Shown here: positions 1-48,701 of the stretch, in pieces | How the letters are laid out: each line of letters starts with the position of its first letter | Numbering within the stretch: position 1 is the first letter of the stretch | Source of the DNA: Bacillus sp. (in: firmicutes) | Lineage (GTDB): Bacteria > Bacillota > Clostridia > Lachnospirales > Lachnospiraceae | Assembly (NCBI GenBank): GCA_023666125.1 | Contig: JAMPCN010000008.1 | Location: 1-48,701 of the forward strand | Direction of reading: 5' to 3' | Length of the DNA: 48,701 bases | Position numbers and translations under genes: made by a program | The notes under the pieces: model-generated | What the model was told of the DNA's origin: nothing | Databases searched by the model: none | Seen by the model: the letters and a program-made list of their open reading frames with translations, nothing else

Positions 1-157
1 ATTTTACTAAATTTTTCACTTCTTGTCTACTTTCTTTTACAATTATTTTCCGACCGGTTGTAAAAGACAGCACAGTGTCCGGAGTTTCTTCCACAAGTTC
101 CAGCAAATCGGGATTGATAAGAACCTTGGCTCCGCTGATTTTCGTTACTTCTATCAT
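1..157 (-). CDS. flbD: Flagellar FlbD/SwrD family protein, N-terminal part (cut by window edge)
   Basis: The reading frame starts at ATG 157-155 and runs off the left edge, so about 52 residues are visible. The protein opens MIEVTKISGAKVLINPD and continues through EETPDT and TTGRKI to VKES. This is the compact pattern of the FlbD/SwrD family, small cytoplasmic proteins of about 60-80 residues encoded directly behind the hook gene. In Bacillus subtilis, SwrD raises flagellar motor torque. A GGGAGGG site lies 11 bases before the ATG. The gene follows flgE after about 100 bp that hold a terminator-like hairpin, so its expression may be partly uncoupled from the hook operon. In relatives motA, motB and fliL follow; they would lie outside the window. 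Confidence 0.85.
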   Translation of the reverse strand, partial: MIEVTKISGAKVLINPDLLELVEETPDTVLSFTTGRKIIVKESRQEVKNLVK

Positions 158-211
158 TATGTAATCATCCCTCCCGCACACTCTTCTTTCTATTTTAACA
201 CATAAAACAGA

Positions 212-237
212 AAAGAGGAACCCAAAAGTTCCTCTTT
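212..237 (-). terminator. Terminator-like hairpin between flgE and flbD
   Basis: Read on the minus strand, a perfect 10-bp stem (AAAGAGGAAC / GTTCCTCTTT) encloses a 6-base loop and is followed by the T-rich run TCTGTTTTAT. It lies 22 bases after the flgE stop codon. It has the form of a rho-independent terminator, or a partial one, inside the flagellar operon. Confidence 0.65.
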
Positions 238-258
238 CTTTGAGATTATTTAAAAAAA

Positions 259-2337
259 TTATCGTTTCAGGTTGACAAGTTCCTCCAACATAGTGTCGGA
301 AACCGTGATAATTCGGCTGTTTGCCTGGAATCCACGCTGCGTTGTAATCATTTCTGTAAATTCCTGGGAAAGGTCTACGTTACTCATTTCCAGAACGCCG
401 CTCGTCATGGAATCGCCGTTTGCCGTAATATCGTCGCCGATACCGTCGAACTCGCCGGAGTTCGCCGTCGCGGAATACAGGTTGTCGCCCTGTTTGGAGA
501 GACCTGCCGCATTTGCGAAGTTTGCAACCGCAATCTGTCCTAACAGTTTATTCTGGTTATTGTCATAGTATGCCGTAATCTTACCATCCTGTGCAATTTC
601 GATACCCGTCATTTCGCCGACTTTTCTACCGTTGCCCATGCCCGTCGTCCTGTCGCCGCTTGTCATGGACGCCGTAGACGTACCGCCGTTATTGACATTG
701 GAAGAAATGGAGAAATCAATGTCAATATTTCTAAAGTGGCTCAACGGAATATTCGTGCCATCCCTGGAGGTCGCGCTCGCGTTAAACGATAAGGTAGCCT
801 CGTCATGATCCGCGCTGCCGATATAGGAGAATGTACCATGTTCCGTCTCGTATACAAGCATATTACCGGTATAAGTAAAGACTTTATGAATCTGCGCCTG
901 GCCGGAGGGAGCCACATAGCTGATGGTATAGGTCGTATCTCCGGTATTCGCAAGGCCGTATGCCGCTAACGGGTCTGAAATCTGGTCGCCGGCAAGGAAT
1001 TTGCCATCCGCATCATAATTACCTGCCTGCGTCGCTTTAAATTCCTTTGTATAACTCATGGTAATCGCGCCGGTATCCTGATTAATCGTAATGCCGGTAA
1101 TGGTGCTGCCCGTACCGAATGACTTTAACGCACTGGTCCATTTTCCCAGTTCATCAGCAGTCCAGCCCGTAGTCGCATTTGCAGGTTCTAGCGGTAATGC
1201 TTCGCCCTTTGTCGGCGCTGTGGCCGTTCCCGCCGTCGCTCCTGCCGCATAATATTTATTATCTTCATATATCAGATTAAAGTCGGGTGCGGTCAGCTCC
1301 GCCTTTGTCAAAGTCACGCTGCCTGCAACCGTTATCGTATCCCCTACCGCAATCGTATTAGTCGCATTTGCCGCATTACTTACATCCGTAGTGTTAATTT
1401 TCGTGATAGTCGGCGGAGGCGTAGAGTTTTTGGAGGCGCTGATAATCTGGTTCGTTGCATATCCGTCCAAAAAAGTCTCCGGCGTATATTTCATGGAATA
1501 CGTACCATCATCATTATAGGTCGCCGTCTCTAACAGCGAATAGGTTGCGTCTGACGGAATTGTGCCGCCGCTTCCGAACGTTGCGACTTCATTGATGCTG
1601 CTCAAGTTATATTCCTCTACTAAGGACTTGCCCTCTTCGTTTAAAATATCGTCGAGCGTAATATAATACTGACCCGGGTCATTTAAGGCATGGATGCTGA
1701 ACTTACCTGTATAGGAATAACCAAGGTTATCAAAGAAGCTTAACGTTACGGTTCTGCCGGCCGTGCTGTGCGTCGCGGAATCATACTTATCCACGATACC
1801 GGACATATAGCCTTTCGTCGTTGCATCCGGCGGATATGTCATATTCTCTTCGCTCATGACTTTCAAAGCCGTTACCACGTCCGGAAGAATCTCGCCGGTC
1901 GCTTCGTCTACCTGCCAGCCCATAACCGTATAACCGGTGGAGGACATAACGAGGTTACCCGCGCCGTCTACCGTGAAAGAACCGTCTCTGGTAAAGAAGT
2001 TCTGGGAACCGTTGCTGACTACGAAGAAAGACTCTCCGGTAATCATGACATCCCACGGATTGTTCGTGGACTGTGCGGAACCCTGCTGCGTAATCGCTGT
2101 GGAAATTGCTCCGGTTTTCGCGCCAAGACCAATCTGTCTGGCGTTGATACCGCCTCTGCCCGTTTCGGCATTGGCGCCGGAAGCCGCCTGCGTTGTCTGG
2201 TAAAGCAAATCGCTGAATACCATAGACTGTGATTTATAAGACGTTGTGTTTACGTTTGCGATGTTATTACCAATAACATCCATCCTTGTCTGGTGTACTT
2301 TCAAACCCGCTACACCAGAGAAAAGTGATCTCATCAT
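259..2337 (-). CDS. flgE: Flagellar hook protein FlgE
   Basis: FlgE polymerises into the hook, the flexible joint between rod and filament, after export through the flagellar type III apparatus. The first 35 residues (RSLFSGVAGLKVHQTRMDVIGNNIANVNT) match the rod/hook N-terminal domain. The last 40 match the C-terminal coiled-coil domain (NVDLSQEFTEMITTQRGFQANSR). FFTRDGSFTVDGAGNLV near residue 115 is the usual FlgE/FlgG core signature. At 692 residues it is longer than many hook proteins; the extra length is in a Thr/Ala/Gly-rich middle part, roughly residues 290-480. An AAGGAGGT site stands 8 bases before the first of two consecutive ATGs (2337 and 2334), so either start is possible. Confidence 0.96.
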   Translation of the reverse strand: MMRSLFSGVAGLKVHQTRMDVIGNNIANVNTTSYKSQSMVFSDLLYQTTQAASGANAETGRGGINARQIGLGAKTGAISTAITQQGSAQSTNNPWDVMITGESFFVVSNGSQNFFTRDGSFTVDGAGNLVMSSTGYTVMGWQVDEATGEILPDVVTALKVMSEENMTYPPDATTKGYMSGIVDKYDSATHSTAGRTVTLSFFDNLGYSYTGKFSIHALNDPGQYYITLDDILNEEGKSLVEEYNLSSINEVATFGSGGTIPSDATYSLLETATYNDDGTYSMKYTPETFLDGYATNQIISASKNSTPPPTITKINTTDVSNAANATNTIAVGDTITVAGSVTLTKAELTAPDFNLIYEDNKYYAAGATAGTATAPTKGEALPLEPANATTGWTADELGKWTSALKSFGTGSTITGITINQDTGAITMSYTKEFKATQAGNYDADGKFLAGDQISDPLAAYGLANTGDTTYTISYVAPSGQAQIHKVFTYTGNMLVYETEHGTFSYIGSADHDEATLSFNASATSRDGTNIPLSHFRNIDIDFSISSNVNNGGTSTASMTSGDRTTGMGNGRKVGEMTGIEIAQDGKITAYYDNNQNKLLGQIAVANFANAAGLSKQGDNLYSATANSGEFDGIGDDITANGDSMTSGVLEMSNVDLSQEFTEMITTQRGFQANSRIITVSDTMLEELVNLKR

Positions 2338-2417
2338 AATGAATGACCTCCTTCATGCTGTGATGAACCGTGTGTTCCTTCTGTCAGTCCGGAACATAAG
2401 CCTCCGTAAAGGTCCGG

Positions 2418-2822
2418 CTAAATAATAACGGCTCCATCAATGTTAGTAAATACATTCTCATCTGTCTCCGCCCTGTCCATTGCCGTGATTACCGTATTGT
2501 TCGGCACATTCACGATAAATGCGAGGGAATCGACAATAACAAGTGATTCGTTAATTCCTTTCGCGCCGGCTTTCGCCGCTCCCAGATTCAGACGTTCCAT
2601 CTGCTGCGATGTCAGCTCGATATTTCTATCGGCCAGCCTGCTTACGGCGTGTTTGGAAAATTTCACCTCATCACTGACCGGCGTTACCGTCTTGCGTGAT
2701 AAGATATCCTGAAAACTAAGTCCGTTTTCGGTATGATTTTCCTGTTTAGCCTTGCCTGCCTGATTCAGGTACCGGTCTTGCAGCTGCTCTATGGAAAGGA
2801 ATCCGTTATTCTGAATCTTCAT
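2418..2822 (-). CDS. Flagellar operon protein (TIGR02530-like)
   Basis: A 134-residue protein between flgD and flgE. Its central part (FSKHAVSRLADRNIEL, then LGAAKAGAKGINESLVI) and the end NTVITAMDR fit the small family annotated only as 'flagellar operon protein' (TIGR02530), found at this position in many Firmicutes. Its role is unknown; the fixed place between hook cap and hook genes suggests a part in hook assembly. No signal peptide or membrane segment is visible. The short spacings to flgD (38 bp) and flgE (80 bp) indicate co-transcription. Confidence 0.85.
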   Translation of the reverse strand: MKIQNNGFLSIEQLQDRYLNQAGKAKQENHTENGLSFQDILSRKTVTPVSDEVKFSKHAVSRLADRNIELTSQQMERLNLGAAKAGAKGINESLVIVDSLAFIVNVPNNTVITAMDRAETDENVFTNIDGAVII

Positions 2823-2860
2823 AACTGTTCTCCTCCTTGAGAAAAATGAAAACTCGCAGT

Positions 2861-3580
2861 TTATTTTTCTTCTTCACCGGCGTCCTCTGCCTTATCAACA
2901 TCTTCCGCTTTATCCCCGGTTTCGGTCTTATCGTCATCTTCTCCGGCCTGCAGTTTTAACTCTTCCATTCTTTCAACGTATTTCTTTAAGCCTGATACAA
3001 AATCCTCCGTAATGAACTTCTTTTCATACTCAGACATATTCTCATACATTGCGCTTACTTTCTCAACGTCCTCTTTATCTTCCATCGTCAAAAGAGCCGG
3101 TATCGGAAGTTTGTTGTATGCGTTCATGAAGTCTACCGCCAATGCATACGCCGCCAAGTAGTTCGGGTCTGCAACCGTATCCAAATCATCCATGGAGTAT
3201 AACTCGCCGTTGATGGATAAAAACGCTTTGTTGTTCTCATATACAACATAGTCTACATTACCCTGCGTTACTGTCTCTCTGCCTGCGGAATCCACAACTT
3301 TCATAACGACTGTCTGACCTACAAGCTGGGAAGCTCTCGCCAGTTCCAAAGATGCGCTCATGTTCTGCATCTGCTCCAACTCTGAGAATGTCGCATACTG
3401 TGAAATATATTCGGTGTTGGACGTAGGCTCCAACGGATCCTGATATTTCATCTGCGCCACCAAAAGCTGTAAAAACTGGTCTTTATCCACGGTGGAATTG
3501 CTTTTCTTCGCACTGGCATGAGCGATTGATTCCGCCGAGGTGTTCTCTACGATTTTGCCATTTTCTATCGGTGCTATCAT
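2861..3580 (-). CDS. flgD: Flagellar hook assembly (capping) protein FlgD
   Basis: FlgD forms the cap under which hook subunits fold and is discarded when the hook is complete. The N-terminal FlgD signature is clear at about residues 32-72 (KDQFLQLLVAQMKYQDPLEP, then YISQYATFSELEQM). It is followed by the region giving QLVGQTVV. The second half differs from enterobacterial FlgD: after about residue 130 it lacks a clear Ig/tudor-like part and is helical and charged. It ends in an acidic tail rich in Asp, Glu and Lys with a repeated DKAED unit. It sits between fliK, which sets hook length, and the hook gene, as in Bacillus. Confidence 0.92.
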   Translation of the reverse strand: MIAPIENGKIVENTSAESIAHASAKKSNSTVDKDQFLQLLVAQMKYQDPLEPTSNTEYISQYATFSELEQMQNMSASLELARASQLVGQTVVMKVVDSAGRETVTQGNVDYVVYENNKAFLSINGELYSMDDLDTVADPNYLAAYALAVDFMNAYNKLPIPALLTMEDKEDVEKVSAMYENMSEYEKKFITEDFVSGLKKYVERMEELKLQAGEDDDKTETGDKAEDVDKAEDAGEEEK

Positions 3581-3611
3581 ATCTGTTCTCCTTTCTTCAT
3601 TACCTGTTATA

Positions 3612-5132
3612 CTATGCTGTGTAGTCTACCGTGTTTCCACTGCTTGCCATCATTTCTGCGGCAATTCTTTCGGAATCGTCCATATCCTCTGCCATATCAT
3701 CCAAATCCAATTCATTCAGATTGATATTTTTACGGTTTTTCTTACCGTTTCCCTGCTTTTCTCCCGGATGTTCTTCATTTCCGGAAAAATTCTGTTCAAA
3801 CCGGTAATTCGCTACCGTAACTTCCACGGCGTCCACTTTGATGCCCTGTTCTTCAAACTGAGTCTTTAACTGGACTAACTGGCTTTCAATAGCCGCTTTG
3901 ACAACTTCGTTCTGCGCGGTAAACTGTGCGGATACCATACCGTCTTTGGACGCTATCTGTACATGCACATTGCCCAGGCTTGCCGGATGTAACTGTAATT
4001 CCAGTTCCTGTACGTCGCCTTTCAGATTAATTTTCATATACTCCATAATCTGATTCATAATATCTTCCGTACTTACGAAACGTTCCATAACCGGCTGCGG
4101 TGCGGAAACTTCCTGTGTCTGCGTCTGCTGTGCGGGAGCCTGCATCATCAGATTATCCGCTGCATTTCCTTCTCCCTTATGCTGCGAGAAAGCGTTTCTG
4201 TTTCCTGACTTTGCATCATGCTTCGTCTGTGTTTCAGGCGTTGCGGTCACTTCCTGCTGTACGCTCTTTTCACCGCCTGCATCATCTACCGTCACTTTCA
4301 CTTCTACCGTCTCACCGTCTCTGTGTACTGTAACTGCATAATCTTTCATGCCCTCCAGATTCACGTCATCGGTTTCAGGTTCCGCGGTAAGCTCCTTAGG
4401 AACTTCCACTTCTTCCGGCTGCTGTACGACTGCCATATCCGCCAGCAACGCGCTAAGTTCTTCCTCGGAAAGCCCGAGTTCACTCTGCAGTCCGTCTAAA
4501 GCCGTCGATACGCTGTCTAACAGATTTTGAAGATGTCCGTAAAGTTCCGCGTCCGTTACGATGGATAACTGGTCTTCACTTCCCGACAAAGTCATTAAAA
4601 GCTGCTTCATATTCGCAGGGTCTAATAACTGCACTGCGGTCAGTCCCAGCGTCTCCATTGCTTCTTCCACTTCTTCCGGAGAAACCCCCATTTCTTCTGC
4701 AACGTCGTTTACCAGTTCTTCACCGGCTTTTTCCACTGCGTCCTGCGTCTCATCCGAAACCTTTGGTTTCGCCGAGTCATCCTTAGCAACAGTGTTGTCT
4801 TTTGACCCGCTTTTTACGGATGCTTTTTCACTTGCTGCGGTTTTCGCGGTATCTTTTCCACTGCTGTCCGCTCCCGTAACGCCTGCGGTCATCGACTTCG
4901 TGTCCACTACCGTGGCCACTTTGGCAACTGTCTTACCGTTTCCCTGCGCATCCGCCTTTGCAGCTGTCTGCTGCGTCTGTGAACCATTGACGCGGCTCAT
5001 CACCGTATCAAAACTGTCCTGTAACGCCTCTTCCTGCTTCGTATAAGAAGCATTCTGATTAGGCGCGCTCACGGCCGGGCTTACGGCATTTGCCAATGCT
5101 TTCAGGTTGTTGTTTACAGGTATGCCTGCCAT
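3612..5132 (-). CDS. fliK: Flagellar hook-length control protein FliK
   Basis: FliK is the secreted ruler that measures the hook and switches export from hook to filament subunits by contacting FlhB. The C-terminal hook-length control domain is recognisable at about residues 365-450: ELELQLHPASLGNVHVQI, then MVSAQFTAQNEVVKAAIE. The first 300 residues are low complexity, rich in Ala, Asp, Lys, Gln and Thr, as expected for the unfolded ruler part. A basic stretch (KQGNGKKNRKN) and an acidic tail follow the domain. At 506 residues it is within the broad size range of the family. It lies between ylxF and flgD. Confidence 0.92.
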   Translation of the reverse strand: MAGIPVNNNLKALANAVSPAVSAPNQNASYTKQEEALQDSFDTVMSRVNGSQTQQTAAKADAQGNGKTVAKVATVVDTKSMTAGVTGADSSGKDTAKTAASEKASVKSGSKDNTVAKDDSAKPKVSDETQDAVEKAGEELVNDVAEEMGVSPEEVEEAMETLGLTAVQLLDPANMKQLLMTLSGSEDQLSIVTDAELYGHLQNLLDSVSTALDGLQSELGLSEEELSALLADMAVVQQPEEVEVPKELTAEPETDDVNLEGMKDYAVTVHRDGETVEVKVTVDDAGGEKSVQQEVTATPETQTKHDAKSGNRNAFSQHKGEGNAADNLMMQAPAQQTQTQEVSAPQPVMERFVSTEDIMNQIMEYMKINLKGDVQELELQLHPASLGNVHVQIASKDGMVSAQFTAQNEVVKAAIESQLVQLKTQFEEQGIKVDAVEVTVANYRFEQNFSGNEEHPGEKQGNGKKNRKNINLNELDLDDMAEDMDDSERIAAEMMASSGNTVDYTA

Positions 5133-5221
5133 TTGCTTTCCTCCTTCCTTTAGTTTTCAAGGTGCTTATTAAATATATATCGTCAAACTCCCGCCTTTTG
5201 GCAAGAGTGAACGACCGTTAT

Positions 5222-6085
5222 TTAATCCGGGTCCATAATTCTTGTGACCCTTGCGGCGATTTCCGCATCCATTGCTGCAAGTATGGCGCCCCTGCTGTCC
5301 GCATTCATCTGCTTCAATATTTTTGCCACCAAATCCAAATCGCCCGTCATTTCCTCAAAGATATCCGCCGCCTCTTCCGGCTCCATATCGGCGTATGCCT
5401 GTGCATAGTCGCTAAGCGCGGCATTCTCCTGAATCTGCTCCACTACCTGTTTATATAAATATTCCGCGTTCGTCGGGTCTATGGCTTCATAATACTTCTG
5501 GTATTCTTCCACTCCCGGCCCGTTTTCCGCATAGATGACTTCTTCGTAAAATTCCGTCTTAATCCTGTCAAATTCTACCTGCGCATTCTCAAAGGTACGG
5601 AGACGCTCCACTTCCGCCCGCAGCGCTTCCAGTTCTTCTGAATCGGTATTGCTTGCAGACTGCGCCTGCTCCAATTCCAGTTCCAACTGCCGGATATAAT
5701 CGACGGCTTCCCTGAGGCTTGTATAACCGCCGTAGGATTCCTCATCATCCGTGGAAACAATGGACTCCGCGGGTAAAATTTTATTGACAACCGGCACATC
5801 CTTTAAGACGGGAGCCAATACGTTAGAACCGAATCCGCCCACATCCAGTTTTACAAGCAGGCACAGGATGGCAATCCAGATAATAATAATAACAATCGTT
5901 ACCAAAAAGGCGGAAACGCCGCCCCCCTCGTCATCCAGTTCCGCTTCCTGCGCGGAAATTTCCTTTGCCTTTTTCTTTGCTTCCTTTTTCTGGGCTTTCT
6001 GTTCGTCTTTTATTTTTTTACGCTCATCTTTGAGCCTTTTTTTCTCTGCCTTGGTATCTACAGCATCATTAAATGCATCTGCCAT
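5222..6085 (-). CDS. ylxF: YlxF/MotE-like flagellar operon protein
   Basis: A 287-residue membrane protein at the place of ylxF. Residues 1-55 are a very basic Lys/Glu helix (KKEAKKKAKE). One membrane segment follows at about 58-80 (LVTIVIIIIWIAILCLLV), then a coiled coil at about 125-170. The C-terminal part at about 225-287 (MEPEEAADIFEEM, MNADSRGAILAAMD) is like the MgtE N-terminal domain. This layout is shared with MotE-like chaperones of the stator protein MotB, so a role in motor assembly is a fair inference, but I know of no direct proof for YlxF. Its ATG touches the fliJ stop codon (TAAATG), which suggests coupled translation. Confidence 0.85.
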   Translation of the reverse strand: MADAFNDAVDTKAEKKRLKDERKKIKDEQKAQKKEAKKKAKEISAQEAELDDEGGGVSAFLVTIVIIIIWIAILCLLVKLDVGGFGSNVLAPVLKDVPVVNKILPAESIVSTDDEESYGGYTSLREAVDYIRQLELELEQAQSASNTDSEELEALRAEVERLRTFENAQVEFDRIKTEFYEEVIYAENGPGVEEYQKYYEAIDPTNAEYLYKQVVEQIQENAALSDYAQAYADMEPEEAADIFEEMTGDLDLVAKILKQMNADSRGAILAAMDAEIAARVTRIMDPD

Positions 6086-6538
6086 TTATAACTCTGCTCC
6101 TCTCCGTCCATAGGTATAGCTTACCAGTTCGTCCACTTCCTTGCCCTCTTTGGCGTTTTCCTCCGCCATAAATTTCTGAAACGCTTTTTCCCGCAGTTTT
6201 TCCTGCATTTTCCGCTCCTGCATGATTTCCTGAAGCTTTAATCTCGCTTCCTCCACCTGCATTTCGGCGCGTCTTATATTTTCTTTCTGCGCTTCAATAA
6301 ACTCATCCATACGGGCTATTGCATATTCATTGTCTCTCAAGCTCTGCACTTTTAAGGATTCCAAACGCAGCTTTCTGCCTTCTTCCAGATAAGATTCCTT
6401 TCTGTCATAAAGCTCCTTGAGACGTTCCTCTTCCTCCAACAGTCTTTTCTGCGCCTGCCCCAGCTCCAGTTTCGCCTGATTTTCCATCTGGTTCTTGATG
6501 TTCAGAATACTCTGCATCCTGTATATGAACTTCGCCAT
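6086..6538 (-). CDS. fliJ: Flagellar export chaperone FliJ
   Basis: FliJ is a small coiled-coil protein that acts as the central stalk of the flagellar export ATPase ring and links it to FlhA. The 150-residue protein is almost wholly charged helix with heptads, and opens MAKFIYRMQSILNIKNQMENQAK, the usual FliJ start (F-x-x-R-L/M-Q-x-x-L). It stands between fliI and ylxF, 26 bp after fliI. Sequence conservation in this family is low, so position and helical character carry much of the call. Confidence 0.9.
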   Translation of the reverse strand: MAKFIYRMQSILNIKNQMENQAKLELGQAQKRLLEEEERLKELYDRKESYLEEGRKLRLESLKVQSLRDNEYAIARMDEFIEAQKENIRRAEMQVEEARLKLQEIMQERKMQEKLREKAFQKFMAEENAKEGKEVDELVSYTYGRRGAEL

Positions 6539-6564
6539 GGTATTTGGCCTTTCCCTATGCCGCC

Positions 6565-7893
6565 CTATTCAGCAAACAACTCTTCTAACATTTGCAGTTC
6601 CTGTTCGTAATCATATTTGCTGTCAACATCCTGCATCAGATAATCGTTGACGGCATCTATTTTTTCTATTGCATAGTCTATGTTCTTATTGCTGCCGCTC
6701 TTATAAGCGCCGATATTGATTAAATCTTCCGCCTCATTGTATGTCGCCAGCACATTTTTTAACTTACCGGCCGCCACCTTATGCTCGCTCGGCACAATCT
6801 GGCTCATACATCTGGAAATACTCTGTAATACGTCGATAGCCGGATAATGGTTTTTATGCGCAAGCCTTCTGTCCAACATAATATGTCCGTCCAAAATGCT
6901 TCTGGCGGTATCGGTAATCGGCTCGTTAAAGTCATCACCATCTACCAAAACCGTATACAGCCCGGTAATCGAACCTTTATCGGAACGTCCCGCTCTCTCT
7001 AAGAGTTTAGGCATCTCGGAATACACGCTAGGCGGATATCCTCTCGATACCGGCGGTTCCCCGCTTGCCAGGCCGATTTCTCTTTGCGCCATCGAAAAAC
7101 GCGTTAAGGAATCCATCATCAGCAATACGTCCTTGCCCTGATCCCTGAAATACTCGGCAATCGCGGTCGCCGTCTGCGCCGCTTTCTTTCTTTCCAATGC
7201 CGGCTTATCCGAAGTCGCTACCACAACGACGGAACGCCTCATGCCTTCTTCGCCTAAATCTCTTTCTATAAATTCTCTGACTTCCCTGCCTCGCTCTCCA
7301 ATCAGGGCTATCACGTTAATATCCGCTTTCGTATTGCGGGCAAACATGCCCATCAGCGTCGATTTTCCGACGCCCGAACCGGCAAAAATCCCGATTCGCT
7401 GTCCTTTTCCAATCGTCATAAGACCGTCTACCGCTTTTACGCCAAGCGGAAGCACTTCGTCAATAATCTCTCTTGCCATTGCATCCGGCGGTGCGGCTTC
7501 TATCGGATATTGTAGCATCTGTCCTGCCACATCCGTTATTTCGCACCTGCCCAGTCCGTCCAATACCTGCCCGAGCAGTACGCCGCTCACCTGTACGGAT
7601 AATGGTACGCCGGTATTTTCCACGACACTGCCGACGCCGATGCCTTCCGTTTTTTCATAAGGCATCAGTAACGTCTTTCCTCCCTTAAAGCCGACTACTT
7701 CCGACATAATCGGAGGCAGCGTTTTATCGCCGGGAAATACCCTGCATAAATCGCCAAGCTTCGCTTCCGGTCCGATAGATTCAATCGTCAGCCCTACTAC
7801 ATTCTCCACCCGGCCCATGCTTTTAAAGAAAATATCATCTGCGATTTCACTGTACTTTGTGAAATTTTTACTGTATTTTGCAAAATCTACCAT
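6565..7893 (-). CDS. fliI: Flagellum-specific ATP synthase FliI
   Basis: FliI is the hexameric ATPase of the flagellar type III export machine; it helps to deliver and unfold substrates. The Walker A motif is GIFAGSGVGKSTLMGM (P-loop at about residues 172-178). The Walker B and family signature region is VLLMMDSLTRFSMAQREIGLASGEPP. The PPSVYSEMPKLLERAGR motif of F1-type ATPases follows. At 442 residues it has the usual length. It lies between fliH, its regulator, and fliJ, its stalk, giving the complete ATPase complex in sequence. Confidence 0.97.
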   Translation of the reverse strand: MVDFAKYSKNFTKYSEIADDIFFKSMGRVENVVGLTIESIGPEAKLGDLCRVFPGDKTLPPIMSEVVGFKGGKTLLMPYEKTEGIGVGSVVENTGVPLSVQVSGVLLGQVLDGLGRCEITDVAGQMLQYPIEAAPPDAMAREIIDEVLPLGVKAVDGLMTIGKGQRIGIFAGSGVGKSTLMGMFARNTKADINVIALIGERGREVREFIERDLGEEGMRRSVVVVATSDKPALERKKAAQTATAIAEYFRDQGKDVLLMMDSLTRFSMAQREIGLASGEPPVSRGYPPSVYSEMPKLLERAGRSDKGSITGLYTVLVDGDDFNEPITDTARSILDGHIMLDRRLAHKNHYPAIDVLQSISRCMSQIVPSEHKVAAGKLKNVLATYNEAEDLINIGAYKSGSNKNIDYAIEKIDAVNDYLMQDVDSKYDYEQELQMLEELFAE

Positions 7894-7926
7894 GTAAACC
7901 GCAAATCCTTCCCCAATCTACGACTT

Positions 7927-8814
7927 TCAGTTTTTCTCGAAAGACAATAGTTTTAGTCTTCTTGTCAGTTCCTCTAACTGTGTTCCTACGCCGCAGTCAA
8001 AGATACCGCCATCGGTCTCTATCATACATTCGTTCTTATGCAGCGTAATGTCTTCCACCACTTCAACAACGCCGCGTCCGCTGACAACTTCTTCCGTCAA
8101 CGTTTTTTTCTGCATATTGACATAAGCATAATCATCCTTGGAAACATGCACAATAAAAGCCCTGCTACTCTCTACTTTTCGCAAAGTAGTTTCAATCAGA
8201 TGTACCAGGATGTTTCTCTCATTTTCTAATTCTACCTGAAAAATATGATTATAAACCGCCGTAATCGTATCGATGAACTGAGGTTCCAGCTCTTCTATCA
8301 GGCTGTCATATTCCGCTTCCAGCCTGGCGCGTTCCTGCCGTACTTCCTCTTTCATCTGTTCCGCTTCCGTCTGGGCCATCCGGTATCCTTCATCATATCC
8401 GGTTCTTCTTGCCTCATCCAGAACTTCCTGTTTCTCTTTTTCTAGCGATTCCCTGGCAATTTGTTTAATCTGCTCAACTTCTTCTCTGGCTGCCGCCAGC
8501 TCCGCTTCCGCCTGTTCCCGTAACTCTTCGGGAGAAGGTCCTTCCGGAACCTGTTCCTGCGCTTTGAGGATATTGCCCTCGCCGTCTTCTTCTTCGTAAC
8601 CGTCCTCGGAAGCCATTTCAATTCTTTCACCGCCCAGGCCGCTTTTGAATCCATCTTCGTCAATGTCTTCACCCGCAGCCATTGCAGCGCGTTTTTTCTT
8701 CTCTGCCGCAATCTCCTCGATTCTGCTGGCAAGACGGGAATTGCTGTCGATAAGGCATTTATCTTCCGGTTCAACAACAACCCATCTCGATTTGTATATA
8801 TTCTTAGACAACAA
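7927..8814 (-). CDS. fliH: Flagellar assembly protein FliH
   Basis: FliH binds FliI, holds its activity in check and brings it to the basal body. The protein shows the typical N-terminal KSRWVVVEPEDKCLIDSNSRL, a long acidic helical linker (EQVPEGPSPEELREQAEAELAAA), and the C-terminal HrpE/YscL/FliH domain with VHLIETTLRKVE. The reading frame is open further upstream to 8844, but no ATG exists there. GGAGGTGAC inside the end of fliG lies 4 bases before TTG 8814-8812, so I place the start there; the next codon, TTG 8811-8809, is equally possible. The gene then overlaps fliG by about 11 bp, pointing to coupled translation. Confidence 0.9.
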   Translation of the reverse strand: MLSKNIYKSRWVVVEPEDKCLIDSNSRLASRIEEIAAEKKKRAAMAAGEDIDEDGFKSGLGGERIEMASEDGYEEEDGEGNILKAQEQVPEGPSPEELREQAEAELAAAREEVEQIKQIARESLEKEKQEVLDEARRTGYDEGYRMAQTEAEQMKEEVRQERARLEAEYDSLIEELEPQFIDTITAVYNHIFQVELENERNILVHLIETTLRKVESSRAFIVHVSKDDYAYVNMQKKTLTEEVVSGRGVVEVVEDITLHKNECMIETDGGIFDCGVGTQLEELTRRLKLLSFEKN

Positions 8815-9820
8815 TTTCGTCACCTCCACCTCTGGAGATAACAATTTCTGCAGAATCTTCCAGTTTCCTGATAATATTTACTATCTTCTGCTGTGCTTCC
8901 TCTACGTCTTTCATACGCACAGGACCCATAAATTCCATATCTTCCTTAATCATAACGGCAAGACGTTTGGACAGGTTGTTAAAGATAGCGTTCTGCACTT
9001 CTTCGTTGGAACCTTTCAGGGCAATCGCCAAATCGCTGTTATCAACGTCACGCAGCACACGCTGGATTGCTCTGTCGTCCAGCAGCAGGATATCTTCGAA
9101 TACGAACATCTTCTTTCTGATTTCGTCCGCAAGTTCGGGTTCTTCGATTTCCAATGTTTCCATGATATGTTTTTCCGTACCACGGTCTACCGTATTCAAT
9201 ATTTCTACGACTGCATCGACACCGCCGACAATCGTGTAATCCTGATTGACTAAAGACGCCAGCTTTGATTCCAAAACTTTCTCCACCTCTTTGATGATAT
9301 CCGGACTCGTTCTGTCCATTACCGCAATACGCTTCGCCACATCCGCCTGTCTGTCGGGAGGAAGCGCGGAAATAATAAGGGCGGACTGCGCCGCTGATAA
9401 ATAAGATAAAATCAGGGCAATCGTCTGCGGATGCTCATCCTGTATAAAGTTAAGCAACTGCGATGGGTCGGTCTTTCTGACAAACTCGAACGGTTTTACC
9501 TGTAAGGAAGCCGTCAGCTTACCGATAACATCTCTTGCCTTATCCGCACCAAAGGATTTCTCCAATACGTCTTTCGCGTAGTTGATACCGCCCTCCGCAA
9601 TAAACTGCTGCGCCAGACACACTTGATAAAACTCTTCCAGCACCTCTTCTTTTACCTGCGGCGTAATCGTCCTTGTATTGGCAATTTCCAATGTAAGCTC
9701 TTCTATTTCTTCTTCTTTTAAATGTTTAAAAATATTGGCCGATTTTTCCGGTCCAAGACAAATCAGCAGAATAGCCGCTTTTTGCAGACCGGTAATTCTT
9801 TCTTCAGAACCTTTCGCCAT
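8804..9820 (-). CDS. fliG: Flagellar motor switch protein FliG
   Basis: FliG forms the cytoplasmic ring on FliF; its C-terminal domain meets the stator and makes torque. The N-terminal part gives LQKAAILLICLGPEKSANIFKHL. The middle armadillo domain has the EHPQ motif at residues 129-132. The C-terminal torque domain has DDRAIQRVLRDVDNSDLAIALKG with the conserved charged residues, then FMGPVRMKDVEEAQQKIV. At 338 residues it is full length. It starts 5 bp after fliF, its binding partner, and its last codons carry the ribosome-binding site of fliH. Confidence 0.97.
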   Translation of the reverse strand: MAKGSEERITGLQKAAILLICLGPEKSANIFKHLKEEEIEELTLEIANTRTITPQVKEEVLEEFYQVCLAQQFIAEGGINYAKDVLEKSFGADKARDVIGKLTASLQVKPFEFVRKTDPSQLLNFIQDEHPQTIALILSYLSAAQSALIISALPPDRQADVAKRIAVMDRTSPDIIKEVEKVLESKLASLVNQDYTIVGGVDAVVEILNTVDRGTEKHIMETLEIEEPELADEIRKKMFVFEDILLLDDRAIQRVLRDVDNSDLAIALKGSNEEVQNAIFNNLSKRLAVMIKEDMEFMGPVRMKDVEEAQQKIVNIIRKLEDSAEIVISRGGGDEIVV

Positions 9821-9825
9821 TGTTC

Positions 9826-11439
9826 TTACCCCCAGTCCTCATTAAGCCAGTTACGCAGCAGATTTGCCGCCGCTTCCGGATTTTCATCTACAAATTTACC
9901 GATTAATTTTCTTGTCTCAGATTCCTCTTCTAAGGAAATATCTGCAAGCTGGCTCTCCGGTGTAGACTGTAACAAGCTCTCCACCGAAAGTTCCTCTTCT
10001 TCCTCTTCGTGTTTCTCGCCCCGCATGCTTCTGAGTACAACAAAGGCAAGCAGCGCCAGAATAACGATAATGAGAATAATCTGCATGACATCCGTTGCGC
10101 TGATGCCGGAGCCTTCATCATCAAAGAAGACATTCTCACTATACGCAACAATCGCTATATTATCGGAATTGATACCGGTCGCCTTGGACACAACATCAAA
10201 TAAATCCTCGTCTACTTCCAGTTTTTCACGTTCCTGATTCGCAAGCTTGTATTCTTCCCATGTTACGGTATCTAACAGCCCCTGTCTGTCAACATCCTCC
10301 TCGCGGATGACATTATAGCGAATCATGGCAACGGATAGAGAAGACTGACCGTAATTAATCACGCCGGGAGTTGTCTCCGTATTGGTGATTTCCTCATTCG
10401 GCAGATAATCCCGTTCTTCTTCCGTCGTCTCCGAACTGGAATTGGCATTGTCCTCTAAGACATATGTAGTGCCGTCGTCTCCATTGGAGTCCGTTCCCGG
10501 AACGCCGCCGGTTCCGCTTTCGTTAATCGCACTGTACAGGGCTTCATGGCTTAATACGCCCTCTTCCCGACCTTCCGGTGCGGAGAAAGTATGGGTTGTC
10601 GTGGAACTCTTGGAAAAGTCCAGTACGAGATTGGTCGCTACCTCAATCGTATCAAATTCGTTCGTTCCCAGAAGAACCTGTTTTACCTCGTTTGTCACAA
10701 GCCGTTCCGCTTCCGCTTTTACGGAAAGCTGTGCGTTCGCCGTACCCGATACCGTATAGTTATCATCACCGGAGAAGAGCATATTGCTCTCCGTATCCAT
10801 AATAACGATATTATTGGTTGTCATATTGCCGATTCCCGTTGCAATGGAACGCGCGATGGATGCCGCGCTCTCCGGCGAGAGTTCATCCCGCAGCTCCAAA
10901 GTCACGGTACAGTGCGATTCTTTATCGGAATCAATCAGCGTACCGGTATTCTCCGGGATATTCAGCATGACCGTAGCGCTCTTAACCGCCTCTAAAGGCT
11001 CTAATATATTATCTTCTATATATTTCTCCAGATAATATACATATTCTCTCTGCTTATCGGACTCCGTAGTGGAAAATCCGCCGCTTGTTACATTGTCGAT
11101 ACTCCAACCGGCCGTCCTGATATTGTTGGAACCTAATAAAAGGATCGCGTCCGACTGCTGGCTTTTCAAAATACGAAATTCCAACCCGTCGTCGGAAATC
11201 GTATAGGTCAGTCCCTCTCCCTCAAGTAAATCTCTGACATCCGCTGCCTGCGTCGTATCCTCGCAGTTTTTTAACAGTACATACTGAGGACGGTTTAATA
11301 CGGTAACCATAATCGCGATTGCTAATATAACCGCCGCAATCACCATGACAATTAAGGTCTTCTGCTTCGTCGTAAAGCGGTTCCACCACTCTAATATTCG
11401 ATTGGCTAATTCCTTTAATTTTTCTAACAATTTATCCAC
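9826..11439 (-). CDS. fliF: Flagellar MS-ring protein FliF
   Basis: FliF builds the membrane MS ring on which the rod and switch are assembled. There are two membrane segments, at about residues 28-48 (TLIVMVIAAVILAIAIMV) and near residue 450 (MQIILIIVILALLAFVVL). Between them lie the ring-building motifs, including YVLLKNCEDTTQAADVRDLLEGEGLTY and the SATVMLNIPE region. The cytoplasmic end (LIGKFVDENPEAAANLLRNWLNED) is the FliG-binding peptide. The start is GTG 11439, preceded by AAGGAGAAA. A Ser/Thr/Glu-rich stretch in the periplasmic loop around residue 310-350 is common in the family. Confidence 0.96.
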   Translation of the reverse strand: MDKLLEKLKELANRILEWWNRFTTKQKTLIVMVIAAVILAIAIMVTVLNRPQYVLLKNCEDTTQAADVRDLLEGEGLTYTISDDGLEFRILKSQQSDAILLLGSNNIRTAGWSIDNVTSGGFSTTESDKQREYVYYLEKYIEDNILEPLEAVKSATVMLNIPENTGTLIDSDKESHCTVTLELRDELSPESAASIARSIATGIGNMTTNNIVIMDTESNMLFSGDDNYTVSGTANAQLSVKAEAERLVTNEVKQVLLGTNEFDTIEVATNLVLDFSKSSTTTHTFSAPEGREEGVLSHEALYSAINESGTGGVPGTDSNGDDGTTYVLEDNANSSSETTEEERDYLPNEEITNTETTPGVINYGQSSLSVAMIRYNVIREEDVDRQGLLDTVTWEEYKLANQEREKLEVDEDLFDVVSKATGINSDNIAIVAYSENVFFDDEGSGISATDVMQIILIIVILALLAFVVLRSMRGEKHEEEEEELSVESLLQSTPESQLADISLEEESETRKLIGKFVDENPEAAANLLRNWLNEDWG

Positions 11440-11477
11440 AGCAACTATTTCTCCTTAAGTAATTCCGCCATATGCAG

Positions 11478-11804
11478 TTAAATCTGCATCTGCATGATTT
11501 CCTTATAAGCGTCCAACAGTTTATCCCTTATGGCAACAGTGTACTGTAATGCGGTTGATGCCTTCTGTAATGCGATTGATAAATCATGCGTATTCTCGGT
11601 TTCTCCAAGCGCCCACTTGATTTCTTCATTCTCCGCATCAGAAAGGTAATTATTGGTCGTATTGATATTGTCAATGGCGGTACTTAAAAGATTATTAAAA
11701 CTCTTATCCGTATATGTATCCACCTTTGTGGTCGGCGCCGCTTTTGCCGCTTCTTTCACCGCGCCGGATGATACGTTATATAATGCGGTAATATCTAAAG
11801 CCAT
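11478..11804 (-). CDS. fliE: Flagellar hook-basal body protein FliE
   Basis: FliE joins the MS ring to the proximal rod and is one of the first proteins exported. The 108-residue protein has the family's C-terminal half: INTTNNYLSDAENEEIKWALGETENTHDLSIALQKAST, then YTVAIRDKLLDAYKEIMQMQI. The motif NTHDLSIALQKA with the end K-E-I-M-x-M is diagnostic. It stands between flgC and fliF, as in Bacillus. Confidence 0.95.
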   Translation of the reverse strand: MALDITALYNVSSGAVKEAAKAAPTTKVDTYTDKSFNNLLSTAIDNINTTNNYLSDAENEEIKWALGETENTHDLSIALQKASTALQYTVAIRDKLLDAYKEIMQMQI

Positions 11805-11863
11805 ATGATTGTCCTCCGGTATTCCCTTTTACGTTATTCTATATGCAGTATTCTTCACTATTT

Positions 11864-12310
11864 CTAATTGTTCAATATCTCAAGTCCCCGTGCCGCAATA
11901 TTCTTGCTCGCCGTAAAAGCCGTCGAGTTTGCCTCGTATGCGCGGCTGGCGTCAATCAGGTTCGTCATTTCCGTTATGGTGCTGACGTTCGGATACGTCA
12001 CATAACCGTTCTCGTCCGCATCAGGATGCGCCGGGTCATAAACCATCTTCATTTCCGTCCATTCGTCTTCATATACTCCCGTCACTTTCACGCCGGTTCC
12101 CGAATAACGGTCACGCGCCGCGTTCAACACATGACGGAAAGGCGTTTGAGAATTTTTTTCTTCAAACACCACTACTTTTCTGCGGTACGGCGTGCCGTCT
12201 TCGGTACGGGTCGTCTCCGCGTTCGCTATATTCTCTGCAATAATGTCCATACGGTAGCGTTCTGCCGTCATACCGGAGGAATTAATGTCAAATGCTGAAA
12301 AAATTCCCAT
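11864..12310 (-). CDS. flgC: Flagellar basal-body rod protein FlgC
   Basis: FlgC is a proximal rod subunit. The N-terminal domain (SAFDINSSGMTAERYRMDIIAENIANAETTRTEDGTPYRRK) and the C-terminal helix (MTNLIDASRAYEANSTAFTASKNIAARGLEIL) are both typical, as is YVTYPNVSTITEM before the last helix. At 148 residues it is full length. It begins 18 bp after flgB. Confidence 0.96.
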   Translation of the reverse strand: MGIFSAFDINSSGMTAERYRMDIIAENIANAETTRTEDGTPYRRKVVVFEEKNSQTPFRHVLNAARDRYSGTGVKVTGVYEDEWTEMKMVYDPAHPDADENGYVTYPNVSTITEMTNLIDASRAYEANSTAFTASKNIAARGLEILNN

Positions 12311-12328
12311 TACTCAAATCTCCTTTTC

Positions 12329-12727
12329 TTATTTCATCACAGCCTGTAAATTCCTGAATTCCTGTGTAATGCTCATCTGTAAACCCTGATAGGTAATCTG
12401 GTTCTTTGCCAGATATACGCCTTCCGTATCGACATCCACGTTATTGCCGTCAAGACGGTAGGAAAAACCCGCATAGTCCGTGTAACATACCGGGCTTAAG
12501 TGGTTTGTTTTCAAATCGGACACTTTCGCATCCATTGATTTATATCTGGATTTTCTAAGCGCAATGGCAAGCTGATTCTCAAAGTCCACATCCTGTCTCT
12601 TATAGCCCGGCGTGTCCACATTCGCAAGGTTATTGCTGATGGCATCGTTACGCATCCAGGAAGCGTCCGCCGCCTTATCCAGTACATTTACATAATCAAA
12701 TACATTCGTGTTTAATAAGGAACTCAT
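12329..12727 (-). CDS. flgB: Flagellar basal-body rod protein FlgB
   Basis: FlgB is a proximal rod subunit and the first gene of this flagellar operon. It shows LDKAADASWMRNDAISNNLANVDTPGYKRQDVDFE, the rod-protein N-terminal domain, and ends QMSITQEFRNLQAVMK. The frame extends upstream to an ATG at 12760, but I choose ATG 12727 because the protein then begins MSSLLNTNVF as rod proteins do. A GGGGTG site lies just before it, and the upstream codons overlap the promoter area. Confidence 0.95.
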   Translation of the reverse strand: MSSLLNTNVFDYVNVLDKAADASWMRNDAISNNLANVDTPGYKRQDVDFENQLAIALRKSRYKSMDAKVSDLKTNHLSPVCYTDYAGFSYRLDGNNVDVDTEGVYLAKNQITYQGLQMSITQEFRNLQAVMK

Positions 12728-12765
12728 AATCACACCCCATCCATTATAATAAAAATCCATAAACT

Positions 12766-12794
12766 ATTATAAAGTCATTCTGTCAAAATTACAA
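12766..12794 (-). promoter_or_regulatory. SigA-type promoter of the flgB flagellar operon
   Basis: On the minus strand TTGTAA (12794-12789) is followed after 17 bases by a perfect TATAAT (12771-12766), about 40 bases before the flgB ATG. A TTGACA lies between the two boxes and could pair with TTTATG 17 bases further on as an alternative. No SigD-type motif was seen, so the early flagellar genes look to be under the housekeeping sigma factor. Confidence 0.6.
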
Positions 12795-12827
12795 GACAAA
12801 AGCGAAAAAAATAAATGGAAAAAAAGT

Positions 12828-13613
12828 TTACGCCCTGTTCTGCTCCTTTAATTTCTCCACTTCTTCAAAGACAACATCATTTAAAACTTTGATATATGTG
12901 CCTTTCATACCCGAAGAACGGGATTCAATAACGCCTGCGCTTTCAAATTTGCGAAGGGCGTTTACGATCACGGAACGGGTAATTCCCACTTTATCCGCAA
13001 TTTTACTTGCCACGAGGATGCCCTCCATGCCTCCCAGTTCGTCAAAAATATGGGTAATCGCTTCCATTTCGGAAAAAGAGAGCGTACCGATTGCCGATTT
13101 GACAACCGCAACTTTTCTGTTTTCCTCCGCGTTTTCTTCATTCACCGCCCGAAGCATCTCTAAGCCTACGACCGTCGTACCGTACTCGCACAGTATAATG
13201 TCGTCGATATCGTACTGCTCCCCGCATTTATAGATAAAAAGCGTACCGAGGCGTTCGCCGGAAATTTCAATCGGCGTAATGACCGCCCGGAACTTCTTCG
13301 TATCGATATTTTCAAATCCCAGCGTTTCCAAATTGACATTTTCTTTCGTGGAAAGCACGGCAAGAAGCCTTTCGTTTAACATCGGGTCGATAAAGCCGCC
13401 CACATGCTGCACAATAAGCTCCGTCAGCGATTCAGCGCCGTTCCAGTCGCCTACGCCGAGTACCTTTCCTTTTTTGCTGATTACCAAAACATTGGATGTT
13501 AAAATCTCCTTTAGAACATTGCATATGTCGTTAAACACTACCTTGCCTGAATTGTTATTATGCAGAAGTTTCCCTATTTTTCTGGTCTTATCTAATAATT
13601 GTACGCTCCCCAT
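12828..13613 (-). CDS. codY: GTP-sensing global transcription regulator CodY
   Basis: CodY represses amino-acid, motility and competence genes when GTP and branched-chain amino acids are plentiful. The N-terminal ligand-binding GAF domain opens VQLLDKTRKIGKLLHNN, close to the family start. The C-terminal winged-helix DNA-binding domain carries LVASKIADKVGITRSVIVNALRKFESAGVIESRS, the most conserved CodY segment. At 261 residues it is full length. It stands immediately before flgB, as in Bacillus subtilis, where CodY binds the flagellar operon promoter. That makes local control of the flagellar genes by CodY plausible, though I did not identify a clear CodY box. Confidence 0.97.
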   Translation of the reverse strand: MGSVQLLDKTRKIGKLLHNNNSGKVVFNDICNVLKEILTSNVLVISKKGKVLGVGDWNGAESLTELIVQHVGGFIDPMLNERLLAVLSTKENVNLETLGFENIDTKKFRAVITPIEISGERLGTLFIYKCGEQYDIDDIILCEYGTTVVGLEMLRAVNEENAEENRKVAVVKSAIGTLSFSEMEAITHIFDELGGMEGILVASKIADKVGITRSVIVNALRKFESAGVIESRSSGMKGTYIKVLNDVVFEEVEKLKEQNRA

Positions 13614-13679
13614 CGCTCCTCGCCTTTCAACAGCATATTATATCCTATGATGGCGCCTGTATTTTACAGGCATACGCAT

Positions 13680-13708
13680 ATTCTAACATAATTTTTTCGC
13701 GTTTTCAA
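13680..13708 (-). promoter_or_regulatory. Promoter of codY
   Basis: On the minus strand TTGAAA (13708-13703) and TAGAAT (13685-13680) are 17 bases apart. A 7-bp stem (GCCTGTA / TACAGGC, 13655-13671) lies at the expected start of the transcript, and the codY ATG is some 60 bases further on. codY can therefore be expressed separately from topA. Confidence 0.55.
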
Positions 13709-13712
13709 CGTA

Positions 13713-13747
13713 AATTGTATGAATTTTGGCACAATATTCATACAATT
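13713..13747. promoter_or_regulatory. Perfect 12-bp inverted repeat upstream of codY
   Basis: AATTGTATGAAT (13713-13724) and its exact complement ATTCATACAATT (13736-13747) enclose 11 bases. The centre lies about 25 bases upstream of the -35 box of codY and about 40 bases after the topA stop codon. It may be a binding site for a dimeric regulator or an AT-rich hairpin ending topA transcripts. The lack of GC pairs and of a long T run makes a strong terminator less likely. Confidence 0.5.
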
Positions 13748-13770
13748 ATTGGAATTGTAGGAAATAATAC

Positions 13771-15852
13771 TTAATGCACGGCCTCCTGTGGCTGCGGCGT
13801 CTCTACATAACCGCAGTTTTCGTCCGCACACACTAACTTATTTCCTTTTTCCAGCATAATGGAGCCGCATCTTTGGCATTTTTTATCGACGGGCTTTTGC
13901 CATACCATAAAATCGCACTGTGGATTGTCGATACAGCCGTAATACTTTCTCCCCTTTTTCGTCTTCTTTAAAACGATATCCCTGCCGCATTTCGGGCAGG
14001 CAACGCCGATTTTTTCAAAATAGGGTTTGGTATTGCGGCACTCCGGAAAGCCCGGACATGCGAGGAAGCGTCCGTGCGGGCCATATTTAATCACCATCTG
14101 CCTGCCGCAGTTTTCACAGACCTCATCCGACACTTCATCGGCAATTTCCACTTCCTCAAGTTCTTTCTCCGCCTTTTCCACGGCCTGTGCCAAATCCGGA
14201 TAGAAATTGGAAATAACGGTCTTCCATTTCACGTTGCCGTCCGCAACGGCGTCCAAAAGCGCCTCCATGGTCGCCGTAAAGTTGACGTCTACAATAGAAG
14301 GAAAAGCTTCTTTCATAATATGGTTCACAATCTCGCCAAGTTCCGTCACGTAGAGATTTTTATTCTCCTTTACAATATAGCGTCTCGCTAAAATCGTCGT
14401 AATCGTGGGCGCATAGGTACTCGGGCGTCCGATGCCGAGTTCTTCTAAGGCGCGCACCAAAGACGCCTCCGTGTAATGCGGCGCAGGCTGGGTAAAGTGC
14501 TGCTTTTCATCAAACGAATCGAAAGTAAGCCGCGTATTTTTATCAATGCCCTTTACTAACGTATTGCTCTCTTCTTTTTCGTCCTCATCATGATAAACGC
14601 TTAAAAAGCCGTCAAATTTTACTTTGGACGCCGCTACCGTAAAACGATGCCCCACAGCGTCAATTTTTACGGAAGTTGTCTCATAGATTGCGGGCGTCAT
14701 ACGGCTTGCCACAAACCGTCTCCAAATCAACTGATAGAGGCGGAACTGGTCTCGCGATAAGGAATCCTTTAATATGGCGGGCGTATTGGCAATATCCGTA
14801 GGACGGATGGCTTCATGCGCATCCTGTATCTTTTGTCCGCCTTTTTTCTCATTGACGGCATCAGCCGTATAAGCCTTACCGTAATTTGCGTCAATATATT
14901 CTTTCGCCGCCGCCTGCGCTTCCTCCGATATCCGCACGGAGTCCGTACGCAGATAGGTAATGACGCCGACCGTGCCGCTTCCCTTAATGTCAATGCCCTC
15001 GTATAACTGCTGCGCCAGACGCATGGTTTTCTGCGTGGAAAAATTCAACAGTTTGCTCGCTTCCTGCTGCAATGTGGAAGTCGTAAAAGGCAGCGGCGCC
15101 TTTTTCGTCCGCTCGCCGGTTTTTACGTCGCTTACCTGATATTTTGCATTTTTTAAGTCTTTTTCTATTTTTTCCAACTGCTCTTTCGAGGAAATTTCCT
15201 GTTTCTGTTTCGTCGTTCCGTAATATTTCGCCACAAGAGGCTTTTTCTCTCCCGGAATGGTAAATGCCGCGTCCAGTGTCCAGTATTCCTCCGGAATAAA
15301 GGCGTTAATCTCCTCTTCCCTGTCGCAGATAATCCTAAGCGCGACAGACTGTACGCGCCCCGCACTTAAGCCCCTTTTTACCTTTGCCCATAAAAGCGGG
15401 GAAATCTTATAGCCCACCATACGGTCAAGACAGCGCCTTGCCTGCTGTGCATCCACTAAATCCATATCTATTTCACGGGCGTTTTTTAACGACTCCTTTA
15501 CCGCATTTTTCGTAATCTCATTAAAGGTGATGCGGTATACTTTCTTACCCTCTAATTTCAGCGCATGTAATAAATGCCAGGAAATAGCCTCTCCCTCACG
15601 GTCGGGGTCAGTTGCCAGATAGATTTTCTCTGCTTTTTTCACTTCTTTACGAAGAGTGGCCAGAATATCTCCTTTGCCTCTTATCGTAATGTATTTCGGT
15701 TCAAAGTCATGTTCGACGTCGATGCCGAGCTGGCTCCTTGGTAAGTCGCGCACATGTCCGTTACTCGCCGCAACTTCATAATTTGCTCCCAGAAATTTCT
15801 TAATTGTCTTTACTTTCGCCGGCGACTCCACAATCACCAAATATTTTGCCAT
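13771..15852 (-). CDS. topA: DNA topoisomerase I (type IA)
   Basis: TopA relaxes negative supercoils by cutting one strand through a tyrosine link. The TOPRIM domain starts at the N terminus (YLVIVESPAKVKTIKKFLG) and has the metal-binding TDPDRE at residues 81-86. The catalytic Tyr300 lies in VGVITYLRTDSVRIS. Three C-terminal zinc ribbons of the CxxC...CxxxxxC type follow: CENCG, CPKCG and CQRCG. At 693 residues it has the normal length. It follows dprA, as in Bacillus, but here codY comes next, without the trmFO, xerC and clpQY genes found between them in that organism. Confidence 0.97.
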   Translation of the reverse strand: MAKYLVIVESPAKVKTIKKFLGANYEVAASNGHVRDLPRSQLGIDVEHDFEPKYITIRGKGDILATLRKEVKKAEKIYLATDPDREGEAISWHLLHALKLEGKKVYRITFNEITKNAVKESLKNAREIDMDLVDAQQARRCLDRMVGYKISPLLWAKVKRGLSAGRVQSVALRIICDREEEINAFIPEEYWTLDAAFTIPGEKKPLVAKYYGTTKQKQEISSKEQLEKIEKDLKNAKYQVSDVKTGERTKKAPLPFTTSTLQQEASKLLNFSTQKTMRLAQQLYEGIDIKGSGTVGVITYLRTDSVRISEEAQAAAKEYIDANYGKAYTADAVNEKKGGQKIQDAHEAIRPTDIANTPAILKDSLSRDQFRLYQLIWRRFVASRMTPAIYETTSVKIDAVGHRFTVAASKVKFDGFLSVYHDEDEKEESNTLVKGIDKNTRLTFDSFDEKQHFTQPAPHYTEASLVRALEELGIGRPSTYAPTITTILARRYIVKENKNLYVTELGEIVNHIMKEAFPSIVDVNFTATMEALLDAVADGNVKWKTVISNFYPDLAQAVEKAEKELEEVEIADEVSDEVCENCGRQMVIKYGPHGRFLACPGFPECRNTKPYFEKIGVACPKCGRDIVLKKTKKGRKYYGCIDNPQCDFMVWQKPVDKKCQRCGSIMLEKGNKLVCADENCGYVETPQPQEAVH

Positions 15853-15917
15853 AGTAATTCCTCATTTCTGATATCTGTCTGCTCTATCTATAAACCATTT
15901 TATTATTAACGTGAATC

Positions 15918-15946
15918 ACTATACACTATATTGGAAGCAGTTGCAA
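15918..15946 (-). promoter_or_regulatory. Promoter of topA
   Basis: On the minus strand TTGCAA (15946-15941) and TATAGT (15923-15918) are exactly 17 bases apart. The pair lies in the 100-bp gap between dprA and topA and ends about 65 bases before the topA ATG. A second TATAGT immediately upstream shares the sequence but has poor spacing. Confidence 0.6.
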
Positions 15947-15953
15947 GAAAAAT

Positions 15954-17093
15954 TTATTTTCCTATTTTCATAAAATAACTGTTTCCTATCTGTTTGACCC
16001 ATCCGTCCAAGCTCAATTTTATCAACTGGTTCATAATCTCCGTCAGGGAAATATCGCGCTTTGAATAAAGTAACATGCGTTCTTTTATTTTTTCCAAAGA
16101 CTGCGGCGTATCATCCAGATTTTGTAAAATATCCGCCTGTATACCGGATAAGAGAGGCTCCGTTGCGGAAATATGTTCCATTTTCCCCGTCAGGGCATGG
16201 AGCATTTCCTCCGGCGAGAGCGCAACCTGCGCCCCCTGCTGCAATAAACGGTTGCATCCCTCGCTAAGAGCCTCGTTTATCCTGCCCGGTACGGCATATA
16301 CGTCCTTTCCCTGTTCCAATGCCATATCAACGGTAATCAGCGTGCCGCTGCGGTTTTTGGCCTCCACGACCAGCACAGCGTCGGACAAGGCGCTGATAAT
16401 GCGGTTACGCGGCGGAAAAAGGCTGCTTTTGGGAAGCGTGCCGGGAACATATTCCGAACAGACGCCTCCGCTTTCACAAAGCATGTCGTATAACTTCCGG
16501 TTTTCTTTCGGATAACAGATATCCACGCCGCAGCCCATAACGCCGAGGGAATAACCGCCTGCCGTAAGCGCGCCGAACTGCCCGATACCGTCTATGCCTC
16601 TCGCCATGCCGCTTATAATCTGCACCCCCTTCGACGCCAGTTTTTCGCCAAACCGCTGCGCCATGCGCCTGCCGTACTCCGAACAGCTTCTCGCGCCGAT
16701 AATGGCCACGCCGGGGCTTCTCCTGTCCGGCAGCTTTCCCCTAAAATAGAGTCCGTACGGGGCGTCCGGAATATGGACGAGCCTTTCCGGATAATCCGCA
16801 TGTCCGATACAGGTAAAATGTATCTGTTTTTGCATAAGCGTCTCGTATGCCTCCCATACGCCTCTTTTTCTTTTATCATCAACAATCTTTTGCGCCAGTT
16901 CCTTTCCTCTCGGATACGCCGTAAGATACCCCGTCAGCTCTTCCATGGACAAATCATGTATTTTATCAGGCGTTTTGGCATGTGTAAGCAGCATCTTTAT
17001 CGTTTTCGAGCCAACGCCCGGAATGCTGTAGAGCCAATGGGCATATGGAAGCATCTTATCCGTTATTTGCTTTTGCGTTTCTTCTATTATCAT
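15954..17093 (-). CDS. dprA: DNA-processing protein DprA (Smf)
   Basis: DprA binds incoming single-stranded DNA in natural transformation and loads RecA. It is widespread also in species not known to take up DNA. There is a helix-hairpin-helix-like start at about residues 20-60. The Rossmann-like domain carries GARSCSEYG (133-141) and SGMARGIDG (161-169), followed by MGCGVDICYP and SGTLITVDMALEQGKDVYAVPG. A winged-helix-like end (LTEIMNQLIKLSLDGWVKQIGNSYF) completes it. Its ATG overlaps the comM stop by 4 bp, indicating coupled translation. Confidence 0.95.
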   Translation of the reverse strand: MIIEETQKQITDKMLPYAHWLYSIPGVGSKTIKMLLTHAKTPDKIHDLSMEELTGYLTAYPRGKELAQKIVDDKRKRGVWEAYETLMQKQIHFTCIGHADYPERLVHIPDAPYGLYFRGKLPDRRSPGVAIIGARSCSEYGRRMAQRFGEKLASKGVQIISGMARGIDGIGQFGALTAGGYSLGVMGCGVDICYPKENRKLYDMLCESGGVCSEYVPGTLPKSSLFPPRNRIISALSDAVLVVEAKNRSGTLITVDMALEQGKDVYAVPGRINEALSEGCNRLLQQGAQVALSPEEMLHALTGKMEHISATEPLLSGIQADILQNLDDTPQSLEKIKERMLLYSKRDISLTEIMNQLIKLSLDGWVKQIGNSYFMKIGK

Positions 17094-18661
17094 TGATAAC
17101 CATACCTTTCCTGTCCGTTTCCCTGTCCGTATACCGGTATCCTGTAACAGAGAGCCTCCGCCAAATGCTCTTTCGTTATCCGGCTTTCCCCCGCCAAATC
17201 CGCTATGGTGCGCGCAACTTTTAAAACGCGGTGATATCCCCTTGCCGTAAGATGCAGCGCGTCAAATGCCTGCTCCATCATCTTTTGTTCCGCCAAACCT
17301 AACAGGCAGTATTTTTTTATCTCTTTTACGCCCATATCCGTATTAAAGCGAAGCTTTGTTCCGGCAAACCGTTCCTTCTGGATGCGCCTTGCCTCCATAA
17401 CGCGGGCGCGTATCCTTTCGCTGCTTTCCCCGCCGCCATGCGCCGTTAGTTTGGATATTTCAATAACAGGTGTTTCGATACAGATGTCTATCCTGTCTAA
17501 AATCGGTCCTGATATTCTTTCCTGATAGCGGCGCACCTCATAGGGCGTGCATTTACACCGCTGCAAGTCCGGATAAAAACCGCACGGACAGGGATTCATC
17601 GCGCCCACTAACATGATATCCGCCGGATAGATATAATTGCCGCCGCTTCTGGCAATCTGCACTTTTTTATCTTCCAGAGGCTGACGCAGGCTGTCTAGCG
17701 TCTCTCTCTTAAACTCCGTCATTTCATCCAAAAACAAAATGCCGCGGTGGGCAAGCGTCGCCATGCCCGGGGATGGTATCTTCCCGCCCCCTGTCAGAGC
17801 CTGCTTCGTAATATTATGATGAGGTGCGATAAACGGCCGCTTTTTTATAAGCGCTTCCGTCGGCGGCAGAAGACCCGCGATACTGTAGATGGCAGAAACT
17901 TCCATACTTTCTTCTAATGATAAAGGCGGCAAAACAGAGGACATCCGTCTGGCTATCATCGTTTTGCCGGAACCGGGCGGCCCCGTCATCAGGAAATGAT
18001 GAAATCCCGCGGCGGCGACTTCGGCCGCCCTTTTAACCGCTTCCTGCCCGTTTACATCCGCAAAATCCAAATCGGACTCCTCTAACTTTTGGGAAAAAAG
18101 TTCATAAACGTCTATTGTAAGCGGCGGAATAAACGCTTTTCTTTTCACTTCCTCCATCCGCAGATAGCGCAGGGCTTTTTCCACATGGGAAACGCCAATC
18201 ATTTCCATGCCCTGCACGACCGCGCCCTGTAATGCGTTTTCTTCCGGCAGCAGGCAGCGGGTAATTCCTTTTTCTTTTGCCTTTGCCACAATCGGCAAAA
18301 CACCTTTAACCGGTTTTACTTCGCCATTTAACCCTAATTCCCCAATAATCAGCATGTTTTTGGCGCATTCTTTCGGCAGATGCCCCAATGCTTCCAAAAT
18401 ACCGACAGCCACCGGCAAATCGAACAGCGAGCCTTCCTTTCGCAAATCGGCCGGAGAAAGGCTGATATTGATGCACATGGGCGGAAGCGGTATGCCTGCA
18501 TTTTTTAAGGCGACTTTCACCCTCTCCCTTGCCTCTTTTACCTCCGAGCCTAACAATCCTACCATCTGAAAGCAGGGCAGCCCCTTGGAGGCGTCTACTT
18601 CCACTTGAATCAGATAACTGCCGATTCCGTGAACTGCGCCTGATGTAATTGAACTGAACAA
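17090..18661 (-). CDS. comM: YifB/ComM family AAA+ ATPase (Mg-chelatase-like)
   Basis: ComM is a hexameric helicase that drives branch migration during integration of transforming DNA in Gram-negatives; the role in Firmicutes is less clear. The N-terminal domain, related to the Lon protease fold, covers residues 1-180 with the motif SPADLRKEGSLFDLPVAVG. The Walker A is GPPGSGKT at 227-234, then GILFLDEMTEFKR (Walker B). A zinc-binding-like CPCGFYPD and the C-terminal Mg-chelatase part with ARTIADLAGE follow. At 523 residues it is full length. The start is TTG 18661 with AGGAGG 8 bases before it. Confidence 0.93.
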   Translation of the reverse strand: MFSSITSGAVHGIGSYLIQVEVDASKGLPCFQMVGLLGSEVKEARERVKVALKNAGIPLPPMCINISLSPADLRKEGSLFDLPVAVGILEALGHLPKECAKNMLIIGELGLNGEVKPVKGVLPIVAKAKEKGITRCLLPEENALQGAVVQGMEMIGVSHVEKALRYLRMEEVKRKAFIPPLTIDVYELFSQKLEESDLDFADVNGQEAVKRAAEVAAAGFHHFLMTGPPGSGKTMIARRMSSVLPPLSLEESMEVSAIYSIAGLLPPTEALIKKRPFIAPHHNITKQALTGGGKIPSPGMATLAHRGILFLDEMTEFKRETLDSLRQPLEDKKVQIARSGGNYIYPADIMLVGAMNPCPCGFYPDLQRCKCTPYEVRRYQERISGPILDRIDICIETPVIEISKLTAHGGGESSERIRARVMEARRIQKERFAGTKLRFNTDMGVKEIKKYCLLGLAEQKMMEQAFDALHLTARGYHRVLKVARTIADLAGESRITKEHLAEALCYRIPVYGQGNGQERYGYQ

Positions 18662-18778
18662 ATATTTTTCCTCCTTTGTCTGTTTGTATCTGTTTGTCGT
18701 TTTGTCTGTTTCGGAATGCTTTCGGCGAAATGCCGGACTCCATAGAAATTGACATAGAATATTTGAAACTCTAATAAT

Positions 18779-18807
18779 AGCATAATAAAAATAAAACGGA
18801 CTGTCAA
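18779..18807 (-). promoter_or_regulatory. Promoter of the comM-dprA operon
   Basis: On the minus strand a consensus TTGACA (18807-18802) is followed after 17 bases by TATGCT (18784-18779). The leader of about 110 bases to the comM start carries a low-complexity ACAAACAG-type repeat (18675-18712). The -35 box lies within the terminator hairpin of the operon in front. Confidence 0.65.
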
Positions 18808-18829
18808 GGAATAAAAAATCCCGACAGCC
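18798..18829 (-). terminator. Terminator of the sigK operon, overlapping the comM -35 box
   Basis: Immediately after the stop codon of the PilT-like gene the minus strand can form an imperfect hairpin between GGCTGTC and GACAGTCC. It is followed by the T-rich run GTTTTATTTTTATT. The second arm contains the TTGACA of the comM promoter. Confidence 0.5.
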
Positions 18830-19735
18830 TCATATAACTTTTCTTTCTTTTATCGCGGCGCGAAACGTATCGTCTATGCGCAGCGTTTCAAATTCCGCAA
18901 TCCGCGCCTTGCCGTTTGCGGATAAGACCAGTTTCTGCGCCATGAGCGCCTCTATTACATTAGAAAGCCGCACGGCGGCCTGTTTCTGTCCGGATAACGG
19001 AAACGCGTCTAGGATTTGCGCCAACGCCGCGCCATTATCGGCAGCGTTCATAGCCGCGAAAACAAGATGTCCCGCTTCCGCGGCGGCTATCGCGGCATCT
19101 ATCGCCTCTACCCCCTGCATCTCGTCAATAAAAATAACGTCCGCATCTTCACGCATGGCGGCATACAGCGCGCCCGCATAACTTAGGGCGTCCGTTCCTA
19201 TCTCTCGCTGGCTTACCAGCGACATCCCGTGTTGATGGAGATATTCAATGGGAGACTCTAACGTAATGATATGCGCCTCCCTGCTATAATTGATTTTATT
19301 GACCAAAGCCGCCAGCGTCGTAGACTTACCGCTTCCCGATACACCTGTTATTAAAACCAAACCCTGTTTTCTTTCACACATTTCGGCTACGGATTCCGGA
19401 ATTCCGAGCGTCTCCGGTGAGGGAGGCTGCATCCCGATAAGGCGCAGCGCCAATGCCGGCCGGCCTTTTTCCCGGTAGGCGTGTACACGATACCGGCCAA
19501 GCTTTCCGATGGCAAAGGACATATCGTACTCACCCCGCTCTTCAAAACGTTCCCGCTGCGGCGGCGTCATCATGCCAAGCAGTATTTCCAGTGTATCTTT
19601 TTCGGTCATCTTCGGGAAGCCCATGGTAAAAAGCTCACCGTTTACGCGCATCTTAGGAGCCGTTCCTACTATAATATGTACGTCGGACGCTCCTTCATTT
19701 TCCGCGGCCCGCATTATTTCTTCTATTATCGGCAT
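18830..19735 (-). CDS. PilT-like ATPase with altered motifs
   Basis: The protein follows the PilT/GspE secretion ATPase family along its length: N-terminal SDVHIIVGTAPKMRVNGEL, then RYRVHAYREKGRPALALRLI, and Walker A GVSGSGKSTT at 131-140. PilT motors pull type IV pili back. Key family motifs are changed here: the Asp box reads TLESPIEYLH (Ser for Asp), the Walker B region reads IFIDEMQGVEAID where PilT has GEMRDLETI, and the His box reads FAAMNAADN where PilT has ATLHTNSA. At 301 residues it ends just after the AIRNLIRE-like part (FRAAIKERK), some 40 residues short of typical PilT. No other pilus gene is in the window. It is third in the sigK operon. ATP binding is likely, motor activity uncertain. 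Confidence 0.8.
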   Translation of the reverse strand: MPIIEEIMRAAENEGASDVHIIVGTAPKMRVNGELFTMGFPKMTEKDTLEILLGMMTPPQRERFEERGEYDMSFAIGKLGRYRVHAYREKGRPALALRLIGMQPPSPETLGIPESVAEMCERKQGLVLITGVSGSGKSTTLAALVNKINYSREAHIITLESPIEYLHQHGMSLVSQREIGTDALSYAGALYAAMREDADVIFIDEMQGVEAIDAAIAAAEAGHLVFAAMNAADNGAALAQILDAFPLSGQKQAAVRLSNVIEALMAQKLVLSANGKARIAEFETLRIDDTFRAAIKERKVI

Positions 19736-19762
19736 CTTTCAAACCTCTTCATACAAACTTTG

Positions 19763-20968
19763 TTAAAACATTCCGGGAACGTATTCTTCTTCCGCTTCCT
19801 GCACATCTTCCATGGTATCCCCAACTCCGCCTACCGTTTCCGGCGGCGCTTCCACATAGTCAGGCTCCTCCACGTCAATGCCCTGCCGTTTTAACATTTC
19901 CGTATTCATAACATAGCGGTTATCCATTGTTTTCATAATATCCACAATTTCTACGCGGTTGTCGTAGACACGGTTATCCAAATCGATAATCCTGTTATCC
20001 TGGAATGTCAACAGCAGCGGTTTTAAGATATTACGCTCATTTTCCGCAAGCACAAGCGCCTTATCGCCGGTGCTTAATTCCACGCTGACGCCGGGAACCA
20101 GAATTTTGATGGAACTGCTAAGCGCATTTACCACCCTTTCATCAAAGAAATCAGGATGCTCTAACAGGTATTTAAAAGCCGCAACCTCCGATTCGGGGTT
20201 TTTATCCAACTGCACCGCGGTCATTGTATCATAGGTTTCCGCTACGGACAGTATCTTGGCTCCCATAACCATCTTCGCTAAATCCGAACTTTTTCTTTTT
20301 TCCAGATTTTCCAGGTTCGCCTGCGTCTGCATACAGATACGCTTGATATTGGGCGTTGTGGCAAAAACATGCTCTAACAGCCCATAACCCGCAATTTCCG
20401 CTCCCCTGACCTGCTCTTTCTGCTCATCCGTCATATTTTCCTGCATCATAACGGATTTTGCCGCCGAAAGCTTACCGATATCATGCACAATAGCCGCCGT
20501 AACGGCATCCAACTGTTCCGACACGGTCACGTTCATCGTATGCGCTATCATCGCACACAGCATGGAAACATTTAAGGAATGTTTATAAATATAATCCTCT
20601 TTGCTGCGCAGATTCTGGATAAAACTGATTTTCCTGTCCAGATGCCCATAGTTTTTAATGACATTGGCGGTTATTGTCTGTATTTTGGAATACCGCCATG
20701 TCTGTATAATTCTATCCAATTCCTCCTGAATGGAAAATACGCAGATTGTCTGAAAACGTTCAAAATCAATGTCATCCTGTGTCATCGGCGGAACAGGCTC
20801 CGCCGGTTCCAGCACAAAAATACCAATCAGGCCAAAATTTTTGATACTGTTAATGCCCTGCGTCGTCAGTTTGGAATTCCTTTCATACAGCAGAACCCCG
20901 TTTTTATTATATATCGGGCGTGCAAGCCGCATGCCTGTCTTTAAATCATCCCTTTTTACAAAGATCAT
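19763..20968 (-). CDS. HD domain protein related to HD-GYP phosphodiesterases, degenerate GYP motif
   Basis: HD-GYP proteins hydrolyse cyclic di-GMP. The N-terminal part (VKRDDLKTGMRLARPIYNKNGVLLYERNSKL) is common in Firmicute members. In the core I see YKHSLNVSMLCAMIA (H130), IVHDIGK (H162, D163) and, further on, AKILSVAETYDTMTA. The stretch between them that should hold the second metal site and HHExxDGxGYP reads ICMQTQANLENLEKRK instead, and the H before the GY of EIAGYGLLEH is missing. Catalysis on cyclic di-GMP is therefore doubtful. The acidic tail (from about 370) is unusual. It lies 25 bp after sigK and 27 bp before the PilT-like gene. Confidence 0.85.
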   Translation of the reverse strand: MIFVKRDDLKTGMRLARPIYNKNGVLLYERNSKLTTQGINSIKNFGLIGIFVLEPAEPVPPMTQDDIDFERFQTICVFSIQEELDRIIQTWRYSKIQTITANVIKNYGHLDRKISFIQNLRSKEDYIYKHSLNVSMLCAMIAHTMNVTVSEQLDAVTAAIVHDIGKLSAAKSVMMQENMTDEQKEQVRGAEIAGYGLLEHVFATTPNIKRICMQTQANLENLEKRKSSDLAKMVMGAKILSVAETYDTMTAVQLDKNPESEVAAFKYLLEHPDFFDERVVNALSSSIKILVPGVSVELSTGDKALVLAENERNILKPLLLTFQDNRIIDLDNRVYDNRVEIVDIMKTMDNRYVMNTEMLKRQGIDVEEPDYVEAPPETVGGVGDTMEDVQEAEEEYVPGMF

Positions 20969-20993
20969 CTGACTTTATCCCCCTGTCTTTCTA

Positions 20994-21623
20994 CTACTCA
21001 AACCCTTCCCGCAACTTCTCCAAAGCCTTTTTCTCAATTCTGGAAACATAACTTCTGGATATCCCCAAATTTTTTCCGATTTCCCTCTGCGTCACCTCTC
21101 TGTCATCCAAGAGTCCATACCGCAGAATCAGTATTTCCTTTTCCCGCTCATCCAGCTTTTCCGCTAACAGTCCGGAGAGGCGTTTTAAATGTTCTTCCAC
21201 CGCCATCCGTTCCACGACGTCGGGCTGTTCCTGCTCTATAATGTCGAGCAGATTGATTTCATTTCCTTCTCTGTCCGTTCCAATCGGTTCATAAAGCGAC
21301 ACTTCTCTGGAAGTTTTCTTTTTCGCCCGAAGCAGCATCAACAGTTCATTATCAATACACCTTGAAGCATAGGTGCTTAGTTTGCCTTTCCCCGCATCAA
21401 AAGAATCAATCGCCTTAATCAGTCCAATCGTTCCCGTCGAAATCAAATCTTCCATGTCTTCATCAACATTCTGATATTTCTTGGCGATATGCGCTACCAG
21501 ACGAAGATTCCGTTCCACTAATATTTCTTTGGCAGTCTGCCTTTGCCCGCTGCTTCCGTCCTTCAACTGGCGAAGGTATGCGGCTTCTTCTTTCGCCGTC
21601 AGCGGTTGCTTAAATGTTTTCAA
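20994..21623 (-). CDS. sigK: Sporulation sigma factor SigK, without pro-sequence
   Basis: SigK directs late mother-cell transcription in sporulation. Region 2 is clear: ERNLRLVAHIAKKYQNV, DLISTGTIGLIKAIDSFD, KLSTYASRCIDNELLMLLRA. Then comes the SigK-type EVSLYEPIGTDREGNEINLLDII, and region 4 (EILILRYGLLDDREVTQREIGKNLGISRSYVSRIEKKALEKL). The 209-residue protein begins MKTFKQPLTAKEEA at the position where the Bacillus protein has already passed its hydrophobic pro-peptide, so it probably needs no SpoIVFB cleavage. The gene is uninterrupted, with no skin-type element. The start is TTG 21623 with a weak GGGGG site. It is first of three genes with an HD-domain and a PilT-like protein. Confidence 0.9.
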   Translation of the reverse strand: MKTFKQPLTAKEEAAYLRQLKDGSSGQRQTAKEILVERNLRLVAHIAKKYQNVDEDMEDLISTGTIGLIKAIDSFDAGKGKLSTYASRCIDNELLMLLRAKKKTSREVSLYEPIGTDREGNEINLLDIIEQEQPDVVERMAVEEHLKRLSGLLAEKLDEREKEILILRYGLLDDREVTQREIGKNLGISRSYVSRIEKKALEKLREGFE

Positions 21624-21710
21624 AAGAAGCCCCCAAAGTCCATTTACTCTATTCTATGACTTCAGGACAGTGCAAGTGCCTTTCCACACAAAGAAAAGTG
21701 TCCTATTTAC

Positions 21711-21739
21711 ATTATACAAATTTATTCCGGAAAGTTCAA
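21711..21739 (-). promoter_or_regulatory. SigA-like promoter in front of sigK
   Basis: On the minus strand TTGAAC (21739-21734) and a perfect TATAAT (21716-21711) are 17 bases apart. The -35 box overlaps the last codon and stop of hemW. A leader of about 80 bases precedes sigK. A housekeeping-type promoter before a late sporulation sigma gene is not what is expected, so the match may serve another purpose. Confidence 0.45.
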
Positions 21740-22866
21740 TACAAAAACTGCGCCATCACATAATTGCTGATATCCATACCGTAAGGCGTAAGGCTGATGA
21801 AGTCATTTACAATAAGAAGCCCTTCGCGTTCCAGTTTTTCTATCAGGCTGCCGTATACGCTTTCTATCGAAACGCCAAACTTCCGAAAAAAAGCGTCCTT
21901 TTCAATGCCCTTTGTCAGACGAAGCCCCAGAAACATAAATTCCTCCATCTGTTCGTTCACCGTAAGATATTGCATGTTATCATTCATATCTTCCGGAGCA
22001 TGTTCCACCGCATATGCATATTCAGCATAGGTCTTTTTATTGTTCCAGCGGACGTCTTTTACCATGGAGGCGGCGCCCAGCCCAAACCCGACATAATCGC
22101 CTCTTTGCCAGTAGACCTTATTATGGATACATTCATAGCCCGGTTTCGCATAGTTGGATATTTCATAACGGTTGTAACCAAAAGAAGCCAGCATTTCTCC
22201 GGTCAACTGATAGAGCATTCTGTCCTCATCTTCCGTCACAAGAGGGAGTTCCTTTTGATGCTCATAAAACCATGTTCCCTCTTCCAGAATCATGCTGTAT
22301 GCGGAAATATGTTCCGGCCGATACGCCAGTATGCGCTCTAGCGTCTTTTGGTAGACAGGCAGCGTCTGCCCGGGAATTGCCGACATAATGTCAATATTGA
22401 TGTTTTGAAAGCCCGCCGCCCTCGCCATTTCGTACGCATTGCAAAACGCGGCGTAATCGTGGAGTCTTCCCAACAATTTCAGTTCCTTATCGTCCGCGCT
22501 CTGTAAGCCGATGCTCAAACGGTTAATTCCCGCTCTATGATATGCCGCCAGCTTTTCGGCTGTTACGCTGTCAGGATTCGCTTCTATTGTAATTTCGGGG
22601 CTTTCCGAGAAAGTATAATTTAGTTTTAACTTTTCTATCAATCTTTCAACTGCATTTAATTTCAGGATGGAGGGAGTTCCTCCGCCGATAAAAACGGAGA
22701 TAACCTGATGCTCCTTATAGGAAAACGCACGTTTTTCTATTTCCGACAACAGAAGCGTGATATAATCCTCTTTTTCCGTCTCTGTGGCCGGATAGGACAA
22801 AAAATCGCAGTAACGGCATTTTCTTTCGCAGAACGGAATATGAAGATAAAGACTTAAATCACGCAT
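21736..22866 (-). CDS. hemW: HemW, radical SAM haem chaperone family (formerly HemN-like)
   Basis: HemW proteins are radical SAM relatives of coproporphyrinogen III dehydrogenase that bind haem and hand it to target proteins. The iron-sulfur motif is CERKCRYC (C13, C17, C20), preceded by LYLHIPF. GGGTPS, EANPDS and RLSIGLQSADDKELKLLGR follow. The C-terminal HemN-type domain shows EEFMFLGLRLTKGI and a winged end (LEREGLLIVNDFISLTPYGMDISN). True HemN has a longer N terminus, absent here. It follows lepA by 17 bp, an old pairing also seen in Bacillus. Confidence 0.93.
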   Translation of the reverse strand: MRDLSLYLHIPFCERKCRYCDFLSYPATETEKEDYITLLLSEIEKRAFSYKEHQVISVFIGGGTPSILKLNAVERLIEKLKLNYTFSESPEITIEANPDSVTAEKLAAYHRAGINRLSIGLQSADDKELKLLGRLHDYAAFCNAYEMARAAGFQNINIDIMSAIPGQTLPVYQKTLERILAYRPEHISAYSMILEEGTWFYEHQKELPLVTEDEDRMLYQLTGEMLASFGYNRYEISNYAKPGYECIHNKVYWQRGDYVGFGLGAASMVKDVRWNNKKTYAEYAYAVEHAPEDMNDNMQYLTVNEQMEEFMFLGLRLTKGIEKDAFFRKFGVSIESVYGSLIEKLEREGLLIVNDFISLTPYGMDISNYVMAQFLY

Positions 22867-22883
22867 AAATATCCTCTCCCGTC

Positions 22884-24698
22884 CTATTTATCATCTAATT
22901 TCAAAACGCTCATAAACGCGCTCTGCGGTATCTCTACGCTGCCGACCTGGCGCATTCTTTTCTTTCCCTCTTTCTGTTTCTCCAAAAGCTTCTTTTTACG
23001 CGTAATGTCGCCGCCGTAACATTTGGCGAGAACGTCCTTACGCATCGCCTTGACGGTCTCCCTGGCGATAATCTTGCCGCCCACCGCCGCCTGAATCGGA
23101 ATCTCGAATAAGTGTCTGGGAATTTCATCCTTTAACTTTTCACACATTTTTCTGCCTCTTTCATAGGCGCTGTCCGCATGGACGATAAAAGAAAGCGCAT
23201 CGACTTCCTCATGGTTAATCAGAATATCCAGTTTCACTAACTTGGATTCTTCATAGCCTTTTATTTCATAATCAAAAGAAGCATAGCCTCTGGAACGCGA
23301 TTTCAACGCGTCGAAAAAGTCATAAATAATTTCATTTAACGGCAGTTCGTATTTTAATAACGCACGTGATGATTCGATATATTCCGTACTGACATAGCGG
23401 CCCCTTCTCTCCTGGCAAAGCTGCATAATAGGACCGATAAATTCCGTTGTCACCATAATCTCCGCACTAACGACCGGTTCTTCCATATAGGCAATCTCCG
23501 ACGGGTCGGGAAGATTAGAGGGATTCGTCAGTTCCATCATTTCCCCGTTTGTCTTATGGACGCGGTAAATAACGCCCGGCGCCGTCGTGACTAAATCCAG
23601 ATTATATTCTCTTTCCAACCGCTCCTGTATGATTTCCAGATGCAGTAAGCCCAAAAAACCGCAACGAAAACCAAAGCCAAGGGCAATAGATGTCTCCGGC
23701 TCATAATTTAGCGAAGCGTCGTTTAATTTCAGTTTTTCCAGCGCATCCCGCAAGTCGGGATATTTCGCGCCGTCCGCGGGATACATGCCGCAGTAGACCA
23801 TGGAATTTACTTTTTTATAACCCGGCAGGGGCTTGTCACACGGATTGGAAACATCTGTTATTGTATCGCCTACCGCCGTATCTTTTACATTTTTAATAGA
23901 AGCGGTCAAATAGCCTACCATCCCGGCGGAGAGTTCCTCACAGGGAATAAACTGTCCTGCTCCGAAATAGCCGACCTCCACTACCTCCGCGTCCGCTCCC
24001 GTCGCCATCATTTTAATATGCGTGCCTTTCTGCACCCTGCCCTCCATAATGCGGCAGAATACAATCACACCCTTATAGGAATCATAGACGGAATCAAAGA
24101 TAAGCGCCTGTAATGGGTTGTCCGGGCTTCCCCCCGGCGCGGGAATCTTTGCTACAATGGCTTCCAGCACCTCTTCGATGCCGATTCCGTTTTTGGCGGA
24201 AATGAGCGGGGCGTCCTGCGCCTCGATGCCGATAACATCCTCTATCTCATTCTTAACGCGCTCCGGGTCGGCGCTGGGAAGGTCTATCTTATTGATAACC
24301 GGAAATACGTCCAAATCATGGTCGAGGGCAAGATATACATTTGCCAATGTCTGCGCTTCGATGCCCTGCGCCGCATCCACAACTAAAATCGCGCCGTCAC
24401 ATGCCGCAAGGCTTCTGCTGACTTCATAGTTAAAGTCCACATGACCCGGCGTATCAATCAGATTGAAGATATATTCTTGTCCATCCTTCGCCTGATAGAC
24501 GATACGGACAGTCTGCGCCTTAATGGTAATGCCTCTCTCCCGTTCCAGTTCCATATTGTCAAGCACCTGCGCCTGCATTTCCCGGCTGGTTAAAAGACCT
24601 GTCTTTTCTATAATTCTATCCGCAAGCGTGGATTTTCCGTGGTCGATATGCGCCACGATACAAAAATTTCTAATATTACTCTGCTTTACTTTTGCCAT
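22884..24698 (-). CDS. lepA: Elongation factor 4 (LepA)
   Basis: LepA is a ribosome-binding GTPase that acts in translation, in particular initiation and ribosome assembly. GTPase motifs are [12 protein letters not shown] (G1), DTPGHVDF (G3) and NKIDLP (G4). The LepA-specific C-terminal domain ends [25 protein letters not shown]. An ATG at 24728 would add ten residues ([10 protein letters not shown]). I prefer ATG 24698, which gives the usual [17 protein letters not shown] start and about 604 residues, and has AAAGG upstream. It begins the lepA-hemW unit with its own promoter. Confidence 0.96.
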
Positions 24699-24746
24699 AG
24701 CCTTTCGTGCCTTTCTTCTCATTGCCATGTAAAATCATGTAGAATC

Positions 24747-24775
24747 AGTATAGCAAATTCTTCCTTTTATGTCTA
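24747..24775 (-). promoter_or_regulatory. Promoter of lepA-hemW
   Basis: On the minus strand TAGACA (24775-24770) and TATACT (24752-24747) are 17 bases apart, about 50 bases before the preferred lepA ATG and just after the spoIIP stop codon. Confidence 0.6.
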
Positions 24776-24794
24776 GAAAGTCCATATGGCAAAA

Positions 24795-26159
24795 TTAATC
24801 CCTGTCGGGTTCCTCCCCTGCCAGCACCAGATGAATCACATGCGCAAGAGGCTCTACGGCGTTCATAATCTCTTCTACCGTGTTATTCTGCGCTCCCAGT
24901 TCAATTAACAGGGATTTCGGGCGCAGGTGCATATTATAACGGTAGGCTTTCAAATAGATTCTTCTGGTAATGCCCGGATAATACTCATTGGCCGCCGTCT
25001 GCATCTGGAAAGAAAACGCCAGATTCTCGTCCAGGTACGGATTTTCCAGCGATTCAATAATGCCTCTTTTTGCCGTTCTGCTCAGTCCGTTAAAAAACAT
25101 AAACTGCGCCGTCGCCCTGCCCTGCATATCGACGACCAGTCTTCTGCCCTCCGGCATTTCATCTCTATGTAAATCAATTACCACCTCAACGGAAGGATTT
25201 TCGGCCAGCACTTCTTCTATTCCCGGGAGCGCATTGGCATATGCGTCATCCCTCACTTTTTCATCATAGCTTGCCGTATGGTGTATGACATTATAACCGT
25301 ATTTATCATGCAGTATCTGCGCCAGCTTCTCTCCGGCTCCGACAATCGTTGTCGAAGCGTCGCCCGGTATGGAATCGGCAAATCCCTCCTGCGAGTGGGT
25401 ATGGTATATTAAAATCTGCGGTTCATCATTTTTTCCCTGCATCATCATGTCTTTTTCCAGAAGTTTTTTCGTGTTTAACAGTTCCGCCCCCGCCGTCGTA
25501 GTGGAATCCACCGCATAAAACGCTTTTACCAATTCTTCATAATCCTGCAGATTTTCCCACTGATAACGGTAGAGAGGTTCTTCCACTTCATAAAATGCCG
25601 TCTCCACGCCGTTTCCCGCTTCCATGCCATCATCCCGCGTCTCTTCCCCGTATCCTCCGGCCGCCTGATTTTCGCTCACCAGGCCGTTTTCCGCCAAAAA
25701 TGCCTCTTCTAAGCTTTTATCCAAATGAATGGCGTCTTCGCCGTATTCCAATGACTCTTCGTCGATTCCTTTTCTGTCTTCGTCAGAGCCTTCCAATAAC
25801 AGCAGTTCTTCATAACTGCTCTCCTGCAATGCCCCCGGGGAATACTTCTCCTCCTCCATGCCGTACAGAAGTACCGGGAAATTTTCCAGCACGAGATATT
25901 CAAGCGGATTATATTCGTTTTGCCGGGTTTTGTTCTGCCATACGGTAGTTCCCGGCATCCAGATATTTATCATGGTCTGTTGCGTCCATGCCAAAAGCCC
26001 GCCGTCTGTTTCCCTCTCCTGTGACTCCATGGTATCATAAAACTCTTTCAGCATGGCTCCCAACGCCATAAGGCACAAGATAAGAAGCGCAATGCGCAGG
26101 ATACCTCGTCCGATATGAATCTCATTGTTCCACCTGATAGACAGCCGCCCTTTTTTCAT
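24795..26159 (-). CDS. spoIIP: Stage II sporulation protein P (SpoIIP)
   Basis: SpoIIP is an amidase and endopeptidase that, with SpoIID and SpoIIM, thins septal peptidoglycan so that the mother cell can engulf the forespore. There is one N-terminal membrane segment at about 19-37 (GILRIALLILCLMALGAML). A long acidic linker follows. The catalytic domain begins with ILIYHTHSQEGF (His253 and His255). DLHRDEMPEGRRLVVDMQGR and the Glu of LLIELGAQNNTVEEI complete the zinc site. At 454 residues it is slightly longer than the Bacillus protein, the extra length being in the acidic linker at residues 100-200. It follows gpr with a 91-bp gap, as in Bacillus. Confidence 0.93.
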   Translation of the reverse strand: MKKGRLSIRWNNEIHIGRGILRIALLILCLMALGAMLKEFYDTMESQERETDGGLLAWTQQTMINIWMPGTTVWQNKTRQNEYNPLEYLVLENFPVLLYGMEEEKYSPGALQESSYEELLLLEGSDEDRKGIDEESLEYGEDAIHLDKSLEEAFLAENGLVSENQAAGGYGEETRDDGMEAGNGVETAFYEVEEPLYRYQWENLQDYEELVKAFYAVDSTTTAGAELLNTKKLLEKDMMMQGKNDEPQILIYHTHSQEGFADSIPGDASTTIVGAGEKLAQILHDKYGYNVIHHTASYDEKVRDDAYANALPGIEEVLAENPSVEVVIDLHRDEMPEGRRLVVDMQGRATAQFMFFNGLSRTAKRGIIESLENPYLDENLAFSFQMQTAANEYYPGITRRIYLKAYRYNMHLRPKSLLIELGAQNNTVEEIMNAVEPLAHVIHLVLAGEEPDRD

Positions 26160-26250
26160 GTATACGCTTCATCCCATCCGGGGCAGCAAGCCTTTCCGGT
26201 CTTGTTTTTGATATGCCCCACTGTCTATTATATGCAGGGCATGGTGTTTC

Positions 26251-27123
26251 TCATGATACGGAGATATCTAACGCCTTATTCAGCGCATCACAGAGAATAT
26301 GGCTGATTTGCTGCACCTGGAAGTCCACGTCCTTACTTGTCACATACATATTGTTCAGTTCCGAAAGCGCGCTCGGATATTCCCCGATAGCGTCTCCTAC
26401 AATCGTCGCCGCGTCTACCACCGTCGGCACGCCAATGGCCAAAACAGGCACGTTCAAACTTTCTTTTGTCAGTGCATTCCGATGATTGCCTACGCCGGAG
26501 CCGGGATGAATTCCGGTATCGGTAATCTGTATCGTACGGTTTAAACGTTTGGTTGACCTTGCCGCCAGCGCGTCTATCACGATAACCTGGTCGGGAGAAG
26601 TCTGTTCAATAACACCCCTTATGATTTCCGCCGATTCCATTCCCGTTTTCGCCATAACGCCCGGAACAAGGCTGCTGACCATGTGCATTTTGGAGCAGTT
26701 ATAGGCCACTTTGCCATATTCCATCACAATATGGCGGTTGATAAACAGATTATCAACCACGTTAGGGCCGAGTGCATCCGCGGTAACATCCCGGTTGCCA
26801 AGACCGACTACCAGAATGGATTTTTCCGTTTCCGGCTCCGGGAGAAGTTTCCTGATTTCTCCCGCAAGAATATCGGATATCTCCTGATGATAGTCGTCTT
26901 CGGGTTCAATCATGGCCGGCGCCTCCAAAGTCACATAGGTTCCCATTGGCTTTCCCATGGCGCGCGCGCCGTTTTTCGTCTCAATGATAACTTTGGTAAT
27001 ATGCACATCACTGTCCTTATCGTAATCTTCTTCTACTTTTATTCCATGAACTTCGTTTACTTTCCCGTCAATACTTTCTCTGGCTTCCAAAGCCAAGTCT
27101 GTTCTGACCTGAAACCAACTCAT
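26251..27123 (-). CDS. gpr: Spore germination protease GPR
   Basis: GPR breaks down small acid-soluble spore proteins at germination, releasing DNA and amino acids. The protein opens MSWFQVRTDLALEARE; VRTDLAxEA is the family's start of the mature enzyme. VVGLGNRDVTADALGPNVVD and IHPGSGVGNHRNALTKESL are diagnostic. The Bacillus megaterium enzyme has a pro-peptide of about 15 residues before this motif, whereas only five residues precede VRTDLA here, so activation may differ. At 290 residues it is shorter than Bacillus GPR (about 370) but common among Clostridia. It precedes spoIIP. Confidence 0.94.
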   Translation of the reverse strand: MSWFQVRTDLALEARESIDGKVNEVHGIKVEEDYDKDSDVHITKVIIETKNGARAMGKPMGTYVTLEAPAMIEPEDDYHQEISDILAGEIRKLLPEPETEKSILVVGLGNRDVTADALGPNVVDNLFINRHIVMEYGKVAYNCSKMHMVSSLVPGVMAKTGMESAEIIRGVIEQTSPDQVIVIDALAARSTKRLNRTIQITDTGIHPGSGVGNHRNALTKESLNVPVLAIGVPTVVDAATIVGDAIGEYPSALSELNNMYVTSKDVDFQVQQISHILCDALNKALDISVS

Positions 27124-27200
27124 ACCCTCATGTCCTCGTTTCTTCTTTCCTTTTTCTTAGTTTTATTATATGCAGATGATGAAGTGGTGCGCCTCAGCAT

Positions 27201-27329
27201 TAAAGTCATGCAAGCATGATACGCAGAGCGCATCATGCTGTCGGACTGCGTCCTATACTTCAATCCGCAAACAGTTGGATGACCGCAAGCGCTCATCCAA
27301 CAGCTTTCGGCTTTCAGTGCATGACTTTA
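27201..27329 (-). repeat. Structured 129-bp intergenic element with 12-bp terminal inverted repeats
   Basis: TAAAGTCATGCA (27201-27212) and its exact complement TGCATGACTTTA (27318-27329) close the element. Inside are AGCATGAT / ATCATGCT (27213-27239) and GTTGGATGA / TCATCCAAC (27274... ending 27301). Both of these have GC-rich tips. A possible third stem, CTGT-CGGA with TCCG-ACAG, lies between them. A mismatch in the first inner stem (A27221 with C27231) becomes a G-U pair on the minus strand, so the minus strand may be the RNA form. It lies in the 352-bp gap between the divergent genes gpr and rpsT. No target-site duplication was seen. It could be a structured RNA or a repeat of REP/MITE type. 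Confidence 0.5.
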
Positions 27330-27357
27330 GTTTTCGCAAAAATATCTAATTTATGTA

Positions 27358-27386
27358 TTGACAGAAATTAGCAGTTATTTTACAAT
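27358..27386 (+). promoter_or_regulatory. Promoter of rpsT
   Basis: Consensus TTGACA (27358-27363), 17 bases, TACAAT (27381-27386). The leader to the TTG start is about 80 bases; I saw no clear structure in it. Confidence 0.7.
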
Positions 27387-27475
27387 AATAGCTGTGTGTT
27401 TCCATTAAAACGTCCGTGTCCGAATTAATGAGACACTTTCCTTAAAAATTATAATACAGGCAGGAGGTGTGCATC

Positions 27476-27739
27476 TTGGCTAATATTAAATCTGCGAAGA
27501 AAAGAATTTTAGTAAACAGAACGAAAGCCGAAAGAAATAAGGCTATCAAGTCCGGCGTTAAGACTTCTGTGAAAAAAGTAAATGCTGCTATTGCCGCTAA
27601 TGATAAAGAAGCTGCAAAGGCTGCATTGACCGCTGCTACGGCTACTATCAATAAAGCGGCTTCCAAAGGCGTATTCCACAAAAATACGGCTTCCAGAAAA
27701 GTATCCCGCTTGGCATTGGCAGTCAATAAGATGGCTTAA
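27476..27739 (+). CDS. rpsT: Small ribosomal subunit protein S20 (bS20)
   Basis: S20 binds the 5' domain of 16S rRNA early in 30S assembly. The protein, MANIKSAKKRILVNRTKAERNKAIKSGVKT, continues through the basic helices to KGVFHKNTASRKVSRLALAVN; 87 residues is normal. I place the start at TTG 27476 because AGGAGGTG lies 6 bases before it and MANIKSAKKR is the universal S20 start. The GTG at 27467 would lie inside that ribosome-binding site. It is divergent from gpr, its usual neighbour, and has its own promoter and terminator. Confidence 0.97.
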   Translation: MANIKSAKKRILVNRTKAERNKAIKSGVKTSVKKVNAAIAANDKEAAKAALTAATATINKAASKGVFHKNTASRKVSRLALAVNKMA

Positions 27740-27742
27740 TAA

Positions 27743-27781
27743 ACAGGAAAGAACTTATACAGAGTTCTTTCCTGTTTTTTT
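27743..27781 (+). terminator. Terminator of rpsT
   Basis: A near-perfect stem ACAGGAAAGAAC / GTTCTTTCCTGT with a short loop is followed by a run of seven T. It begins a few bases after the rpsT stop codon. Confidence 0.92.
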
Positions 27782-27819
27782 ATGTAATAGAAAATTGCTG
27801 TAATCGTAGTGAGAGATTA

Positions 27820-27848
27820 AGCGCAAGCCGCTGGGGTTGCGCTTTTTA
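27820..27848. terminator. Hairpin at the 3' end of the TPM-domain gene
   Basis: AGCGCAA (27820-27826) and TTGCGCT (27837-27843) form a 7-bp stem. On the plus strand it is followed by TTTTTATC; on the minus strand it lies directly behind the stop codon of the TPM-domain gene but has only a weak T tail (TTAATCTC). It may stop transcripts from both sides. Confidence 0.5.
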
Positions 27849-28721
27849 TCTGCTGTGACCGCCGCCACCGTGGCTGCCTCCGCCTCCTCCACCGCCGCTG
27901 TGGCCGCCTCCATGGCCGCCTCCGCTGCTTGTCTGTATGCGGCGCTTTACAACTGATTTTCTAAGAAAAATATCCTGCCTGTTGGTAAACTGTTCCCGTC
28001 CGCCCTCCACATAGGTGACCGCCGTCGTCGTGTCTTTTCCGCTTCCGGATTTCCAGTTTAAGGGAATGAATACCAGCGCCGCGAGAATGCCAAGGATAAC
28101 AGGCAGTCCTTTCGGTATATCCATATGCAAAAGCCGCAACCCCGTCATATCGTCATAAAAATCATTGATGTAGGTCTTATAGGCGCGGTAGGGATTCGTT
28201 TCCACATAGCGGTATATCCTGTCAAGGATATGGTCGATATCCGCATCCGAGTAAGTATCCTGTACAATTCCCGTTGTGCAAAGCCATGTATAAATTCTGC
28301 CGTTATCCTCACGATACCAGTTGTCAACCAAAATAACGCCGTCGCCGTTTGGCTTATCATAGCCAAACCCACCCGTTTCATAAAACTGCTCCGCATAGAC
28401 TCTGACAAATTCAGCATAAGAAACATTCGGTTCCAGGCTTCTGGCATATTCTTTTAAGGATTCATTCAATGTCACCAGAACGATATCGCACTGTGTCTGC
28501 TTTTGTCTTTTGTCAATCAACTCGGTGAGTTTCCGTTCCTCTTTATCCGTCAGTACGCCGCCATAGTCGAACACTCTCTGCGCCGTACACTGCGCATTGG
28601 TTCTGTCGTAATAGCCCGTTTTCGCCGAAAGGCTGTGCAGTCCTTTTATCAGAAACAAAACAGCCGTTATGATAATAAGGGAAAGATAAACCCATTTAAA
28701 ATATCTGAAATACTCTTTCAT
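27846..28721 (-). CDS. TPM domain membrane protein with glycine/histidine-rich tail
   Basis: A membrane segment at about residues 10-28 (WVYLSLIIITAVLFLI) is followed by a TPM domain: RVFDYGGVLTDKEERKLTELIDKRQKQTQCDIVLVTL, then VRVYAEQFYETGGFGYDKPNGDGVILVDN. TPM proteins include plant photosystem repair phosphatases and bacterial YgcG; their bacterial role is unclear. A second membrane segment lies at about 213-228 (GLPVILGILAALVFIPL). The last 30 residues are almost only Gly, His and Ser, common in this family and possibly metal-binding. Its ATG directly follows the stop of the zinc-ribbon gene (TAGATG), with GGAGGT inside that gene's end. Confidence 0.85.
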   Translation of the reverse strand: MKEYFRYFKWVYLSLIIITAVLFLIKGLHSLSAKTGYYDRTNAQCTAQRVFDYGGVLTDKEERKLTELIDKRQKQTQCDIVLVTLNESLKEYARSLEPNVSYAEFVRVYAEQFYETGGFGYDKPNGDGVILVDNWYREDNGRIYTWLCTTGIVQDTYSDADIDHILDRIYRYVETNPYRAYKTYINDFYDDMTGLRLLHMDIPKGLPVILGILAALVFIPLNWKSGSGKDTTTAVTYVEGGREQFTNRQDIFLRKSVVKRRIQTSSGGGHGGGHSGGGGGGGSHGGGGHSR

Positions 28722-29705
28722 CTACAATACCTCCAGAATCGTAATGGCAAGCTGCATAAGTGCGCTGACGCAGGCGAAAACGGAAAAGCCGTATAGCAGC
28801 ACTTTCTCTTTTGAGACCGGCGTTTTGCCCACTACCTTGCCGGTCTGTCCGTTGACATGAAAACGCCATGTTTTTCCCCGATACTGATAAAGATACAGCC
28901 ACACCGGCATCAGTGCATACCATGTGTTATCTTTTCCCACATTCATATTTTTTCTGCCGGGCTTTACCGTGTCATATCCTGCCAACGAGCGGCTCATAAG
29001 CTCTTCTGATGCGTTTCTTACCTTTCTCTGCGCGCGCTCTTCTAACTGCTCCGCGCTCTGGTTATATACTTCACCGAAAAAGCCGGACATATATTTGGGG
29101 TTAAAATTTTCCAGTTCTTTATAAGTATAAGGCTCCATTAAGTCCATCTCGCCGTCGTCCATCGCTACCGACGCATCGACCGGAACCTTGTCAAAATCCG
29201 CCTCCATTTTCCGGATAACCTCGAAATAAGAAGTCTCTATATATTCCGTATCGCCGCTCACCCAACTGCGCGTCTTAGTTCCCTGCCCGACAAAATCGTA
29301 CTGTACCTGATAGTCATACATCCAGAATGGCACATAAATACCCTGCATCGCCTCCAGGCTCTTTTCCGATAAGAAGCTTGACGGCAAAAACGTTTTTTTC
29401 TTAAACTCTTTCTGTAACATCTCGACCGCCGCATCCTTACCGACTTTAAACGGCAGTATCAACTGCGGCTTGTATGCTCCCTCAACTCTTTCTTTGAAAA
29501 TAAGATAACTGCCGCAGTGCGGACATCTTCCCGCCGAGGCATATTCGGTCATGGCAAGCGGCGCGCCGCAGTTTCCGCACTGTGTTACGGAACCGTCATA
29601 CACAATATCCTCGCTGTCTATGCTTTCACAATGTGGACAGTACATCTTTTTTCTGCCCGGTTCATAAACGGTGTTGCCACCGCAGTTTTTACATTTATAA
29701 ATCAT
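28722..29705 (-). CDS. Zinc-ribbon membrane-anchored protein (TFIIB-type ribbon)
   Basis: Two N-terminal zinc ribbons are visible: CKNCG...CPHC (residues 5-25) and CGNCG...CPHCG (about 42-62). A conserved-looking middle part follows, with LILPFKVGKDAAVEMLQKEFKKKTFLPSSF and GIYVPFWMYDYQVQYDF. Near the C terminus are PVWLYLYQYRGKTWRFHVNGQTGKVVGKTPVSK and a final membrane helix (about 303-325). This is the family often annotated as 'TFIIB-type zinc ribbon-containing protein'; no function is established. It is encoded just in front of the TPM protein, so the two probably work together at the membrane. Confidence 0.8.
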   Translation of the reverse strand: MIYKCKNCGGNTVYEPGRKKMYCPHCESIDSEDIVYDGSVTQCGNCGAPLAMTEYASAGRCPHCGSYLIFKERVEGAYKPQLILPFKVGKDAAVEMLQKEFKKKTFLPSSFLSEKSLEAMQGIYVPFWMYDYQVQYDFVGQGTKTRSWVSGDTEYIETSYFEVIRKMEADFDKVPVDASVAMDDGEMDLMEPYTYKELENFNPKYMSGFFGEVYNQSAEQLEERAQRKVRNASEELMSRSLAGYDTVKPGRKNMNVGKDNTWYALMPVWLYLYQYRGKTWRFHVNGQTGKVVGKTPVSKEKVLLYGFSVFACVSALMQLAITILEVL

Positions 29706-29763
29706 AGATTAGCCTTATCCTTTCCAGTTTTTGCTTTCCTTTTACAAATTTTTCAAAATAGCA

Positions 29764-29792
29764 TTGCCCTACGTCCTTAATTTTTATATACT
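29764..29792 (+). promoter_or_regulatory. Promoter of the PurF-like gene
   Basis: TTGCCC (29764-29769) and TATACT (29787-29792) are 17 bases apart on the plus strand. The ATG at 29843 has AGGAGT 11 bases before it. No hairpin was seen in the leader. Confidence 0.55.
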
Positions 29793-29842
29793 AATAGTAT
29801 CACACTTTATCAGCAAATGACAGAATAGGAGTAAAGAATATT

Positions 29843-31249
29843 ATGGGTGGTTTTTTTGGCGTCGCTTCCAAGGAAGATTGTATCTTTGATTTATATTTCG
29901 GAACGGATTATCATTCCCATCTTGGAACAAGACGGGCAGGCATGGCATGTTACAGTAAGGAAAGCGGTTTTGACAGGGCAATCCATAATATTGAGAATGC
30001 GCCTTTTAGAACCAAGTTTGATAAAGATGCCAATACCATGTCCGGTCATCTGGGCATAGGCTGCATCTCCGACTATGAGCCGCAGCCGCTTATCATTCGT
30101 TCCCATCACGGCACTTACGCGATTACAACGGTAGGCAAGATTAATAATAAAGAAGAAATCGAACAGCAGCTTTTTCAAAGCGGACATGCGCATTTTCAGG
30201 AAATGAGCGGCGGTGAAATCAATATGACGGAGCTGGTATCCGCGATTATCAATCAGAAAGATAATCTTATCGAAGGCTTACAGTATGCGCAGGAGCTAAT
30301 CGAAGGCTCCATGACGATGCTTGTCATGACGCCCAAGGGCATCTTTGCGGCAAGAGACCGTCTCGGGCGCACGCCTGTTGTCATTGGCAAAAAAGACGGC
30401 GCCTACTGCGTCTCTTTTGAAAGCTTTGCCTACTTGAATCTGGGCTATCAGGACGTCAGGGAGTTAGGTCCCGGCGAGATTGCCATTATTACGCCGGAAG
30501 GTGAACAAACGCTTATTTCTCCGGGTAAGGATATGAAAATCTGTACGTTTCTGTGGATTTATTATGGCTATTCCTCCTCATCCTACGAGGGCATCAGCGT
30601 GGAGCAGATGCGTTACCGCTGCGGTGCAATGTTAGCAAAACGCGATAACGTAGCTCCGGATATCGTAGCAGGCGTACCGGATTCCGGCACGGCGCATGCT
30701 ATCGGATATGCGAATGAATCGGGCATTCCTTTTTCCAGGCCGTTTATTAAGTATACGCCCACATGGCCGCGTTCTTTCATGCCGACGATACAAAACCAGC
30801 GCAATTTGATTGCCAAAATGAAATTAATACCGGTTCATGATTTGATTAAGGATAAGAGCCTGTTATTGATAGACGACTCCATCGTACGCGGTACACAGCT
30901 TCGGGAAACGACGGAATTTCTCTATCAGAGCGGCGCGAAGGAAGTGCATATCCGTCCTGCCTGTCCGCCTCTGTTATTCGGCTGTAAATACCTTAACTTT
31001 TCCCGTTCCAATTCTGAGATGGAACTGATTACCAGACAGGTCATAAAGGATATGGAGGGGAATAATAAATATCCCAATTTAAGCGTCTATGCCGACCCGG
31101 AATCTTCTTCTTATCAGGATATGCTGGAAAAAATAAGAGAGAAGCTCAATTTCACTTCTCTCCGTTACCACCGTTTGGATGATATGATTGCCTCGGTAGG
31201 CATCGATAAATGTAAACTGTGTACATACTGCTGGGACGGACGCGAATAA
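29843..31249 (+). CDS. Amidophosphoribosyltransferase paralogue without glutaminase residues
   Basis: The 468-residue protein aligns with PurF over its whole length but begins MGGFFGVASKED where PurF enzymes have MCGIxGI after processing: the nucleophile Cys is Gly2. Other glutamine-site residues are also changed: GHVRYST is HLGIGCIS, NGN is VGK, and the Asp of IDSE is INMTE. The PRPP-binding loop is intact (LLLIDDSIVRGTQL, about 340-352). So are candidate iron-sulfur ligands (C234 in ICTF, C381 in FGCKY, and CKLCTYC at the end). It cannot be a glutamine-dependent enzyme. It might use free ammonia, bind PRPP as a sensor, or do something else. A canonical purF lies at 40246-41682. Confidence 0.85.
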   Translation: MGGFFGVASKEDCIFDLYFGTDYHSHLGTRRAGMACYSKESGFDRAIHNIENAPFRTKFDKDANTMSGHLGIGCISDYEPQPLIIRSHHGTYAITTVGKINNKEEIEQQLFQSGHAHFQEMSGGEINMTELVSAIINQKDNLIEGLQYAQELIEGSMTMLVMTPKGIFAARDRLGRTPVVIGKKDGAYCVSFESFAYLNLGYQDVRELGPGEIAIITPEGEQTLISPGKDMKICTFLWIYYGYSSSSYEGISVEQMRYRCGAMLAKRDNVAPDIVAGVPDSGTAHAIGYANESGIPFSRPFIKYTPTWPRSFMPTIQNQRNLIAKMKLIPVHDLIKDKSLLLIDDSIVRGTQLRETTEFLYQSGAKEVHIRPACPPLLFGCKYLNFSRSNSEMELITRQVIKDMEGNNKYPNLSVYADPESSSYQDMLEKIREKLNFTSLRYHRLDDMIASVGIDKCKLCTYCWDGRE

Positions 31250-31310
31250 GTTCAAAATCAGAGATTTTGAACTGTGAGTTTGTGCGCTAAGAACAGCTTA
31301 GCACACAAAC
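31249..31310 (-). terminator. Two perfect hairpins between convergent genes
   Basis: AGTTCAAAATC / GATTTTGAACT (31249-31273, 11-bp stem, loop AGA) and GTTTGTG-C-GCTAAG / CTTAGC-A-CACAAAC (31278-31310). The single C-A mismatch of the second stem becomes U-G on the minus strand, favouring minus-strand RNA, that is the 3' end of pepF. Neither is followed by a T run, so this may be an RNA-stabilising or repeat element and not a simple terminator. Confidence 0.45.
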
Positions 31311-31316
31311 ATCACG

Positions 31317-33104
31317 TTAGGTCAGGCGTTCAATTTCATCTATGATTTCGCCGATATAGGCGATTGTTTCAAGTAAGGGGGTTTCGGTTTCCATATTGAC
31401 CCCCGCCATTTTTGCAAGTGCAACCGGACTAACAGAACTGCCCGCGGCAAGGACTTTTTTCCAGTTTTCCACTGCGGTCTGTCCTTCTTTTTCAATCTGC
31501 CTGCATACCTGCGTAGCGATTGTCAAACCTGCGCTGTAAGTATAGGAATACAATCCCATATAATAATGCGGCTGACGCATCCAGGTATGCGCGGCGTCAT
31601 CGGAAATTTCCACATCTTTCCCCCAGAAATTCTGTAAGGTTTCTTTCATGAGTCCATTTAATGTCTCCGCGTTGACGCTCCCGCCGTCGTCGATGATTCT
31701 ATATACTTTTCTCTGATAATCCGCTTCCAAAAGATGCGTTACAAAATTATGATAATACGTATGGCTAATCATGCTGGATAACACCCAGCGTTTAAAACGC
31801 GCGTCCGGATTCGTTTTTAACAGGTAATGCGCCATTAAAAGTTCATTCATCGTAGAGGGCGCTTCCACGAAGTAATTGGAAATATTAGTGTCAAAAATGG
31901 ACTGGTTGGCATTGCACAGTTTAAAATGCCCGGCATGTCCAAGTTCATGGACAAGGGTAAAAACATCCGCCATGCGGTCATGCCATGTCAACAAAATATA
32001 GGAATTTTTCCCATAAGGGCTGTCACAGAAACCTCCCGTTGATTTGCCTGCATTCTGAGCGAAGTCAACCCATCTGTCACGGTAAGCCTGCCTTACCATC
32101 TCTACATAATCTTCTCCCAAAACAGCAAGTCCTTTTTCCATATAAGACTTTGACTCTTCAATCGTTACCGTCGGGTCGTACTCCGGGTCAACGGAAATCT
32201 TTAAGTCTTCAAACATCATATGGTCTATATGATGGATTTTTTTAAGAAGCCCGGCGTATTTACGCATATGCGGCGCGAGTTTTTCCATAATCAGGTCTAT
32301 CTGGCGTTCATACATCTGCCTTGTCACTTTCTGCTCGAAAAGAAGATAGTCTATCACGGAATCAAAGCCCCGCAGCGTCGCTATTGTCTTTTCCGTCTGT
32401 ACATGTGTATTGTATGCGGCAGCCGTCACATTTTCATATTCGGCAATTTTCCCATGAAAAGCCGCAAACGCCGCCCGGCGGAGTGTCATATCCGGTTCAT
32501 ACTGATAATTATCCTCTAACAAAGAATAGCTTAACGGGTATTCTTTTCCCGACACGATAAAAGAATCGAATTTCATATCCGCCAGTTTAGCCATATGATA
32601 GATTTCATAAGGCGCCTGTATCGTCTGCATTAATGCCGTCAGGACGCGCTCCGTTTCGGGATGCAGCCTATGAGGTTTATTTCTAAGAATATCCTGCAAA
32701 TATCCTCTATTTTCCACGGCTGCCGCTATCGCCTGCTCCAATATGGATTCATCCTGCTCGACAATTTCGCTGTCAACGAAACTAAGCATACTAATCATCT
32801 CGATAACCAGGCGGTTGGTTCTCTCTTTCTGTTCCTGATTATAAGTATTATAATAATCTACGGACACCGCCAGGCTCCAATAGCGGCTAAGCAGGGATAA
32901 AAGCCTTTCCATTTCCCTGTAATCGTCCAGACAGGCGTTTATTATCTGCGGGGTGTTTAATTTTCCCTGATATTCTTTTACCATGCGTTCGCATAATGCT
33001 TTTGCCTTTTCCATGTCTGTACGCATTTCTTCTTCATTTTTATAAATCAAAGATAAATCCCATGTCTGCTCTATAGGAACGTCTCCACGTGACTTTACTT
33101 CCAT
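31317..33104 (-). CDS. pepF: Oligoendopeptidase F (M3 metallopeptidase)
   Basis: PepF cleaves peptides of about 7-17 residues in the cytoplasm. The M3 zinc motif is VHELGHAGHF (HELGH at 386-390), with the third ligand region NYFVEAPSTMNELLMAHYLL. The N-terminal QTWDLSLIYKNEEEM and the end YSAGLTIATQVCRQIE match oligoendopeptidase F. At 595 residues it is full length. It follows the SufB-like gene by 16 bp and is probably the last gene of sufC-sufB-pepF; a functional link to iron-sulfur assembly is not known. Confidence 0.95.
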   Translation of the reverse strand: MEVKSRGDVPIEQTWDLSLIYKNEEEMRTDMEKAKALCERMVKEYQGKLNTPQIINACLDDYREMERLLSLLSRYWSLAVSVDYYNTYNQEQKERTNRLVIEMISMLSFVDSEIVEQDESILEQAIAAAVENRGYLQDILRNKPHRLHPETERVLTALMQTIQAPYEIYHMAKLADMKFDSFIVSGKEYPLSYSLLEDNYQYEPDMTLRRAAFAAFHGKIAEYENVTAAAYNTHVQTEKTIATLRGFDSVIDYLLFEQKVTRQMYERQIDLIMEKLAPHMRKYAGLLKKIHHIDHMMFEDLKISVDPEYDPTVTIEESKSYMEKGLAVLGEDYVEMVRQAYRDRWVDFAQNAGKSTGGFCDSPYGKNSYILLTWHDRMADVFTLVHELGHAGHFKLCNANQSIFDTNISNYFVEAPSTMNELLMAHYLLKTNPDARFKRWVLSSMISHTYYHNFVTHLLEADYQRKVYRIIDDGGSVNAETLNGLMKETLQNFWGKDVEISDDAAHTWMRQPHYYMGLYSYTYSAGLTIATQVCRQIEKEGQTAVENWKKVLAAGSSVSPVALAKMAGVNMETETPLLETIAYIGEIIDEIERLT

Positions 33105-33120
33105 TTTTTACCTTACCTTT

Positions 33121-34041
33121 CTATTTTAAAAATCCGTTAATAATCTGTTCTTCGGCTTCCGCTTCCGTTAATCCGAGCGTCATTAACTTGATAATCTGCT
33201 CTCCCGCAATTTTACCTATTGCCGCCTCATGAATGAGGGCAGCATCCACATGGTCGGCCTCCAACTGCGGCACTGCCAGTATTTTGGCATTATCCATAAT
33301 AATGGCGTCGCATTCCGTATGTCCGCTGCATGGAACGCTGCCTATCAGGCGGGAGTCGAATTTCTGGTAAGAAGTGTCTCTTGCCACGGAACGGGATACC
33401 ACATCCGCGCTTGCTCCCTCTCCGCTTAAATTGACTTCATAATAGCTGACTGCGCGCTGATCCCCATGCGTCATCAGCCGCTCATGCACAATCAACTTTG
33501 CCCCTGCTGCAAGGCGCGCCGTCGTTTTCCTCTCTGTAGAGTCCACGCCTTTAATCTGCACCATTTCCATTTCCATGAAACTGTTTTCTTTCATATAAAC
33601 TTCCGTTCCCGGATTTAAAATGCGCTTTCCCGCGCCGTCTCCGGAACCGTAATGCTTTTCCACATATTTCACCTTTGCGTTCGGCTCGAGATAAAAACGG
33701 TGTATACCGTCATGTTCGGAATCCTGTCCGCCGCAGTTATCAATACCGCAGCCCGCCACAATAATGACGTCTGCGCCCTCTCCGATATAAAAATCGTTAT
33801 AGACAACCTCTTTTAACCCACTCTGACTTAAAACAACCGGGATATGAACGCTTTCATTTTTTGTACCCGGTTTAATATGGATGTCAATGCCCTCTCCGTT
33901 TTCCTTGGATATAATATCAATATTGGCCGTTGTATTTCTGGCCTCCATCTGTCCGTTAGCACGGATATTATAAGCTCCCTCCGGAACCTCATGCAAATCC
34001 GCCACTTCCTGTAAAAGCCTTTTTTGTATTGTGTCCATCAT
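33121..34041 (-). CDS. sufB: Short SufB/SufD-family protein of a two-gene SufCB (SmsCB-like) system
   Basis: SufB/SufD proteins form the scaffold on which SufC drives iron-sulfur cluster assembly. The beta-helix core is recognisable: VEKHYGSGDGAGKRILNPGTEVYMKENSFMEMEMVQIKG, then GADVVSRSVARDTSYQKFDSRLIG, and CDAIIMDNAKILAVPQLEADHVDAALIHEAAIGKIAGEQI. At 306 residues it lacks the long N-terminal domain of SufB from the five-gene system. Only sufC accompanies it, with no sufD, sufS or sufU in the window. This fits the minimal two-component system known from archaea and anaerobic bacteria. Cys residues in AGCGIDNCGG are candidate cluster ligands. Confidence 0.85.
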   Translation of the reverse strand: MMDTIQKRLLQEVADLHEVPEGAYNIRANGQMEARNTTANIDIISKENGEGIDIHIKPGTKNESVHIPVVLSQSGLKEVVYNDFYIGEGADVIIVAGCGIDNCGGQDSEHDGIHRFYLEPNAKVKYVEKHYGSGDGAGKRILNPGTEVYMKENSFMEMEMVQIKGVDSTERKTTARLAAGAKLIVHERLMTHGDQRAVSYYEVNLSGEGASADVVSRSVARDTSYQKFDSRLIGSVPCSGHTECDAIIMDNAKILAVPQLEADHVDAALIHEAAIGKIAGEQIIKLMTLGLTEAEAEEQIINGFLK

Positions 34042-34048
34042 GTTATCG

Positions 34049-34789
34049 TCAGTCTCCTTTCCCGCTTTGTGCCATGCAAAATTCCCTTGCCGACGGCGTT
34101 CCCAATAGACCCGGCAGAATCAGTTCCTTGGCTCCCCTGTCTGCAATTTTTCCGTCTGCGACTACGATAATCTCATCTGCAATATTTAAAATACGTTCCT
34201 GATGCGAAATAATGACAATAGAACCGTTACGATTTTTTTTCTGCATCCTCTCAAAGACCTGTATCAAATTCTGGAAACTCCACAAGTCGATTCCCGCCTC
34301 CGGTTCGTCAAAGACGGACACTTTGCTGCCTCTTGCCAAAACCGTCGCAATCTCAATCCGTTTCAGCTCCCCGCCCGAAAGGCTCGCGTTCACTTCCCGT
34401 CTGATATAATCTCTGGCGCAGAGTCCAACCTGTGAAAGATACTCGCAGGCATCCGCCACGGAAAGCTGCTTGCCGGATGCGATACGAAGCAAATCCAGCA
34501 CTTCCAGTCCTTTAAAGCGCACCGGCTGTTGAAACGCAAAGCTGATGCCCAGTTTAGCGCGCTCCGTAATGCTTTTATCCGTAATATCTTCGCCGTCTAA
34601 ATATATCCGTCCGGACGTCGGTTTCTCGATTCCTGCAATCAGCTTGGCCAGCGTGGATTTTCCGCTGCCGTTCGGCCCTGTAATGACTACAAATTTATTT
34701 TCCTGTATCGTCAGGCTGATATCCCGCACGATTTCTTTCTGTGTTTCCTCCTCCGAGACTTCAAAGGATATGTTTTTTAATTCCAGCAT
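34049..34789 (-). CDS. sufC: Fe-S assembly ATPase SufC
   Basis: SufC is the ABC-type ATPase that changes the shape of the SufB/D scaffold. Walker A is GPNGSGKST (38-46), the signature is LSGGELKRIEIATVL, Walker B is the strand before DEPEAGIDLWSFQNL, and the switch His is in IISHQERIL. The DEPEAGIDLW form is typical of SufC, as opposed to transport ATPases. It has 246 residues and lies 7 bp before sufB. Its leader holds a 16-bp GC-rich palindrome at 34809-34824. Confidence 0.9.
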   Translation of the reverse strand: MLELKNISFEVSEEETQKEIVRDISLTIQENKFVVITGPNGSGKSTLAKLIAGIEKPTSGRIYLDGEDITDKSITERAKLGISFAFQQPVRFKGLEVLDLLRIASGKQLSVADACEYLSQVGLCARDYIRREVNASLSGGELKRIEIATVLARGSKVSVFDEPEAGIDLWSFQNLIQVFERMQKKNRNGSIVIISHQERILNIADEIIVVADGKIADRGAKELILPGLLGTPSAREFCMAQSGKGD

Positions 34790-34808
34790 GATAATCCTCC
34801 GTCACCGC

Positions 34809-34824
34809 CCAGCCCGCGGGCTGG
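34809..34824. promoter_or_regulatory. Perfect 16-bp GC-rich palindrome in the sufC leader
   Basis: CCAGCCCG joined directly to its complement CGGGCTGG. It lies between the -10 box of the sufC promoter and the sufC start, about 20 bases before the ATG. It may be an operator for a dimeric regulator or an RNA stem close to the ribosome-binding site (GGAGGATTATC). Confidence 0.5.
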
Positions 34825-34844
34825 ACATCTTTCTTTCCTATTGT

Positions 34845-34884
34845 ATTATATCCCTTGACAGGCAATTATGTAAATATTTAAAAT
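34845..34884. promoter_or_regulatory. Overlapping divergent promoters of sufC (minus) and the GNAT gene (plus)
   Basis: On the minus strand TTTACA (34874-34869) and a perfect TATAAT (34850-34845) are 18 bases apart and face sufC. On the plus strand TTGACA (34855-34860) and TAAAAT (34879-34884) are 18 bases apart and face the acetyltransferase. The boxes interleave, so the polymerases should exclude each other. Confidence 0.55.
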
Positions 34885-34931
34885 AAGATATGCTCTTAAA
34901 TCCACAGTCCATAGAAAGATAGGGTATTTTT

Positions 34932-35441
34932 ATGAACATACGGCGGCTGTCTAAAACATATCAAGTGACAAGGTTACATGAGCGCCATGTGCATTCCGTG
35001 CTTGCGCTTTGTCAAAAAAATCCGCAATATTATAAATACTGTCCGCCCGCGGTCAGTATAGAAAGCCTTCTCACCGATATGTCGGCGCTGCCGCCCTCTA
35101 AAACGGCAAAAGATAAATATTATCTGGGTTTCTGGCAGGAAGAAAAACTGATTGCGGTGATAGATTTGATTTTGACATATCCAAATAAGGAAACGGCATG
35201 GATTGGCTTTTTTATGATGGAATCCGATATGCAAGGCAGGGGAATCGGTTCCGGCATCATTGAAGATGCCTGCCGCTATCTGTCAAAAAAATTTTCCTAT
35301 ATCAGACTCGGCTATGTGAAAGGCAATCTGCAGAGCGAGCATTTCTGGCTGAAAAATAAATTCGCCCCCACAGGCGCCACTACGCAGACAGACGATTATG
35401 AAATTGTGGAAATGCAGAGAAAACTGGCTGGGATGGTATGA
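34932..35441 (+). CDS. GNAT family N-acetyltransferase
   Basis: A 169-residue protein with the GNAT fold. The strand AVIDLILTYPNKETAWIGFFMM is followed by motif A, MQGRGIGSGIIEDACRYL (Q/RxxGxG/A binds acetyl-CoA). Then come IRLGYVKGNLQSEHFWLKNKFAPTG and DYEIVEMQRKL, typical of the last strands. The substrate cannot be told from sequence. The ATG at 34932 follows GATAGGG. It stands alone, divergent from sufC and convergent with the nuclease-like pseudogene, whose lost stop lets that frame overlap its last 46 bases. Confidence 0.85.
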   Translation: MNIRRLSKTYQVTRLHERHVHSVLALCQKNPQYYKYCPPAVSIESLLTDMSALPPSKTAKDKYYLGFWQEEKLIAVIDLILTYPNKETAWIGFFMMESDMQGRGIGSGIIEDACRYLSKKFSYIRLGYVKGNLQSEHFWLKNKFAPTGATTQTDDYEIVEMQRKLAGMV

Positions 35442-35900
35442 GGGGTAGTGGTGAGAGACGGACTTATGGTATGCCCAATGACATTTTGATATTTATGTAG
35501 AACTTTTTTATCACCTATTACTATTTCATCAAAAAACTCTGTTTCGGATTTCTTTCTTAATACCAGCTCCACTATTTTCGGATTTTTTAGCGCATTTCCT
35601 TTTATTAACGACTTGGGTCTTGCTTTTTTTCTCATTCTGTCCTTTTTTCACAAAATCAAAATCCGTTTCCGATAAAGTTCCCTGATAGCATTTATCAAAA
35701 AAAGTTTGTGGATTTATGTACGAATGTACTCCGGTTAAATGTTGGAAATTGTCTTTTTTCGCATTTACAATATAATATTTATTATATTCAAACGCTTCCG
35801 AACAGATTAAATACTCATAATCCAAATATACTTCCTTATAGCGCTTCGCTGCCTGTATGATTTCCAGACAAACACGCTTTTTAAAATTTTGTTCTGTCAT
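35396..35900 (-). pseudogene. PBECR-like nuclease gene, broken by frameshift and probable internal deletion
   Basis: The first frame (ATG 35900) gives LEIIQAAKRYKEVYLDYEYLICSEAFEYNKYYIVNAKKDNFQHLTGVHS and TFFDKCYQGTLSETDFDF-KKGQNEK. This resembles the phage Barnase-EndoU-ColicinE5/D-RelE-like nucleases (PBECR4 type as I recall them). After a run of seven A (35624-35630) homology moves to another frame: KARPKSLIKGNALKN...VELVLRKKSETEFFDEIVIGDKK. Intact relatives, from memory, have about 50-60 residues between these parts, so an internal deletion plus a shift is likely. The second frame runs past the expected end into the GNAT gene. AAAGGA precedes the ATG. A terminator and a tandem-hairpin RNA lie directly upstream. 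The codons are A-rich compared with neighbours, suggesting transfer. Confidence 0.7.
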
Positions 35901-35939
35901 TTGTTCCTTTCTGTACCAAAAATTTCCTAACTAATAAGA

Positions 35940-36074
35940 TAAAAAAGGATGACCGCAGCCATCCTTTTTGATTTTTAGCAGTTTACTCTGTAATGGGAAT
36001 AGGTTTTAGGTCTCTATCCCGACCAATGAAAACGGGTTTTCAGTCTCCGTTCCGACCTTATTATCTCTTTTTCT
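35940..36074 (-). ncRNA. Putative small RNA of two tandem hairpins with alike loops
   Basis: A transcript from the promoter at 36081-36109 to the terminator at 35941-35969 would be about 135 nt. It holds two imperfect copies (36035-36057 and 36002-36024, period 33, about 18 of 23 positions equal). Each can form a stem with an 11-base loop: 36031-36051 (5 bp) and 35995-36020 (7 bp with one bulge). Loops share the pattern AGAC-nn-AAAAC on the minus strand while the stems differ and still pair. The nuclease-like pseudogene starts 40 bases after the terminator. Promoter, repeats, terminator, toxin-like gene is the order in type III toxin-antitoxin loci. Confidence 0.5.
35941..35969. terminator. 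Strong terminator before the nuclease-like pseudogene
   Basis: AAAAAGGATG / CATCCTTTTT form a 10-bp stem with an 8-base loop. On the minus strand six T follow, then ATC; on the plus strand a run of T follows as well, so it can act both ways. Confidence 0.85.
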
Positions 36075-36080
36075 GATTCC

Positions 36081-36109
36081 AATATACATTAGTATATGAC
36101 GAAAGTCAA
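36081..36109 (-). promoter_or_regulatory. Promoter of the putative tandem-hairpin RNA
   Basis: On the minus strand TTGACT (36109-36104) and TATATT (36086-36081) are 17 bases apart, located 37 bases past the end of purA. The predicted start, about 36074, lies some 17 bases before the first repeat. Confidence 0.6.
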
Positions 36110-36145
36110 TGTTTTTTTAAAACTTTTTTATACTTTCTACCGAAT

Positions 36146-37438
36146 TTATTTCGCCAGCGGACTCTTGCGGTAAATGATATCGTCGCGCCCCGGCCCGTTG
36201 GAAACCATCGTAATCGGATAGCCAATCTGCTGCTCAATAAATTCCACATAAGCGCGGCAGTTTTCCGGTAATTCTTCGTAGTTTTTGATGCCGCGAATCT
36301 CGCATTTCCATCCCGGCATTTTCTTTAAGACAGGTTTTGCTTTCTCTAACTTCGCCGTCACCGGAAAATCCGTAGTAACTTCGCCGTCTATTTCATAGCC
36401 GATGCAGACCGGAATTTCATCCAGATAGCCCAGCACATCCAGCACGGTAAACGCTACATCCGTTGCGCCCTGTAAGCGGCACCCGTATTTGGAAGCAACG
36501 CAGTCGAACCAGCCCATACGGCGCGGACGTCCGGTTGTCGCGCCAAACTCGCCGCCGTCACCGCCGCGGCGTCTCAATTCGTCGGCTTCGTCTCCGAAAA
36601 TCTCGGAAACAAATGCGCCCGCTCCCACCGCGGAGGAATATGCCTTGCATACCGTTACAATCTGCTTGATTTCATAGGGCGGAATGCCCGCGCCGATTGC
36701 TCCGTAAGCCGCTAACGTAGAGGAGGACGTTACCATCGGATAAATACCGTGGTCGGGGTCTTTCAATGTGCCAAGCTGTCCCTCCAACAAAATCGTCTTA
36801 TTCTCTTGTAACGCCTGATGCAGATATGATGAAACATCACATACATAAGGCGCAATCATTTCTTTATACTGATGCAGGGTCTCTAAAAGTTCTGCGGGTA
36901 CAATCAACGGTTTGTGATATAAATGCTCTAATAACACGTTCTTCGTCTCGCAGATTCTTTCGACTTTCTCTTTTAAAAGTTCCTCGTCAAAAAGTTCGCT
37001 GACCTGGAATCCAATCTTTGCATATTTATCCGAATAAAACGGCGCAATGCCCGACTTGGTAGAACCGAAAGATTTTCCTCCGAGCCGTTCCTCTTCATAC
37101 TGGTCGAACAGAATATGATAAGGCATCACTATCTGGCATCTGTCCGATACCAAAATTTTTGGCATCGGTACGTTTCTGTCCGTAATGGATTTAATTTCCT
37201 CAAATAAAATCGGAATATTTAATGCAACTCCGTTACCGATAATGCTTGTCGTATGGTCGTAAAATACGCCTGACGGCAATGTATGAAGCGCAAATTTTCC
37301 ATAATTATTGACGATGGTATGTCCGGCGTTGGCTCCTCCCTGAAAACGGATAATAATGTCCGCCTCCCTTGCCATCATGTCCGTGATTTTGCCTTTGCCC
37401 TCATCGCCCCAATTAGCGCCTACGATTGCTTTTACCAT
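36146..37438 (-). CDS. purA: Adenylosuccinate synthetase PurA
   Basis: PurA joins aspartate to IMP with GTP, the first step from IMP to AMP. VGANWGDEGKGKITDMMA is the N-terminal IMP/phosphate loop, GGANAGHTIV and GIYPMVTSSSTLAAYGAIGAGIPP follow, and GEFGATTGRPRRMGWFD is the conserved C-terminal part. At 430 residues it is full length. GGAGGG lies 6 bases before the ATG. It has its own promoter and a leader hairpin, in contrast to purC, purF and purB upstream. Its product feeds PurB, encoded at 38721-40172. Confidence 0.97.
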   Translation of the reverse strand: MVKAIVGANWGDEGKGKITDMMAREADIIIRFQGGANAGHTIVNNYGKFALHTLPSGVFYDHTTSIIGNGVALNIPILFEEIKSITDRNVPMPKILVSDRCQIVMPYHILFDQYEEERLGGKSFGSTKSGIAPFYSDKYAKIGFQVSELFDEELLKEKVERICETKNVLLEHLYHKPLIVPAELLETLHQYKEMIAPYVCDVSSYLHQALQENKTILLEGQLGTLKDPDHGIYPMVTSSSTLAAYGAIGAGIPPYEIKQIVTVCKAYSSAVGAGAFVSEIFGDEADELRRRGGDGGEFGATTGRPRRMGWFDCVASKYGCRLQGATDVAFTVLDVLGYLDEIPVCIGYEIDGEVTTDFPVTAKLEKAKPVLKKMPGWKCEIRGIKNYEELPENCRAYVEFIEQQIGYPITMVSNGPGRDDIIYRKSPLAK

Positions 37439-37473
37439 AATTTTCCCTCCACACTATTATTTTTCCACAGTAA

Positions 37474-37498
37474 AAGCAGGTCTGTAAAAAACCTGCTT
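37474..37498 (-). promoter_or_regulatory. Hairpin in the purA leader
   Basis: AAGCAGGT (37474-37481) and ACCTGCTT (37491-37498) form an 8-bp stem. On the minus strand the second arm is followed by TTTACTG, a weak T tail. It lies about 35 bases before the purA ATG and behind the promoter, so it could be an attenuator. Confidence 0.45.
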
Positions 37499-37518
37499 CT
37501 GCCGTTTCTTACTTTATG

Positions 37519-37547
37519 ATTATAAAACATTTTTCATCATAAGTAAA
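37519..37547 (-). promoter_or_regulatory. Promoter of purA
   Basis: On the minus strand TTTACT (37547-37542) and a perfect TATAAT (37524-37519) are 17 bases apart, giving a leader of about 75 bases. Confidence 0.55.
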
Positions 37548-37609
37548 ATCAATATTTATTATATGTTATATAATTATAGGTTATGATATATCCTGTTTCT
37601 ACTTCTTTC

Positions 37610-38545
37610 TTAAATACTAAAATCAAACTTTCCGCCATATTCCGGCTTCTTCTCTGATTTTACGGCATCCCATTCTACTGATGCTATTTTTTCCATTAAT
37701 TCTTCCATGCTGTCCGCCTGTACGCTGGTGCGCTTGGTGTCTTTACTGTTTTTGGCGTAACTGAGCATTTCTTTTTTAGCCTCTTTTTCCTGTTCTTTTC
37801 TGTCGGCACGTTTTTCCTCTCTGGATTTTTCTAAACGCTCCCGTTGATTTGCGCTTGATTTTTCCAGTTCCGCAAAGAAACTTGTGGTACCGTCTTCATG
37901 AAATACCATGCCTATCTTAGTAATTTCCGAGGCTCCTTGTTCAAAACCAAATTGCCGATTGATTTTCTCAGACATTTTTACGGCATGTTCCATAGACTGC
38001 AATTTTTCTTTTGCGTAGTTCTCATCTTCCGCCATACGTTCCAGTTCTTCATTGGAAAAAACAACGGAAAACTCTTTTGTGCCGCTTTTTACTAAAGTTT
38101 TCAAATCATCCGTACTGTTGCCAACGAAAAAATCATATTTTCCGTATTGTTTCCTCAAGTTTTTCAAAAAGTCCTGCGCCTTTGAAGACAGTTTCGACTC
38201 ATTTGCTTTGGATATTTCACTTGTACTGTTAGAGGATTCGTTCTTTGCTCCTTTTTTAACACTATCCATCCAACGGGAAAGAAATGTTAGTCCGCTCTGT
38301 GTTCTTGCCCCGTCCGTTCCTGTGGCAATTTTAGAATATTTCGCATAAGCTTCCGGGTCATATTTCTCCATAAGTTTCTCTAAGTCTGCAGTTCTGAATG
38401 ACTTACCGGTCGTATCGCCTTTGATATCGTCCAGCGTTTCCGCCCTAGAAACACCTCTGTCCTCAATTCTTTTTAACTCTTCTTTCGCTTTTTTCGTGAT
38501 GTTTTGATAATCCGCCGCAATGTGCATATCCATGTTTACACTCAT
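37610..38545 (-). CDS. Uncharacterised protein, DUF6033-like
   Basis: About 311 residues, mostly charged and helical. The start MSVNMDMHIAADYQNITKKAKEE, the middle KAQDFLKNLRKQYGKYDFFVGNSTDDLKTLVKSGTKEFSVVFSNEELERMAEDENYAKEKLQSMEHAV, and the Lys/Glu-rich coil near residue 240-270 fit proteins annotated as DUF6033 in Lachnospiraceae, a name I give from memory. No signal peptide or membrane segment is visible. The frame is open to 38611, but I take ATG 38545 because GGAGG lies 7 bases before it. A structured RNA element ends just before that ribosome-binding site. It follows purB; function unknown. Confidence 0.7.
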   Translation of the reverse strand: MSVNMDMHIAADYQNITKKAKEELKRIEDRGVSRAETLDDIKGDTTGKSFRTADLEKLMEKYDPEAYAKYSKIATGTDGARTQSGLTFLSRWMDSVKKGAKNESSNSTSEISKANESKLSSKAQDFLKNLRKQYGKYDFFVGNSTDDLKTLVKSGTKEFSVVFSNEELERMAEDENYAKEKLQSMEHAVKMSEKINRQFGFEQGASEITKIGMVFHEDGTTSFFAELEKSSANQRERLEKSREEKRADRKEQEKEAKKEMLSYAKNSKDTKRTSVQADSMEELMEKIASVEWDAVKSEKKPEYGGKFDFSI

Positions 38546-38560
38546 ATTTTCCTCCATTCC

Positions 38561-38663
38561 GAAGCGTTTTACGCTGAGGATGCGAGCAGAATCGGGGATT
38601 CTGCTCTGCAATCAGGGGAATTTGTGACGCTTCTGCACAAATTCCGACTGAACTTGTTCAGTC
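38561..38663 (-). promoter_or_regulatory. Pseudoknot RNA element, copy B, before the DUF6033-like gene
   Basis: On the minus strand: hairpin 1 GACTGAAC-AA-GTTCAGTC (38663-38646). Hairpin 2 GGAATTTGTG / CACAAATTCC (38645-38617) with the 9-base loop CAGAAGCGT. Then hairpin 3 GAGCAGAATC / GATTCTGCTC (38606-38584), and ACGCTTC (38567-38561), which is complementary to GAAGCGT in the loop of hairpin 2. The ribosome-binding site follows within 10 bases. The same fold, with different but still pairing bases, lies at 41697-41764. Confidence 0.65.
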
Positions 38664-38699
38664 TATTGAAAAAAATGCTCATCAGAGATTTTTTTCAAT
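38663..38699 (-). other. Hairpin covering a possible 11-codon leader peptide
   Basis: ATTGAAAAAAAT / ATTTTTTTCAAT (38665-38699 area) is a perfect 12-bp stem. The minus strand has AGGAGG, then five bases, then TTG 38698, which opens an 11-codon frame (MKKISDEHFFQ) ending with TAG at 38663. The stem would hide the start codon. The frame may be an accident of the repeat; the strong ribosome-binding site makes it worth noting. Confidence 0.3.
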
Positions 38700-38720
38700 C
38701 TTTCCTCCTGAAATTTGTAT

Positions 38721-40172
38721 TTACACACTTATCTCCGCTTTCACCCCAAGCAATTCCTTATTTTCTTCCAAAATCGGATTGACAACCTCTGTGATGAATT
38801 TCTCCACCTGCAGCGGCGCGCGCCCGACATACTTGGATGGTTCCATTGTCTCTTGCAGTTCTTCCAGACTCATCGGGAAAGCGTCATCTTCGGCAATCAG
38901 TTCCAACAGGTTATTGTCTTTTCCCTCTTTTTTGACGTTAGCGCCCGCCTCCATGGAAAGTTCGCGGATTTTCTCATGCAGTTCCTGACGGTTGCCGCCC
39001 ATCTTCACGGCGTCCATCATAATATTTTCAGTCGCCATAAACGGCAGTTCGCTCATCAGACGCTTGGTAATAACTTTATCATAGACCACAAGGCCATCCA
39101 CCACATTGAGACATAAATCCAGAATGCCGTCAACGGCAAGAAATGCCTCCGGAATGGAGAGTCTCTTATTGGCCGAATCGTCGAGCGTTCTTTCAAACCA
39201 CTGTGTTGCGGATGTAATCGCGGGATTTAACGCGTCCACCATGACGAAACGGGAAAGCGATGCGATTCTTTCGCTTCTCATCGGATTGCGTTTATATGCC
39301 ATCGCGGAGGAACCAATCTGTCCTTTTTCAAACGGCTCTTCAATTTCTTTCAAGTGCTGCAACAGACGGATATCGTTTGACATCTTATGTGCGGAGGCAG
39401 CAATGCCCGCCAGCACGTTGCAGACTCTTGTATCCACCTTGCGGGAATAGGTCTGTCCCGAAACCGGGTAGCATTTTTCAAAGCCCATCTTCTTAGCTAT
39501 CATCGGGTCGATTTTATCAATGGTTTCCTGGTCGCCGTCAAATAATTCCAAAAAAGACGCCTGCGTACCGGTCGTTCCTTTGGAGCCAAGCAGTTTCATG
39601 GTAGAAAGCACATAGTCCAAGTCTTCCAAATCCAGACAGAATTCTTGCGCCCAAAGCGTCGCCCTTTTACCAACGGTTGTCGGCTGCGCCGGCTGAAAAT
39701 GGGTAAAGGCAAGCGTCGGAAGCGATTTATATTCCTGTGCAAATTTCGCCAGCTCGGCAATGACGTTCACCAGTTTCTTTTTCACAAGCTTCAGCGCCTG
39801 CGTCATCACAATAATATCCGTATTATCGCCGACATAGCAGGACGTCGCGCCTAAATGAATGATGCCCGCCGCTTTCGGACACTGTTTCCCGTATGCGTAT
39901 ACATGGCTCATAACGTCGTGGCGCACTTCCTTTTCCCTCGCTTTCGCAACGTCATAATTAATATCGTCCGCATGACTTTTCAACTCGTCAATCTGCTCTT
40001 TCGTGATAACGGGCTTTCCGTCCTGGCTTAAGCCTAACTCCATCTCCGTTTCCGCAAGGGCAATCCAGAGTTTACGCCATGTCCTGAATTTCATATCCGG
40101 TGAAAAAATATACTGCATTTCCTTACTGGCATACCGCTCCGACAGCGGGCTTACATATCTGTCTGTACTCAT
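38721..40172 (-). CDS. purB: Adenylosuccinate lyase PurB
   Basis: PurB splits fumarate from SAICAR and from adenylosuccinate, serving two steps of purine synthesis. The fumarase/aspartase signature is GSSAMAYKRNPMRSE. HLGATSCYVGDNTD, FTHFQPAQPTTVGKRATLWAQE and GTTGTQASF also fit. At 483 residues it belongs to the longer PurB type. The frame is open to 40346, overlapping purF; I take ATG 40172 since the protein then begins MSTDRYVSPLSERYASKEMQ, the normal start, with AGGGAGA upstream. Order purC, purF, purB. Confidence 0.95.
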   Translation of the reverse strand: MSTDRYVSPLSERYASKEMQYIFSPDMKFRTWRKLWIALAETEMELGLSQDGKPVITKEQIDELKSHADDINYDVAKAREKEVRHDVMSHVYAYGKQCPKAAGIIHLGATSCYVGDNTDIIVMTQALKLVKKKLVNVIAELAKFAQEYKSLPTLAFTHFQPAQPTTVGKRATLWAQEFCLDLEDLDYVLSTMKLLGSKGTTGTQASFLELFDGDQETIDKIDPMIAKKMGFEKCYPVSGQTYSRKVDTRVCNVLAGIAASAHKMSNDIRLLQHLKEIEEPFEKGQIGSSAMAYKRNPMRSERIASLSRFVMVDALNPAITSATQWFERTLDDSANKRLSIPEAFLAVDGILDLCLNVVDGLVVYDKVITKRLMSELPFMATENIMMDAVKMGGNRQELHEKIRELSMEAGANVKKEGKDNNLLELIAEDDAFPMSLEELQETMEPSKYVGRAPLQVEKFITEVVNPILEENKELLGVKAEISV

Positions 40173-40245
40173 AATATCAAATATCTCCCTCTCTTCATGA
40201 TAATCCCCATTTTTACTCAACCTGCAGGTTTTGGCCGCGCAAAAT

Positions 40246-41682
40246 TTATTCTTCAAACTCTCCCCTAATGTCATCCTTTGGTGGTTCCATAGGATAACTG
40301 CCTGTAAAACATCCTCTGCATATGCCAAGATGCCCTGCAATTTCATCCAGCCGCTCCATACGCAGATAAGCCAGCGTATCCGCCCCGATAATGCCGCGGA
40401 TATCCTCTACGGAACGCTCATAGGCGATAAGCTGCTCCCTTGCCGGTACATCCGTACCGAAATAGCAGGGATATAAAAACGGCGGCGAACTGACCCGCAT
40501 ATGTACTTCGGCTGCCCCCGCCTCGCGTAACATCCTGACTATCCTGTCGGAAGTCGTACCGCGTACAATGGAATCGTCTATCATGATAATCCGCTTTCCT
40601 TTGACTGCCTCTCTGATAGGATTCAGTTTTACCTGTACGCTGCTTTCCCGATTTTTCTGTTTCGGTTTGATAAAGGTACGGCCTACATAAGCGTTTTTAA
40701 CAAACGCCTGCCCATAGGGGATGCCGGACTGCATGGAATAACCAAGTGCCGCACAGTTGCCTGATTCCGGAACTCCCACAACCAAGTCTGCCTCTATAGG
40801 AGAGTCTATTGCCAGATACTTTCCCGCCAGGATACGGGAATCATAGACGCTGACGCCGTCGATATGGCTGTCAGGCCTCGCAAAATAAATATATTCAAAG
40901 ACGCATCTTGCCTGCTCTTCTTTCGCGATGCAATGTCTTTTATCTGATTCGATTCCTTTTTCGGGGGAAATGGTAACGATTTCTCCCGGTTCCACATCCC
41001 TGACAAATTCGGCGCCTATCGTATCGAGCGCGCATGTCTCCGACGCCAGGATATAGGCGTTTTCCCTTTTCCCGATACAAAGCGGCCTAAAGCCGTACGG
41101 GTCTCTTGCGCCGATAAGCTTTCTGGGCGACATGATTATCAGAGAATACGCTCCTTTTATTTTTAACATCGCCCGCCCTACGGCCTCTTCCACAGTACCG
41201 CAGTTTAAGCGCTCTCTCGCGACATGATAGGCGATGACCTCGGAGTCAATCGTCGTCTGAAAGATGGCTCCCGAATATTCCAGTTCATGCCGCAGCGTCG
41301 GCGCATTGATTAAATTGCCGTTATGCGCCAGCGCCAGCGTACCTTTTACATAATTTAAGACAAGCGGCTGCGCGTTTTCCCTTGTGCTGCTACCGGCTGT
41401 CGAATATCTGACATGCCCCACGCCGATATCGCCTTTTAATTTCTCCAGCGTATCAGGCGTGAAATTTTCATGTAAAAGCCCCATTTCCTTTGCGCTTAAA
41501 ACTTTTCCTTTCGGACCGTTCGTATCGCTGACCGCGATGCCGCAGCTTTCCTGTCCTCTGTGCTGCAATGCGAACAATCCGTAATAAATCGTAGAAGCTA
41601 CGTCATTTCCATCAAAATCATAGATACCAAAAACACCACACTCTTCCCTTAGTTTGCCTGTTTTCTCTATCTGATTTTTCAT
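40246..41682 (-). CDS. purF: Amidophosphoribosyltransferase PurF
   Basis: PurF makes phosphoribosylamine from PRPP and glutamine, the first committed step of purine synthesis. The Bacillus-type form has a short pro-peptide (14 residues), then Cys15 in REECGVFGIYDF, the nucleophile released by self-cleavage. GHVRYSTAG, AHNGNLIN and TTIDSEVI line the glutamine site. IIMIDDSIVRGTTSDR is the PRPP loop. Cys in RCVFEYIYF, YPCYFG and GICRGCFTG are the expected iron-sulfur ligands. The ribosome-binding site (GAGGATAAC) directly follows RNA element C. Confidence 0.97.
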   Translation of the reverse strand: MKNQIEKTGKLREECGVFGIYDFDGNDVASTIYYGLFALQHRGQESCGIAVSDTNGPKGKVLSAKEMGLLHENFTPDTLEKLKGDIGVGHVRYSTAGSSTRENAQPLVLNYVKGTLALAHNGNLINAPTLRHELEYSGAIFQTTIDSEVIAYHVARERLNCGTVEEAVGRAMLKIKGAYSLIIMSPRKLIGARDPYGFRPLCIGKRENAYILASETCALDTIGAEFVRDVEPGEIVTISPEKGIESDKRHCIAKEEQARCVFEYIYFARPDSHIDGVSVYDSRILAGKYLAIDSPIEADLVVGVPESGNCAALGYSMQSGIPYGQAFVKNAYVGRTFIKPKQKNRESSVQVKLNPIREAVKGKRIIMIDDSIVRGTTSDRIVRMLREAGAAEVHMRVSSPPFLYPCYFGTDVPAREQLIAYERSVEDIRGIIGADTLAYLRMERLDEIAGHLGICRGCFTGSYPMEPPKDDIRGEFEE

Positions 41683-41696
41683 GTTATCCTCATCCT

Positions 41697-41764
41697 AGAG
41701 CGTTTTTGCAACATGGCATATTTGTGACGCTCCGGCACAAATTGCCGTCTGAACTTGTTCAGAC
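41697..41764 (-). promoter_or_regulatory. Pseudoknot RNA element, copy C, before purF
   Basis: On the minus strand: hairpin 1 GTCTGAAC-AA-GTTCAGAC (41764-41747). Hairpin 2 GGCA-ATTTGTG / CACAAAT-A-TGCC (41746-41715) with the 9-base loop CCGGAGCGT. Then ACGCTCT (41703-41697), which pairs with GGAGCGT of that loop (six Watson-Crick pairs and one G-U). It fills the whole 84-bp gap between purC and purF and ends 6 bases before the purF ribosome-binding site. Confidence 0.65.
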
Positions 41765-41766
41765 TT

Positions 41767-42471
41767 CTATAAGCCAAGTCTCTTAAACACCTCGTTATAT
41801 GCCTCTTCCACGTTGCCTAAATCTCTGCGGAAGCGGTCTTTATCCAGCTTTTCGTTCGTATGGACATCCCAGAGCCTGCAAGTGTCAGGGCTTGTTTCGT
41901 CCGCAAGAATAATCTGTCCGTGATAACGTCCAAATTCTATCTTAAAATCAATCAGTTTGATATCCGCCTGTAAAAAGTATTTTTTCAACACTTCATTGAC
42001 TTTGAAGGCGTATTTTTTAATGGTGTCGATTTCCTCCCACGTCGCAAGCTTCATCGCTACCGCGAAATAGCTATTGATAAGCGGGTCGCCGAGTTCATCA
42101 TTTTTATAGCTGAATTCAATGGTCGGCTCTTCAAACGGCGTTCCCTCCGGCACGCCCAGTCTCTTGGAAAAACTTCCTGCCGCCACGTTGCGGATAATGA
42201 CTTCAAGCGGTACAATCTCCACTTTCTTGACCGCGGTTTCCCTGTCGCTTAATTCTTCGATGAGATGCGTCGGAACGCCCTCCTTTTCCAAAAGCTGAAA
42301 TACGCGGTTCGTCATTTTGTTATTGATGACGCCTTTTCCGACAATCGTGCCTTTCTTCTCGCCGTTAAACGCCGTTGCGTCGTCCTTATAATCCACGATT
42401 AAAATATCCGGGTCGTCCGTTTTAAATACTTTCTTTGCCTTTCCCTCATAAAGCTGGTCTAGTTTCTGCAT
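41767..42471 (-). CDS. purC: SAICAR synthetase PurC
   Basis: PurC joins aspartate to CAIR with [33 protein letters not shown] at the N terminus, [24 protein letters not shown], and [30 protein letters not shown] are all family signatures. At 234 residues it is the short bacterial type. It begins only 35 bp after the coiled-coil gene, with no promoter visible between, so it is probably transcribed from further upstream. Confidence 0.97.
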
Positions 42472-42506
42472 AACGCTTTTCCTCCTTTGATTTCACAGTT
42501 TCTATT

Positions 42507-43694
42507 CTACATACTTTTCTCGTACTTTTCAACTGCCGCTATAATTTCCTTTGCATATTTCGGATAGCGGTGTACCAAATCCATAATGTCTCTCTGGGAA
42601 CTTTTTGCCACCACTTCTTTGTTATAATCCATCCTGCGGCGCAGCGACTGTCTTCTGATAATCAGACCGTGGCGGATTTCCACCATCTCTTTATGGTCTA
42701 AAATAGCTTCCGTCTGATGCAGCCAGATGGCCGGATCCTGAATCTGATACCGCTTCAAAATCCGCAAAAGTTCCTGCTGATTATAATCCAAATCCAGTTC
42801 GGCGCGTTTGCATTTTTCCCGCTCCTCTTTTTCCTGATAATACATATTCCATGCCTTTTCCAGTTCTTCCGCGCTTGTTACGTCGTATTTTAAATATAAA
42901 TAATCCAACAGGTTCTTATTATTCACATAACGGATTTTTACCTTATTCTGCAAAAGGATAATTTTATTAATGCTCAACTCGACCCGTTTCAAATCGCGTT
43001 TCGCCTCTGTATGCTTGACATAGATAAGCGTAATGGCAAAAGCGGCTACGCCGGCCGTCAACAGATATCCCGCTTTCGTGTCCATCTCCAGAATAAACTG
43101 CAATGCCAACAGCAGCGTAAAACATAGACCCAGCGCGGTCACGCAGATAATCGCCATGCCCTTAGTGTCCGCGATAGCGCCCATCAATTCATTCTTACGG
43201 TAAAGATAGGCGTGCTTTTCACCCTCCAGTCGGCTTAAATCTTTCTTTATCAGTTCGTGGTATTCCTCCGCCTCTTTTATCTTGGCGCAGCCTTCTTCGA
43301 TTTCATCTAACATACGCTCTATCTGGCGGAAACGTTCATCGCTCATCCGGCGTTTTCTGCCGACATAATCGTCTCTGCTGTTCTGCAGAAGTTCCACTTT
43401 CTTGGCAACAGTCTGCAGTTCCTGCGCCTCTTCTTCCGGAAGGGCCTCTATTTCTTCCATATCCTTTAAGTAGGAAGTCACCATATTGTATTCAAAGGTC
43501 AAGTTTTCCAGTTCCTTTGTTGCATCCGCCATTTTTTCCAGACAGTTGCGCACATATGCGTCACGGACTTCCTTATTGTCAAAGTCTACGTTCTTTTCTT
43601 CCTCTTCATCTTCGTCTTCCCAGTCTGTTTCTTCATATTCCTCTTCGTCGATATCCCTGTTCCATCTTTTAAATATTTTTTTGAAAATATTCAT
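42507..43694 (-). CDS. Coiled-coil membrane protein of unknown function
   Basis: I do not recognise the family. About 395 residues: a basic start (IFKKIFKRWN), a strongly acidic stretch at 18-36, and a coiled coil at about 45-180. Two membrane segments follow at about 182-204 and 210-228 with a very short loop, then a second helical part to the end (KRDLKRVELSINKIILLQNKV and on). Both long helical parts would thus be cytoplasmic, joined by a membrane hairpin. I place the start at ATG 43694 (7 bases after AAAGG); ATG 43700 has poor spacing. It is the last gene of the DUF5717-DUF5716-TPR cassette, 14 bp after the TPR gene. A scaffold at the membrane is a possible role, by inference only. Confidence 0.75.
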   Translation of the reverse strand: MNIFKKIFKRWNRDIDEEEYEETDWEDEDEEEEKNVDFDNKEVRDAYVRNCLEKMADATKELENLTFEYNMVTSYLKDMEEIEALPEEEAQELQTVAKKVELLQNSRDDYVGRKRRMSDERFRQIERMLDEIEEGCAKIKEAEEYHELIKKDLSRLEGEKHAYLYRKNELMGAIADTKGMAIICVTALGLCFTLLLALQFILEMDTKAGYLLTAGVAAFAITLIYVKHTEAKRDLKRVELSINKIILLQNKVKIRYVNNKNLLDYLYLKYDVTSAEELEKAWNMYYQEKEEREKCKRAELDLDYNQQELLRILKRYQIQDPAIWLHQTEAILDHKEMVEIRHGLIIRRQSLRRRMDYNKEVVAKSSQRDIMDLVHRYPKYAKEIIAAVEKYEKSM

Positions 43695-43708
43695 AACCAT
43701 GCCTTTCT

Positions 43709-44551
43709 CTATCTTGCCACGCTCTCTCTGTAAGCGTCTTTGAGCGTGTTTGTCAATCTTTCTATTTCATCATAATACGGTACTGCGCTTCCCGCGCCGC
43801 CGTCCTCCTTACAGACGCGCAAGGTAAAAAGCATCCTGTTTTCCTGCGTCATTTCAAACTGGCCTGCTGCCTGTTCCACCATACGTTCCACCTGCAGGGA
43901 GCTTTCATGCAAATCCGGGTGTTTGGCTATATAATCCAGATATTCCTTGTCGCCGCTTCGCATCCTGCGTGCGATAAGAGACTGCTTTAGGCTTTCGTCA
44001 CTGCCGCTTACCTGATAAGCCTTATCAAAATAATCCTGCGCACGTTCAAATAAAAAGAGTCGGGCGTTGACGACACCCATGTTATGAAGCACTTTGCCCC
44101 GCAATACTTTTTCCTCCTCAGGAAGATTTGACAATAGTTCATCATATCTTTCCAGCGCAATGGCATATCTTTTATTTTGCAGCATATAGTCCGCTTTCGC
44201 CTTCTGCTTCTCATAAGAACTTAACCCGGCGTTATTTTTAATAAGCGTCTCCGTCTTAGATACCGTTTCCGCCGGATAAAGCCCCGCATACTCTAATATC
44301 ATTCCCACATATGCGCTTGGCGAACCCTTTTGATTCACAAGCGCATACAAAGCATGGGCAAGCTTGGGCAGCCCGCACTCCTCGTCCAGCCAGCGCGCCA
44401 GTTTCTCGCTCACGATTTCCTGGTCTAACAGTTCCGCATTCTCCACGAGACAGTAACAAAGTTCTTCCAGCGAATATAGGTTTACATAAGTCTTTTCAAA
44501 GAAATATGGCGTCTGTGCATAATTTCCTGTACTTAATATGATACGGCTCAT
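43709..44551 (-). CDS. TPR-like protein of unknown function
   Basis: 280 residues. The N-terminal part reads MSRIILSTGNYAQTPYFFEKTYVNLYSLEELCYCLVENAELLD; I do not know the domain by name, but it recurs, as far as I remember, in Clostridia beside DUF5716/5717 genes. The middle (about 125-205) has helical repeats of TPR type: AKADYMLQNKRYAIALERYDELL and VLHNMGVVNARLFLFERAQDYFDKAYQVSG, the latter close to the TPR consensus. The rest is helical. No membrane segment is visible. It lies 45 bp after the DUF5716-like gene and is likely an adaptor. Confidence 0.7.
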   Translation of the reverse strand: MSRIILSTGNYAQTPYFFEKTYVNLYSLEELCYCLVENAELLDQEIVSEKLARWLDEECGLPKLAHALYALVNQKGSPSAYVGMILEYAGLYPAETVSKTETLIKNNAGLSSYEKQKAKADYMLQNKRYAIALERYDELLSNLPEEEKVLRGKVLHNMGVVNARLFLFERAQDYFDKAYQVSGSDESLKQSLIARRMRSGDKEYLDYIAKHPDLHESSLQVERMVEQAAGQFEMTQENRMLFTLRVCKEDGGAGSAVPYYDEIERLTNTLKDAYRESVAR

Positions 44552-44596
44552 ATTCCGCCTGCCTTTCTCTTCTTTTGTGAATTTTATTACGGCATT

Positions 44597-45910
44597 TTAT
44601 ACCGTGAACTGTTTCGTCCAGACTTTTTTCCCTGCCGGAAACAATTCTCCAAATCCCAAATCCGTTACCTTAATTTCCACGCATTCCTGAGAAGTCATAT
44701 AAATTTCCATCGCATACCGGCCAAATGCGTTTTCCCTGACAGGCGCCCCCTCCAAGACTATCTCTTTGACCTGAATCTGTCTCCCCGTCAGCGGCGTAAT
44801 CGTAAAGGAAACCGCATTTTCCTCTCCTGCCAGCAAAAACTCGCACTCCTTGTGTACTTCATACCAGTTCTCACCTGCATCCAAAAGCGCGTAATACGAT
44901 TCCTGTCCTCTTTTTATCACATTCATGCCAATATTTGACTTTAGTTTGTCCGGTCCGAGGAAAATATTCTCTTTTGACGCCTCCCCCGGCTCTATTTTCT
45001 CCAACAGCCCGTAACAGGCTCCTTTGCAGAATAGATTGTTTCCCTGAAAGACCCTTCTGTTTCTGCATAAAAATTGCAGCGATTGCTTTGCCCATCCATC
45101 CCGAAATCCGTCTCCGAGAAGGTAAGCTGACGAAACGATTCTGTCGGCGCATGCCTCTTCTAAAATATGCAAAAACTTTTCATCCGCAAACGCATAACTG
45201 TCCGCCTTAATTTTTTCTTCTTCCTCTTCGCCGGGCAGAACCAGTGAATGATGCTCCTTTTCTTCAATTAAAACAACGATTGGCGTCGTTTTTTTGTTAC
45301 GCTCCATTCGGTAGGTCTTCAGCCTTGTGCCGTTATGTTCACAGGCAAGCACCTGATAATTCCACAGCTCCTCCGGCTGGTGCAGCACAAAATAGTAAAA
45401 ACTCTCCGTATGGCTTTGAAAATAAATATGGGAAGTCTTTAAATGCAGATTCACCGCCGCTTTCGCCAACACCTCCACCATTCTGTCATCCAGATTATCC
45501 ATCGTAAACATCAAAGCGGCTATATTTTCCGCCGGTACAATGAAGTTTAACAGCGAAAGGCTCCTTTTAATAAACAGGGCAAGCAGGGCAATCGGGTCAA
45601 AAGGCTCCTCTTCTATTGTAATCATTTCTCCCTTTCTTGCAAGCTCCATTAAATCCGTAACCAAAGTTCCATCTTCCGACCCGCCGTTTTTCAGCGCGTC
45701 CTTACCGTAAAGCCATTGATTGACTCCTTTTCGTTTACATAACACAGTCGGAATATGGTACTGCTTCGTACCGATAACGGTGGCAACGCTTTCTACCGCA
45801 TCTTCCCCATAAACGCAGTAACTAATCTGGGAAAAGTCGTTTCCCAAATCATAGCCCACAAGAATGCTGCCTTTATGCACTTTTTCCTCCGACTTTTTAT
45901 CAAAAAACAT
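44597..45910 (-). CDS. DUF5716-like protein with actin/Hsp70-type ATPase motifs
   Basis: 437 residues. Near the N terminus VGYDLGNDFSQISYCVYG resembles the phosphate-1 loop of Hsp70/actin ATPases (DLGTTNS in DnaK). At about 265-300, AYLLGDGFRDGWAKQSLQFLCRNRRVFQGNNLFCKGACYG resembles the adenosine motif, where DnaK has VGGSSR...NPDEAVAxGAA. The phosphate-2 loop is not clear (ACEHNGTRLKTY is at its place), so ATP hydrolysis is uncertain. The last 110 residues look beta-rich and may be a binding domain. I recall the family as DUF5716. It lies between the DUF5717-like and the TPR gene. Confidence 0.75.
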   Translation of the reverse strand: MFFDKKSEEKVHKGSILVGYDLGNDFSQISYCVYGEDAVESVATVIGTKQYHIPTVLCKRKGVNQWLYGKDALKNGGSEDGTLVTDLMELARKGEMITIEEEPFDPIALLALFIKRSLSLLNFIVPAENIAALMFTMDNLDDRMVEVLAKAAVNLHLKTSHIYFQSHTESFYYFVLHQPEELWNYQVLACEHNGTRLKTYRMERNKKTTPIVVLIEEKEHHSLVLPGEEEEEKIKADSYAFADEKFLHILEEACADRIVSSAYLLGDGFRDGWAKQSLQFLCRNRRVFQGNNLFCKGACYGLLEKIEPGEASKENIFLGPDKLKSNIGMNVIKRGQESYYALLDAGENWYEVHKECEFLLAGEENAVSFTITPLTGRQIQVKEIVLEGAPVRENAFGRYAMEIYMTSQECVEIKVTDLGFGELFPAGKKVWTKQFTV

Positions 45911-45940
45911 CTTTCCGTCTCCTGCCCGTCCGCTTATCCG

Positions 45941-48701
45941 TTATAATTCCGTAAACAGCTTATCCGCCATAAAATCCTTTTTATAATATTCTTCCAGCAG
46001 CTTATCCACCGTATCATAATCCTGCAGCGTCTTGCCAATCATGATATCATTCAGCATATGAAACCGGCTTAGTGTATGCGGCGCATTGCTGTCGCTTACA
46101 TTAATGGTTCCGCTCTGCGTCAACTGCTCGCCTTTGTCGGAACTTTCTTTGATATAGTATTGCAGACGTTCCCCGAAAAACAGGACAAATTCCTTTACGC
46201 AGATGCCCGCAAACATATCTTTCATTGTCTCCTGGCTGTATTCTTTCCCGTCATCGCCCTCCTGCTGCAACAGATAGTTGATAGTAACGCGATGCCCCGG
46301 CGCCGCCCGGTATTCCACAATGGACTTATCCTGCAAAAGATCCAGCGCCGGAAGATAGCTCTGATATTCCTTAAACTGCGGCAAAATAATCTGCTGACGC
46401 AGTAACTGCTGCAAAAATGTGCGAATCACTTCTTTTATTTCTTCCGTAATCTCCTGCGGATTCTCCGCATAATATTTCAGATACGCTATTTTACATACCA
46501 GATGCATCCGGCTCTTTTCCTTATACATTTGCAAAACGCTCTGCGCCAAAAACGAATCCGCAATTTTTTCTCTTATCACATAGTCATAACAATACTGTGA
46601 CAAAAATGCCAAAATAACTTCTTCTTTTCCGCCCTCTTTGGCGTATGTACGGAAAATATCCGTCTTTTCCGCAATATGAAAGCCCGTATAAAGCGCCTGC
46701 ACAATAATGCGCTCGCTTAAGTCATAAACATCCACGCCAAAGTCTCTTGCCGCTTTCCAGATATCCCGCATATCCTGCATACTGCCATTATAATAATGCA
46801 CCAGATAGCGCAGAATTTCTTCGTCATATTTTCCTTTTTTCAAAATATAATACAGGATACCCGTCATGAACTCGTCTTCTTCCTGTTCACCGCGGCTTAA
46901 AATCCTGCTGCACAGCTTTAAAAGCGTTTTTACCTCGATGCAGTACGGCCCGGTATAACGCACCCACGCATATGCTTCCTCACACAACCCCCGCAGCGTC
47001 ATAATACGCACGATTTCCTTTCTGTCATCCAAAGCGATTTCCTCGGGGCGCAGGGATACCAAATAATCATCCAGTTCCCACATTCTGTCCTTTTCATAGT
47101 AAAACCGTACCAGCCTGCTCTTAATTTCCTGTCTGTGGGTTTCCACCAAAAAATCGGAACCGGCAAGTCTTTTAAACCGTTCCACATTGTCTTCCTGTAT
47201 ATCAAGCGTACCCTGATGTCCATAGCAGACATAAATATCATAGCCGAAATGCTCCCTGACAAAAGGCGCCGCCATCTGTGCCAGTTTTCCGGTTTTTATA
47301 AGCGGTTCGCATGTAAAAGGGATGCTCGCTGTATAGCGGTTACATTCCCCGTCCTCCAAAACCACCTGACATTCCCCGTCAAACACAGGAACTAACGCCC
47401 GCCTGCCTGATACGGGATAGGAAAGCCTTTTTTCACCATACGGATATGCCAGAATCACCTTTTTTATGGCATCGCTTTCTATGGTAATCTCCTGCATAAA
47501 TGCAAGTTCCATAAGCCCCCCTGCCACTTCCTCATCCACCAGAGACTGTGTCAGGACATTCCGATAAATATAAGCTAAAGACTTATTGATTCTGCCCTTT
47601 TTCACCTGCTCTATGGCAAACTGCTCGATTGCCGGCATGTAGTTTACATAAATATCCGGTATCTCTTCCTGGTGTTTTATTACATAGGCATACAGCCATG
47701 CGGTAATTTCATAGTTTAAATCACTCTGATAAGAAAAATACATCAGCGCCATCTTGGGAAGCGACTGCTTATCATCCAACGTAACGGACATCATATAGTA
47801 TTCATATAATCTGGTAATCCGCAGATTCTGTTCCACCCCCGCCTGATACCATGTAAAATATTTACTGCCGTATTTATTTCCTTTAATAAGCGTGGCGCAT
47901 ATGGCGTGAAGGGTATCGTTTTGCGGCCTGTTCTGATAACAGGTAATCAAAATCTGCAGCAAAAGTCCGGAATAACCTTTCTGTTTCTGCGCCATATATA
48001 ATAACTGTATCATGACGTCGTCTTTCATGACTTCATTTTTCGCCGCATAGTTTAATACCTGCAATTCAAATTCGTCCAGTTTCATTAACATGGCCGGATT
48101 CATCCAGATGAGGTTCCACGCCTCAATATATATCATCGGGCTGTGGCATCCATAGGCAAAAAGTTCTTCCAAAAGCGCCCATTTTCTGGCCGGCGTACGG
48201 GTATACTCATCCGCTATAAATAAAAGCAGCCATGCAATCCGCCAATTTCCGCGGTTTTTCTCATAATATCCGGCAATGGTATGCGCCACTTCGTCAATAT
48301 ACTGCTCGTTCTTGCTGCAAAGCGTTGTTAAATACAGATAGTAGCACCATAATTCCAGATTGCTTTCCTGCATATCCTCTATCAGTTCTTTATCCTGTTC
48401 CAGAATCCATTTTGCCTCATGAAAACGCTCCTGAGCCATAAAAAGCTGCGCCTGGAACATTCTTGCCAGTACGTCTTTTCCATCGATTTCCTTTAAGCGT
48501 TCTATCAGCTTATCGGTCTCTTCCATCCACGTTGCCGCGCTTATTTTCTTTAAGCGGAATGCCTGATAATACTGCATAAGCTGCATGGTAATCCGCTTTT
48601 TTTCCTGATAGAATCCGGGTACGCCGCGTCTGTTTTCCGGACGGCACACCACCGTTATCGGAACCGTAACCGTCCGCTCAAAACTAATCAGACGAATGCA
48701 G
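45941..48701 (-). CDS. DUF5717-like large protein, C-terminal part (cut by window edge)
   Basis: The frame is open to the right edge, so at least 919 residues belong to a longer protein. The first visible residues (RLISFERTVTVPITVVCRP) look like the last strand of a beta domain, then KRITMQLMQYYQAFRLKKISAATWMEETDKLIERL begins a very long helical, repeat-like region. A part at about residues 420-500 (YPVSGRRALVPVFDGECQVVLEDGECNRYTASIPF) looks beta-rich. I recall such proteins, often over 1200 residues, as DUF5717 in Lachnospiraceae. No membrane segment is seen. A start at GTG 48652 is formally possible, but coding sequence continues upstream of it. Function unknown. Confidence 0.75.
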   Translation of the reverse strand, partial: CIRLISFERTVTVPITVVCRPENRRGVPGFYQEKKRITMQLMQYYQAFRLKKISAATWMEETDKLIERLKEIDGKDVLARMFQAQLFMAQERFHEAKWILEQDKELIEDMQESNLELWCYYLYLTTLCSKNEQYIDEVAHTIAGYYEKNRGNWRIAWLLLFIADEYTRTPARKWALLEELFAYGCHSPMIYIEAWNLIWMNPAMLMKLDEFELQVLNYAAKNEVMKDDVMIQLLYMAQKQKGYSGLLLQILITCYQNRPQNDTLHAICATLIKGNKYGSKYFTWYQAGVEQNLRITRLYEYYMMSVTLDDKQSLPKMALMYFSYQSDLNYEITAWLYAYVIKHQEEIPDIYVNYMPAIEQFAIEQVKKGRINKSLAYIYRNVLTQSLVDEEVAGGLMELAFMQEITIESDAIKKVILAYPYGEKRLSYPVSGRRALVPVFDGECQVVLEDGECNRYTASIPFTCEPLIKTGKLAQMAAPFVREHFGYDIYVCYGHQGTLDIQEDNVERFKRLAGSDFLVETHRQEIKSRLVRFYYEKDRMWELDDYLVSLRPEEIALDDRKEIVRIMTLRGLCEEAYAWVRYTGPYCIEVKTLLKLCSRILSRGEQEEDEFMTGILYYILKKGKYDEEILRYLVHYYNGSMQDMRDIWKAARDFGVDVYDLSERIIVQALYTGFHIAEKTDIFRTYAKEGGKEEVILAFLSQYCYDYVIREKIADSFLAQSVLQMYKEKSRMHLVCKIAYLKYYAENPQEITEEIKEVIRTFLQQLLRQQIILPQFKEYQSYLPALDLLQDKSIVEYRAAPGHRVTINYLLQQEGDDGKEYSQETMKDMFAGICVKEFVLFFGERLQYYIKESSDKGEQLTQSGTINVSDSNAPHTLSRFHMLNDIMIGKTLQDYDTVDKLLEEYYKKDFMADKLFTEL

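Follow-up and report, generated by a model that had tools for sequence, protein, structure and literature searches.

A putative mobile RNA leader that brings its own Shine-Dalgarno sequence to start codons in Lachnospiraceae

Two structured RNAs in the window, the whole 48,701-nucleotide (nt) stretch of DNA analyzed here, are very probably copies of a non-autonomous mobile element of about 90 to 160 nt. At the RNA level, this element would act as a replacement 5' leader, bringing its own Shine-Dalgarno (SD) sequence into the spacer between the SD and the start codon. Direct observations comprise the copies and where they lie, the covariation of a pseudoknot, the empty sites, and the arrival of an SD at a site lacking a GGAG-like SD. 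From 5' to 3', the element consists of a hairpin P1, an optional hairpin P1b, a hairpin P2 with a 9-nt loop, an optional hairpin P3, a strand that pairs with the P2 loop, and the sequence GGAATGGAG, which contains the SD and is followed by the start codon.

Both window copies were found at the positions given in the first-pass annotation, and both are on the minus strand. In each, the strand complementary to the P2 loop precedes the SD and the ATG of the next gene on the same strand. The first copy lies ahead of a gene for a DUF6033 protein (37610..38545, minus strand; Pfam PF19498, E 1.1e-44). Its sequence reveals P1 (ATTGAAAAAAATC...TTTTTTTCAAT, 38665..38699) and P1b (GACTGAACAAGTTCAGTC, 38646..38663), a module that also occurs at L003, L015, and L019. 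Sequence and covariation together delimit P2 (38617..38645, loop 38635-38627), P3 (38581..38610), and the pseudoknot 3' strand ACGCTTC (38561..38567), whose partner is the loop sequence GAAGCGT (38633-38627). The SD GGAGG (38551..38555), assigned from the sequence and from comparison with the empty site, lies at the element's 3' terminus (GGAATGGAGG) and is followed by the ATG at 38545. Upstream of the insert, the native SD region CAGGAGGAAA remains at 38701..38710, as deduced from the empty site in the sister genome G006. The second copy, delimited from its sequence, comprises P1b (GTCTGAACAAGTTCAGAC, 41747..41764), P2 (41715..41746, loop 41735-41727), the pseudoknot 3' strand ACGCTCT (41697..41703) with its partner GGAGCGT (41733-41727), and the SD GAGG (41688..41691) ahead of the ATG at 41682, all on the minus strand. 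It precedes a purF-like amidotransferase/phosphoribosyltransferase gene (40246..41682, minus strand; Pfam GATase_7, E 5.7e-19; Pribosyltran, E 6.4e-06, just under the Pfam cut-off); the name purF is an assignment made by the earlier reader and by us.

The three compensatory differences between the two copies are as previously described. The "hairpin 1" of that description is indeed present in both copies but corresponds to the optional P1b. The long 5' hairpin P1 and the third hairpin P3 of the DUF6033 copy go beyond it, and the purF copy harbors neither. The core pattern, searched with up to three mismatches, gave no match in 100 shuffles of the window.

To assess the structure across genomes, we aligned 103 copies from many genomes with a model that does not contain the pseudoknot. 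The 30 pairs of P2, P3, and the pseudoknot were 96.3% paired, with 445 double-changed cells versus 133 in shuffles, while slid controls were only 34 to 52% paired. For the 7-bp pseudoknot alone, 96.5% of 710 cells were paired, and double-sided changes occurred in 48 cells versus 13.4 in shuffles, none of 500 shuffles reaching as high a value. Counting instead how many pairs show a double change, namely four, gave a less distinctive result, since 70 of 500 shuffles also reached four. Sliding the pseudoknot by -1 left 211 cells, of which 91.0% paired with zero double changes. Variant pairs could also be recognized by eye (TCAGAGC/GCTCTGA, CTGAGCG/CGCTCAG, GCAGCG/CGCTGC, and GCAGGCG/CGCCTGC). Stretching the pseudoknot over the full 9-nt loop weakened it, with 88.2% pairing and one of its pairs disrupted in 19 of 102 copies, and this longer version was discarded. 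The loop-strand helix thus has the covariation support expected of an H-type pseudoknot, and the proposal of a selected RNA structure, made from two copies, is backed by 103. P1 formed at least 7 uninterrupted base pairs directly adjoining P2 in 83 of 101 copies; the DUF6033 copy scores 6 by this measure because P1b intervenes. Core identity among 16 copies had a median of 0.87 and a maximum of 0.97. At a lysR site shared by two sister genomes, P2 shows a compensatory difference between the two copies, which indicates selection after insertion.

We then considered the position of the copies relative to genes. In 92 of the 103 copies, the element ends, in sense, at a start codon that opens at least 80 codons at -3 to +16 of the core end. 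Since the naive random rate for this measure is 16%, the weight rests on the exact offset: the start codon was located exactly at +1 of the core end in 62 copies. An SD-like tetramer was found in 90 copies and lay 5 to 6 nt from the start codon in 76 of them. A first parser, which missed some cases, had already recovered a gene start behind at least 71 of 83 pattern matches. In a coarse orientation control based on long open reading frames, 50 of 92 copies had a same-strand gene start within a 30-nt window, 16 of 92 had an opposite-strand start within a 220-nt window, and 8 of 92 lay inside a long frame. Random placement and orientation without regard to gene starts, which the first-pass annotation had named as the mark of a plain repeat, was looked for and not seen. 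The sense placement at start codons could in part reflect survivorship.

The genes behind the element bear on the proposal that it is a riboswitch or another cis-regulator of purine genes, a reading suggested by a structured leader present twice in a purine gene cluster. The 10 downstream proteins scanned belong to 10 unrelated families and not to one ligand pathway, many of the insertions are missing in a sister genome, and purF itself stands without the element in G007 and G001 and behind another hairpin in G006. Rfam gave no match either (none at gathering cut-offs over the window and none at E<=5 over 38500-41850). On the strength of the genes behind the element and the turnover of its sites, we reject purine-linked control as extremely improbable. 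A leader peptide starting within P1, acting by attenuation or translational coupling, is equally improbable. A start codon lies near the P1 base in 84 of 101 copies, and 26 frames stay open to near the SD versus 7.6 expected from shuffles, but, counted from the core end, these starts fall evenly into the three frames (31/28/25), and indels move the frame from copy to copy. This candidate was rejected, as the reading frame is not conserved among copies.

The first-pass annotation had proposed counting the copies per genome and the genes behind them; copies proved to be many and the genes unrelated. The genome under study holds 28 matches at E<=0.001, and the element was found in 25 of 37 genomes of the genus and 37 of 250 sampled genomes of the family, Lachnospiraceae. 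In a class-wide sample, 2 of 291 genomes were positive, namely, the one under study and another member of its family. A copy was also detected in the cultured Parablautia intestinalis D8-82. The five genomes with the most copies are G006 (42 matches), G009 (56 matches), G014, G029, and G031. The plasmids searched gave zero matches. A phage search returned three unannotated fecal scaffolds, which are probably bacterial contigs given that one has an enolase gene behind the element. Viral contigs gave two pattern matches, one being the element before a 601-codon frame and the other, by eye, coding sequence.

Comparison of sister genomes revealed 22 sites, including the DUF6033 site but not the purF site, where only one of the two carries the element. 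Of 14 sites in our genome, 8 were empty in G006, where the purF site harbors a different hairpin; conversely, 17 of 18 sites from the sister genome could be located in ours, and 14 of these were empty. A model search of the 31 orthologous loci agreed with these calls. Where the comparison is clean, the insertion separates the native SD from the start codon. The empty DUF6033 site of G006 reads AGGAGGAAAAAATATG. The empty site of L231 (GCGGTGTAAAAATG) has no GGAG-like SD. One copy is nested, L070 lying inside the SD of the decayed copy L072. Dispersed similar copies, filled and empty orthologous sites, and no coded protein are the marks of a small non-autonomous mobile repeat. Together with the unrelated genes and the SD within the element, the many copies and empty sister sites support the suggestion that this is a mobile repeat with its own ribosome-binding site.

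It is unlikely that this pattern stems from an ordinary MITE, one belonging to an as yet unfound DNA transposon and with a target preference that happens to coincide with the SD region. The many similar copies and the nested insertion would suit a MITE, as would SD-like sequence on both sides of some copies (8- to 10-nt matches at L007, L014, and L017) and the 6-nt overlap at dnaX, one of the longer ambiguous overlaps along with manA and L228. However, terminal inverted repeats were absent from 23 copies with a recognizable P1 start (the two ends, compared in inverted orientation, matched over no more than 2 to 5 nt). By eye, 13 clean sites had no constant target-site duplication but mostly 0 to 2 nt of overlap or a small loss; at L219, L220, L224, and L217, flanking bases were not duplicated and a few target bases were lost. 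Y1_Tnp, present in 13 of 37 draft genomes of the genus, does not track the element and was undetected in all five genomes with the most copies, which speaks against an IS200/IS605 or REP-RAYT system with its Y1 transposase. A reverse transcriptase was likewise rejected as the mover (RVT_1 in 15 of 37 genomes, not tracking the element); neither domain was detected in G006 or G009.

We thus favor a mobile leader whose target would be the short stretch that separates the native SD from the start codon, entered in sense in the copies examined. The inserted RNA would fold into P1, P2, the optional P1b and P3, and the pseudoknot of the P2 loop with a strand near the 3' end, placing the terminal SD 5 to 6 nt ahead of the native start codon. 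Translation of the target gene would then start from this new SD, the pseudoknot may hold away an internal anti-SD (CTCC) so that the SD stays usable, and targeting may amount to recognition of an SD. In structure predictions, blocking the pseudoknot strands barely altered mean SD accessibility (from 0.37 to 0.42; 41 up, 36 down, n=94). Because the target gene would still be translated, the insertion would be nearly neutral, which would explain dozens of copies before unrelated genes, including the likely essential dnaX and tsaD.

Control of translation start by the element is plausible, and a repeat could have spread by subjecting many genes to a common trans-acting factor, be it an RNA-binding protein, a small RNA, or a global ligand, that opens or closes the SD-adjacent pseudoknot. 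The strongly conserved structure adjoining the SD, the compensatory change at one shared site, and the ability of CTCC to pair with the GGAG of the loop or of the SD in most copies are all compatible with such a portable regulatory leader. Nevertheless, we consider it improbable, as sister genomes differ in their site sets, the 10 scanned genes are unrelated, and pairing of CTCC with the SD shows no more covariation than shuffles do (90.8% of cells paired versus 91.1% in shuffles, 414/500), so that the SD-masking hairpin was rejected as a switch partner. CsrA as the regulator is disfavored by the loss of the loop GGA in several variants; being present in 36 of 37 genomes of the genus, carriers or not, it does not discriminate.

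More speculatively, the mobile leader might be the first of its kind, a selfish RNA element that has the ribosome-binding site itself as its niche. It might find targets by SD recognition, perhaps through pairing of its internal CTCC with the target GGAG and possibly via an mRNA or cDNA intermediate, and rewire translation starts genome-wide with its own pseudoknot-guarded SD. Mobile elements usually spread where harm is small, whereas this one occupies the highly constrained SD-start spacer, where it seems to take over the role of the spot that it disrupts. Should this be confirmed, the element would be a natural, portable leader for translation initiation, one that has taken the place of the ribosome-binding sites at dozens of gut-bacterial genes, and a testable system for the effect of SD-adjacent structure on translation. 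In Lachnospiraceae genomes, it may account for some of the assembly breaks and of the gene starts that are in doubt. It also poses the question of which machinery can target a ribosome-binding site.

Among known systems, the preQ1 and SAM-II riboswitches have an H-type pseudoknot adjoining the SD. The element shares a pseudoknot just 5' of the SD but, unlike them, is mobile, serves no single pathway, and has no Rfam match. REP/RAYT and IS200/IS605 elements carry hairpins near their ends, insert with little or no duplication, and use tetranucleotides such as GGAG. The element resembles them in its end-near hairpins and little or no duplication but differs in that a Y1 transposase was undetected in the top-copy genomes and 92 of 103 copies lie in sense before a start codon. 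Among the papers listed in literature searches, none was on the element by title or abstract; the supplementary motif tables of PMC8040213 may contain it as an unnamed entry. Like MITEs in general, the element is shorter than 200 bp, non-coding, and dispersed (PMC2229807, PMC3049150); unlike them, it has an RNA-level pseudoknot and a single orientation to the gene, without terminal inverted repeats or consistent target duplication. For RUP, TA is reported as the target, along with a related IS630 transposase (PMC2229807). The BOX, RUP, and SPRITE repeats of Streptococcus pneumoniae, whose tightly folded transcripts and mutual nesting are described for elements thought to be parasitic, share with the element small size, non-autonomy, multiple copies, folding as RNA, and nested insertion (PMC3049150). 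In that description, unlike the element, they come without targeting of the SD-start spacer, an SD, or a pseudoknot (PMC3049150).

The two leaders of the window share one design, as the first-pass annotation had claimed from sequence inspection, and both lie on the minus strand. In the copy preceding the DUF6033 gene, the sequence forms the hairpins P1 (38699-38665, minus), P1b (38663-38646, minus), P2 (38645-38617, minus) and P3 (38610-38581, minus), and the strand ACGCTTC, complementary to the P2 loop, occupies 38567-38561 (minus). This strand is followed by GGAATGGAGG and then by the start codon. The purF copy is limited to P1b, P2 and the pairing strand; P1b starts there two bases past the purC stop codon. 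The core pattern gave no match in 100 shuffles of the window, nor did the window match any Rfam entry. An ATG within GGAATGGAG (window 38557-38543, and many other copies) often lies in frame 12 nt upstream of the gene start, and automatic gene calling that starts there may lengthen the protein by residues such as MEIIM or MEENM.

A pattern search found 18 places in G000, the source genome of the window, one of which (L020) is doubtful; 16 of them were used to build the covariance model R1, which includes P2 and P3 and excludes the pseudoknot. Aligning 103 copies from 96 chosen loci to R1, we found 96.3% of 2978 cells paired over P2, P3 and the pseudoknot, with 445 double-sided changes compared to 133 in shuffles; as these shuffles do not preserve relatedness, such covariation figures are not probabilities. 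Slid versions were paired in 34 to 52%. The pseudoknot taken by itself was paired in 96.5% of 710 cells, with 48 double-sided changes compared to 13.4 (0/500 shuffles); a double change occurs in 4 of its pairs, a count reached by 70 of 500 shuffles. Sliding the pseudoknot by -1 left 91.0% paired and no double change, gaps leaving only 211 cells. Covariation over 103 copies thus upholds the selected RNA structure proposed from two. By eye, subfamilies carry other loops with matching strands (CTGAGCG/CGCTCAG and TCAGAGC/GCTCTGA), and the lysR site, common to G000 and its sister genome G006, shows a compensatory P2 change (TTTGAG..CTCAAA versus TTTGGG..CCCAAA). The two outermost P2-loop bases pair more weakly (88.2%); without them the helix has 7 bp and the first loop is short, an arrangement like that of an H-type pseudoknot. 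In 83 of 101 copies, a P1 of at least 7 uninterrupted pairs adjoins P2, and many base sequences are represented. Extra nested hairpins were seen in P3 at five loci (L085, L126, L135, L148 and L243); P3 seems to accept insertions.

The genes behind the copies agree with the predicted placement at ribosome-binding sites: in 92/103 copies, a start codon opening at least 80 codons lies at -3 to +16 of the core end, and in 62/103 at exactly +1. The distance from the end of the SD-like tetramer to the start was 5 to 6 nt in 76 of the 90 copies in which a tetramer was found. Among the remaining 11 of the 103, inspected by eye, three continue into a further copy or hairpin, and in seven a short frame opens at an ATG near the expected position. 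In G000, the start behind 26 of the 30 matches listed opens a frame of 70 codons or more. Scans of ten downstream proteins placed each in a family unrelated to the others (IlvD, mannose-6-phosphate isomerase, MatE, aminotransferase, lactate dehydrogenase, rubrerythrin, DnaX, TsaD, STAS and transglycosylase), which is not the make-up of a single-pathway regulon.

G006 is a close sister, with N-terminal identities of 76 to 97% at 14 sites. Of these 14 G000 sites, four are also filled in G006 (ilvD, lysR, the L063 gene, and MatE, where P1 differs) and eight lack the element there, while tsaD holds a remnant and purF a different hairpin structure. Conversely, 17 of the 18 G006 sites among the matches listed were located in G000, 14 of them without element; G000 has it at the L221 and L215 sites, the L215 counterpart being cut by a contig end, and an apparent divergent variant at L222. 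Searching the 31 orthologous loci with R1 agreed: six clear matches (E ≤ 5.3e-12), all at shared sites, weak ones at the L222 site (E 0.003) and tsaD (0.015), and otherwise none below E 0.06. By eye, 13 of the 22 differing sites have flanks that can be aligned as far as the junction. At the DUF6033 site, for instance, the empty G006 sequence is AAATTTCAGGAGGAAAAAATATGAGTG, and the window reads AAATTTCAGGAGGAAA, insert, GGAATGGAGGAAAATATGAGTG. Unambiguous junctions leave 0 to 5 nt between the right end and the start codon; on the left, the element comes after the native SD, if the site has one. The empty L231 site, GCGGTGTAAAAATG, lacks any GGAG-like SD, and the SD therefore arrived with the element. 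This arrival and the 22 differing sites bear out one of the readings offered initially, a mobile repeat with its own ribosome-binding site. Junction overlaps are mostly 0 to 2 nt; at dnaX, manA and L228 they are longer and ambiguous, the native site there being similar to the element end; a few spacer bases were lost at L219, L217, L220, L224, L229 and spoIIAA. Copies are also nested, L070 lying within the SD of the decayed copy L072.

The purF orthologues of two other genomes, G007 and G001, have no element. In G006, the purF site (L195, G006:C55:51500-52250) is occupied by a different structured insert, GGGTGAAAAGATGTTCT...AGAACATCTAAATTTCACCC and after it another long hairpin. This insert may belong to a related family of leader elements or to a second one; L076 and L091 have comparable 5' modules. 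In the decayed copies L204 (tsaD site of G006) and L078, just the 3' end with the SD is left, as if the SD had been retained after loss of the remainder.

The covariance-model search and copy count suggested in the first-pass annotation gave 28 matches in G000 at E ≤ 0.001 and 33 at E ≤ 0.1, the weakest (e.g., L076) being doubtful. Five G000 contigs (C8, C12, C78, C99 and C126) begin or end in or near a copy; the repeat has therefore probably interrupted assembly, and copies may be undercounted. R1 matched in 26 of 61 genomes (G000 and 60 relatives): 25/37 within the genus (0 to at least 67 matches each, best 67 scored per genome) and 1/24 from other families of the order. A family sample gave 37/250 genomes and 36/249 genera (E ≤ 1e-4; best 16 candidates per genome scored), and a class sample 2/291 genomes, G000 and one relative (best 14 candidates per genome scored). 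A pattern scan of named genomes returned at least 116 stretches; by title, nearly all of the 80 loci listed are Lachnospiraceae or other Clostridia bins, including Acetatifactor, Roseburia, Eisenbergiella, Lachnospira, Parablautia and Lachnospiraceae bacterium COE1. Matches in Cycloclasticus and Pelagibacteraceae were read as chance. An unverified faecal phage record (MT836788.1, L286), probably a bacterial contig, has the element before an enolase gene (translation read by eye). Locus L246 (1596-1670, minus) holds a divergent variant in which the loop is CTGCGC and the 3' strand GCGCAG (R1 E 0.003), an indication that the family extends beyond what R1 can detect.

Neither Y1 transposases nor reverse transcriptases tracked the element in these draft genomes, in which absences are weak evidence, and CsrA was nearly universal. 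No inverted repeats were found at the element ends.

The element is inserted in sense orientation in the SD-start spacer, with its SD at the proper distance and a conserved pseudoknot adjoining. Translation would begin from this new SD, so that the insertion would be tolerated. The strand ACGCTCC, able to pair with the SD as CTCC/GGAG, would instead be held in the pseudoknot. Covariation of the CTCC/GGAG pairing was no higher than in shuffles, which counts against a two-state switch. In a nested-fold estimate, blocking the pseudoknot strands moved mean SD accessibility little, from 0.37 to 0.42 (higher in 41 and lower in 36 of 94).

Among papers with open-access main text, our literature search found none on the element. 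In kind it belongs with pneumococcal BOX and RUP among the small non-autonomous interspersed repeats (PMC3049150, PMC2229807). It differs from both, as described in passages of these papers, in targeting the SD-start spacer, in orientation, and in carrying an SD and a pseudoknot.
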